From Actinomycetes bacterium (GTDB lineage Bacteria; Actinomycetota; Acidimicrobiia; Acidimicrobiales; Palsa-688): a stretch of 34,895 bases of DNA. The notes beneath the pieces were generated by a model, which made no database searches, was not told the origin of the DNA, and saw only the letters and a list, made by a program, of their open reading frames with translations. The translations under genes were made by a program, and so were the position numbers. Location: positions 5,802 through 40,696 of the forward strand of contig JAKCDU010000029.1 in the NCBI GenBank assembly GCA_021838445.1, given 5' to 3'. Shown in pieces: positions 1-34,895 of the stretch. The first letter of the stretch is position 1, and the number at the start of each line of letters is the position of its first letter.

Positions 1-27
1 CCGGGGCGGTGTCAGCGGCGGCCACGG

Positions 28-231
28 TCAGGCGGCCTTGTAACCGGCCTCTTCGATGGCCGCCCTCAGCGCCTCGTCGGCGAGCTCCTCACCGGTGACC
101 GTCACCAGCTTGGTATCGAGGTCGACCGCCACGCGGGTGACACCTGGGACCGATCCCAGCTCGCCGGCGACAGCCCGCTTGCAGTGGTCGCAGGTCATGC
201 CGGCGACGGTGTAGATGATCGTCTGGGACAC
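28..231 (-). CDS. Heavy-metal-associated (HMA) copper chaperone-like protein
   Basis: A 67-residue single HMA domain protein. The metal-binding loop GMTCDHC is seen near the N-terminus (Cys14 and Cys17), followed by the usual beta-alpha-beta-beta-alpha-beta pattern ending in EEAGYKA. Proteins of this family bind Cu(I) through the CxxC pair and pass it to a copper P-type ATPase in the cytoplasm. No such ATPase lies in the window, although it could lie to the left. I start it at GTG 231 because AGGAGG sits 6 nt upstream; the longer open frame to 273 would run through a palindromic operator-like site. It lies downstream of the SHOCT gene on the same strand but has its own promoter region. Copper is the most likely metal; zinc or mercury cannot be excluded from the domain alone. 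Confidence 0.88.
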   Translation of the reverse strand: MSQTIIYTVAGMTCDHCKRAVAGELGSVPGVTRVAVDLDTKLVTVTGEELADEALRAAIEEAGYKAA

Positions 232-264
232 AGTGGACCTCCTGTTGGTGCACCGCCAATCTAT

Positions 265-281
265 ATACCCCAATAGGGTAT
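265..281. promoter_or_regulatory. CsoR-type operator-like palindrome upstream of the HMA gene
   Basis: ATACCC-N5-GGGTAT is a perfect inverted repeat lying 34 nt upstream of the GTG start. It overlaps a TATATA stretch that could act as the -10 of the leftward promoter. CsoR/RcnR-family copper sensors bind G/C-tract sites flanked by TA of this kind. No csoR gene is in the window, so the regulator is inferred. Confidence 0.55.
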
Positions 282-324
282 CGGGCAGTCGTCCTTCGAG
301 TAGCCGGGTCGGGTGCTGCGCGTC

Positions 325-654
325 TCAGCGGGGACCGGCGCTGCCGACCGGCGGCCGGTCACCGCTCCCCGGGCGGTGCTCACGCAGCACCGCGGTCAGA
401 CGGCGGTAGTCCTCGGCGTCTATCTCACCGCGGGCCAGTCGTCGATCGAGGATGACCTGGGGGTCGTCGGAGGCCCCGAATCCGGCACCGGCGGGACCGG
501 CCCCCGAACTGTGGTCGGGGGTGCGGTCGCCCCGGTCGCGTCCGGCCACGAAGAACCATACGGCCCATACGACCAGCCCCCAGAAGGCCACCATGCTCCC
601 GAAGGCCAGGAACCAACCCCACCAGTGGACATTGCCGTCCATGTACCACATCAT
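325..654 (-). CDS. Small membrane protein with C-terminal SHOCT domain
   Basis: A 109-residue protein with one hydrophobic helix (about residues 8-36, rich in Trp: WWGWFLAFGSM and WGLVVWAVWFFVAG). A Gly/Ala/Pro linker follows, then a short C-terminal SHOCT motif (about residues 68-93, ILDRRLARGEIDAEDYRRL). SHOCT is a short oligomerisation motif common at the ends of bacterial membrane proteins; the biochemical role is unknown. Similar small SHOCT membrane proteins are often found beside copper-handling genes, which fits the HMA gene 94 nt downstream. The ATG at 654 is preceded by GAGGAAGG at suitable spacing. An operator-like site resembling that of the HMA gene lies about 67 nt upstream. I infer a role in the metal-stress response; nothing in the protein itself shows metal ligands. 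Confidence 0.75.
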   Translation of the reverse strand: MMWYMDGNVHWWGWFLAFGSMVAFWGLVVWAVWFFVAGRDRGDRTPDHSSGAGPAGAGFGASDDPQVILDRRLARGEIDAEDYRRLTAVLREHRPGSGDRPPVGSAGPR

Positions 655-720
655 CTCGTCACCTTCCTCTTGCGTCAGGCGGGGACGGGTACCCGGCCTG
701 CTCTACCAGAATGCGCCCCC

Positions 721-737
721 ATACCCGGCGGGGGTAG
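721..737. promoter_or_regulatory. Second CsoR-type operator-like site, upstream of the SHOCT gene
   Basis: ATACCC-N5-GGGTAG has the same half-sites and the same 5-nt spacer as the site at 265-281, with one mismatch in the last base. It lies 67 nt upstream of the SHOCT start. Two such sites in front of two neighbouring genes suggest control by one copper-type regulator encoded elsewhere. Confidence 0.45.
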
Positions 738-890
738 AGCCATTGGTCGGCAAGTCTGTGGGTGAGTCTTGGGGGTGGCCAATCTGGGGTCGCCGGTCTG
801 GGGTTGGCCGTGCCGGCGGCCGGGGGGAAGGCTCGGTCGACTGCCTTTCCCCGCCTTGAGCGGTGGGGTGGCCCCAACGGGCGGGCCGGC

Positions 891-1358
891 TCAGAGGTCC
901 CGGGGGGCCGACGTTCGGCGGTACCAGGCCTCCACGTGGGTGACCGCGGCGGCCAAAGCGCCCCGGTCGGCGTCGGACCATTGGCGCGGCGAGTCCTGCT
1001 GGTGAACCGAAATGGTAGCCACCATCTGCTCCGACGCCAGCACCGGGGCGAGCATCTGAGCCCGGACCTTCAGTTGCTCAACCAGTGACCGCGGCGGGTC
1101 GACGGCATCGACGCTCAGGTCGTTCTGGATCAGGAACTTCTTCTCTTCCAGCAGGTACCGGTAGGTGGGGGCGGTGACAATTCCCGGTGTGATGACGGTG
1201 CGCATCGACACGACCCCCTCCTGGCAGGCCTCCGCGGCGAGGGACGCATCATCGGTGGACGGCTCGACTAGGCGGACCGTCGTCCGGCTGGCTCCGGTGG
1301 CCAGCAGGAGCTCGTCACAGACCCGCTGCAACTCGGGGATGGGCCAGCTCCGCGTCAT
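891..1358 (-). CDS. GAF domain protein
   Basis: A 155-residue protein that is essentially one GAF domain: an N-terminal helix (PELQRVCDELLLATGASRTT), a central beta core (TVRLVE, with APVLASEQMVATISVHQ later) and a C-terminal helix ending near WSDADRGALAAAVTHVE. GAF domains bind small molecules or sense redox or ligand state; no output domain is attached here. ATG 1358 overlaps the amidohydrolase TGA in an ATGA, so this start is preferred to the further ATG at 1376. It is the last gene of the transport/amidohydrolase operon and is probably translationally coupled to it. Its ligand cannot be read from the sequence; one guess is that it senses the operon's substrate or product. Confidence 0.75.
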   Translation of the reverse strand: MTRSWPIPELQRVCDELLLATGASRTTVRLVEPSTDDASLAAEACQEGVVSMRTVITPGIVTAPTYRYLLEEKKFLIQNDLSVDAVDPPRSLVEQLKVRAQMLAPVLASEQMVATISVHQQDSPRQWSDADRGALAAAVTHVEAWYRRTSAPRDL

Positions 1359-2605
1359 GGCGACGCGTGGGCCCATCGGGCGGTGACGACCTGATCGGCG
1401 CTACCGGTGGCCCAGTCCCGGCGCAGCTGGCCGGCGTCGTAGGCGCGCCCGCCGGCGAAGGTGATGGAGGGCGTGCGCAGGACGTCGAGATCCGACAGCG
1501 GGTCGCCGTCGACGACGATCAGATCGGCTCGTGCTCCGACCGAGATCTCCCCGACGTCGCCGGGCCGCCCGAGGGCTGCGGCGCCCCCGAGGGTCGCGGC
1601 CCGCACCGCGTCACCGACGGACAGCCCGGCGGCGGTGAGGCAGTGCATCTCGTCGACCAGGACGTCGTGGGGAGGCAACGCCCCGGCGGCGTCGCTTCCG
1701 GCGGCGATCGTCACTCCGGCGCCCACCGCCCTCATCACGCTCGCCCCGTGCTCGGCCTGCCATCGCCTGACGGCCACAGCTTCGCCGTCGAGACCTCGTG
1801 GTCCGATGCCGCTGTCGTCACTGAACGCCCAGAGGGTCGGGACGTACACCGTGCCCTTGGTCGCCATCTCCTCCGCGGTGGCGGTGTCGATCAGCGGGGC
1901 GTGATCGAGCACGTCGACGCCGGCCGCGACCGCTCGCCGCGCCTCTTCCCATCCTTCGCAGTGCACCCCGGTCCGCACCCCGGCCGTCCGGGCCGCGGTG
2001 ACCGCAGCAGCCAGCTCGTCGTCGCTGATGTAGCGCGTGACCGCCGACCAGTCAGCGGGGTCTTCAGCATGGGCGAGGATCAGCTTCACGAAGTCGGCGC
2101 CGGCGGCCACCTCGGCGCCTATTGCGGCGGCCATCGCCGCGGGACCGTCGGCCACGACGTTGCGCCAGTGCTTGGGGGCTAGCGACGTGGTGGGGTTGCG
2201 CCCGGCCACCGTCGCCGCCGGCCCGGGGACCATGCCCGACGCGATGGCTTGCCGCAGGACGTGTATACCGCCGTGTCGGCAGCCGCAGTCACGCACCGAG
2301 GTGACGCCTCCGGCCAGGCGGGTCACCGCCGACGCCGCCCCTTCGAGCATGCCGGCCGCCACCAGCGTGTCGTCGACCGTGCTGGCCGAACGGCTGATCA
2401 GGTGGAAGTGACTGTCGATCATACCCGGCAGCAGGTAGCGGCCCTCGAGGTCGATGATTCGGTCGTCGGGCGCCGGGCGGGGCGGGTCCCCCTCGGCTAC
2501 CTCCGCGAGCCGGTCGCCGCTCATGACGACGAAGGCGCGGGGGCGCCACCGGTGACCGTCGGCGGCCAGTACAGGACCGCCGACGATGATCGTGCGCCCG
2601 GTCAA
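1355..2605 (-). CDS. Metal-dependent amidohydrolase (imidazolonepropionase-like)
   Basis: A 416-residue cytoplasmic enzyme of the amidohydrolase superfamily. Metal-site motifs are present in order: GMIDSHFHL (HxH after the first strand), ADFVKLIL (the Lys likely carboxylated and bridging two metals), GVHCEG and LDHAPLID (His ligands), and AGSDAAG (catalytic Asp). The C-terminal strand ISVGARADLIVVDGDPL is the small beta-sandwich typical of imidazolonepropionase-like and prolidase-like members. The start is probably TTG 2605, overlapping the permease TGA as TTGA, with GAGGAAAG just upstream. Being coupled to a sugar-type ABC importer, it probably hydrolyses a C-N bond (amide, lactam or cyclic ureide) in the imported compound. 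The exact substrate is unknown. Confidence 0.85.
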   Translation of the reverse strand: MTGRTIIVGGPVLAADGHRWRPRAFVVMSGDRLAEVAEGDPPRPAPDDRIIDLEGRYLLPGMIDSHFHLISRSASTVDDTLVAAGMLEGAASAVTRLAGGVTSVRDCGCRHGGIHVLRQAIASGMVPGPAATVAGRNPTTSLAPKHWRNVVADGPAAMAAAIGAEVAAGADFVKLILAHAEDPADWSAVTRYISDDELAAAVTAARTAGVRTGVHCEGWEEARRAVAAGVDVLDHAPLIDTATAEEMATKGTVYVPTLWAFSDDSGIGPRGLDGEAVAVRRWQAEHGASVMRAVGAGVTIAAGSDAAGALPPHDVLVDEMHCLTAAGLSVGDAVRAATLGGAAALGRPGDVGEISVGARADLIVVDGDPLSDLDVLRTPSITFAGGRAYDAGQLRRDWATGSADQVVTARWAHASP

Positions 2606-3660
2606 TGACTTTCCTCGTCGAGAGCTTCCCGGCGGCGGACCAGACGGGACAGACCGACCGCCACGACCAGGGCCCCCCCGTAGAACAGGTCCTGGACGTA
2701 GCTCTGGGCTCCCAGCATCTGCAGTCCTGATATGCCCGTGACGAGGAAGTAGACCGCTACGAACGAGCCCCAGGCGTTGAAGCGGCCCGGGCGGATCGTG
2801 GTCGCACCGAGGAACGCCCCGGCGAAAGCCGGCAGGAGCAGCTGCGTCCCCGAGGTGGGGTCGGCCGCCCCCGATGTGCCGGCGTAGAGCACCCCGGCGA
2901 GCGCCGCGATGAGGCCCGAGCCGGTGAGCGCGGCGACCCGCACCCGTGACACCCGGACACCCGACAGACGGGCGACCATCCTTCCTTGGCCCACGACGAG
3001 GAAGAGACGTCCGCTGCGGGTGCGCTCCAGGAACAGCCAGACGGCCACGCAGAGCCCCAACCCGTAGTAGAACTCCAACGGGATCTGGAACAGGTGGTCG
3101 CCGACGACGGCTTTCGTCAGGGACCCGGACACCCCGCTCAGGGTGTTCGAACCGCTGATCCAGAGGGTGACGCCGTTGGCCACCGTCCCCGATCCGAGGG
3201 TGACGATGAATGGGTCGATCCCGAGCCAGGTGGTCACCAAACCGTTGAACAGACCGATCAACGCGCCGAGTGTCGTGGCGGCCAGAAGGGCCAGCAGGAT
3301 CGGGACGTGGTGGTTCACGTTGAGGATGGCCGTGACCATGGCCGACAGCGTCAGGTTCGACGCCACCGACATGTCGAAGTCGCCGGTGGTCATCGGTAGC
3401 AGCACGCCCAGCGTGAGCACGGCGATGACGGCCTGAGAGCCGAGGATGTCGGCGGCGTTGGCCATGGTCGGGAAACTGTTGGGCCGGAGGAGGCTGAACA
3501 CCGCAATGATGACCAACCAGGCGACGACGAGCCCCGATTGCTGAAGCCGAAGGGCGATGGGGTACCGCCTCGTGGAGGTCACCCCCGACGGCCCTGGGGC
3601 CCCTTCGACGGCGCCCGCTGGGGGCGTCCCCGACGGCGAAGCGTCGGTGCCGAGCATCAT
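2602..3660 (-). CDS. ABC transporter permease, ribose/simple-sugar type
   Basis: A 352-residue integral membrane protein of the RbsC/BPD_transp_2 family. About eight to ten hydrophobic segments are visible, beginning with VVAWLVIIAVFSLLRP. The family-typical TTGDFDMSVAS region after the second segment and the later VRVAALTGSGLIAALAGVLY and AFLGATTI segments are present. It would form the membrane channel as a dimer working with the ATPase encoded immediately upstream. ATG 3660 overlaps the ATPase stop in an ATGA and is preceded by GAGGGAAG, so I prefer it to the longer frame to 3693. The long polar N-terminus (about 35 residues rich in Pro and Gly) is unusual but plausible. The substrate is not assignable from the permease. 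Confidence 0.88.
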   Translation of the reverse strand: MMLGTDASPSGTPPAGAVEGAPGPSGVTSTRRYPIALRLQQSGLVVAWLVIIAVFSLLRPNSFPTMANAADILGSQAVIAVLTLGVLLPMTTGDFDMSVASNLTLSAMVTAILNVNHHVPILLALLAATTLGALIGLFNGLVTTWLGIDPFIVTLGSGTVANGVTLWISGSNTLSGVSGSLTKAVVGDHLFQIPLEFYYGLGLCVAVWLFLERTRSGRLFLVVGQGRMVARLSGVRVSRVRVAALTGSGLIAALAGVLYAGTSGAADPTSGTQLLLPAFAGAFLGATTIRPGRFNAWGSFVAVYFLVTGISGLQMLGAQSYVQDLFYGGALVVAVGLSRLVRRREALDEESH

Positions 3661-5192
3661 GCGACTTCCCTCATATCCCGCTCGACCAGGCACGCCTCGG
3701 TGATGGCCTCCTTGGACAGCTGGGGACCCGACAGCTGCTCGGCGAGCCGCCCCTGGCGGAACACCAGGACCCGGTCACACAGTCCGGCCAGCTGCTCGAA
3801 GTCCGAGCTGGCGCAGAGCACGGCCTGACCGGTGGACGCCGCCTGGTGCAGGTAGGCGTGGATCTGTCGTCGGGCCCCGACGTCCACACCCTGCGTAGGT
3901 TCGTGCAACAGCAGGACCTGGGGTTCGACGGCCAGCCACTTGGCCATCACCGCCTTCTGCTGGTTACCTCCAGAAAGCGTCCCGAAGGACTGCTCGGCCC
4001 GCCGCGGCCGGATGTCGAAGCGGTCTATGAGAGACACGGCGTCGCGGCGGATCGCAGCCCGGCGCAGCAGCGGGCCCGCCCGGAACCGGGCCAGCCGGGG
4101 GAAGGTCAGGTTCTCCTCCACGCTCATCCGCAGTAGACCGGCCAGGCGACGGCGATCGGCCGGTATGAGCACCATGCCCGCCCGCAGGGCGGCCGCCGGA
4201 CTCAGGCGGGGGAGATCGAAGGCATGCTCGCCCACGTGCAGCCGACCGCTCCCCGCGGGTCTAACCCCGTAGAGGAGGTAGGGGATCGCCTCGGCGCCGG
4301 ATCCTTCCAGCCCGGCGATGCCGAGGATCTCGCCTTTTCGCAGCTCGAAGGTGACGGGGCGGATGGTGGCCGCCGTCAGTCCGTCGACGACAAGAGCGCG
4401 GTCGGTGGCGGGGGAGGGCCGGGACGAAGCTCGATCCGGCCCACTCGCTATCCGTCGTCCGACGATCATCTCGATCATGTCGTCCTGGCTGGCGCCCTCC
4501 GTCGGGCGGGACCCGACCAGCCGGCCGTCCCTCAGGACCGACACCCGGTCGGTCACCTCCTGGATTTCGCCCAGGTCGTGGGACACGAGCACCACTGCGC
4601 CGCCATCGGACGCGATCCGCCGGACCAGATTGAACAGGTCGGTCACGTCGCTGTGGGGCAGGAAGACGGTCGGCTCGTCCAGTACCAGGATCCCGCCGCA
4701 GTGGGGCAGGTCGTGCACGGCGCGGACCACGGCCAGCAGGGCCTTTTGCAGCCCCGAAAGCCGGCCGAGCTTCATCTTGGGGTCGAGATCGACGTGATAG
4801 CGGTCGAGGGCGCTACGGGTCGCTGTCCCCATGGCCCGTTCCGAGACCAGCCAGGGGGCCCGCCCGAGGGCCAGTTGGCCGAGGTGGAAGTTCTCGGCGA
4901 CGGTGAGGGACGGCACGAAGCCCAGGTCCTGGTGGACGAAACGCAGTCCGAGCTCGGAGACCCGGGCCGCTGACAGCGGGAACGGCTCGGGGTGACCGTC
5001 CACCTCCAACTCGCCTGAATCGGGGGCGTGGAACCCGCAGAGGATTTTGATGAGGGTGGACTTGCCCGACCCGTTCTCCCCGAGCAGGCCGTGAACCTCG
5101 CCTCGCTTCAGGCTCAGATCGACTCCGTCGAGGACCGTGACCGGTCCGAACCGTTTGGTCACCCCCCTCGCCGACAGGGCCTCGGAGGTCAT
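3657..5192 (-). CDS. Sugar-type ABC transporter ATPase with two nucleotide-binding domains
   Basis: A 511-residue tandem ATPase of the RbsA/MglA/XylG class. Domain 1 (about residues 1-245) has Walker A GENGSGKST, a Walker B ILVLDEPT and a switch His in VLVSHD. Its signature is degenerate, LSGLQKALLAV. Domain 2 (about 255-505) has a modified Walker A, GLEGSGAEA, a good signature LSGGNQQKAV, and LLLHEPTQGVDVGAR. This asymmetry, in which one site is impaired, is common in the class. It energises import together with the permease and the binding protein. ATG 5192 overlaps the binding-protein stop as ATGA, so the three transporter genes are translationally coupled. The gene is full length for the family. 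Confidence 0.92.
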   Translation of the reverse strand: MTSEALSARGVTKRFGPVTVLDGVDLSLKRGEVHGLLGENGSGKSTLIKILCGFHAPDSGELEVDGHPEPFPLSAARVSELGLRFVHQDLGFVPSLTVAENFHLGQLALGRAPWLVSERAMGTATRSALDRYHVDLDPKMKLGRLSGLQKALLAVVRAVHDLPHCGGILVLDEPTVFLPHSDVTDLFNLVRRIASDGGAVVLVSHDLGEIQEVTDRVSVLRDGRLVGSRPTEGASQDDMIEMIVGRRIASGPDRASSRPSPATDRALVVDGLTAATIRPVTFELRKGEILGIAGLEGSGAEAIPYLLYGVRPAGSGRLHVGEHAFDLPRLSPAAALRAGMVLIPADRRRLAGLLRMSVEENLTFPRLARFRAGPLLRRAAIRRDAVSLIDRFDIRPRRAEQSFGTLSGGNQQKAVMAKWLAVEPQVLLLHEPTQGVDVGARRQIHAYLHQAASTGQAVLCASSDFEQLAGLCDRVLVFRQGRLAEQLSGPQLSKEAITEACLVERDMREVA

Positions 5193-6379
5193 GACGACGA
5201 TCCCCAGATCGACGCGTAGCCGGTGCTGTAGGCGGAGCCCAGGCCCTGGTTGTAGGCCGGCGGGTTACCCGTATCGGCGATGTTGCTCTTGGTAAAGACC
5301 CTCAGCGCGGTGTGCTCATCGGGTGACGGCGCCTGACCGAGCATGGCCCGGAACATCTGGTCCATGTTGGCCGACGCCAGCCAATCGAGGTTCTCTCCGA
5401 TGTCCATGGTGATCACGTTCCCGTCGGCGAGATCCTTGAGCGCGAACGGGGTGCCGTTGAAGGTGGCTATGTGGACCGAGCCGGTGCGGCCGGCGGCGGT
5501 GATGGCCGGGATGACGAACTGCGACATCGGGTCGTAGATCGGAATCACGTAGTTGATGGACGGGTCGGCGGCCAGGGCGGCCTGCACATCGGGCTGGATG
5601 CGGGTCGCCCAGTCGGTGGCCGGCACGTTCAGGTAGGTGACCTTGCAACCCGGGCAGTACGAAGCGAACTCGCTCTTGATGGCGTCAACCATGGCGACGG
5701 TGGACAGCTGCTCCTGATTCTCGACCACGACCACATCAGCATGACCGGCGGTCGCTTCGATGGCCCAGGCCGCTTCCAGCGTGCCGGCCTCGGTGAAGTT
5801 GTCACCGCGCACCGCGGACAGCGTGGACGGAAGCTGCGAGTTCTGACTCACATCGGCGAACTGAGAGGACTCGACAGCTATCCCGGCGGCCCGGGCGGAG
5901 GCGATCTGGGGGGCGACGAGCCGCGGGTCGAGCGCGTTCAGCATGATTCCCGAGGCGTGGGAGGCGACCGCCTGATCGATCCCCTGGATCCACTGGTTGG
6001 TCTGCCCCTGGGTGGAGTACTCGACGAAGTTGATGCCGTAGCTGGACGCCATGGTCTTCTCGGCCTGCTCGGTGACCGCCAGGAAGGGGATGGCCGTGGT
6101 CTGCGGTATCGAGTAGATGGTCTTGCCCCTGAGGGAGGCCACGTCTATGGCCGGCCCCGGCGACTGGAACGTCGGCACCCCCTCGTAGGCCGCCAGTTGG
6201 CTGGCGACGGCGGCGGGGACTCCGCCCGAGGGCATAGTCGTGGTCGCCCCAGAAGCCGCCGGCGCGGTCGTGGCCGTAGCGGACGCCCCGACGGTCTTGG
6301 GGCTACTGCTGCAGGCAGCGGTGGCGAGGACCAGTCCGGCGACACCGGAGCTCATTACCAACTTCGGCATTTTTCTCAT
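5189..6379 (-). CDS. Sugar-type ABC substrate-binding lipoprotein
   Basis: A 396-residue exported binding protein of the periplasmic-binding-protein class 1 (RbsB/Peripla_BP_4) fold. The N-terminus has a short basic stretch, a hydrophobic core (SSGVAGLVLATAA) and Cys23, consistent with a lipoprotein signal. A Ser/Thr/Ala linker follows. Two Rossmann-like lobes can be recognised, one around GKTIYSIPQ and GIMLNALDP, the other around INYVIPIYDPMSQFVIPAI and VHIATFNGTP. ATG 6379 is chosen because the hydrophobic signal follows at once and GGAGG lies about 10 nt upstream; the open frame extends further only through the operator region. First gene of the operon, divergent from the LacI regulator. 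The ligand is unknown; the amidohydrolase downstream suggests an amide-containing or nitrogenous compound rather than a plain sugar. Confidence 0.88.
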   Translation of the reverse strand: MRKMPKLVMSSGVAGLVLATAACSSSPKTVGASATATTAPAASGATTTMPSGGVPAAVASQLAAYEGVPTFQSPGPAIDVASLRGKTIYSIPQTTAIPFLAVTEQAEKTMASSYGINFVEYSTQGQTNQWIQGIDQAVASHASGIMLNALDPRLVAPQIASARAAGIAVESSQFADVSQNSQLPSTLSAVRGDNFTEAGTLEAAWAIEATAGHADVVVVENQEQLSTVAMVDAIKSEFASYCPGCKVTYLNVPATDWATRIQPDVQAALAADPSINYVIPIYDPMSQFVIPAITAAGRTGSVHIATFNGTPFALKDLADGNVITMDIGENLDWLASANMDQMFRAMLGQAPSPDEHTALRVFTKSNIADTGNPPAYNQGLGSAYSTGYASIWGSSS

Positions 6380-6422
6380 CGCAGGGCCCCTCCAATGGAC
6401 CTCGTTCCGATCGACACCGCTT

Positions 6423-6451
6423 TGGGATCGATCCCAGTGGGAACGATCCCA
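6423..6451. promoter_or_regulatory. Tandem LacI-type operators in the divergent intergenic region
   Basis: TGGGATCGATCCCA (6423-6436) is a perfect 14-bp palindrome with the central CG typical of LacI-family sites. It is followed one base later by TGGGAACGATCCCA (6438-6451), which differs at one position. Their centres are 15 bp apart. They sit 44 nt upstream of the binding-protein start and 49 nt upstream of the regulator start, so one repressor could control both directions. Confidence 0.72.
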
Positions 6452-6499
6452 ATATCTGCCAGTAATGTTGCGGCATGTCGGCTGGAGTGTTACGCGAAC

Positions 6500-7537
6500 A
6501 TGAATCCTGAACGCGGCGCCCGGGTCACCATCGCCGACGTGGCGGCCGCCGCCAATGTCTCGCGCTCCACGGCCAGCCGGGCCGTCAGCGGCCATCCGGC
6601 CGTATCGTCAGCGGCCCGTCGAGCCGTCCTGGAGGCGGCGTCGGCACTGGGCTACCGGGTGAACCCGGCGGCCCGGGCCCTGCGCGGCGGATCGTCGCGC
6701 CTGATCGGGTTGGTCGTCACGAACCTGGTGAACGCCTCCATTCAGACGGTCGTGGAGACCCTCCACGACCGAAGCCACCGGGCCGGGTACCAGGTCCTCA
6801 TGGCGGTGACCGGTGGCGACCAACAGAGGGAGGCCGAGGTCCTCGAAGCCCTCGTCGACCACCGGGTCGCGGGACTGTTCATCATGCCCAGCGGGTCGTC
6901 ACCGGATCGACTGAACGCCCTCGTAGCGAGTGGCCTGCCGGTGGTCTCGCTCATCCGGGACCTCCGGGGTCTGGAGGTCCCGGTGGTGCTCGACGACGAC
7001 CGGGCCGGAGCGGCCGCCGCCACCAATCACCTGCTCGGTCTCGGCCACCGCGACATCGCCTTCGTGGGTGGGCCGCCGAGCGTCCACTCCGGCCGTGAGC
7101 GCTTCCACGGCTACCGCGACGCGCTGCGTGCCGCCGGTATGAACCTCCAGCAGACGCTGGTCCACCGGGGCCCTTTCGAGCCGGCCTGGGGAGCCGAGGT
7201 CGCTCGGCGGATCACGACCGGTCCCCCGGCCTGCAGTTCCGCGGTGGTGGCCAACCACGAGGCCCTCCACGGCATGGTGAGGACGCTGGCCCAGTCCGGT
7301 GTCGACCTTCCGGCCCGGCTCAGCCTCATCGGATTCGAGGACGCTCCACTGTTCAGCTACTGGCATCCGGCGATAAGCGTGGTCGACACCCACCCCGCGG
7401 AGCTTGCGGTTGCTGCTTTCGACATGCTCATGGAGCAGGTGAACGGCGGCCGGCGAAGCCGTGACCGGCCCAGGCTGGTCGTCGAATCGGCGCTTCTGAT
7501 CCGGGAGAGCACCGGTCGGCCGCCCTCGGCGCAGTGA
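6500..7537 (+). CDS. LacI-family transcriptional regulator
   Basis: A 345-residue repressor. The N-terminal helix-turn-helix and hinge are canonical (about residues 9-64: VTIADVAAAANVSRSTASRA, then GYRVNPAARALRGG), with the hinge helix containing the NPAARALR motif. A two-lobed ligand-binding core follows (RLIGLVVTNLVN, then AGLFIMPSG, DIAFVGGPPSVHSGRERFHGYR, LSLIGFEDAPLFSYWHPAIS). I start it at ATG 6500, a few residues before the HTH. It is divergent from the ABC/amidohydrolase operon, and two palindromes with a central CG lie between them. The likely role is substrate-responsive repression of that operon and of itself. The effector is unknown, and would presumably be related to the ligand of the binding protein. 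Confidence 0.92.
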   Translation: MNPERGARVTIADVAAAANVSRSTASRAVSGHPAVSSAARRAVLEAASALGYRVNPAARALRGGSSRLIGLVVTNLVNASIQTVVETLHDRSHRAGYQVLMAVTGGDQQREAEVLEALVDHRVAGLFIMPSGSSPDRLNALVASGLPVVSLIRDLRGLEVPVVLDDDRAGAAAATNHLLGLGHRDIAFVGGPPSVHSGRERFHGYRDALRAAGMNLQQTLVHRGPFEPAWGAEVARRITTGPPACSSAVVANHEALHGMVRTLAQSGVDLPARLSLIGFEDAPLFSYWHPAISVVDTHPAELAVAAFDMLMEQVNGGRRSRDRPRLVVESALLIRESTGRPPSAQ

Positions 7538-7570
7538 GCCGCCGTCGGGGTCGGTGAAGGCGGCGGTAGT

Positions 7571-7603
7571 TCAGAGGCGGTGGGCGGCGGGTCAGAGGCG
7601 GTG
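7571..7603. repeat. 12-bp direct repeat spanning the helicase stop codon
   Basis: TCAGAGGCGGTG occurs at 7571-7582 and again at 7592-7603, 21 bp apart. The second copy encodes the last codons and the stop of the helicase on the minus strand, so the first is a duplicated stop-codon context. It lies in the 54-bp gap between convergent genes. Confidence 0.7.
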
Positions 7604-10315
7604 AAGGCCGGCGAAGCGCAGTACGGCTTCCCCGGTGCGGTCCGATTCGTCGAGGTCCACGGTGAAGCGCAACACCCACTCGCGGTGGCCAGCGGGGTCG
7701 TCGAGGGTCTGGGTCACGTCCCAGGTCCGCCCTTCGGCCCGAACCGCGAAGAGGGTCCCGGAGCGGGCGTCGCCGCCCATGCCGACACCGTCGTGCTCGT
7801 CGAAGTACTCAGCGGCCGCCTCCTGCCAGCGGCGGGCGTCGAAGCCCGAGCCGGCGTCGAGCTCGCCGAGCCCGGCGAAATCCCGGCGGCCCATCAGCTC
7901 CACCCGGCGGAAGGCCGCGTTTCTCACCATCACCGAGAAGGCCCGGGTGTTGGCCGTGAGGGGCGGGGGGGTGGGGGTGGCCGCCGCCGGAGAAGCTGCT
8001 GCCAGCGCCGGGAGTTGGGCGAGGGTCTGTTCGGGGTGGGCCAGGGCCTCCCACTCGTCGAGCAGGCTGGAGTCGACCTGGCGTACCAGCTCGCCGAGCC
8101 ACTCGGTCACGTCGATCAGCTCGTCGGTCTTGGCGTCCTCGGGAACGGACTGGACCAGCCCCCGGTAGGCGTCTGACAGGTAGCGAAGCAGCAGACCCTC
8201 GGAGCGGGCCAGACCGTAGAGGGCTACGTAGTCGGCGAAGCCCATGGCCCGCTCCCACATGTCGCGCACCACGGACTTCGGTTTGACGTTGAAATCCGAG
8301 GCCCAGGGATGACGGGAGCGGTAGACGTCGAAGGCCTCGTAGAGCTCCTCGCCGAGAGGTTTGGGCCATGTCAGCTCGTCGAGGACCCTCATACGGTCCT
8401 CGTACTCGACGCCTTCGGCCTTCAGCCGGGTGACGGTCTCGGCGCGCAGGCGGTCGAGCTGGGCGGCCAGAACCGGTCCGGGGTTCTCCAGGGTGGCTTC
8501 GACGATCGACACCGCGTCGAGGGCCCACTCGTCGCTGGCCTCGAGGCGGGGCAGTACGTCGAGGACGAACGGGGAGAGAGGCTGGTTGAGAGCGAAGTTG
8601 GCCTGCAGGTCCTCGGTGACGCGCACCCGCCGGCCGAGCTCGTCGGGGCGGTCGAGGACTTCGAGGGCGCCGGCGTCGAGCAGCGAGCGGTACAGGGCGA
8701 TGGCCCGGCGGATGTGGCGGCGCTGGGCCGGTCGGCTCTCGTGGTTATCGGTCAGGAGCCGCCGCAGGGCGGCGCAGCCGTCACCGGGGCGGTCGAGGAC
8801 CCCGATGAGCATGCCGTGGGTGACCTTGAATCGGGACTCGAGGGGTTCGGGCGGGGCCGCCACCAGACGGTTGAAGGTGTCCTCGCTCCAGGGCACATAT
8901 CCCCTGGGGGGTTGGGGCCGCACCACCTTGCGGCGCTTCTTAGGGTCGTCACCGGCCTTGGCCAGGGCCCGTTCGGTCTCGATCACGTGCTCGGGGGCCT
9001 GCACCACGACCGACCCCTCGCGGTCGTAGCCGGCACGCCCGGCCCGGCCCGAGATCTGGTGGAACTCGCGGGCGGTCAGGAGCCGGCTGGTCGAGCCGTC
9101 GTACTTGGCCAGGCCGGTCAGGAGCACCGTCCTGATGGGGACGTTGATCCCGACGCCCAGGGTGTCGGTGCCGCAGATGACCTTGAGCTGCCCGGCCTGG
9201 GCCAGGCGTTCGACCAGACGCCGGTAGCGGGGCAGCATGCCGGCGTGGTGGACGCCGATCCCGGCCCGGACGAAACGGGACAGGACCTGGCCGAACCCGG
9301 GTGAGAAGCGGAACCCGGCGATCTCCTCGGAGATACGGTCACGCTCGGCCCGGGTCGCCACCGCCACCGAGGTGAGCGCCTGGGCCCGGGCGACCGCGTC
9401 TTTCTGGGTGAAGTGCACCACATACACGGGTGCCCGGCCGGCTTCGAGCAGGCCCTCGATGGTCTCGTGGATGGGAGTGCGGCTGTAGGCGAAGTCGAGG
9501 GGTACGGGACGGGTGGCGGACCGGACCACGGCCACCGGCCTCCCGGTCCGCCGGCGCAGGTCGGCCTCGAAGCGGCGGGTGTCGCCCAGGGTCGCAGACA
9601 TGAGCAGGAACTGGGAGCGTCCCAGTTCGAGGAGCGGCACCTGCCAGGCCCAGCCCCGGTCGGGTTCGGCGTAGAAGTGGAACTCGTCCATGACCACCTG
9701 GTCGACGGGCGCATCGGGACCGTCACGCAGGGCCAGGTTGGCGAGGATCTCAGCGGTGGCGCAGATGACCGGGGCGTCGCGGTTGACGGTCGCGTCGCCG
9801 GTGGCCATCCCGACTCGTTCGGGGCCCAGCTCGGAGGCCAGGTCGAAAAATTTTTCCGAGACCAAAGCCTTGATGGGCGCGGTGTACCACGAGCGTCGGC
9901 CCTCGCACACGGCCCAGAAGTGGGCGGCGAGGGCGATGAGGCTCTTGCCCGAGCCGGTGGGGGTGTTGACGATCACGTGGGACCCCGACATGGCCTCGAG
10001 GATCGACTCCTCCTGGGCCGGGTAGAGGCTCAGGCCGCGGGCCTCGGTCCAGGCGAGGAACCGCTCGAGCGGCCCGGCGCCGGCCAGGGCCGCGGGCTCG
10101 TCGGCCCGGCCCGGCAGGAAGTCCGACAGCCGGGCCCGCCGCCCACCCACGTCGTCCGCCCCGCCATCGAGCGGCCCGACCGCGGGGCCAGCTGCGGTGC
10201 CGGCGGTGTCGGTGGTGTCGGTGTCGGTGTCGGTATCGCCGGGAGTGGGGTCAGCTGCGTCGTCGCCCGCGGTGCCGGCGGCGTGCCCGGGGTGGTCAGG
10301 GTCAGCGTCGGGCAT
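7592..10315 (-). CDS. Ski2-like DEAD/DEAH-box RNA helicase with C-terminal DUF3516 region
   Basis: A 907-residue superfamily 2 helicase. Residues 1-80 are an acidic low-complexity tail with an Asp-Thr repeat. Domain 1 has motif I NTPTGSGKS (about 117-125), motif II DEFH (210-213) and motif III SAT (240-242). Domain 2 has VHHAGMLPRYR, GTDTLGVGINVP and motif VI QISGRAGRAG. The remaining ~420 residues match the extended helical region of DUF3516-type actinobacterial helicases. Family members unwind structured RNA and are thought to act in RNA turnover or ribosome maturation; activity here is inferred. ATG 10315 is the first Met after a non-conserved stretch and begins the acidic tail; the ribosome-binding site is weak, so the start is only moderately sure. 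It is divergent from the selenoprotein-like gene. Confidence 0.9.
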   Translation of the reverse strand: MPDADPDHPGHAAGTAGDDAADPTPGDTDTDTDTTDTAGTAAGPAVGPLDGGADDVGGRRARLSDFLPGRADEPAALAGAGPLERFLAWTEARGLSLYPAQEESILEAMSGSHVIVNTPTGSGKSLIALAAHFWAVCEGRRSWYTAPIKALVSEKFFDLASELGPERVGMATGDATVNRDAPVICATAEILANLALRDGPDAPVDQVVMDEFHFYAEPDRGWAWQVPLLELGRSQFLLMSATLGDTRRFEADLRRRTGRPVAVVRSATRPVPLDFAYSRTPIHETIEGLLEAGRAPVYVVHFTQKDAVARAQALTSVAVATRAERDRISEEIAGFRFSPGFGQVLSRFVRAGIGVHHAGMLPRYRRLVERLAQAGQLKVICGTDTLGVGINVPIRTVLLTGLAKYDGSTSRLLTAREFHQISGRAGRAGYDREGSVVVQAPEHVIETERALAKAGDDPKKRRKVVRPQPPRGYVPWSEDTFNRLVAAPPEPLESRFKVTHGMLIGVLDRPGDGCAALRRLLTDNHESRPAQRRHIRRAIALYRSLLDAGALEVLDRPDELGRRVRVTEDLQANFALNQPLSPFVLDVLPRLEASDEWALDAVSIVEATLENPGPVLAAQLDRLRAETVTRLKAEGVEYEDRMRVLDELTWPKPLGEELYEAFDVYRSRHPWASDFNVKPKSVVRDMWERAMGFADYVALYGLARSEGLLLRYLSDAYRGLVQSVPEDAKTDELIDVTEWLGELVRQVDSSLLDEWEALAHPEQTLAQLPALAAASPAAATPTPPPLTANTRAFSVMVRNAAFRRVELMGRRDFAGLGELDAGSGFDARRWQEAAAEYFDEHDGVGMGGDARSGTLFAVRAEGRTWDVTQTLDDPAGHREWVLRFTVDLDESDRTGEAVLRFAGLHRL

Positions 10316-10435
10316 GGATACCTGTGTACCCGACCCTGCCCCCACCCGGGCGGCCAGCTGACCCGGCCGGCCCGCGCCCCGGTGCCGGTCGGGTGTCGAC
10401 GTGGGTTGGGGCGGCGCCGGTAGGGTCGCGCCGCG

Positions 10436-11328
10436 ATGAGCGTCGACGACACTCTTGCCGCCCACCTGGCGGCGCTACCGGTCCCCGAGTTCGCCGTACC
10501 GTTGTTCGTGACCCCGCCGCCGCTGTCGGAGGCGACCGTGGCGGACGAGACCATGTCCACGATCCGCCTCGACAGTGGACCGGCGGCCGCCGCCGCTCTG
10601 CGCCAGATCGGCGTCGACGTAGTGCTGCTGACCCCCGTCTGACCCCTCTGTCCGCGCACCGTGGGTGCGCTCTCGCACATCTTCGAAGCCCACGGCCTGG
10701 CCACCGTCGGGTCTACCCGACGGGTGACATCCCGGAGCGGATGCGGCCGCCCCGGTCCCTGGTCGCCCGCTTTCCCCTGGGTCGACCACTCGGTCATCCC
10801 CGCGACCCGAAGTTCCAGAGGGGGGTCCTGTCGGCGGCATTCGCCCTGCTCTCGGCGCTGGCCGGACCGGTGACCGACACGTTTCCCGAGGTCATCTCCG
10901 ACCAGGCCGACGTGGCCCTGTCATGCCCCCTGCCGCCGCGCTACGACCCCGACGTCCCGGCGGCCCTGGACGAGGCCGGGGCTCTGCGTTCAGCGTTCGA
11001 GCGGGGCTCATCGGGGGGCTTCTCGGTGGCCGAGCCCGACGCGGTGGAGGCCGCACTTTCGGCCTTCGACCGTGTGGCCCACGGAACCCCCTGGAAAGAG
11101 GCCGGGCTGCCCCGGGACCTCCCCGGCGCGGCTCGGGCGGTGCTCGGCTACTACCAGCAGGCGGCACTCGGCCTCTCCGACTGTGTGCCGGCAGCCCGCC
11201 AGGCCGAATCCTGGTACGTGCAGCACACCGCCGCCGAAGCGACCATGCGGGCGGCGCGCGACCAGCTCAAAGATCAGGGCGCCCCGACCCCGCTGTGGTT
11301 CTACCTGTTGCCGGCCACACAGAGCTGA
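10436..11328 (+). CDS. GrdB-like reductase family protein, candidate selenoprotein (in-frame TGA), with a -1 frame disruption
   Basis: Frame 10436 opens at ATG (an in-frame TAG lies 15 nt upstream, so no earlier start is possible). It reads 68 codons to VVLLTPV, meets TGA at 10640-10642, and continues in the same frame as PLCPRTVGALSHIFEAHGLATV. Reading TGA as selenocysteine gives residue 69 and a U-P-L-C motif (Cys72), the UxxC redox motif of GrdB/PrdB-type proteins. Around 10709-10728 the frame must move by -1; it then reads ERMRPPRSLVARFPLGRPLG, GTPWKEAGLPRDLP and VPAARQAESWY to the stop at 11328, segments I recognise from the GrdB-like family. The 893-nt length is one short of a multiple of three, so a missing base is the simplest explanation. 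TAGGGT 9 nt before ATG could be a -10 for a leaderless transcript. Function: probably a thiol/selenol reductase; substrate unknown. A decaying pseudogene is the main alternative. Confidence 0.72.
10654..10670 (+). promoter_or_regulatory. Candidate bacterial SECIS hairpin
   Basis: GCGCACC-GTG-GGTGCGC is a perfect 7-bp stem with a 3-nt loop. It begins 11 nt after the TGA at 10640-10642, and its loop begins 18 nt after it. Known bacterial SECIS elements (for example E. coli fdhF) have a 17-nt upper hairpin about 11 nt after UGA, with G and U in the apical loop, where SelB binds. Size, spacing and the GU loop all match. A competing hairpin (GTGCG 10665-10669 with CGCAC 10674-10678) is possible, so RNA folding is not certain. 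Confidence 0.65.
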
Positions 11329-11389
11329 GCCGGATGGCGCCGCGGCGCAGCGCTACGCTCCCCCGAGCGATCTCTGGAGGGTGCCTGTC

Positions 11390-12118
11390 ATGAGCTGGAT
11401 CAAGATTTTTTCCCGGGCCAACAGCTACGCCCAGGCCAAGGCGGAGTCCGAGTTCGACGCCCACGCCGACCCCAAGGTGCAGGTCGAGCAGGCCATAGCC
11501 GGCATGCAGGAGCACCACCGGGACCTCCAGGCGGCGGCCAGCCACGTCATCGCCCAGGAGAAGATGGCCAAGATGCGCCTCGCCGACCTGTCCGATCAGG
11601 AGGCCAAGTGCACCAAGTCGGCTCTGGCCGCCAAGCAGCAGGGCAACCTCGATGCGGCCAGAACCTTCGCCACCCGCATCGCCAGTCTGCGGGAGCAGAT
11701 ACAGAGCCTGAGCGCCCAGATCCCCCAACTCGAGCAGGCGGCTAACGACGCCCGCACCGCCGTCCAGGAGTCGGCCGACCAACTCCAGGCCAAGCTCAAC
11801 GAGAAGAGCACCATCCTGGCCCAGATCGACCAGGCCAACATGCAGAAGGAGATGGCGTCCAGCCTGCAGCAGGTGAGCGACCTGACCCGGACCAGCGACG
11901 TGCCGTCATTCGATGAGATCAAGCAGAAGGTGGCCTCCCAGTTCGCCGAGGCCCAGGCGGTGACGGAACTGTCGAGCAGCAGCCCCGAGGTGACCGAAAT
12001 GCACGCCCACCACGCCGAGATGATGAGCGAGGCCGACGCCATCCTGGCCGAGCTCGACTCGGGCACGGCCCAGCCGGCCGCCCTCGGGCCGGCGCCCACC
12101 GCTCCCAGCGCCGGCTGA
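11390..12118 (+). CDS. pspA: PspA/IM30 family membrane-stress protein
   Basis: A 242-residue, almost wholly helical protein. It starts with an amphipathic segment (MSWIKIFSRANSYAQAK) and continues as a long charged coiled coil (DPKVQVEQAIAGMQEHHRDL, LAAKQQGNLDAARTFATRI, LREQIQSLSAQIPQLEQ). PspA proteins bind the inner leaflet of stressed membranes, oligomerise and limit proton leakage. ATG 11390 is preceded by TGGAGG about 8 nt upstream; an in-frame GTG at 11381 is directly against the Shine-Dalgarno and is rejected. It is 61 nt after the selenoprotein-like gene and 61 nt before a glycine-rich protein on the same strand, so the three may form one transcription unit. The Ala/Pro-rich C-terminal tail is short and looks disordered. 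Confidence 0.85.
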   Translation: MSWIKIFSRANSYAQAKAESEFDAHADPKVQVEQAIAGMQEHHRDLQAAASHVIAQEKMAKMRLADLSDQEAKCTKSALAAKQQGNLDAARTFATRIASLREQIQSLSAQIPQLEQAANDARTAVQESADQLQAKLNEKSTILAQIDQANMQKEMASSLQQVSDLTRTSDVPSFDEIKQKVASQFAEAQAVTELSSSSPEVTEMHAHHAEMMSEADAILAELDSGTAQPAALGPAPTAPSAG

Positions 12119-12179
12119 CGTAGCCTGACGCGCGATGGCCGGACCCGCCTGGGTCCGGCACGAGGCACCAGGAGAAGAC

Positions 12180-13139
12180 ATGGGCAACTGGCGAGAGCGG
12201 ATGAAGGCTCACGGCGAGGTCTCCCGCGACTCGCTCGAACCCTACCGGTCCGCCGGCCGGGGGGTCTACGACTACGTGCTCACCCTCGACGAGCTGCGGG
12301 TCGAGGACACCTCGGCGGTCGGCGTGCAGGCGGCCCTGCTGGCCGGCTGGGTGGCCTTCGCGCTGCAGGTGCTCGGCGACGAGATGCTCGACGCCGACGC
12401 CGCCCTCGACCCGTCCACCGCCCACTACGTTCCCAAGGTGACCGCGGCCCAGGTCCACGAGTTCTACGAGCCGGTCCAGTCGTGGATGGCCCGGGCCAGC
12501 GCGGCGCGGGCCAACCCGGCGTACACCATCGACATCCCTCTGCCCGAGGTGCTGCCCGAGTGGGTAGAGGTCGAGCCGTGCCCACCGGCCCATCTCCTAG
12601 CCCTACGCCAGGCTGTCGGCCGGCTGCGGGAGTACACCGAGAGCAGTGTGGCCGGCTTCGCGCCGGGCGCCGCCCAGGAGCACGCCAAGCAGATAGTCGC
12701 CCAGGGCCTGGCCGAGGCGGCGTCGGCCAGTGACTACGCCAACAACATGTGGGGTTCCACCTCTGGACCGCCTCCCGCCCAAGTTCACGAAGCCATCGAG
12801 ACGGCCCTCAAACACGCCGCCGAGGCCTACTTCTACCTGGGTCAGGTGATAGCCATGCCCGTCTTGGCCGATGCCCCCAAACGGGAAAGGGAGACCCCAC
12901 CTGAAGCGGGCGGCCCCAAGTCCTTTCTCGAGACGATGGTGCGCTCCTACCCGCAGATCGCTCAGAGGCCGCGCGGTGGCTCGTTGTCGGGGGTGGCCGG
13001 CGGTGTGCTCGGCGGTCTCATCGGAGGCGAGATCCTGGGCCAGATCCTGGGCGGGATGGGTGGGATGGGCGGGATGGGCGGGGGCGGCGGAGGATGGGGA
13101 AACGGTGGGGGCGGCTGGGACGGCGACGGGCCATTCTGA
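12180..13139 (+). CDS. Hypothetical protein with glycine-rich C-terminus
   Basis: A 319-residue protein I do not recognise. Residues 1-250 are predicted mainly helical and soluble (GNWRERMKAHGEVSRDSLEP at the start, then repeated amphipathic helices around LLALRQAVGRLREYTES and VHEAIETALKHAAEAYFYLG). A hydrophobic Gly-rich stretch follows (SGVAGGVLGGLIGGEILGQI), then GGMGGMGGMGGGGGG and a short acidic end. The Gly-zipper-like segment could insert in or lie on a membrane. ATG 12180 is preceded by CAGGAG at good spacing, which excludes the longer frame to 12135. It follows pspA by 61 nt in the same direction, so a role in the same envelope-stress unit is a reasonable inference, but no catalytic motif is seen. 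Confidence 0.75.
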   Translation: MGNWRERMKAHGEVSRDSLEPYRSAGRGVYDYVLTLDELRVEDTSAVGVQAALLAGWVAFALQVLGDEMLDADAALDPSTAHYVPKVTAAQVHEFYEPVQSWMARASAARANPAYTIDIPLPEVLPEWVEVEPCPPAHLLALRQAVGRLREYTESSVAGFAPGAAQEHAKQIVAQGLAEAASASDYANNMWGSTSGPPPAQVHEAIETALKHAAEAYFYLGQVIAMPVLADAPKRERETPPEAGGPKSFLETMVRSYPQIAQRPRGGSLSGVAGGVLGGLIGGEILGQILGGMGGMGGMGGGGGGWGNGGGGWDGDGPF

Positions 13140-13156
13140 GCGGCGGGGCCTAGGCC

Positions 13157-13191
13157 GGCTGCGGGCTGCGGGCTGCGGGCTGCGGGCTGCG
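13157..13191. repeat. Five tandem copies of a 7-bp unit
   Basis: GGCTGCG is repeated five times without interruption, starting 18 bp after the stop of the glycine-rich protein, in the gap between convergent genes. Copy number may vary between strains by slippage. Confidence 0.9.
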
Positions 13192-13299
13192 CCCAATTCG
13201 CCCGAACTGGCCCGGGCGGGTTTGCCGTAGGGCCCGATCGCCGGGATCGATAGCGAATCCGTGAACGATTGCGAATCTACGGCCTGAATTCCGCCGCCA

Positions 13300-13360
13300 A
13301 CTCGCTCTCGTTTCGCCGACTCGCTCTCGTTCGACCCGCCGGGCCCTCCCGCCGGGCCCT
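13300..13360. repeat. Two short direct-repeat pairs in a convergent gap
   Basis: ACTCGCTCTCGTT occurs at 13300-13312 and 13319-13331. Immediately after, CCCGCCGGGCCCT is tandemly duplicated at 13335-13347 and 13348-13360. With the 7-bp array at 13157-13191 they fill much of the 253-bp gap between the glycine-rich protein and the Rrf2 gene. No other gene or clear terminator is seen there. Confidence 0.8.
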
Positions 13361-13392
13361 CCCGCCGACGCGGTCGCGACCACGTGGGGGAT

Positions 13393-14400
13393 TCAGTTCG
13401 ACCTGGTGGTCGCCGGGGTGGGAGTGCGGCGGGGCCGCCCGGTGGCGGATTCCCCGGAGCGGCGCGGCCCCGGGCCGCGATCGTGGCCGTCCCTCGTCGT
13501 AGCCGCTGACGCCGCACCTTCGAGGGCACGGGCCAGGCCCCTGAGGAACAGCCGGAGGGCTTGCCGGGCTCTCGCCGCCAGCTCAGTGGCGGCGAGAGGG
13601 GGCAGGTGCCCGGGGAGCTGGTGCCAGGTCCCCTCGACGCGCAGTTCAGCTCTTTGGCTGTCGACGGCGATCACCCTGAGGGCTCCCTCGAAGCGGTTCC
13701 GGCGGGCGCCCCCGACGCTCCAGCAGAGGGTGAAGTAGCCGGTGGCCTTGCCTCCGGCCGGCACCATCGTGAGCTCCTCGACTACAGGTGGCCCACCCAG
13801 GTCGGCGTCCTCGGCGCAGGCCTCGCCCATGGCCCGGCCGGCTAGATCGATGAGGGCCTCGGAGAGGGAACCGGCCAGGTTCTGCACCTGCGGTGCCGAT
13901 ACCTCCACCTGTACCGAGTCAGCCACGTCGACCACGAGCGGATGCGAGCGGTGGGAGTCGGCGGGCAGGGGCAGTATCCCGGCCTCTATGGCCGCGTCCT
14001 GCTCGGCCAGCTCGGCCAGGGTGGTCGTGGCCAGCACCTCACGGACCCGAGCGGTGGCCTTGGTCCACGTCTCGTGGAGGGGGCAGACCTGATCCCACCG
14101 GCAGGGGCCGTCACCGAGGGCGCAGCGCTGGGCCCGAAGGTGGCCTTCGGCGGCTTCGACCACCTCCAGCACGCTGATCTGCTCGGGGGGGCGGGCCAGA
14201 CGGTAGCCGCCGTCGCGCCCGGCCCGGGAGGTGGCCAGGTCGGAGCGGACCAGGTCGCCGAGGATCTGGGAGGCGAAGCTGTGGGGGATCTCGGTGTCGG
14301 CCACGACCTCCCGGATCTTCCGGGGGGGTGTCTCGGCGAAGGCTCGGGCCAGGGAGAGTGCGGCGCGCATCACGTAGTCGCCTCGCCGCGACAGGGTCAT
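13393..14400 (-). CDS. Rrf2-family regulator with [Fe-S]-type cysteines and an extra C-terminal domain
   Basis: A 335-residue protein. Residues 1-135 are a Rrf2 winged helix (MTLSRRGDYVMRAALSLAR, IPHSFASQILGDLVRSDL, GRDGGYRLARPPEQISVLEV). They carry Cys93, Cys100 and Cys106 in CALGDGPCRWDQVCPLH, the three-cysteine pattern that binds an iron-sulphur cluster in IscR and NsrR. Typical Rrf2 proteins end near residue 150. Here about 185 more residues follow, with a folded-looking alpha/beta segment (VQVEVSAPQVQNLAGSLSEA, GYFTLCWSVGG, RAELRVEGTWHQLPGH) and an Arg/Pro-rich tail. I do not recognise that domain. The start is placed at ATG 14400 by alignment with the family; no strong ribosome-binding site is visible. 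It is the last gene of the redox operon and probably regulates it, sensing redox state or NO. Confidence 0.82.
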   Translation of the reverse strand: MTLSRRGDYVMRAALSLARAFAETPPRKIREVVADTEIPHSFASQILGDLVRSDLATSRAGRDGGYRLARPPEQISVLEVVEAAEGHLRAQRCALGDGPCRWDQVCPLHETWTKATARVREVLATTTLAELAEQDAAIEAGILPLPADSHRSHPLVVDVADSVQVEVSAPQVQNLAGSLSEALIDLAGRAMGEACAEDADLGGPPVVEELTMVPAGGKATGYFTLCWSVGGARRNRFEGALRVIAVDSQRAELRVEGTWHQLPGHLPPLAATELAARARQALRLFLRGLARALEGAASAATTRDGHDRGPGPRRSGESATGRPRRTPTPATTRSN

Positions 14401-14499
14401 GTCCATCAGCGCGAGGTGGACGGGCCAGCCCCGCAGGGGGCGGTCAGTCTCGAGGACGGACATGGCGGGAGGTCGGGAACGGGGCCCACATGACCCAGC

Positions 14500-16245
14500 C
14501 TATTGGTCGCCGGACGAACCGGCGGGGTGGGATCCGACGGCCCGGCGTGAGGCGCGGGGCTGCTCGTGGAGGACGGCTCGGGCTGCCCGGCGTCCTTGGG
14601 CCATGGCCTCCACGACGGTGGACGGCCCGATCAGGGCATCCCCGGCCACCCAGGTGCGCTCCCGGAACGGCGATGCCGAGGCGACCAGGGCCACCTCGCG
14701 ACCGAGGGCCAGCCGTCCCACCGGGCGACTCCGGGCGGCGACGGGTGCCGGGTTGGCCAGGATGCCGCTGGCCTGCCACCGGCGGTCGGGCACTCCGTGG
14801 GCCTCGCGTCGTACCGGGGTCCCGGCCAGCTGCGAGGTGAAGGCCGGGTCGAGGCGGTAGCCCATGGCCGCCACCACCAGGTCCACGCCGATCTGGGTCC
14901 CTCCGTGGTCGAGGACCCGAGGGCGCGACGTCGCCGACTTCTGCTCTGTCTGGGACAAGGTGGCGGTCCCGACCCGTCCGTCTATGGCGCCGATGGCGCT
15001 GAGGGTGCAGGAGAAGCGGACCTCCACTCCTTCGTCCTCGGCCTCGGCCAGCTCGTCGGACCGGACGGGGGCGTAGCGGCGGTCCATCCAGTCGACGCAC
15101 ACAGCCTCGGCTCCGAGGCGCCGCGCGCTGCGGGCCACGTCCATGGCGGTGTTGCCGGCTCCGAGGACCAGTACCTTCACCGGGCGCCCGTCGCGGGGGG
15201 TCAGATCCCCGAGACCCTCGCCGTGGTCCAGGGCCCATTTGGCCCGCTTGAGGAAAGTGGTGGCGTCCTCGACTCCGGGCAGGTCGGCACCGGCCACCGG
15301 TAGGCTCAGGGCCACGCCGGCGCCGTGGGCCAGGATCACCGCGTCGTGGAGCTCGAGCAGGTCGTCGAGGTCCTCGGCGGAGACCCGCACGCCGCATCGA
15401 AGGTCGGCCCCGGCGGCCAGCAGGTCGGCCCAGGGTCGGTCGCTCACCTCGGTCGGCAAGGTGAAGCTCGGGATCCCCCAGTTGAGCAGCCCGCCCGGTC
15501 GGGGGTCCGCTTCATAGACCGTGACCTTGGCCGAGGCGGCCAGGAGGTCCCAGGCCGCGCCCATACCGGCCGGGCCGGAGCCGACCACGGCCACCGACAT
15601 GCCCTCTCCGAGGGCCGAGGTGACACCTACGGGCGCAACGGGGGCATGGTCGGCGACGAACCTCTCCAGTGCCGATATGGCGACCGGCTGGGAGCCGGCG
15701 AGGGACCACGTGCAGGCCCCTTCGCACTGCAGCGACGCGTCGCATACCCGTGAGCACACGTCGGGCATAACCGTGGTCCGCCGTAGCGTCTCGTGGGCTG
15801 CGTCGAGGTCGCCGGTGGATATGGCGGTGATGAACGCCGGGATGTCGTTGTGGGCCGGGCAGCCCCGCACGCAGGTCGGATCGGGGCATGACAGGCAGCG
15901 CGACGCCTCGGTCAACGCTTCCTCCCACGAGACCAGACCCTGGCGGATCTCGGTGGTGTCACCGGCGATGCTTCCGGGGTGCTGCACCGAAACGGCCCGT
16001 CGGTCGGCGACGCGCGCCGGGCCGGCGACGGCGATGGCCGAGAAGGGGCAGGTGCGTACGCACTGACGGCACCCGACGCAGGACGTGTCGTCGGCCACGA
16101 TCACCCAGCGTTCGGGGTCCATGCCCAAAGCGCCGACCGGGCAGCGCACGAGGCACTCCTGGCAGCCCGCGCAGCGGTCGGTGAGGACCGTGACGTGGCA
16201 TTCTCCCTCGGGGAGATCGAGATGACGGGATTGTGTCATGGTCAT
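14500..16245 (-). CDS. Ferredoxin-GltD-like FAD/NAD(P) oxidoreductase
   Basis: A 581-residue iron-sulphur flavoprotein. Residues 20-70 are a two-cluster ferredoxin (Cys25/28/31/35 in CAGCQECLVRC and Cys56/59/62/66 in CVGCRQCVRTC). Residues 110-200 match the Fe-S domain of the glutamate synthase small subunit (CLSCPDPTCVRGCPAHNDIP, Cys164/168/174/178). An FAD-binding fold follows (VVGSGPAGMGAA, about 220), with an inserted NAD(P)-binding fold (VLGAGNTAMDVAR) and the closing FAD motif WVAGDALIGPSTVVEAM. It would move electrons between NAD(P)H and ferredoxin clusters. GGGAG lies 8 nt before ATG 16245, 12 nt after the membrane ferredoxin stop. The partner is probably that membrane protein. No glutamate synthase large subunit is present, so it is unlikely to be GltD itself. 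Confidence 0.85.
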   Translation of the reverse strand: MTMTQSRHLDLPEGECHVTVLTDRCAGCQECLVRCPVGALGMDPERWVIVADDTSCVGCRQCVRTCPFSAIAVAGPARVADRRAVSVQHPGSIAGDTTEIRQGLVSWEEALTEASRCLSCPDPTCVRGCPAHNDIPAFITAISTGDLDAAHETLRRTTVMPDVCSRVCDASLQCEGACTWSLAGSQPVAISALERFVADHAPVAPVGVTSALGEGMSVAVVGSGPAGMGAAWDLLAASAKVTVYEADPRPGGLLNWGIPSFTLPTEVSDRPWADLLAAGADLRCGVRVSAEDLDDLLELHDAVILAHGAGVALSLPVAGADLPGVEDATTFLKRAKWALDHGEGLGDLTPRDGRPVKVLVLGAGNTAMDVARSARRLGAEAVCVDWMDRRYAPVRSDELAEAEDEGVEVRFSCTLSAIGAIDGRVGTATLSQTEQKSATSRPRVLDHGGTQIGVDLVVAAMGYRLDPAFTSQLAGTPVRREAHGVPDRRWQASGILANPAPVAARSRPVGRLALGREVALVASASPFRERTWVAGDALIGPSTVVEAMAQGRRAARAVLHEQPRASRRAVGSHPAGSSGDQ

Positions 16246-16257
16246 GGTCGGAGCTCC

Positions 16258-17814
16258 CTAGTCGGCGGCGTGCATGATCACGTACAGGAGAGCGGCCCCG
16301 GTGCCGGTGGCGAGTACGACGCTCATGGTGGTGAGGCGCACCCCGAGGGCGCTGCGGCTTATGGGAATGAGCTCCCGCCCGGCGATGCGCCAGGTGGCCC
16401 ACATGGCGGCGGCAGTGCCCAGGGCGATGATGGCTACCTGGGTGAAGACGATCCACCCGTTGGTCATGAGCGAGAAGTTGTAGATGGGGGACCGGGAGGA
16501 GGAGAACCCGGCGAGATGCTGAACCGACGTGATGACCCGCGGTGAGTGCTGGAAGAATTTCGGCAACTGGCGGGCGAAGTAGTCGGCTCCGACGACGGGG
16601 ATCAGCCCATAGGAGAGGGGGGTGAAGTAGGCCCGGAAGCGGGAAGAGCGATCCATGAAGTTGCCCGGCCGAAACAGTTCGACGGCCCGGTTGGCCAGGC
16701 CCGCACTCATGGCCCAAGCGATCCCAGCAACAACGGCTGCGACCAGGGCGATGGTCCCGAGGTAGGCCAGCGGGTTGGGGTAGTGCGGGAAGTCCAGATT
16801 GGTGTTGAGCCAGTTGTCCACGTTGCTGTAGACGTTGGTGGCGTTGAGCTGTTGGTAGAGGACCAGGCCCCAGAGTGCCGCGATCCCCCAGGCCACGTCG
16901 GTGCGGCGTCGGCGGGGCGCGATGACCGAGGTGAGGGGCTTCTGCAGGAACAGCCCCACATTGTCCTCCGGGCAGGACTTGAAGCACTCTGAGCACAGCC
17001 CGCAGCTGAGGTTCGAGTCCGCGCTGCCGGGCCAGGTGTACCACGGGCATCCGTATCCCTTATCGCTGCCTCTCATGCAGTCTTTGGTCTCGCACGAGAC
17101 GCACACCTCCCGGTCGCGGGTCCTAAAGCCGGCGACCGAACCCATGGACCCGACCGACCCGATGAGCGTCGAGAGGGGACAAACGTAGCGACAGAAGGTG
17201 CGGCGCTCGAACACGAGGAAGAAGATCAGGGCGCTACCCACGATGCCCACGACCATCCACGACGTGTCAGCGGGGTTTCCGGGTCCGGCAATGTTGAAGA
17301 ACTCCTCGATCCAGGTGAGCAGGAGGAAGGAGGCGACAGGGATCAAGAAGCCGTAGCGGGCGAGGGACTCGGGGAACTTCCGGCCCAAACCGAAGGTCTT
17401 CTGCGTGCGCTGCCAGAAGCTTCGGCGCTGGATCCACTCGGCGAAGCCGCCGAAGGGACACATGGCGCACCAAGCCCGCCCGACGACGACCATCATCACG
17501 AACACCAGGCAGAACCACACGTACCAGGTGATGGCCGTACCGAAGTTGAGGCCCGGATCGGCCGTACCGAGCAGACCGACGAAGATGACCGTCCAGAACA
17601 CGACCTGATTGGGGACGATCAGGAGAAACTGGAACTTCCGGTTCTTCACGAGGCGGCCCAGGCGGGGGGAGCGGGCCAGCACGTCGAGGCCGGGATCAGG
17701 GTCGCTGGACTCGAAGCGCTGGTTCATGCCCTGGCGTTGAGGCGGCCTCAGCCGCACCGCTGCTTCGATGGGGTCTTCGGGGCCTCGAGCGGGAGCCTGA
17801 TCGATCAATGCCAT
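16258..17814 (-). CDS. NosR/NapH-like polyferredoxin membrane protein
   Basis: A 518-residue membrane iron-sulphur protein. Several hydrophobic segments are visible (about residues 63-82, 95-112, 155-170, 186-202, and at least three more after residue 300). Cysteine motifs include WCAMCP (Cys116/119) and CRYVCP (Cys208/212), both as in NosR/NapH/RdxA-type proteins. A ferredoxin-like region follows, with Cys238, 241, 246 and 256, then [12 protein letters not shown] (Cys271/274/277/281). Such proteins pass electrons from the quinol pool or a flavin to a redox enzyme. ATG 17814 is preceded by AAAGGAGG, which decides it over the frame to 17853. First gene of the operon; the promoter at 17859-17887 has a palindrome in its spacer. 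The terminal acceptor is not in the window. Confidence 0.85.
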
Positions 17815-17858
17815 GGCACCGGCCCCTCCTTTCTGATCGAGCTGACCAAACAACGTAT

Positions 17859-17887
17859 AGCGTAAAACTCTACGTAGATTTAGTCAA
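17859..17887 (-). promoter_or_regulatory. Promoter of the redox operon with a 10-bp palindrome in the spacer
   Basis: On the minus strand, TTGACT (17882-17887) and TACGCT (17859-17864) are separated by 17 nt and lie 45-73 nt before the start codon at 17814. The spacer contains the perfect palindrome TCTACGTAGA (17869-17878). The surrounding DNA is clearly AT-richer than the genes. A repressor bound there would block RNA polymerase; the Rrf2 protein of the same operon is the natural candidate. Confidence 0.55.
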
Positions 17888-18095
17888 CTCCTTTTTCCCA
17901 ACGTTGTCTCGGACAAAAGGGCCCGTGGGCCCGATCCACGTCGGTTCCCCCCATTCGGCAGGGGCCTGGTGCGACTGCACTACAGGACACCGCGGGCCGC
18001 GTCGAGAGTTAGGCCGGTGCGGAACGTGGCCGACTGCCACGCGCCGGTACCAAAGACCTCGCAGAGATCAGTCCGACGACAAGGAGCAGCTCATC

Positions 18096-19400
18096 TTGGT
18101 TCTGGGAATCCAGCTTGCTAGGAGACCACCCACGGCCGGCGCCGCCCCCGGCCCCACCGACACGCCCACGGTCGAGGCCCGGCTCCTAGGAACTGTCGGT
18201 GCCTCCGCCATCAGCGTCGGCGCCACCACTATGAACCTGGTCGAGGCGGCCCGGGAGCTCAACACCCAGAGCTCGGCTGCCGACGCCGAGGTCCAGGCCA
18301 TCGCCCGCGCCTCCGAGGAGGCCAGCGAGCTGATCGGCTCGTTGGCCAGCGCCGCCGATGAGCTGTCAGCCTCACTGCGGGAGGTCTCGCGCAACACCTC
18401 CCAGACCGCCCATGTGGTTCAAGGGGCTGTCGCCCATGCCGAGAGAGTGCGCGAGAGCATGGCCAACCTCGAGGAGGCGGCCCGCAGCATCGCCGACGTG
18501 TCCCGTCTGATAGCCGAAGTGGCCCGTCAGACGAACCTCCTGGCCTTGAATGCCACCATCGAGGCGGCGCGCGCCGGGGCGGCCGGGAAGGGGTTCTCGG
18601 TGGTCGCCAACGAGGTGAAGGAGCTGTCCAAGCAGACAGCCGATGCCACCTCCAGGATCGACGAACGGGTCCGGGCCCTTCTCGAGGGTACGGCCGAGGC
18701 CACCGGCAGCATCGCCGAAGCGGCGGCCATGGTGGAGGAGATCGGCCTGATGACCGACTCGGTGGCGGCATCGGTCGAGGAGCAGACCCACGTGACGGCC
18801 CAGATGGCCCGGAGCGTGGTCGAAAGTGCCGACGCCGCCAGCGACGTGGCCCGCTCCCTGTCGAGCCTGTCGGGCGCGGTGGCGGCCACGCGGACCGCGG
18901 CCGGTCGGGTAGGGCGGGTCAACAACCGCCTCCTGGAGCAGGCCGAGAACCTGGACCTGGGCCTGCAGCAGTATTTCCAGCCGGCCCAGCACCGGGCGCC
19001 GGGCAGTTCGGACGGTACGCCACCGAGGACCACGCCCGAGCGGCTGAAGGCGGCCATCTCGGCCCATGGCTCGTGGAAGGTGCGGCTGCTCGCAGTCGTG
19101 GCGACGGCCAGCTCCGACATCGATCCGGCAGTCGCGGCACGCGACGACCAGTGCGTCTTCGGCAAGTGGATCCACGTCGAAAGCGGCCCCGAGGTCCGGC
19201 AGAACCCGCGGTACGCGGTGGTCCGCGACCTCCACGCCCGGTTCCACCAGATGGCCGGCCGGATCATCTTCGACAGCACTTCGGGGCGGCCCACCGAGGC
19301 CATCGAGACGGTCCGCTTCGGCGGCGAGCTGGACCGGCTCCTGGCCCGGTTGATCGGCGAGATCAACGACTGGCGCGACGAACTGGCCGGCCAACTCTGA
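18096..19400 (+). CDS. Soluble methyl-accepting chemotaxis-like protein with C-terminal CZB domain
   Basis: A 434-residue protein with no membrane helix. Residues 40-290 form the MCP signalling coiled coil, with the conserved hairpin tip around 141-181 ([38 protein letters not shown]). After a Pro/Thr linker comes a chemoreceptor zinc-binding (CZB) domain (about 318-430) with the family ligands His324 (HGSWKVRL), Cys353 (CVFGKW), His380 and His384 (HARFHQMAG). CZB domains bind zinc, and the Cys can react with oxidants such as hypochlorous acid. The start is inferred as TTG 18096, with AAGGAG 9 nt upstream; upstream in-frame sequence looks non-coding. No other che gene is nearby. Its AT-richer 5' region is shared with the divergent redox operon, suggesting a linked redox or metal response. 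Confidence 0.85.
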
Positions 19401-19402
19401 CC

Positions 19403-19419
19403 GGGGCCGCTCCGGCCTC
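19403..19419 (+). terminator. Short GC hairpin after the chemoreceptor gene
   Basis: GGGGCCG-CTC-CGGCCTC forms a 7-bp stem (one G-T pair) and 3-nt loop starting 3 nt after the stop at 19400. There is no T-run, so it is only a possible terminator in the 61-bp gap between convergent genes. Confidence 0.3.
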
Positions 19420-19461
19420 CGACGCGTCCCTGCCGGGCGTCCCCGCTCGACGACCCTACGT

Positions 19462-20868
19462 CTATCGGGGGTCGCGGTCGACGGTGAGCTCGAGCGCCCC
19501 TAGGAAGGCGGCGGCCCAGTGGTGGACGTCCTCGGTGAAGATGTGGTTACGCATGGTCCGCATCCGGCGCCGGGTGGCAGCCCCGCCCCCGTTGAGGGCC
19601 TGGCGGATAGCCTCCTTGGTGCCGTCCATGTCCCAAGGGTTGATCACGATGGCCTGACGCAGATCGTCGACGGCACCGGTGAACTCCGAGAGCACCAGCA
19701 CCCCGGACTCGTCGCTGCGGCAGGCCACGTACTCCTTGGCCACCAGGTTCATCCCGTCCTTCAAGGGGGTGACGAGCATGACGTCGGCGGTCAGGTAGAG
19801 CGCCGCCATCTCGTCCCTGGGGAAGGACTGGTGCAGGTAGTGGATGGCCGGTCGGCCCACGCTGGAGTAGTCCCCGTTGATCCTGCCGACCAGGGTCTCG
19901 AGCTCCTCGCGCAGCAACTGATACTCGCGGACCCGGTCGCGGCTGGGACTGGCGACCTGTATCAAGACGGTGCGTGGGGGGCCCACCGCGCCCTCCTCGA
20001 GTAGCTCCGAGTAGGCCCGCAACCGGTTGATGATGCCCTTGGTGTAGTCGAGGCGGTCGACGCCGAGCAGCACCGCCTCGGGGTCGCCCAGGTCGTGGCG
20101 TATCTGCCGGGCCCGGGCCCGGGTGGTCGGATCCCGGGCCAAGGCGTCAAGGGCGGCGGTGTCCACCGAGATGGGGAAGGCGCCGACCCGTATCTGCCGA
20201 TCCCCGTACTCCACTACCGACCCGCGGGTGACCACCTCGGCGCAGCGCCGGGCCGCCCGCAGGAAGTTGACCGCATCGTCGCGCCGCTGGAAGCCGAGCA
20301 GATCGGCCCCCAGTAGGCCCTCGACGATCTGATGCCGCCACGGCAGCCGGGCGTAGATCTCGTAGCCGGGGAACGGTATGTGATTGAACCAGCCGATGCG
20401 CAGGTCGGGCCGGGCCCGGCGGAGCAGAGCCGGAACCAGTTGCAGCTGGTAGTCGTGCACCCAGACGGTGCTGCCCGGAGGGGCCGACCGGGACGCCGCC
20501 TCGGCGAAGCGCTGGTTGACCCGGGAATAGGCCTCCCACCATCCCCGCTCGAAGACGGCTTCGCCGGTCACGTCGTGGTAGAGGGGCCACAGGGTGGCGT
20601 TGGAGAAACCCTCGTAGTAGCGCTCGATGTCGGTGGCGCTGAGAGTCACCGGCTGGAGGGACAGGCCCTCGAAGTCGAACGGATCCAGGTCCTCGTCGGC
20701 GGCGCCGGCCCAGCCGACCCACACCCCCGGCTGGCGCTGCAGGACGGGGATCAGAGCCGAGACCAGTCCCCCCGGGCTGGTCCGCCACGGGCTGGCCGGA
20801 TCGGCCCGCTCCACGGGCAGGCGGTTGGCGACGATCACCAACGCTTCGCCGCCGGGTGCCACCACCAC
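19462..20868 (-). CDS. otsA: Trehalose-6-phosphate synthase (GT20)
   Basis: A 468-residue glycosyltransferase family 20 enzyme that makes trehalose 6-phosphate from UDP-glucose (or another NDP-glucose) and glucose 6-phosphate in the cytoplasm. Family motifs are in order: ANRLPVE at the start, [77 protein letters not shown] and [10 protein letters not shown]. The length is normal for OtsA without a fused phosphatase. The start is probably GTG 20868, with AGGGTG upstream and the first beta strand just after it. No otsB phosphatase lies in the window. Trehalose made this way protects against osmotic and desiccation stress and can feed cell-wall glycolipids in actinobacteria. It is convergent with the chemoreceptor gene. 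Confidence 0.95.
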
Positions 20869-20972
20869 TTGGTCACCCTACCCTCGGAGCCGGACAGAAC
20901 GACGCCCCGATCTCCCCCCCCGGTTGTGCTGGCCGCCCCGACTACGAGCGGACCCGACGTGCGGGTTGCCTG

Positions 20973-21010
20973 GTCAGGACCCCATCTCGCCGGGTCAGGA
21001 GCCCATCTTG
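20973..21010. repeat. 17-bp imperfect direct repeat
   Basis: GTCAGGACCCCATCTCG (20973-20989) and GTCAGGAGCCCATCTTG (20994-21010) match at 15 of 17 positions and are 21 bp apart. They lie in the 230-bp gap between the LuxR-type gene and otsA, both on the minus strand. No gene is confidently seen in the gap. Confidence 0.75.
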
Positions 21011-21098
21011 TCGTAGAGCAGGTCGATCACGCCCTTGCGCTCGGAGTCGGCGTGGCCGCCGAGACCGTTGCGGGGTTTCGGTGGAGGTGGGCTGCCGG

Positions 21099-23906
21099 TC
21101 AGCCGAGTAGGGGAACCCGGCCGGGCCCGGTGCGGGCCTCCAGGGCCGCGGCCAGATCGGAGCGGGCGTTGATCCCGAGCTTGGCGAACACCCGGTAGAG
21201 GTGGGTCTCCACGGTGCGGACCGAGCAGGTGAGCTCCTTGGCGATGGCCGGCGACGCCAGCCCCCGGGCGGCCAGGGTGGCGACCTCGAGCTCGCGCCGG
21301 GTGAGCAGCGGTTCGACGGCGGCCTCGCCGAGCAGCGGCGAAGAGGCACCCTCGCAGCGGCTGCGCTGAGCGGCGAGGGCCGCCCGCAGCCGGTTCCGCG
21401 AGGTGGTGCCGCCGTCGTGGCGGGCGACGGCGGCCTCGAGCATCTCCACCGCCAGCAGGCCTTCTCCCATCGCCGTGCCAAGGGCGGCCAACTCCTCCAG
21501 CCGGGCGCTGTCGCCGTGCTCCAGGGCCTCCACGTAGGAGACGGCGAGTCGCGGCAGTGGTCCATCGACGTGTCCCGCCGCGGTCCGAGCCGCGGCCACC
21601 CGCGGCGGGGAGGGGTCAATGCGGGCGGCCGTCAGGCGGGCTTGCAGCGCGAAGTACCACCCGCCCAGAGCCTCGGCGTTCTCCGCCGCGGTTTCGGCCA
21701 ACCTGGCGGCGGCCGTGAGGTGGCCGGCCGCAGCCATCACTGTGGCCCGCGCCAGTCTCACGTCGGCGTCGTAGAACCGGGGCGGGTCCAGCCACTGCTC
21801 GGCCTGTTCGGCCTCCGCGGCGGCCTCGTCGAAGCGGCCGGTCCAGGCCAGGGCCACGGCTCTGGTGCTGTGGAGCATGGGTCGGAAGCCCAGGTTGGCC
21901 AGCGTGCCGTGCCGGCGGATGGCCTCTTCGAGGAGGTCGGCGGCGGTGGCCGGGCGACCGGCCAGCAGGCGGCAGCGGGCGGCCATTCCCATCATCAGGG
22001 CGCGCCCCTCGAACTGGTCGCTGTCGCGCAGCAGGTCGGCGATGGCCTCGGACCCGGTCGCCACCTCGTCGTAGGCCCCGAGGCAGAGCCGGCCCCAGTG
22101 GTCGGCGACGGTCAGTTCCTCGAGGGCGTTGAGGGCGTGACCCAGGGCTGGTAAGGGGGAGGCCAGAGCCTGACGAGCCAGGGCCACTCCTTCCTCCAAG
22201 CGTCCGGCGTTCACCAGGGCAGCGGCCCGAGGTGACCAGTTGACCAGCTTGGCCAGGTCCGGGGCGTCGTCGCCCGGCCAGGCCGCCTCGAGGGCCCGGA
22301 GGCTCTCGTCGATGTCGCCCGACTGGACTCCGAGCCCGGCCCGGGTGGACTCCAGCATCTGGCGCCAGGGTGGTTCCAGTTCGGCGGCGGCCGCTTCGAG
22401 CAGGCGGGCCGCCCCGGGCCGGTCCCGGGCCACCCAGTGCAGCCAGATGCCGTGCACGATGGCGACCATGGCCGCCTGGGCGCCGTCGGCGGCCATGGTG
22501 CGAAGGTCCTCGAACAGATGGATCAGCAGGTCGGCCCGCTCGGGTCGGTGCAGAATCAGGAAGGCGAGGGTCAGCCCGTCGTCGAAGCTGCGACGCTCGT
22601 TCCAGGCCTGGGTGGCCAGCAGGTCGGCGGCGTCGGACCGCTCCTCGGGGCGGTGCAGGCCGGCGGCCGCCGCCGCCGGCGTCTCGGTGTCGTCCCCGCC
22701 CGGGCCGGGGCCGGTGAGGTGGCGGCGCAGCTCGTCGAGCAGACCCCAGTGCACCTCGTGAGCGGCCCAGCCCAAAGCGTCGGGGTCGAACGGTTCACCC
22801 AGCTCGGCGTGCCACATGGCCAGCTTCAGCAGCAGAGTCCGATCCCCGCCGCCGGACCTTCCGGTGTCCGGATCGGCCCTGGCGATCAGCTCCCGTAGGA
22901 GCCTCTGACGGTCCAGGTCCCCCAGCCTGTTACGGATCGCCTGGCGGTACAGCGGATGGGTGAAGCGTACGACCGGCGCTGCCGCGTCGCCTCTGATCTC
23001 GAGGACGGACTCGTCCACCAGGGCATCCAGCAGCGTCCGCTCCTCGGCCCCGCTGATGAGCACGAGAGGGAGCGGGCCGGCCACGGCCACCAGCTCCAAC
23101 AGCCGCCTCTCCTCGGAGCGGAAAGCCCCGACCCGGCCGGCGGTGAGCAGATCGAGCCCGCCGACGGCCCTTGCCGTGTCCACGACCAGACCGGCGGGGG
23201 TCGGTACCAGGCCGCCGCGGGAACGGGCCGAGCGCACCAGCTCGAGGACCCACAGCGGGTTACCCCCGGTGATGTCGAAGATCTCGGCGCTCGAATCCCG
23301 AGCGAGGGTGGCGCCGGCCTGCCACGACGCCAACTCAGCGACCTCGGAGGGCGTCAGGGCCTCGACGGGGAATAGTTGGACCACGTCGCGCGGGACCACA
23401 CCCAGGTGTTGAGCCACGTCCGAGGTGCGCCGCGTGGTGGCGAGGATGCTGGTCCCGGCCAGGCCGACGAGGTGGCCGGCCAGGGCCTTGGTCGCGTCGT
23501 CGAGCAGATCGGCGTCGTCGAGGAGCACCACCAACGGCTTCTCCGATGCTCGCCGGCGCAGTCCGTCGAGGGTGGCGGCGATCAGGCCGGCGAGAGGCAC
23601 GTCACCGGTAATGACCGGGACCAGGTGGGCAGCCGGGCCGAGCGGTATCGAAGATGGCGGTCCCCCGCCCAGGATCTCCACCCGGTCTGCGCCTCGGGCC
23701 ACGACCCGATCGAGGACCTCTCGGGCCAAGCGGGTCTTGCCCATACCGGCCGGCCCCGTGAGCACCACGAAGGCCCCGACGCTCGAGACGGTCCGGGTGA
23801 GGCGTTCGACGACCGCGGCTCTCCCGACGATGGGCGGACCTTCCGGCCGTGAGCCTGCCGGGTCGGGGTGGCTGGTGAGGCTGGGAATGCCACAGAGCGT
23901 AGGCAT
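21099..23906 (-). CDS. LuxR-family regulator of the large ATP-binding (LAL/MalT-like) type
   Basis: A 935-residue regulator. The N-terminal AAA/NB-ARC-like ATPase has Walker A VVLTGPAGMGKTRLA (about residues 47-61), Walker B LVVLLDDADLLDD and the sensor-like TSILATTRRTSD. About 550 residues of helical-repeat (TPR-like) sequence follow, rich in Ala and Leu (ADLLEEAIRRHGTL, AARLAETAAENAEALGGWYF). The final 65 residues are a LuxR/GerE helix-turn-helix (LLTRRELEVATLAARGLASP, then CSVRTVETHLYRVFAKLGI). Such proteins hydrolyse ATP, sense a ligand or partner, and activate transcription. I start it at ATG 23906; in-frame GTG 23990 is possible, and no clear ribosome-binding site decides. Its target genes are unknown. 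Three 17-bp repeats lie upstream. Confidence 0.88.
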   Translation of the reverse strand: MPTLCGIPSLTSHPDPAGSRPEGPPIVGRAAVVERLTRTVSSVGAFVVLTGPAGMGKTRLAREVLDRVVARGADRVEILGGGPPSSIPLGPAAHLVPVITGDVPLAGLIAATLDGLRRRASEKPLVVLLDDADLLDDATKALAGHLVGLAGTSILATTRRTSDVAQHLGVVPRDVVQLFPVEALTPSEVAELASWQAGATLARDSSAEIFDITGGNPLWVLELVRSARSRGGLVPTPAGLVVDTARAVGGLDLLTAGRVGAFRSEERRLLELVAVAGPLPLVLISGAEERTLLDALVDESVLEIRGDAAAPVVRFTHPLYRQAIRNRLGDLDRQRLLRELIARADPDTGRSGGGDRTLLLKLAMWHAELGEPFDPDALGWAAHEVHWGLLDELRRHLTGPGPGGDDTETPAAAAAGLHRPEERSDAADLLATQAWNERRSFDDGLTLAFLILHRPERADLLIHLFEDLRTMAADGAQAAMVAIVHGIWLHWVARDRPGAARLLEAAAAELEPPWRQMLESTRAGLGVQSGDIDESLRALEAAWPGDDAPDLAKLVNWSPRAAALVNAGRLEEGVALARQALASPLPALGHALNALEELTVADHWGRLCLGAYDEVATGSEAIADLLRDSDQFEGRALMMGMAARCRLLAGRPATAADLLEEAIRRHGTLANLGFRPMLHSTRAVALAWTGRFDEAAAEAEQAEQWLDPPRFYDADVRLARATVMAAAGHLTAAARLAETAAENAEALGGWYFALQARLTAARIDPSPPRVAAARTAAGHVDGPLPRLAVSYVEALEHGDSARLEELAALGTAMGEGLLAVEMLEAAVARHDGGTTSRNRLRAALAAQRSRCEGASSPLLGEAAVEPLLTRRELEVATLAARGLASPAIAKELTCSVRTVETHLYRVFAKLGINARSDLAAALEARTGPGRVPLLG

Positions 23907-23980
23907 TGGTTCGACCGGCCGCGTCACCCGCCCCGGGTTGGGGTCACTGGGGCGGCCCGGGGGGCGGCCCGGGGCGCCCC

Positions 23981-24031
23981 CCGGGACCACCGGTAGGCCG
24001 GGATCACCGGTAGCCCGGGACCACCGGTGGC
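23981..24031. repeat. Three tandem 17-bp repeats upstream of the LuxR-type gene
   Basis: CCGGGACCACCGGTAGG, CCGGGATCACCGGTAGC and CCGGGACCACCGGTGGC follow each other without spacers (23981-23997, 23998-24014, 24015-24031). Each contains two CCGG boxes flanking a 5-nt core. They lie 75-125 nt upstream of the regulator start and could be binding sites, or a replication-slippage array. Confidence 0.75.
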
Positions 24032-24038
24032 CCCCGTT

Positions 24039-24425
24039 TCACCGGCGCGCCGCCCGCCTCCGCTCGACTAGGTAGCCCAGGTAGGAGGCCGCTGCGATGG
24101 CGACCAGCGCAGCAGGAGGACCGGCCGGGGCGTCGCCTATCCGGCGTGAGGCCAGCGTCGACCCCCGGGAGCGGTCGGCGAGCAGGGACCAGCGGGACAT
24201 CCACGACAGGCCTGAGCCGGCCGAGGCCGCCGATCCGACTGACAGCACCGAACCGGCGGAGCCGATGCTGGCCACCGATGCGACCGACCCGATGCTGGCT
24301 ATGGACAGGACCGAACCGTGGGAGGCGATCGACAGGACCGAGCCGGTGGACCACAGCGACAGGCGGGACCGTCCTTCGGAGGTCAGTGACCGGCGAACGG
24401 GAATGAAGCGGGAAGGGTTGACCAC
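24039..24425 (-). CDS. Serine-hexad-repeat protein with C-terminal membrane anchor
   Basis: A roughly 128-residue protein whose middle (about residues 18-80) repeats a six-residue pattern with Ser at about every third place (STGSVLSIASHG, SVLSIASIGSVA, SAGSVLSVGSAA). This resembles short beta-solenoid coils. A basic stretch follows, then one hydrophobic helix (AALVAIAAASYLGYLVE) and a positive tail RRRAARR, consistent with a C-terminal anchor facing the cytoplasm. Function unknown. Similar Ser/Gly hexad repeats occur in other actinobacterial proteins, as far as I recall. The start is uncertain: GTG 24425 has no ribosome-binding site, but TATCGT lies 7 nt before it and could be the -10 of a leaderless transcript. 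The opposite strand of this DNA has an acidic open frame that I consider a shadow. Confidence 0.55.
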   Translation of the reverse strand: MVNPSRFIPVRRSLTSEGRSRLSLWSTGSVLSIASHGSVLSIASIGSVASVASIGSAGSVLSVGSAASAGSGLSWMSRWSLLADRSRGSTLASRRIGDAPAGPPAALVAIAAASYLGYLVERRRAARR

Positions 24426-24435
24426 CGCAGTGACG

Positions 24436-24451
24436 ATAGGCGTACGCCTAT
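24436..24451. promoter_or_regulatory. Perfect 16-bp palindrome between divergent genes
   Basis: ATAGGCGTACGCCTAT is its own reverse complement. It lies 11 bp before the proposed GTG of the hexad-repeat gene and 128 bp before the TauE/SafE start. It overlaps a possible -10 (TATCGT) for the leftward gene. The shape suits a dimeric repressor, possibly a metal-responsive one, but no regulator can be assigned. Confidence 0.55.
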
Positions 24452-24578
24452 GGGCACATCCGGAGCTTCTATTGGCTTTCGAGACCCGCCGGTCCGACCA
24501 TTGAACGAAGGAGCCTCCCGCCGGGTGGCCCACCGAGGAGAGCGCCGTGGCCGGAGTCATGAAGCAAGGAGTGCGGCG

Positions 24579-25559
24579 GTGATACTGGCAGCCATACCGC
24601 TGGGCGTTCTGATCGGGCTCAGCCTGGGGGCGCTCGGCGGGGGAGGTTCCATCCTCACGGTGCCGGCCTTGGTCTACGTTCTTGGCCAGAGTACCCACAG
24701 TTCGACCACCGCTTCGCTGGTGATCGTCGGGGTCACCGCCCTGGTGGGGACGGTCGCCCACCTGCGGGCCGGCCGGGTGAGGTTCACCTCGGGGCTGGTC
24801 TTCGGGCTGCTCGGGTCGGGCGGCTCCTACCTCGGTAGCCGGCTCTCCTCGAGCGTCGACCCCAACGTGCTCCTGGCGGCATTCTCGGTCCTGATCCTGA
24901 TCGCCGCCGCCAGCATGCTGCGGCGGGCCCGGCACCGCCCGACGCCGGCCGTGGGCGCAGCGCCGCCGGCATATGTCGCGGTCGGCGTTGGCATCGAGGT
25001 GGGTGCGGCCGGGTCCCGCCCCGCCGGTCTGGCCGCCCCGGGTCGCGGCCCGGCCGGCGCGCTGGCGGGTGGGCCCGCGTTGGCAGGGACGGGGACGGTG
25101 GCTGGCACGGGGACCATGGGTGGGACGGGGAGGATGGGTGGGACCGAGGTGGACGGCCGGTCGGCCCGGTCGGGGGTGGCCCCGGTTTCACCTCTCAGGG
25201 TGGTGGTGGCGGCCAGCGTCGTCGGGTTGCTCACCGGGTTCTTCGGGGTGGGCGGCGGTTTCGTGGTCGTTCCGGCCCTGGTGCTGGCCCTCGGCTTCGA
25301 TATGGCCGCGGCAGTGGGTACGTCACTGCTCGTCATCGCCATCAACTCGGCGTCGGCTCTCGCCGTGCGACTGTCGGGTCACATCCACATGGACGTGGCC
25401 CTCGTGGTGGCTTTCACGGCTGCCGCCATTGCCGGCACCCTGGCCGGCAGCCGGGTGGCGTCGCGGACCCACCCCGAGAAGCTGGTCGGCGCCTTTGCCG
25501 TGTTACTGGTCGCCGTCTCGGTCTACACCGCCGCCCGCAGCGTGCCCCATCTGATCTGA
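24579..25559 (+). CDS. TauE/SafE family sulfite/anion permease
   Basis: A 326-residue membrane protein of the TauE/SafE (DUF81) family. The two half-repeats are visible: LGVLIGLSLGALGGGGSILT with VPALVYVLG near the start, and VVGLLTGFFGVGGGFVVVPA with ALGFDMAAAVGTSLLVIA in the second half. Each has the Gly-rich motif of the family. Members export or import small organosulphur or carboxylate anions such as sulfite or sulfoacetate. Between the halves is an unusual loop of about 90 residues rich in Gly, Ala, Pro and Thr, with TGT/TGR repeats. GTG 24579 is chosen because AAGGAG lies 7 nt upstream; the frame to 24450 would run through non-conserved sequence. The substrate is unknown. The LysR gene downstream is convergent. 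Confidence 0.85.
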   Translation: MILAAIPLGVLIGLSLGALGGGGSILTVPALVYVLGQSTHSSTTASLVIVGVTALVGTVAHLRAGRVRFTSGLVFGLLGSGGSYLGSRLSSSVDPNVLLAAFSVLILIAAASMLRRARHRPTPAVGAAPPAYVAVGVGIEVGAAGSRPAGLAAPGRGPAGALAGGPALAGTGTVAGTGTMGGTGRMGGTEVDGRSARSGVAPVSPLRVVVAASVVGLLTGFFGVGGGFVVVPALVLALGFDMAAAVGTSLLVIAINSASALAVRLSGHIHMDVALVVAFTAAAIAGTLAGSRVASRTHPEKLVGAFAVLLVAVSVYTAARSVPHLI

Positions 25560-25562
25560 CAC

Positions 25563-25578
25563 CCGGGCCCACGCCCGG
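25563..25578. terminator. GC hairpin in the 20-bp gap between convergent genes
   Basis: CCGGGC-CCAC-GCCCGG forms a 6-bp stem with a 4-nt loop. It fits exactly between the TauE/SafE stop (25559) and the LysR stop (25580), so it could end transcription from both sides. It lacks T-runs. Confidence 0.4.
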
Positions 25579-25579
25579 C

Positions 25580-26512
25580 TCAGGTGGGCCCCGGTCCGGG
25601 CCGCGAGGCGGCCGTGGCCAGGAACGCCGATGCCGCCGGCGTGAGCAGCCCCGGACGGTGTACGAGGAAGAGGTCCCGGACCAGGGCCGGTTCGAGGTCG
25701 GCGACCACGGCCCCGTTGGCGGTGGCCATGCGGGCCGTCCCCGCCGGCAGCAGCGCCGTGCCCGCTCCGGCCAGCACCAGGGGCAGCAGCGCCTCGCGTT
25801 GGGTGGTTTCCACCGCTACCGACAGCTCCACGCCGGCGGCGCCCATCCAGCCTTCGAGGAGGTCGCGCCCCGAACTGCCACGAGGGGTGACTATGAGGCC
25901 CACGCCGGCCAACTCCGCGGGTGTCACCACCTTCGCCACCGTGGGATGATCGGGGGGGAAGACGGCCTGTAGGTGCTGGGAGCCGAGCGGGACGACGACC
26001 AGGCCGGTGGGAACCGGACCCGCCGCGGTCAGACCCATCTCGACGGCTCCCGAGCGGACCTGCTCGACGAGCTGGGCGGGATCGTCGGGGGACGCCAGGT
26101 GCACCTCGATCCTCGGGTGGGCTGCCACGAAACGCCCGAGCAGGGCCGGCAGGGGGTCTGCCGACAGGGTGCGCAGAGCGGACAGTTCGAGCCGTCCCCG
26201 GGCCAAGCCGGTGACCTCGCCGGTGACCTGGCGGGCCTGGTCGATGGCCCGCATGACGCTGCGGGCCGGCCCGAGCAGCGACTGGCCGGCGTCGGTGAGG
26301 GTGACCGAGCGGGACAGGCGGTGGAAGAGGGGACCGCCGAGCTCGGCTTCGAGCTCGGCGATGGCCTGGGACAGCGCCGGCTGGGAGAGGTGGACGGCGG
26401 CCGCCGCCTTGGAGAAGCCGCCGTGGTCGACCACGGCGAGGAACAGGCTGAGCCGTCTCACGTCGAGCGGCGTGCTGCGGTAAGCGGCCGCGACCGGCTT
26501 GGGGCTGGTCAT
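25580..26512 (-). CDS. LysR-family transcriptional regulator
   Basis: A 310-residue LysR regulator. The N-terminal winged helix-turn-helix is clear (about residues 16-75: DVRRLSLFLAVVDHGGFSKA, AAAVHLSQPALSQAIAELE, GGPLFHRLSRSVTLTDAG). It is followed by the linker helix and a two-lobed effector domain (LSALRTLSADPLPALLGRFV, HPRIEVHLASPDD, LVEQVRSGAVEMGLT, VVTPAELAGVGLIVTP). I start it at ATG 26512; the upstream in-frame TTG at 26536 has no better ribosome-binding site. LysR genes usually control a neighbour or a divergent gene. Here there is no close divergent partner, since the next gene upstream is on the same strand 382 bp away. The target and effector are therefore unknown. Confidence 0.9.
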   Translation of the reverse strand: MTSPKPVAAAYRSTPLDVRRLSLFLAVVDHGGFSKAAAAVHLSQPALSQAIAELEAELGGPLFHRLSRSVTLTDAGQSLLGPARSVMRAIDQARQVTGEVTGLARGRLELSALRTLSADPLPALLGRFVAAHPRIEVHLASPDDPAQLVEQVRSGAVEMGLTAAGPVPTGLVVVPLGSQHLQAVFPPDHPTVAKVVTPAELAGVGLIVTPRGSSGRDLLEGWMGAAGVELSVAVETTQREALLPLVLAGAGTALLPAGTARMATANGAVVADLEPALVRDLFLVHRPGLLTPAASAFLATAASRPGPGPT

Positions 26513-26894
26513 CGGGCCATCATCGCACGGTGGCAACGGGCCGATTGGCTCTGGCTGGCGGCCCGGCAGCGCGTCACGCTCAGGGGTGGATGGCGAATGG
26601 CCCGCTCCTCCCGGTCAGGGGATCGAGCGGCCAGCCAAGGAGGTGCCGTGCCATGAGAGATCCGCCCGTCCGGCCTGGTCATCTCCCCGCGTCGAGGGGC
26701 GCCGCCCCGCCCGGCTCCCCCTAGATCGTCCACCGGCTCCGCGTCGTGCTGCGCCAGGGCTCCGGCGCAGCTGCGCCGGCGGAGCCGGGGACGCCCCTGA
26801 TTCCTCCCCGCAGCCTACCGGGCTCGGCCCCGGCCCGGCTGGCTGTGCCGGCCCGGCGGCCGGGATCGACGGGCTGTCTGACCGGCGGGGCCGT
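26513..26894. other. Intergenic region without a recognisable gene
   Basis: 382 bp between the start of the LysR gene and the end of the GGDEF-EAL gene. Open frames on the plus strand are GC-driven and show no family motif. The only structure I see is a strong hairpin at 26758-26786. The LysR promoter should lie in the left part, but I could not pick a convincing -35/-10 pair. Confidence 0.6.
26758..26786 (-). terminator. Strong GC-rich inverted repeat downstream of the GGDEF-EAL gene
   Basis: An 18-bp perfect palindrome (26762-26779, CCGGCGCAG and its mirror) is flanked by GGCT and AGCC, giving a 13-bp stem with a 3-nt bulge. It lies 109-137 nt after the gene's stop on the minus strand. No T-run follows, so termination is only one possibility; a protein-binding site is another. 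Confidence 0.35.
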
Positions 26895-29393
26895 CTATGG
26901 GGCCGGAGCGGCGGCGTAAACGGCGTCGTGGTCGGAAGAGTCGGCGGCGGCGCAGGCCGCGCCGTGTTCGGCGAGGAAGGCCGGCACGTCCTCGGCAGGT
27001 AGGGGCCGGGCGAAGAGGTAACCCTGGCCGCTGTCACATTGCTCCTTCTGCAGCTGGGCGAGTTGCGAGGCGTCCTCGATACCCTCGGCCAGGGTCTCGA
27101 TCCCGAGGGTCTTGCCGAGTTGGACCATGGAGCGGACGATGGCCAGGGCCTGGGTGTTCTGGCCGATCCTGGTGATGAAGCTGCGGTCGATCTTCAACGA
27201 GTCGATGGGGAACTGGCGCAGGTAGGCGAGGGAGGAGTGCCCCGTGCCGAAGTCGTCGATGGCGATGCGCACCCCGGTTGCTTTCAGGTCGCGCAGGAAC
27301 TGCGCCGTCGCTTGGGTGTCGTGCATGAGCAGCGTCTCGGTGATCTCCAGGGTTAGGTGGGAATGGTCGAGGTCGTAGCGGCCCAGCACGTCGCTCACCG
27401 CCGCGGCGAAGCCGTCGTCGTCGAACTGGGCCACCGACACGTTCACCGAGATGTTGAGGTCGAAGCCCAGGCGCCTCCACCCCGCCACCTCGGCGCAGGC
27501 CTGCTCCAACACGAAACGACCGATCGGGGCGATGAGGCCCGACTGCTCGGCCAGAGGGATGAAGTCGGAGGGTCCGATCAGCCCTCTCGTCGGGTGGCGC
27601 CAGCGGACCAGGGTCTCGACACCCCTGGTCGTCATGCGCCTGATGTCCATGATGGGCTGGTATACGACGAACAGCTCGTCGCGTTCGAGGGCCCGGTGCA
27701 GATCCATCTCGAGTCTCAGGCGGTCCTTGATGGCCGTCTGCATCTGCGGGTCGAACAGCTTGAAGCGTCCCTTGCCCGCCTCCTTGGCCTGGTAGAGCGC
27801 GATGTCGGCGTCGCGTATGAGCTCCTGGGAGCTGTCGCGCATTCCCATGGCCAACCCGACGCTGGCTTTGACGCTCAAGGTGATGGGCTCGGGGGTGCAC
27901 AGCGCGAACGGCTCCTCGAGCACCGAGATGACCCGCTCGGCCACCGTCACCGGCCCCCGGTCGAGGGAAACGGTCTCGGTCAGGATGAGGAACTCGTCGC
28001 CGCCGAGACGCCCGACGGTATCCCCGTGGCGGACCGCGCCGGCGAGCCGCTCGGCCACGGCGACGAGCAGTTGGTCCCCTACGTCGTGGCCGAAGGTGTC
28101 GTTGATGTCCTTGAAGTTGTCCAGGTCCACGTAGAGCGCCCCCACGGCCATCGGCTGGCGACGGGCCCGGGCCAGCATCTGATCGGCCCGGTCGAACAGC
28201 AGGGCCCGGTTGGGCAGGCCGGTGAGTACGTCGTGGAGGGCCTGGTGGCGCAGTTCGGCGGTGCGCTCGTCGACGAGCAGCAGGGCCCGGTCGCGGGTCC
28301 GGCTCAGATGGAGCAGGAAGCCGCTGACCGCTCCGGTCAGGGCCAGGACGATCAGGCCGAGGATGACGCCCTCCCATACCGACGCCGAGGAGGCAGGGGC
28401 GCTGACCGTGGCGCTCAGGGTGGGAATCGTCAGCGGTACCGTCAGGTGCATCCCCCGGGTCGGGCCGCCGGTGGTGGTGAGCACCGACCCTCCGGCGGAC
28501 ACGGTGAGGCTCCGGCCCCCGGTGGAGAGCCCGGCGGCGTGCAGCATGGTCGGGCCGTTGAACGTCCCCAGCATCCAACCGATCAGGGCCGCTTCCCGGC
28601 CGGCTACGGTGGTGGGAGCCGTCCCCCCGGCGTACACCGGCACGTACAGCGCGAACAGCCCCTCGTACTGGGCCAGGATGGCGGCCGAGAGATGGAGCTC
28701 GGCGGCCACGGGGGCCAGCACCGCGCCCAGGTTCATGAACTGCACGATGTCGCCGTCCATGGACGCCTGGAGCAGGGCGGCCACCCCGTTCGGTCCGATG
28801 CCGGGTAGGGTCGGCGAGCACAGGTCCAGCCCGGCGCCTGTCCCGATGGACCCGAGAATGATGCCGAGCCGGGGCAGGCAGTAGTAGGGGTGGTCGGTCG
28901 CCGAGACGATCCGGGCCGGGACGGGGCCCAGGCCGGGCTCGGGATCGGAGGCCATGGCCGCCCGGTAGGACCCGAGCTGGGAGGTCGGGACCCGGGCGTA
29001 GAACGTGTAGCCCAGGGCCCCCGGGTAGACGCTGGTCAGGTGCATCGACTGCAGCCAGGGAATGAGCTCCCGGTTGGTCATCGGAGTGTGGGTGGCGACG
29101 GCTGCACCTACAGAAGCTTCGAAGGTGATGTCGCGCGCCATCCCGAAGTCGACGGCCGCAGCCACGCTGCGGGCCTGATCGGCGAACTGCTGGCGGTCCA
29201 CGCCCTGCTGGTATCCCGCCCAGGACCAGCCGGCGAGCGCCGAGGCGGCCACACCGGTCAGCAGCGCCACCGAGGTGATCAGCCGCGACCAGCACCGCCG
29301 GGTGCGGGCCGTCCCCGGCACCTCGTGGGGGCCGGGCGCGATGGTCGAGCGGGCCGCGGCGGGAGGGTCGGGGATGGGGGGGCGGGGCGCCAC
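26895..29393 (-). CDS. Membrane CHASE-GGDEF-EAL cyclic-di-GMP enzyme
   Basis: An 832-residue sensor-enzyme. TM1 is at about residues 38-58. An extracellular CHASE domain follows (about 65-335; MARDITFEASVGAAVATH, GALGYTFYARVP), then TM2 (about 342-364, GVILGLIVLALTGAVSGFL). The GGDEF domain (about 385-545) keeps LTGLPNR, VDLDNFKDIND and RLGGDEF, so it can probably make cyclic di-GMP. The EAL domain (about 555-810) has ETLVRW in place of EAL. It retains ITETLLM, IDDFGTGHSSLAYL, SLKIDRSFI and TLAEGIED, so hydrolysis is likely too. CHASE domains bind small ligands such as cytokinin-like molecules or peptides. GTG 29393 is the likely start. It is divergent from the MFS exporter. Which activity dominates cannot be read from the sequence. 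Confidence 0.9.
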   Translation of the reverse strand: MAPRPPIPDPPAAARSTIAPGPHEVPGTARTRRCWSRLITSVALLTGVAASALAGWSWAGYQQGVDRQQFADQARSVAAAVDFGMARDITFEASVGAAVATHTPMTNRELIPWLQSMHLTSVYPGALGYTFYARVPTSQLGSYRAAMASDPEPGLGPVPARIVSATDHPYYCLPRLGIILGSIGTGAGLDLCSPTLPGIGPNGVAALLQASMDGDIVQFMNLGAVLAPVAAELHLSAAILAQYEGLFALYVPVYAGGTAPTTVAGREAALIGWMLGTFNGPTMLHAAGLSTGGRSLTVSAGGSVLTTTGGPTRGMHLTVPLTIPTLSATVSAPASSASVWEGVILGLIVLALTGAVSGFLLHLSRTRDRALLLVDERTAELRHQALHDVLTGLPNRALLFDRADQMLARARRQPMAVGALYVDLDNFKDINDTFGHDVGDQLLVAVAERLAGAVRHGDTVGRLGGDEFLILTETVSLDRGPVTVAERVISVLEEPFALCTPEPITLSVKASVGLAMGMRDSSQELIRDADIALYQAKEAGKGRFKLFDPQMQTAIKDRLRLEMDLHRALERDELFVVYQPIMDIRRMTTRGVETLVRWRHPTRGLIGPSDFIPLAEQSGLIAPIGRFVLEQACAEVAGWRRLGFDLNISVNVSVAQFDDDGFAAAVSDVLGRYDLDHSHLTLEITETLLMHDTQATAQFLRDLKATGVRIAIDDFGTGHSSLAYLRQFPIDSLKIDRSFITRIGQNTQALAIVRSMVQLGKTLGIETLAEGIEDASQLAQLQKEQCDSGQGYLFARPLPAEDVPAFLAEHGAACAAADSSDHDAVYAAAPAP

Positions 29394-29502
29394 TCGTACA
29401 GGATCGGTGGGGAAAGACCCGTACCGGATGGGGCGAAGGCCCTTTTCCGAGATATCAGCGCGAACGCATTACTGGATTCGTGACCAAGTTCACCAAAGAA
29501 AG

Positions 29503-29562
29503 TGGAAGCATTGCCTCCATTTCGTGGTTGGATTGTTCCGAGATGTGGAGGAATGACCTCCG
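29503..29562. promoter_or_regulatory. Two related TetR-type operator candidates upstream of the MFS gene
   Basis: TGGAAGCATTGCCTCCA (29503-29519) and TGGAGGAATGACCTCCG (29546-29562) are both 17-bp imperfect palindromes with odd centres, and match each other at 12 positions. Their centres are 43 bp apart, about four helical turns, which would put both on one face of the DNA. The second ends 28 nt before the MFS start. The TetR protein encoded after the exporter is the likely binder. Confidence 0.6.
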
Positions 29563-29590
29563 CTTGACTGTCCGCCCCCTGGAGAACCCC

Positions 29591-31099
29591 ATGAGCTCCG
29601 TCGACACCGCCCCCGCGGCTGGCCCGGCCGCCGCCACCCGCCCGGGGACCACCAGTGCGTCATCCAGTTCGCGGTGGTGGATCCTCGCCGCCTTGGTCCT
29701 GGCCCAGCTGATGGTCGTCCTCGACGCCACCGTGGTCAACATCGCCCTGCCGTCGGCCCAGAAGGCCCTCGGGTTCAGCAACGGGGACCGGCAGTGGATC
29801 GTCTCGGCCTACGCGCTGGCCTTCGGCAGCCTTCTGCTCCTCGGCGGTCGGCTGTCCGACCTGGTCGGGAGGCGCCGGGTGCTGATCATCGGCATGACCG
29901 GCTTCGCCGCCGCGTCGGCCGTCGGCGGGGCGGCCACCGGCTTCCTCATGCTGGTCGTGGCCCGGGCTGTGCAGGGCGCCTTCGGCGCGCTTCTCGCCCC
30001 GGCCGTGCTGTCCCAGCTCACCACCACCTTCGATGATCCCGCCGATCGGGGCCGGGCCTTCGGGATCTTCGGCGCGGTGGCTGGCGCCGGTGGCGCCGTC
30101 GGGCTGATCCTCGGCGGTGCGCTCACCCAGTACCTCGACTGGCGATGGTGCCTGTATGTCAACGTAGCCTTGGCCGTCTTCGCCCTCATCGGTGCCATCC
30201 GCCACCTGCCTCCTTCGGAGCGCCGGCCGGCCCAGATCGACTGGCCGGGGGTGGTCACCGTGGTCAGCGGCTTGGTAGCCGTCGTCTACGGATTCTCCGA
30301 GGCCAACACCCTGGGATGGTCGGACCCCGTCACCTTCGGTCTGCTGATCGCCGGGGCCGTCCTCCTGGCCGGCTTCGTGTGGGTCGAGACCCGGGCCCCG
30401 GCGCCGCTGCTGCCGCTGCGCATACTGGCCGACCGGGCCCGGGCCACGGCCAACTTGATGATGCTGATCTCGGGCATCGGGATGTTCGCGGTCTTCCTCT
30501 TCCTCGCCTACTACATCCAGCAGATACTCCATTTCACCCCGGTCATGGCGGGCGTGGCCTTCCTGCCCATGATCGGCGCCCTCATGCTGACCTCGGCGCT
30601 GGCCACGGCCCGGATGCTGCCCCGCTTCGGCCCCCGCTGGCTGGTCGCCACAGGCATGGCCGCCGCCGCCGGGGGCCTGGTCATCCTCGCCCAACTCGGG
30701 GTCGGGTCGAGCTACGCCGGCGGGGTGGTACCCGGGCTGATCGTCGCCGGCTTCGGCCTCGGGCTGGTCTTTGGTTCGGTCATGAACGTTGCCACCGCAG
30801 GGGCGGGCGAGCACGACTCGGGGGTGGCCTCGGCGCTACCCAACATCGGCCAGCAGGTCGGTGGGGCCGTGGGCACCGCTCTGCTGAACACGCTGGCCAC
30901 CTCGGCCGCCCTCAGCTACGTCCACGGCCACCGGCCGGGCCCTTCGGTCATGGCCGCGGCGGCGGTGCGAGGCGACGACACCGCCTTCTGGGTCGCCGCT
31001 GCGGTGTTCGCCGTGGGTTCTCTGCTCGCCGCGGTCATGTTCCGCCCCCGACCCCACCCCTCGGACCGGCCCATCGGTGACGTCGCCGGTCTGCTGTGA
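29591..31099 (+). CDS. MFS drug exporter, DHA2 (14-TM, EmrB/QacA) type
   Basis: A 502-residue transporter with about 14 hydrophobic segments. The first, WWILAALVLAQLMVVLDATV, ends in the family motif D1 LDATVVNIALPSAQ. Motif A follows as GGRLSDLVGRRRVL, and motif C lies in the fifth helix (GAVAGAGGAVGLILGGAL). Such proteins use the proton gradient to expel lipophilic drugs or antibiotics. ATG 29591 is preceded by TGGAG at 7 nt spacing; the open frame to 29480 would cover the operator region. The TetR gene starts within 2 nt of the stop, so exporter and regulator form one unit, with two operator-like repeats in front. The substrate is not predictable. Confidence 0.92.
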   Translation: MSSVDTAPAAGPAAATRPGTTSASSSSRWWILAALVLAQLMVVLDATVVNIALPSAQKALGFSNGDRQWIVSAYALAFGSLLLLGGRLSDLVGRRRVLIIGMTGFAAASAVGGAATGFLMLVVARAVQGAFGALLAPAVLSQLTTTFDDPADRGRAFGIFGAVAGAGGAVGLILGGALTQYLDWRWCLYVNVALAVFALIGAIRHLPPSERRPAQIDWPGVVTVVSGLVAVVYGFSEANTLGWSDPVTFGLLIAGAVLLAGFVWVETRAPAPLLPLRILADRARATANLMMLISGIGMFAVFLFLAYYIQQILHFTPVMAGVAFLPMIGALMLTSALATARMLPRFGPRWLVATGMAAAAGGLVILAQLGVGSSYAGGVVPGLIVAGFGLGLVFGSVMNVATAGAGEHDSGVASALPNIGQQVGGAVGTALLNTLATSAALSYVHGHRPGPSVMAAAAVRGDDTAFWVAAAVFAVGSLLAAVMFRPRPHPSDRPIGDVAGLL

Positions 31100-31100
31100 T

Positions 31101-31817
31101 GTGACGGTGGCCACCACCAGCCCCCCCGAAGCCCAGGTCCCGCCCGACGAGCGCCGCCTCCGCCGCGACGCCGAGGCCAACCGCCGCCAGATTCTGCGGG
31201 CCGCCGGCCGGCTCATGGCCGAGCGGGGCCTGTCGGCGCCCCTCGAGGACATCGCCGCCGAAGCGGGGGTCGGGATCGGCACCCTCTACCGGCGCTTCCC
31301 CACCCGGGCCGATCTGGTCGACGCGGTCTTCGCCGATCATCTGGCTGTCTATGTGGAGGCGCTCGAGGAGGCCCTGGCCGCCGAGGACGGATGGGCCGGC
31401 CTGCTGTGGTTCCTCGAAGCGGCCACCACCCACCAGATAGAGAACCGGGCCCTCAACGAACTGCTCGAGTACAACCTGGGCGAGGCGGCGGTTACCCAGG
31501 TCCAGGAAAGGGTCACCCCGCTCGTCGATGCACTCGTCGAGCGGGCCAAGGCCACCGGTCGGCTGCGGCCCGACTTCGCGCTGAGCGACCTGGCTTTCAT
31601 GCAGCAGATGCTGGTGGCTCTCGGTCGGGCTACCGAGTCGGTTGGCGACCGGGTGTGGAAGCGCTACATGGCCATCATGGTCGACGGCCTGCTGGCCGCC
31701 CGGACCGGTCCCACCCCCACCGGCCGGGCCGCCCTGTCGATCGAGGAGCTGCGGATCCTGCACGAGTCCCGCCCGCCGGTGCCGTGGCGGCGGCGCGCTG
31801 ATCCCCCCGAAAGGTAG
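31101..31817 (+). CDS. TetR-family transcriptional regulator
   Basis: A 238-residue regulator. The N-terminal helix-turn-helix spans about residues 25-75 (RRDAEANRRQILRAAGRLMA, PLEDIAAEAGVGIGTLYRRF, PTRADLVDAVFADHLAVYVE). The rest is the all-helical ligand and dimer domain, ending with a Pro/Arg-rich tail. Start candidates are GTG 31077, 31101 and 31107; none has a strong ribosome-binding site. I prefer 31101, just after the exporter stop, consistent with translational coupling. It probably represses the exporter operon at the repeats 29503-29562 and releases them when the exported compound binds. Its stop is only 9 nt from the end of the convergent binding-protein gene. Confidence 0.9.
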   Translation: MTVATTSPPEAQVPPDERRLRRDAEANRRQILRAAGRLMAERGLSAPLEDIAAEAGVGIGTLYRRFPTRADLVDAVFADHLAVYVEALEEALAAEDGWAGLLWFLEAATTHQIENRALNELLEYNLGEAAVTQVQERVTPLVDALVERAKATGRLRPDFALSDLAFMQQMLVALGRATESVGDRVWKRYMAIMVDGLLAARTGPTPTGRAALSIEELRILHESRPPVPWRRRADPPER

Positions 31818-31826
31818 CGGCGGAGG

Positions 31827-33128
31827 TCACCCGGTGGCCTGGGCGGCGGTGATGTGGTTGTAGGTGCCGTCGCACTCGAAGCCCTTGGTGGCCGGGTCCA
31901 ACCTGATGAACTGACTCCCGCTGACACCGACGATGACCATACAGGTGGCCCCCTGCTTCTGTCCGGGGTTGCTCGGGGGCAGCAAGCCGTTGGCGTCGAA
32001 GTGGGTGATGCCGTGCAGCGCGGCCAGGAACGAGGACCGGGTCGGGTTCGGCCCGGCGGCATCGAGGGCCTGCACGAACAGGTCCCCGGCGGCCCACGCC
32101 GTGACGGCGTAGAGGTCGGGCACCTCACCTGGCTGGGCCTTGTCCATCCAGGTGGTCATGGTCGTCAGCTCCGGATTGGTCGGGAGATCCTGGCCGAGGA
32201 AGAGCGGGAAGCCGAGCGGCATGTACACGTCGTCGGCGTTGGCCGCGCCGATCAGCTTGAACAGCGAGGGGTCGTAGGCCACGGCCGAGACGATGGCGTC
32301 GGGACGGAAGTTCTGCTGGTCGGCTTCCTGGATGAAGTCGGCCACCTGCCCGGCGCTCATGGCCCCGAGGTCCACGACCTTGACCCCGTCGGCTTTCATG
32401 CGCAGCACGTCGGCGGTGAAGTTGGTCTCGGTGATGGCGATGCCCCGCTTGTAGACGTAGACGAAGCCCTCGGCCTGGTAGGCCGAGGCGATGCCGTTGG
32501 CGCTGGCCACTTCGGCGGCCACGTAGAGCGAGGCGGTGTGGGTGATGTCCTCCGGGAACTTGTTCTTGATCCACACCGCGCCCGTCGTGGGGTAGCCGTA
32601 GGGCGCCGGGGAGGGGGCGGTCACATTGGGCAGGCCGAGCAGGGCCCCGTCGAGGACGTAGCCCTGGATGTCGGGGAAGGTCGGGTCGGCCTTGAGCACG
32701 GTCAGGCCGCAGGCGTCGAGCAGGGCGAAGTTGCCCACGCTGGCGAAGGCCGAGCCGTCGAGGCCCCGCATGTCGTTGGTGTAGGTGTTGCAGTTGAAGC
32801 CGTCGTCCTCCTGCACCAGCTTCAGTTGGCGCCCGTGAACTCCGCCGCGGGAGTCGACGTAGGCGACGAAGGCCTTCAACGCGTCGAAGGACTTCTGGGC
32901 GCCTCCGGGGAAGGGCCCGCTGTTGGTGTCGACCTGTCCGATGGTGATGCTCGTTGCGGTGATCCCGGTGGTGTCACCGGGGACCGTGGTGGTGGCGCCG
33001 GCCGCCGTGGTGGGTGTCGCCGAGGAGTGGGCCGAGCTCGAGCAGCCGGCGGCGAACAGGCCGACCACGGCGACGGTGGACCACCTTCGGAGACGGCGGC
33101 GGCGGCCGGGCACGACACGGCCGGTCAC
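31827..33128 (-). CDS. Branched-chain amino acid-type ABC substrate-binding lipoprotein
   Basis: A 433-residue exported binding protein of the Peripla_BP_6 (LivK-like) class. The signal has a basic N-terminus (RRRRLRR), a hydrophobic core (STVAVVGLFAAG) and Cys29 followed by a Ser/Thr/Ala linker, consistent with a lipoprotein. Fold motifs include ITIGQVDTNSGPFPGG, FVAYVDSRGGVHGRQLKLV (the typical NARGGVNGRKI region) and GVKVVDLGAMSAGQVADFI. The GTG at 33128 overlaps the amidohydrolase TGA in a GTGA, so the genes are coupled. Permease and ATPase genes are not in the window. Members bind amino acids, amides, urea or aromatic acids, so the ligand is open; the neighbours suggest a catabolic substrate. 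Confidence 0.88.
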   Translation of the reverse strand: MTGRVVPGRRRRLRRWSTVAVVGLFAAGCSSSAHSSATPTTAAGATTTVPGDTTGITATSITIGQVDTNSGPFPGGAQKSFDALKAFVAYVDSRGGVHGRQLKLVQEDDGFNCNTYTNDMRGLDGSAFASVGNFALLDACGLTVLKADPTFPDIQGYVLDGALLGLPNVTAPSPAPYGYPTTGAVWIKNKFPEDITHTASLYVAAEVASANGIASAYQAEGFVYVYKRGIAITETNFTADVLRMKADGVKVVDLGAMSAGQVADFIQEADQQNFRPDAIVSAVAYDPSLFKLIGAANADDVYMPLGFPLFLGQDLPTNPELTTMTTWMDKAQPGEVPDLYAVTAWAAGDLFVQALDAAGPNPTRSSFLAALHGITHFDANGLLPPSNPGQKQGATCMVIVGVSGSQFIRLDPATKGFECDGTYNHITAAQATG

Positions 33129-34450
33129 GACATCACCGGGCCGCGGGTCGGGCCGGCCATGAGGCCGGTGATGCGACGAGCCGATTCCTTGGTGCTGACC
33201 CGCCCGGTGGCGTAGTCCACCGGGTCGTAGCGCACCGGCGGAGGAGCGGGCTCGCTCAGCAGATCGGCGGGGTGGGGGCCGATCCGGTCGGCCACCGCCC
33301 GCAGGGCCCCCACGTCGAAGCCGTACACCCGGGCCGCGGTGAGACCCACCAGCTGGCGCAGCTCATCCTCACTGCAGCCGTTCATGGTGTCGCGCAGGGC
33401 GTCGCCCGATCGCGGCCAGGTGCCCTCGATGTGGGGGTAGTCGGCGCCCCACATGATGCGCGAGACCCCCAGCTGCTCGCGTATCTCGGCCTCACCTCGG
33501 CTCATGAACGACGCCCCGACGTAGCAGTTGGAGTGCCAGTACTCCGTGGGGGACTTGGAGAGGTGCTGGCCGACGGCCCGCTCGAAGGGCGAGAAGTACT
33601 GCTCGTCGAGGCGGCCCAGGGTGTCGGGGATCCAGTCGGCGCCCTGCTCGGTGAAGACCATCTCGAGCGCCGGGAACCGCTCGAAGACCCCGCCGAAGAT
33701 GCACTGCCAGAGCGGCCGGTGGGACCACCACAGGAACTCCAGCTTGGTCGACCACATGGCGTGCCACCCGTAGCCCTCCCACGGGGTGCCCCCCGAATGG
33801 AACGTCACCGCCAGGCCGGCGTCGACGCAGGCCGCCCACAGAGGGTCGTAGCGGCTGTCGTGGTAGGACGCCAGGGTGGTGTCGCCGGTGGGCAGCATGA
33901 CCCCGGCCAGGCCCCGGCCGGCGGCCCACGCCACGTCGGCCACGGCAGCCTGCACGTCGTGGGGCTGAACGATGGCCAGACCGGCCCGCCGGCCGGGCAG
34001 CAGGTCGCAGAAGTCGGCCAGCCAGCGGTTGTAGGCCCGGGCCCCCTCGCGCCGTCGTCGGGCGTCGGTGTCAGGGAAGGGGAAGGCGGCCCCCCACGGC
34101 GGTTCGTTGCCGTTCTGGAAGTCGGGGAAGATGACCTCGGCGGCGATCCCCTCGGCCTCGAGGTCGGCGGTGCGCCGGTCGGAGTCCCACACCCCGGTCG
34201 AGCCCTCCAGGCCGAGGGCCTCGTTGCCCTTGAAGAACTCGATCATGTCCTCGCCGAAGAGGGAGTCGATCAGCTCGCCGTCGTCGGGCAGGCCCATGGA
34301 GCGGTTCTGGGTGGTCCGCCACTCCCGGTGGGCCACCACGAACCGGTCGTACTCGTCGCGCCACGCCGGGTCCACCCATTCCCGGTAGCGGTCGACCGGC
34401 GGTCCGGCATGGCAGTCGGCCGAGACGATGAGGACGGCGTCGTCGCTCAT
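33125..34450 (-). CDS. Amidohydrolase family 2 (TIM-barrel) enzyme
   Basis: A 441-residue metal hydrolase or decarboxylase of the amidohydrolase-related (Amidohydro_2, ACMSD-like) family. Near the N-terminus VSADCHAGPP replaces the usual DxHxH. Further motifs are AGVMLPTGD, VTFHSGGTPWEG (metal His), VFTEQGADWIP, and MWGADYPHIEGTWP (the catalytic Asp). The whole barrel is present. ATG 34450 overlaps the upstream dehydrogenase stop as ATGA, which excludes the open frame to 34798. Enzymes of this group hydrolyse or decarboxylate aromatic and cyclic compounds; which reaction applies here is unknown. Its place between a short-chain dehydrogenase and a substrate-binding protein suggests a small catabolic operon. 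Confidence 0.85.
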   Translation of the reverse strand: MSDDAVLIVSADCHAGPPVDRYREWVDPAWRDEYDRFVVAHREWRTTQNRSMGLPDDGELIDSLFGEDMIEFFKGNEALGLEGSTGVWDSDRRTADLEAEGIAAEVIFPDFQNGNEPPWGAAFPFPDTDARRRREGARAYNRWLADFCDLLPGRRAGLAIVQPHDVQAAVADVAWAAGRGLAGVMLPTGDTTLASYHDSRYDPLWAACVDAGLAVTFHSGGTPWEGYGWHAMWSTKLEFLWWSHRPLWQCIFGGVFERFPALEMVFTEQGADWIPDTLGRLDEQYFSPFERAVGQHLSKSPTEYWHSNCYVGASFMSRGEAEIREQLGVSRIMWGADYPHIEGTWPRSGDALRDTMNGCSEDELRQLVGLTAARVYGFDVGALRAVADRIGPHPADLLSEPAPPPVRYDPVDYATGRVSTKESARRITGLMAGPTRGPVMS

Positions 34451-34895
34451 CGGGCCGGCCCCCCATCGGCCCCCGTCGGGGCGAAAGCGAACCGCTCCAC
34501 CAACTTCCAGTAGTCGGGGACCCGGTCCTCGCCGAGGTAGTCGCGCAGGCTGAGGAACTCGGCGGGCATCGACCCGTCGTCCTCGGCGAAGCCGTACTCG
34601 CGGGCCAGTTGGGTGGTCTTGAACGCCTTCCCCGAGCGGGCCAGGACATCGGGGTCGGTGGCCAGGGCGATGCAGGCCTTGCCGGTGAACCCGGGGGTCT
34701 CGCCGAAGGATATGTCCAGGCCGCTCAACTGGGGTCGGCCGTCGGGCCCTGGGGAGGCCAGAGCCATGAGCCCCTCGGTGAGCACCAGGCCGGGCCACAG
34801 CGACACGACGGCCACGCCGTGGCCGCGCAGTTCGAGGGCGGTGTCGGCGGTGATCTTGTCGATGGCCGCCTTGCCCGCCCCGTAGGGGACCGAGA
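34447..34895 (-). CDS. Short-chain dehydrogenase/reductase, 5' end beyond the window
   Basis: The C-terminal 148 codons of an SDR enzyme, cut by the right edge. The catalytic YGAGK (Tyr and Lys of YxxxK) is at the very start of the visible part, followed by KAAIDKITADTALELRGHGV and the cofactor-loop strand AVVSLWPGLVLTEG. The Ser and the Gly-rich nucleotide-binding motif would lie off the window. The unusually long tail after the catalytic helix (about 110 residues, with FGETPGFTGKACIALATDPD) is typical of the DHRS1-like branch. It reduces or oxidises a carbonyl/alcohol using NAD(P)(H); the substrate is unknown. Its TGA overlaps the amidohydrolase ATG, so it is the upstream gene of that operon. 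Confidence 0.85.
   Translation of the reverse strand, partial: SVPYGAGKAAIDKITADTALELRGHGVAVVSLWPGLVLTEGLMALASPGPDGRPQLSGLDISFGETPGFTGKACIALATDPDVLARSGKAFKTTQLAREYGFAEDDGSMPAEFLSLRDYLGEDRVPDYWKLVERFAFAPTGADGGPAR

Follow-up and report, generated by a model that had tools for sequence, protein, structure and literature searches.

The window, that is, the whole stretch of 34,895 nt analysed here, carries on its plus strand a coding region (10436–11328) with an in-frame TGA. The region is flanked by a gene for a DEAD-box helicase with DUF3516 (7592–10465, minus strand) and a gene for a PspA/IM30 protein (11390–12118, plus strand), and the same order of helicase and PspA neighbours is found in G001, a genome of the same genus, and within the compared parts of G002, a second member of the genus. 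Farther along the window (13393–17853, minus strand), an Rrf2-type regulator stands beside an Fe-S/flavin oxidoreductase and an iron-sulfur protein of the Fer4_5 domain type. An ATG at 10436 is in frame with the TGA at 10640–10642, and translation through this codon yields ...LLTPV-U-PLC-PRTVGALSH..., in agreement with the read-through segment TPV-U-PLC-PRTVG given in the preliminary description. That description had also stated that coding similarity resumes right after the TGA, which is borne out by the homologue search and the alignment with G001 and G002, and that a conceptual translation halted at the TGA gives only 68 residues and hides the gene, which is correct. The features of the region are as follows.

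10436–10542, plus strand: N-terminal coding fragment from the start ATG to codon 36, matching residues 1–36 of the intact same-genus proteins
10542–10543, junction: point at which the DNA alignment with G001 and G002 shows 249 bp (83 codons) deleted without loss of frame, with a two-base overlap (GG)
10543–10710, plus strand: middle coding fragment, which encodes the UxxC motif in the frame of the start codon, from translation and alignment to homologues
10640–10642, plus strand: TGA, predicted selenocysteine codon (U of U-P-L-C), TGA in all of the best 80 fetched homologues and aligned with U151 of Terrisporobacter PrdB
10653–10671, plus strand: SECIS-type hairpin, from covariation and a recoding test, with core stem 10654–10659 paired to 10665–10670 and loop CGTGG at 10660–10664
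10710–10711, junction: point within a G run at which the DNA alignment with G001 and G002 shows the frame shifted by one base
10711–11328, plus strand: C-terminal coding fragment in another frame, ending with the TGA at 11326–11328 and matching the rest of the homologues, including their C-terminal extension
10871–10873, plus strand: second TGA in the unshifted frame (U146), which would cut the read-through product at 145 residues

Any single sequence could carry an error, and a TGA may be an ordinary stop or a misread TGC or TGT. The codon, however, recurs throughout the relatives of the gene. In a first search of 61 related genomes, all 17 readable relatives have TGA at the same column, and the intact genes of G001 and G002 each contain a single internal TGA, at this position. 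When public genomes were scanned, 269 loci for relatives of this long form were located, and the best 80, fetched for a check of the column, all have TGA there; their source bins carry the labels Acidimicrobiia and related actinobacteria, Chloroflexi, Gammaproteobacteria, and others. As judged by matches to a long-form profile, the family is present in its long or short form in 85 of 296 sampled Acidimicrobiia genomes, nearly always with one TGA. The same column holds the TGA-encoded Sec151 in the PrdB of Terrisporobacter and a cysteine in that of Enterococcus. The in-frame UGA is thus conserved at a Sec/Cys column, with two alanine-containing homologues, discussed below, as the exceptions.

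Directly 3' of the TGA, the family has a conserved hairpin with a stem of six to seven pairs and a five-base loop, which in the intact form begins 11–14 nt from the UGA. In an alignment of 18 sequences, 88.1% of the stem cells are paired, versus at most 49% when the partner columns are slid, and five of the seven pairs show changes on both sides. One pair, T-A in 36 and C-G in 31 of 68 distinct long-form sequences, connects the synonymous third base of an arginine codon with another codon, a pattern that constraint at the protein level alone would not yield. All six core pairs are formed in 78 of the 80 Sec forms (the best 80 of 269) and likewise in the window. When the window motif is recoded synonymously, just 0.37% of the variants retain all six. 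The folding energy of the window hairpin by itself is not unusual (z −0.81), and the case for a SECIS hairpin immediately downstream of the UGA rests on covariation.

The search for sel genes proposed in the preliminary description found the complete set: selA, selB, selD, and tRNA-Sec (selC) lie together in the same genome as the window, within 97–101 kb of contig C10, the three protein genes scoring above their cut-offs and the tRNA above its gathering score. Since the sel genes are present, the Sec column is conserved, the hairpin covaries, and PrdB has Sec in the same column, the TGA at 10640–10642 is, on comparative grounds, a selenocysteine codon by descent, as had been proposed. A sequencing error for TGC or TGT had been named as a possible refutation, and the recurrence of the codon in G001, G002, and 80 of 80 homologues speaks against it; with the covarying hairpin and the sel genes also opposed to an ordinary stop or an error, a site without selenocysteine is the least credible of the readings considered here.

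Two homologues depart from the rule. Long-form genes in G245 (L136) and G211 (L137) have alanine (GCT and GCG, respectively) at the Sec column, giving the motif A-P-M-C in an otherwise open, full-length frame. The preliminary description had named a residue other than Cys or Sec in this column as a refutation; these two homologues answer to it in part, while the 80 TGA-containing genes and PrdB have Sec or Cys there. No selA was found in either genome (64% and 80% complete, respectively), while it was found in the other six genomes tested, and no tRNA-Sec scored above the gathering threshold in these two genomes; because both are incomplete, the absence of sel genes is suggestive. Moreover, the hairpin is broken in the alanine forms, which keep three of the six core pairs, compared with six of six in nearly all Sec forms. 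These features fit a loss of Sec use, not a wrongly assigned column, and suggest that a gene can lose Sec and still keep an open frame. The alanine homologues serve as a natural control that ties the loss of Sec to the loss of the hairpin. Literature searches found no paper on the replacement of Sec by alanine and none on UGA-containing selenoproteins in Acidimicrobiia.

The preliminary description had treated 10436–11328 as one gene read through the TGA and as a new selenoprotein. As an intact gene, it does not stand. The interval comprises 893 bases, which is not a multiple of three, and thus cannot be a single frame. Past approximately 10710, the start frame is out of register and soon meets the second TGA, and conserved coding resumes at 10711–11328 within an open reading frame that spans 10324–11328. 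In the search of the 61 related genomes, the window gene accordingly appeared as two pieces in two frames, corresponding to residues 1–92 and 70–297 of the joined query, while the gene is intact in a single frame of 395 and 380 residues in G001 and G002, respectively. Because of the deletion, the frame change, and the second TGA, the window copy thus lacks a frame that, as in bacterial selenoprotein genes, stays open past the UGA as far as the C-terminus. A gene caller could report the open reading frame 10324–11328 (plus strand, 334 residues); its first 129 residues are read in a frame that the family does not use.

The block missing from the window is present in relatives outside the genus and in genuine PrdB, so the difference represents a deletion in the window and not an insertion in G001 and G002. 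Of the 60 columns conserved at ≥90% among 45 relatives, 20 fall in the deleted block and 18 more lie past the frame change. The block includes D79, D86, and P92, none of which varies in the long forms, the short forms, or PrdB. No second copy of the family was found elsewhere in the window's genome. In the remaining codons, pN/pS is ~0.29 on the window branch, compared with 0.15 and 0.30 on the branches of the siblings G001 and G002; these codons still look constrained, and decay, if it has occurred, must be recent. A further point against decay is that the 249-bp deletion preserves the frame, an outcome that decay by itself would produce in one case out of three. The locus is probably a recently damaged copy of a PrdB-like selenoprotein gene, itself probably non-functional, whose intact form has about 380 (380–395) residues.

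Alternatively, errors of assembly or sequencing might have produced both the frame change and the 249-bp gap, in a gene that the organism carries in intact, working form. The genome is a draft of 117 contigs in which a mixture of strains is conceivable, the frame change falls within a G run, where the sequence differs by one base, and the retained codons look constrained. Against this, no other unbalanced frame-changing gap occurs in conserved genes in the parts of the window that can be compared with G001 and G002, where every remaining gap is divisible by three in length, balanced, or intergenic. The large deletion also hits the same gene as the frame change, and its ends carry no long repeat that would explain a misassembly. 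Error is thus an unlikely account of the damage, although not a negligible one.

It could also be supposed that a shortened protein is made and used, a smaller enzyme arising from the in-frame deletion with the ribosome shifting frame at 10710. The deletion does preserve the frame and the codons past the frame change are still conserved, but the deletion removes a third of the 60 most conserved columns, the invariant D79, D86, and P92 among them, and no slippery heptamer of the type X XXY YYZ is visible at 10710|10711. A programmed frame change at this position was rejected for want of such a heptamer, and a functional shortened product is very improbable, only slightly less so than a TGA without selenocysteine. 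Recent damage to the gene is thus preferred.

The genome would nevertheless have reason to retain its Sec machinery. An FdhA-like alpha subunit of the formate dehydrogenase type (L128; G000:C88:35691-36437, minus strand) contains an in-frame TGA in the context ...ARIUHSS... and is predicted to be a second selenoprotein of the window's genome, one that still depends on Sec. Such a gene would need the machinery. With formate dehydrogenase as at least one further selenoprotein to be made, the persistence of the Sec machinery despite the damaged gene would be explained. The window may accordingly capture the probable decay of a selenoprotein gene in a genome that retains the means to make selenoproteins.

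By homology, the intact family may function as a Sec/Cys redox enzyme. Following established selenoprotein biology, SelB carrying Sec-tRNA would recognize the hairpin and insert Sec at the UGA, the Sec/Cys pair of the UxxC motif would form a redox centre able to reduce a small substrate, and a thiol system would in turn re-reduce this centre. The intact protein probably does without a pyruvoyl partner of the kind that proline and glycine reductases have. In the window lineage, the loss of 249 bp of the conserved core and of the reading frame would leave at best a 145-residue product lacking the second half of the protein.

The genomic context of the long form offers little further guidance. 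Among the neighbourhoods of the best 80 homologues, no conserved partner was found; the largest common neighbour cluster occurs in 11 loci, and the neighbours are a mixture of sugar kinases, acyl-CoA carboxylase and dehydrogenase, PhyH, and transporters. As the neighbours are not conserved, gene context points to no substrate. The structure of the long form was predicted with confidence (mean pLDDT 92.3), and a Foldseek search with it returned no significant match in the PDB, while a second structure comparison recovered only common Rossmann-like arrangements (Z up to 7.4, residues 29–237). A sequence search of the PDB found no relative, and neither did a search of viral contigs for members of the family. 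One further locus (L139; G146:C1:34147-34731) is perhaps another decaying copy, since no more than the C-terminal half of its long-form homologue can be read. We tentatively put forward, as a serious possibility that is somewhat short of probable, that the intact long form is a separate and nearly Sec-obligate family of Acidimicrobiia and several other groups, working with no pyruvoyl partner, in which loss of the Sec machinery leads not to Cys but to Ala alongside the remaining Cys. The long-form subfamily defined here merits study via its intact relatives, and it illustrates how standard translation conceals a real Sec-encoding family in bacteria that have been little studied for selenium.

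As for known systems, a relation to GrdB/PrdB-type reductases had been proposed under the label GrdB-like. The relation holds, but PrdB-like is the more apt name. The intact sibling matches the PrdB profile (TIGR04483) with an E-value of 2e-29 over residues 28–221 (102.6 bits, below the curated cut-off of 300), whereas the GrdB/GrdF/GrdH profiles reach only 1e-8 or weaker; its score against GrdB (TIGR01917) is 18.8 bits, short of the curated cut-off of 602, and that against Pfam GRDB (PF07355) is 23.1 bits, marginally above the gathering score of 22. The window fragments gave no match to PF07355, and the two halves of the window copy, joined through X, scored 42.4 bits against TIGR04483 (cut-off 300). 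Searched separately against Pfam and NCBIfam, the halves gave nothing or weak PrdB matches, and the intact sibling was needed for the assignment. By these scores, PrdB is a nearer relative of the family than GrdB is. GrdB, GrdF, and GrdH are the selenoprotein B of glycine, sarcosine, and betaine reductase. Their resemblance to the family (PF07355, TIGR01917, TIGR01918, NF040794, NF040795) is a weak homology at the C-terminal end around UxxC, with scores far below those of PrdB and only ~70–125 residues aligned. The preliminary description had noted the absence of other glycine reductase subunits near the gene, and this agrees with the searches as far as they go: six genomes, of which three are single contigs, yielded neither GrdA (PF04723) nor a pyruvoyl-type partner (PrdA/GrdE-like, PF09338) in searches run without a positive control.

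With D-proline reductase PrdB, the family shares homology over residues 28–221, the same Sec/Cys column, the UxxC motif, and conserved residues around D86, P92, G103, P132, G199, and G203, and an annotated Terrisporobacter PrdB is 35% identical over residues 18–174. In contrast to PrdB, the long form has ~150 extra C-terminal residues and the motif UPLC instead of UGTC, and no prdA adjoins the family gene, whereas plasmid prd loci have prdA. PrdB and GrdB are established selenoprotein families in reviews (PMC9312934, PMC13188914). Seawater surveys of the Sargasso Sea in 2005 (PMC1088965) and of the Global Ocean Sampling set in 2008 (PMC2398784) both described UxxC selenoproteins named PrdB as abundant, so the kind of selenoprotein, put forward in the preliminary description as a candidate new one, was already known, and no new kind of system is added here. 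Compared by description with those surveys, the short forms found here (~275–335 residues, UPVCHQ) are plausible counterparts of the marine PrdB proteins.

Follow-up and report, generated by a model that had tools for sequence, protein, structure and literature searches.

In the window, the whole 34,895-nucleotide stretch of DNA analysed here, three genes on the minus strand, with intergenic gaps of 12 and 36 nt in the list of open reading frames, form an operon for a NapH-like membrane polyferredoxin, a 581-residue NfnL/GltD-like flavoprotein (14500..16245) and an Rrf2-family regulator of up to 356 residues (13393..14463). The first-pass annotation had read a membrane polyferredoxin, a ferredoxin-GltD-like flavoprotein and an Fe-S-type regulator as one unit behind a promoter; the reading frames lie where it placed them and the Pfam domains agree.

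Proteins and promoter of the operon

The polyferredoxin is encoded in an open reading frame at 16258-17853 that yields 531 residues from TTG 17853; because GGAGG stands just upstream of ATG 17814, the start is more likely there (16258..17814, 518 residues). The protein matches PF12801 (Fer4_5) with 40.9 bits against a cut-off of 22 and has long helices in its structure model (pLDDT 72), which together make it NapH-like or NosR-type, and the NapH/MauN family model gives 31 bits. It carries the motifs CAMCP and CRYVCP and the cysteines of two [4Fe-4S] sets (C251, C254, C259, C269, C284, C287, C290 and C294 in the numbering of the 531-residue frame), and all of them are kept across the relatives in conservation sets of 92 and of 68 sequences. 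The same sets contain no invariant or near-invariant histidine, so that no bis-His heme is expected. Relatives with 63-95% identity to the window protein number 67. A NosR identity was rejected: a Pfam search found no FMN_bind domain (PF04205) in the polyferredoxin, the NosR model gives 16 bits against 1000 and, in line with the absence of NosZ already noted for the window, no NosZ exceeds the cut-off in the genome that the window comes from. Searches of the model against solved folds stayed at noise level (best Foldseek match a chloride channel, E 0.019, TM 0.12; best Z 5.9 in a second search), and neither listed an Nfn, a NosR or another Fe-S membrane fold, a result that excludes nothing. 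As the model has no solved-fold match, quinone binding would be argued by analogy with NapH.

The flavoprotein consists of an N-terminal 2x[4Fe-4S] ferredoxin domain (Fer4_7), Fer4_20 and an FAD/NAD(P)H domain (Pyr_redox_2), with four [4Fe-4S] clusters overall. Its nearest solved structures are the NfnL-type subunits 4ylf, 5jca and 5vj7 (E 1e-65 to 1e-44), and the NAD(P) motif G362-x-G364-N-T-A-M-D, which with Fer4_20 and Pyr_redox_2 marks the protein as NfnL/GltD-like, is invariant in 61 sequences. Most relatives have a C-terminal flavodoxin domain (39 of 61 by Pfam; 59 of 65 complete reading frames have at least 680 residues). This domain is absent from the flavoproteins of the window's genus and short flavoproteins without it also occur at loci L070, L071, L074 and L089, which indicates that the flavodoxin is not essential; at L119 the pair is instead followed by a same-strand ferredoxin gene.

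The regulator has an Rrf2 domain (Pfam, 99.9 bits) with a winged helix, and the Rrf2 fold is recovered from its model with Z 14-16; relatives start at its residue 20, i.e. at ATG 14406. In the Rrf2 regulator IscR, the cluster ligands are a Cys-Cys-Cys-His set. Here, the predicted ligands C114, C121, C127 and H130 are conserved in at least 93% of 77 sequences, consistent with the Fe-S type that had been proposed for the protein. Assignment as the IscR equivalog (TIGR02010, 71.1 bits against a cut-off of 207.55) or the NsrR equivalog (NF008240, 32.8 bits against 182) was rejected. Residues 176-327 (13483..13938, minus strand) are predicted by the structure model to form an SRPBCC or Bet v1-like helix-grip domain, with Z 11.5 to 3tfz and 10.8 to 2ns9 (COXG); PF10604 is found in 19 of 55 family members, the window protein itself not being among them. 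Among literature titles and abstract openings we found no description of this triad or of an Rrf2-SRPBCC fusion. At that same level, Rrf2 and SRPBCC are mentioned together in work on natural products only.

Upstream of the operon, a -35-like hexamer TTGACT (17882..17887) and a -10-like hexamer TACGCT (17859..17864), both on the minus strand, enclose a 17-nt spacer (17865-17881) that holds the palindrome TCTACGTAGA (17869..17878, strand-neutral), a candidate operator. This is exactly the promoter predicted earlier at 17859-17887. A consensus promoter scan with a 9-of-12 threshold returned 0 promoters and so did not call it; the support is comparative, in that L027 and L028, two loci of the window's genus, retain TTGAC-17-TA(g/t)GCT, and with it the -35 pattern and TAnGCT, around CCTACGTATA and TCTACGTATA, respectively. 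The window contains 76 perfect 10-nt palindromes, of which only 4, TCTACGTAGA among them, have at most four G/C. The 13-nt operator string occurs a single time in the window genome with up to one mismatch allowed, and any regulon of that exact site would thus be this operon.

Word counts were used to compare upstream regions, an expectation-maximisation motif search having fallen into AT-rich dinucleotide patterns. The TACGTA element upstream of polyferredoxin genes is real: it is present in 33 of 72 upstream regions (81 before the removal of 9 near-duplicates) against 7.4 expected from dinucleotide shuffles, and in 1 of 342 control upstream regions of the same loci, which are G+C-richer (0.68 vs 0.55). 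None of 38 Rrf2 genes that do not adjoin a polyferredoxin gene has it upstream. ACTTGAC is found in 53 of the 72 regions; the window itself reads GTTGACT.

Conservation and genomic context

Of 80 related loci, 78 have the flavoprotein gene behind the polyferredoxin gene in aligned segments; the other two end at a contig edge. The pair is an old unit. The loci come mostly from Acidimicrobiales-type metagenome genomes, in which the module is strongly conserved, and the pair is common to acid-loving soil and mine bacteria, often beside an Rrf2 regulator gene. Such a gene lies within reach in 62 of the 80 loci and was not seen in 18, some of which are truncated at contig ends. Gene models of the relatives came from a codon-usage gene caller that fails in A+T-richer genomes (L118, L122, L123 and L137). 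Only one type of gene recurs as a follower of the pair, encoding an F420H2-dependent quinone reductase-like protein (8 of 36 follower proteins), and no dedicated reductase recurs in the downstream runs. There is no c-type cytochrome among the neighbours, a single CxxCH being found in 5 of 567 neighbour genes, all for unrelated-looking proteins.

Co-occurrence was analysed in 61 genomes, 22 of them polyferredoxin-positive and 39 others; G056 was left out of the positives, its match (E 1.8e-5, 84 residues) being only to the general family. A wider search of the order gave 63 positives among 298 genomes, G056 included, and a search of the phylum gave 45 of 296, mostly weak general-family matches. 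True NosZ is encoded in 2 of the 61 genomes and in 0 of the 22 positives, and coupling to NosZ was rejected, as was coupling to autotrophy (RubisCO in 5/22 positives vs 11/39 others) and to NiFe hydrogenase (12/22 vs 18/39), neither of which shows an association. PF00384 was matched in 61/61 genomes and is uninformative. For NosZ, RubisCO and hydrogenase, the search for co-occurring reductases that the first-pass annotation had called for thus shows no tie between the triad and a known reductase.

Electron route and regulation

We put at about even the odds that the unit works as an NAD(P)H/flavodoxin(ferredoxin):quinone oxidoreductase rather than supplying electrons to a periplasmic reductase that is missing. 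The lack of a recurring reductase, of an FMN_bind domain and of a conserved histidine, together with the flavodoxin fusions, suggests that the partners are a quinone and a one-electron carrier in the cytosol. In this model, a membrane-attached module would pass electrons between NAD(P)H, FAD, the four cytosolic [4Fe-4S] clusters, the NapH-like membrane clusters and (mena)quinone, and the third partner would be the carrier, i.e. the fused flavodoxin in most relatives or, in the window's genus, a flavodoxin or ferredoxin that is free. Since neither an ion-pump subunit nor an extracytosolic FMN or heme acceptor is present, net flow would more likely run downhill from reduced carrier or NAD(P)H to quinone and less likely in reverse, with the carrier supplied from quinol.

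The original suggestion was that the unit serves some other reductase. Spelled out, this would have electrons from NAD(P)H cross the membrane via the polyferredoxin to an extracytosolic enzyme encoded elsewhere. Passages of PMC8238504 describe NapH-like proteins as electron donors of nitrous oxide, organohalide and nitrite reductases, and FMN_bind proteins are present in 19/22 polyferredoxin-positive vs 12/39 other genomes (p 4e-5). However, this association vanishes within the family (17/20 vs 9/12), and all 15 FMN_bind loci inspected carry their own ferric-reductase-like membrane protein, also in polyferredoxin-negative genomes; we therefore reject FMN_bind proteins as partners of the unit. 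Combined with the distribution of NosZ and the observations on neighbours, domains and fusions listed above, this weakens the suggestion, which we now judge unlikely. Alternatively, electrons from quinol or NADH, perhaps by flavin bifurcation at the NfnL-like FAD, could reduce flavodoxin or ferredoxin for biosynthesis or hydrogenase. The NfnL-type subunit is the bifurcating one in Nfn, the fused flavodoxins and the ferredoxin gene at L119 would fit such a source, a NiFe-hydrogenase gene set lies directly downstream in the same run at L074, and NifJ-type POR is found in 11/22 positive vs 7/39 other genomes (p 0.018, uncorrected and with related genomes counted). But neighbour gene models at the loci contain no recognisable NfnS-like gene and no Rnf/Fix-like subunits, and hydrogenase lacks an association across genomes, and we regard this uphill route as improbable.

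For the quinone oxidoreductase that we favor, we suggest that the Fe-S cluster of the Rrf2-SRPBCC protein reports redox or iron status, that its SRPBCC pocket may accommodate a hydrophobic ligand, for instance a quinone, and that the protein probably acts on the operon promoter. As the product of the third gene, it would make the unit self-regulating. In relatives, this promoter region may also be a target of a NarL-type two-component pair. It is a real possibility, somewhat short of an even chance, that TACGTA is the site of a NarL-type response regulator and that Rrf2 has its site elsewhere or in the -35 region (ACTTGAC, AAGT-N10-ACTT). TACGTA is commoner where a NarL-type response regulator/kinase pair lies nearby (23/40 vs 10/32 without), and AAGT-N10-ACTT is present in 16 of 33 regions beside a divergent Rrf2 gene; yet TACGTA is also found in all 4 loci, the window included, that have an in-operon Rrf2 gene and no nearby response regulator.

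In its most specific form, our proposal is that acidophilic actinobacteria have a novel membrane-bound NADH/flavodoxin:quinone oxidoreductase in which a NapH-like protein is combined with an NfnL-flavodoxin fusion, under the control of an Rrf2 dual sensor with Fe-S cluster and SRPBCC quinone pocket. We put this forward tentatively, as we think it rather unlikely in its entirety. If NADH or flavodoxin is linked to quinone, the unit would be a respiratory entry point other than Nuo, Ndh-2, Nqr and Rnf, and, if the dual sensor is true, one protein would read both the cytosolic redox state and the quinone pool. As a candidate transcription factor for sensing a hydrophobic redox ligand, the Rrf2-SRPBCC fusion can be tested directly.

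Relation to known systems

With NapH/NosR-type proteins, as described in the passages on 'NapH-like systems' in PMC8238504, the window polyferredoxin shares PF12801, a multi-helix membrane protein, CX2-3CP motifs and two [4Fe-4S] sets. Unlike them, it is without an FMN_bind domain of its own, has a long extra C-terminal membrane part in the model and is paired with an NfnL-like flavoprotein. The flavoprotein has the Fer4_20, FAD and NAD(P) architecture of NfnL/GltD proteins and differs from them in its extra N-terminal 2x[4Fe-4S] domain, in the C-terminal flavodoxin of most relatives and in having a membrane partner instead of NfnS or GltB. In its NAD(P) site, D385-W386-x-D388 replaces the Y-R-R-T of NfnL, which suggests that the cofactor may be NADH and not NADPH.

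The regulator has the Rrf2 fold and the Cys-Cys-Cys-His ligand set of the [2Fe-2S] regulators RsrR and IscR, whereas its ligand spacing is C-x6-C-x5-C-x2-H and the predicted SRPBCC-fold domain is added at its C-terminus. RsrR is redox-linked and self-regulating in the account given in PMC5015018, as we propose for the window regulator; the candidate operator here is a 10-nt palindrome and not an 11-3-11 repeat. The predicted fold of the C-terminal domain is that of CoxG, a menaquinone-binding SRPBCC protein that, according to work cited in PMC13240472, connects CO dehydrogenase with the quinone pool; unlike CoxG, the domain in the regulator forms a fusion with a DNA-binding protein.

Composition and conservation of the triad

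The three open reading frames, their order and the promoter lie exactly where the first-pass annotation placed them: on the minus strand, the polyferredoxin gene (16258-17814, with ATG 17814 probably the start) is followed by the genes for the flavoprotein (14500-16245) and the Rrf2 regulator (13393-14463). The gaps between them are 12 and 36 nt, and these short distances make a single transcript likely. By Pfam and NCBIfam, the polyferredoxin is a Fer4_5/NapH-like membrane protein and the flavoprotein is GltD/NfnL-like with an extra N-terminal two-cluster ferredoxin. The polyferredoxin has a pair of CP-type motifs and two [4Fe-4S] sets of cysteines, all kept in >93% of 92 sequences; no histidine reaches that level of conservation.

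The locus set consists of the best 80 of 178 polyferredoxin relatives from one scan of named genomes. In 78 of them the same strand carries the flavoprotein gene, starting <400 bases downstream; in the remaining two the contig stops after the polyferredoxin gene. Of the 80 loci, 62 carry a window-type Rrf2 gene, in overlapping placement classes: directly divergent from the polyferredoxin gene (37), downstream and on the same strand, as it is in the window (14), downstream on the opposite strand (17) or elsewhere upstream (7). The other common neighbour is a NarL-type response regulator with a HisKA_3 kinase (the kinase cluster holds 44 proteins from 44 loci).

The window sits on contig 1 of a 3.99 Mb genome in 117 contigs. 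Its relatives in the named collection are metagenome-assembled genomes. The two closest bear the labels Acidobacteriota and Actinomycetes, and the rest are mostly labelled Actinomycetes or Acidimicrobiaceae. The polyferredoxin is found in 22 of 61 near-relative genomes, the window's own included (a raw 23 minus one weak match), and in 63 of 298 across the order with the weak match left in.

Several other neighbours were observed. A divergent chemoreceptor-like protein with MCPsignal and zinc-binding CZB domains (17808-19400, plus strand) adjoins the promoter and is confined to same-genus loci. Six loci (L030, L032, L035, L039, L066 and L089) share, as a recurring group close to the triad, a ribonucleotide-reductase-small-chain-like protein and a small protein of no assigned family, joined in most of them by a ferredoxin. 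In L035 (5532-9360), L065 (1127-5288) and L037 (13567-16755) the triad has NrfD nearby, together with a TAT-type 4Fe-4S protein and a COX2-fold protein whose C-x3-C motif is CuA-like, an odd combination of NrfD and copper parts. In L125 (contig 70 of genome G278, 5955-11411) 4Fe-4S and NrfD genes are followed by a second paralogue of the polyferredoxin (42-52% identical), which suggests that the family also partners an NrfD module; genomes G357, G366, G397 and G400 likewise give second matches.

The promoter and its candidate operator

Within the promoter (17859-17887), the spacer palindrome at 17869-17878 contains TACGTA. This element occurs in 33 of 72 upstream regions versus 1 of 342 controls (7.4 expected from dinucleotide shuffles), and ACTTGAC in 53 of 72 versus 1 of 342 (2.0 expected). 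CTACGTAKAGTTT occurs once in the window's genome with up to one mismatch permitted. TACGTA is present in 23 of 40 regions with a response regulator nearby versus 10 of 32 without, and in none of 38 upstream of Rrf2 genes not adjoining a polyferredoxin gene; it is also present in all four loci (the window and three like it) in which Rrf2 is in the operon and the response regulator is not near. TACGTA thus very probably serves the triad promoter as a regulatory site, with Rrf2 and the response regulator both standing as candidate binders.

Where Rrf2 is divergent (e.g. L029, L031 and L047), its gene seems to start a few bases past a box on the opposite strand that resembles TACACT/TATACT, an arrangement like that of a leaderless transcript overlapping the polyferredoxin promoter.

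The redox partner

The first-pass annotation had the triad serving a separate reductase and proposed a search for co-occurring reductases; none recurs with the triad among the follower families listed. Its observation holds, and its interpretation is supported in part. Of the 60 loci whose flavoprotein gene is complete, 31 lack a close same-strand follower. Outside the triad, 36 follower proteins include 8 resembling F420H2-dependent quinone reductases and 3 acyl-CoA dehydrogenases, other families occurring once or twice each among the first 25 of 43 table entries. L074 (13399-20953) has the only long same-strand follower run, in which NiFe hydrogenase-type genes appear to continue from the polyferredoxin-flavoprotein pair; the follower tally holds PF00374, PF01058, Fer4_22 and NAD_binding_1, presumably placed there.

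Comparing the 22 positive with the 39 other genomes, in counts taken by hand from match lists and with Fisher values that disregard kinship, NosZ is found in 0 versus 2, RubisCO in 5 versus 11, hydrogenase in 12 versus 18, NifJ-type POR (at least 250 bits) in 11 versus 7 and FMN_bind in 19 versus 12. The FMN_bind proteins sit in a separate ferric-reductase/FMN_bind/ApbE cluster (ApbE in 13 of 15 loci).

Flavoproteins of most relatives bear a C-terminal flavodoxin domain (59 of 65 complete ORFs reach at least 680 aa; PF00258 matched in 39 of 61). Those of the window and of the same-genus loci L027 and L028 stop short of it, and the flavodoxin part from L034 finds at best a 24.7-bit match in the rest of the window's genome. 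In one distant locus, L119, a ferredoxin gene stands in place of the fused flavodoxin. We therefore prefer NAD(P)H/flavodoxin/ferredoxin:quinone exchange by the pair over the feeding of a hidden reductase.

The regulator and comparison with known systems

The regulator scores above the Rrf2 superfamily cut-off and below those of all equivalogs listed. Its C-terminal 150 residues are predicted to adopt a helix-grip fold, in a model that averages pLDDT 86 over its full length. This part matches best the ZhuI aromatase/cyclase (Z 11.5) and a Geobacillus protein (Z 11.3), with 2ns9 of the COXG family scoring only slightly lower (Z 10.8); PF10604 is detected in 19 of 55 family members. CoxG is described as binding menaquinone (PMC13240472), and we infer that a quinone may be the ligand of the helix-grip domain. 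Of all these findings, the one that stands out most is a regulator with such a domain next to a membrane redox unit, and its architecture merits a bench test.

In the flavoprotein, a conserved C-x-D-W-x-D segment (residues 383-390; 15076-15099, minus strand) replaces the Y-R-R-T of NfnL, hinting at the use of NADH instead of NADPH. The triad is a variant assembled from known parts, in which the regulator architecture is the notable element.
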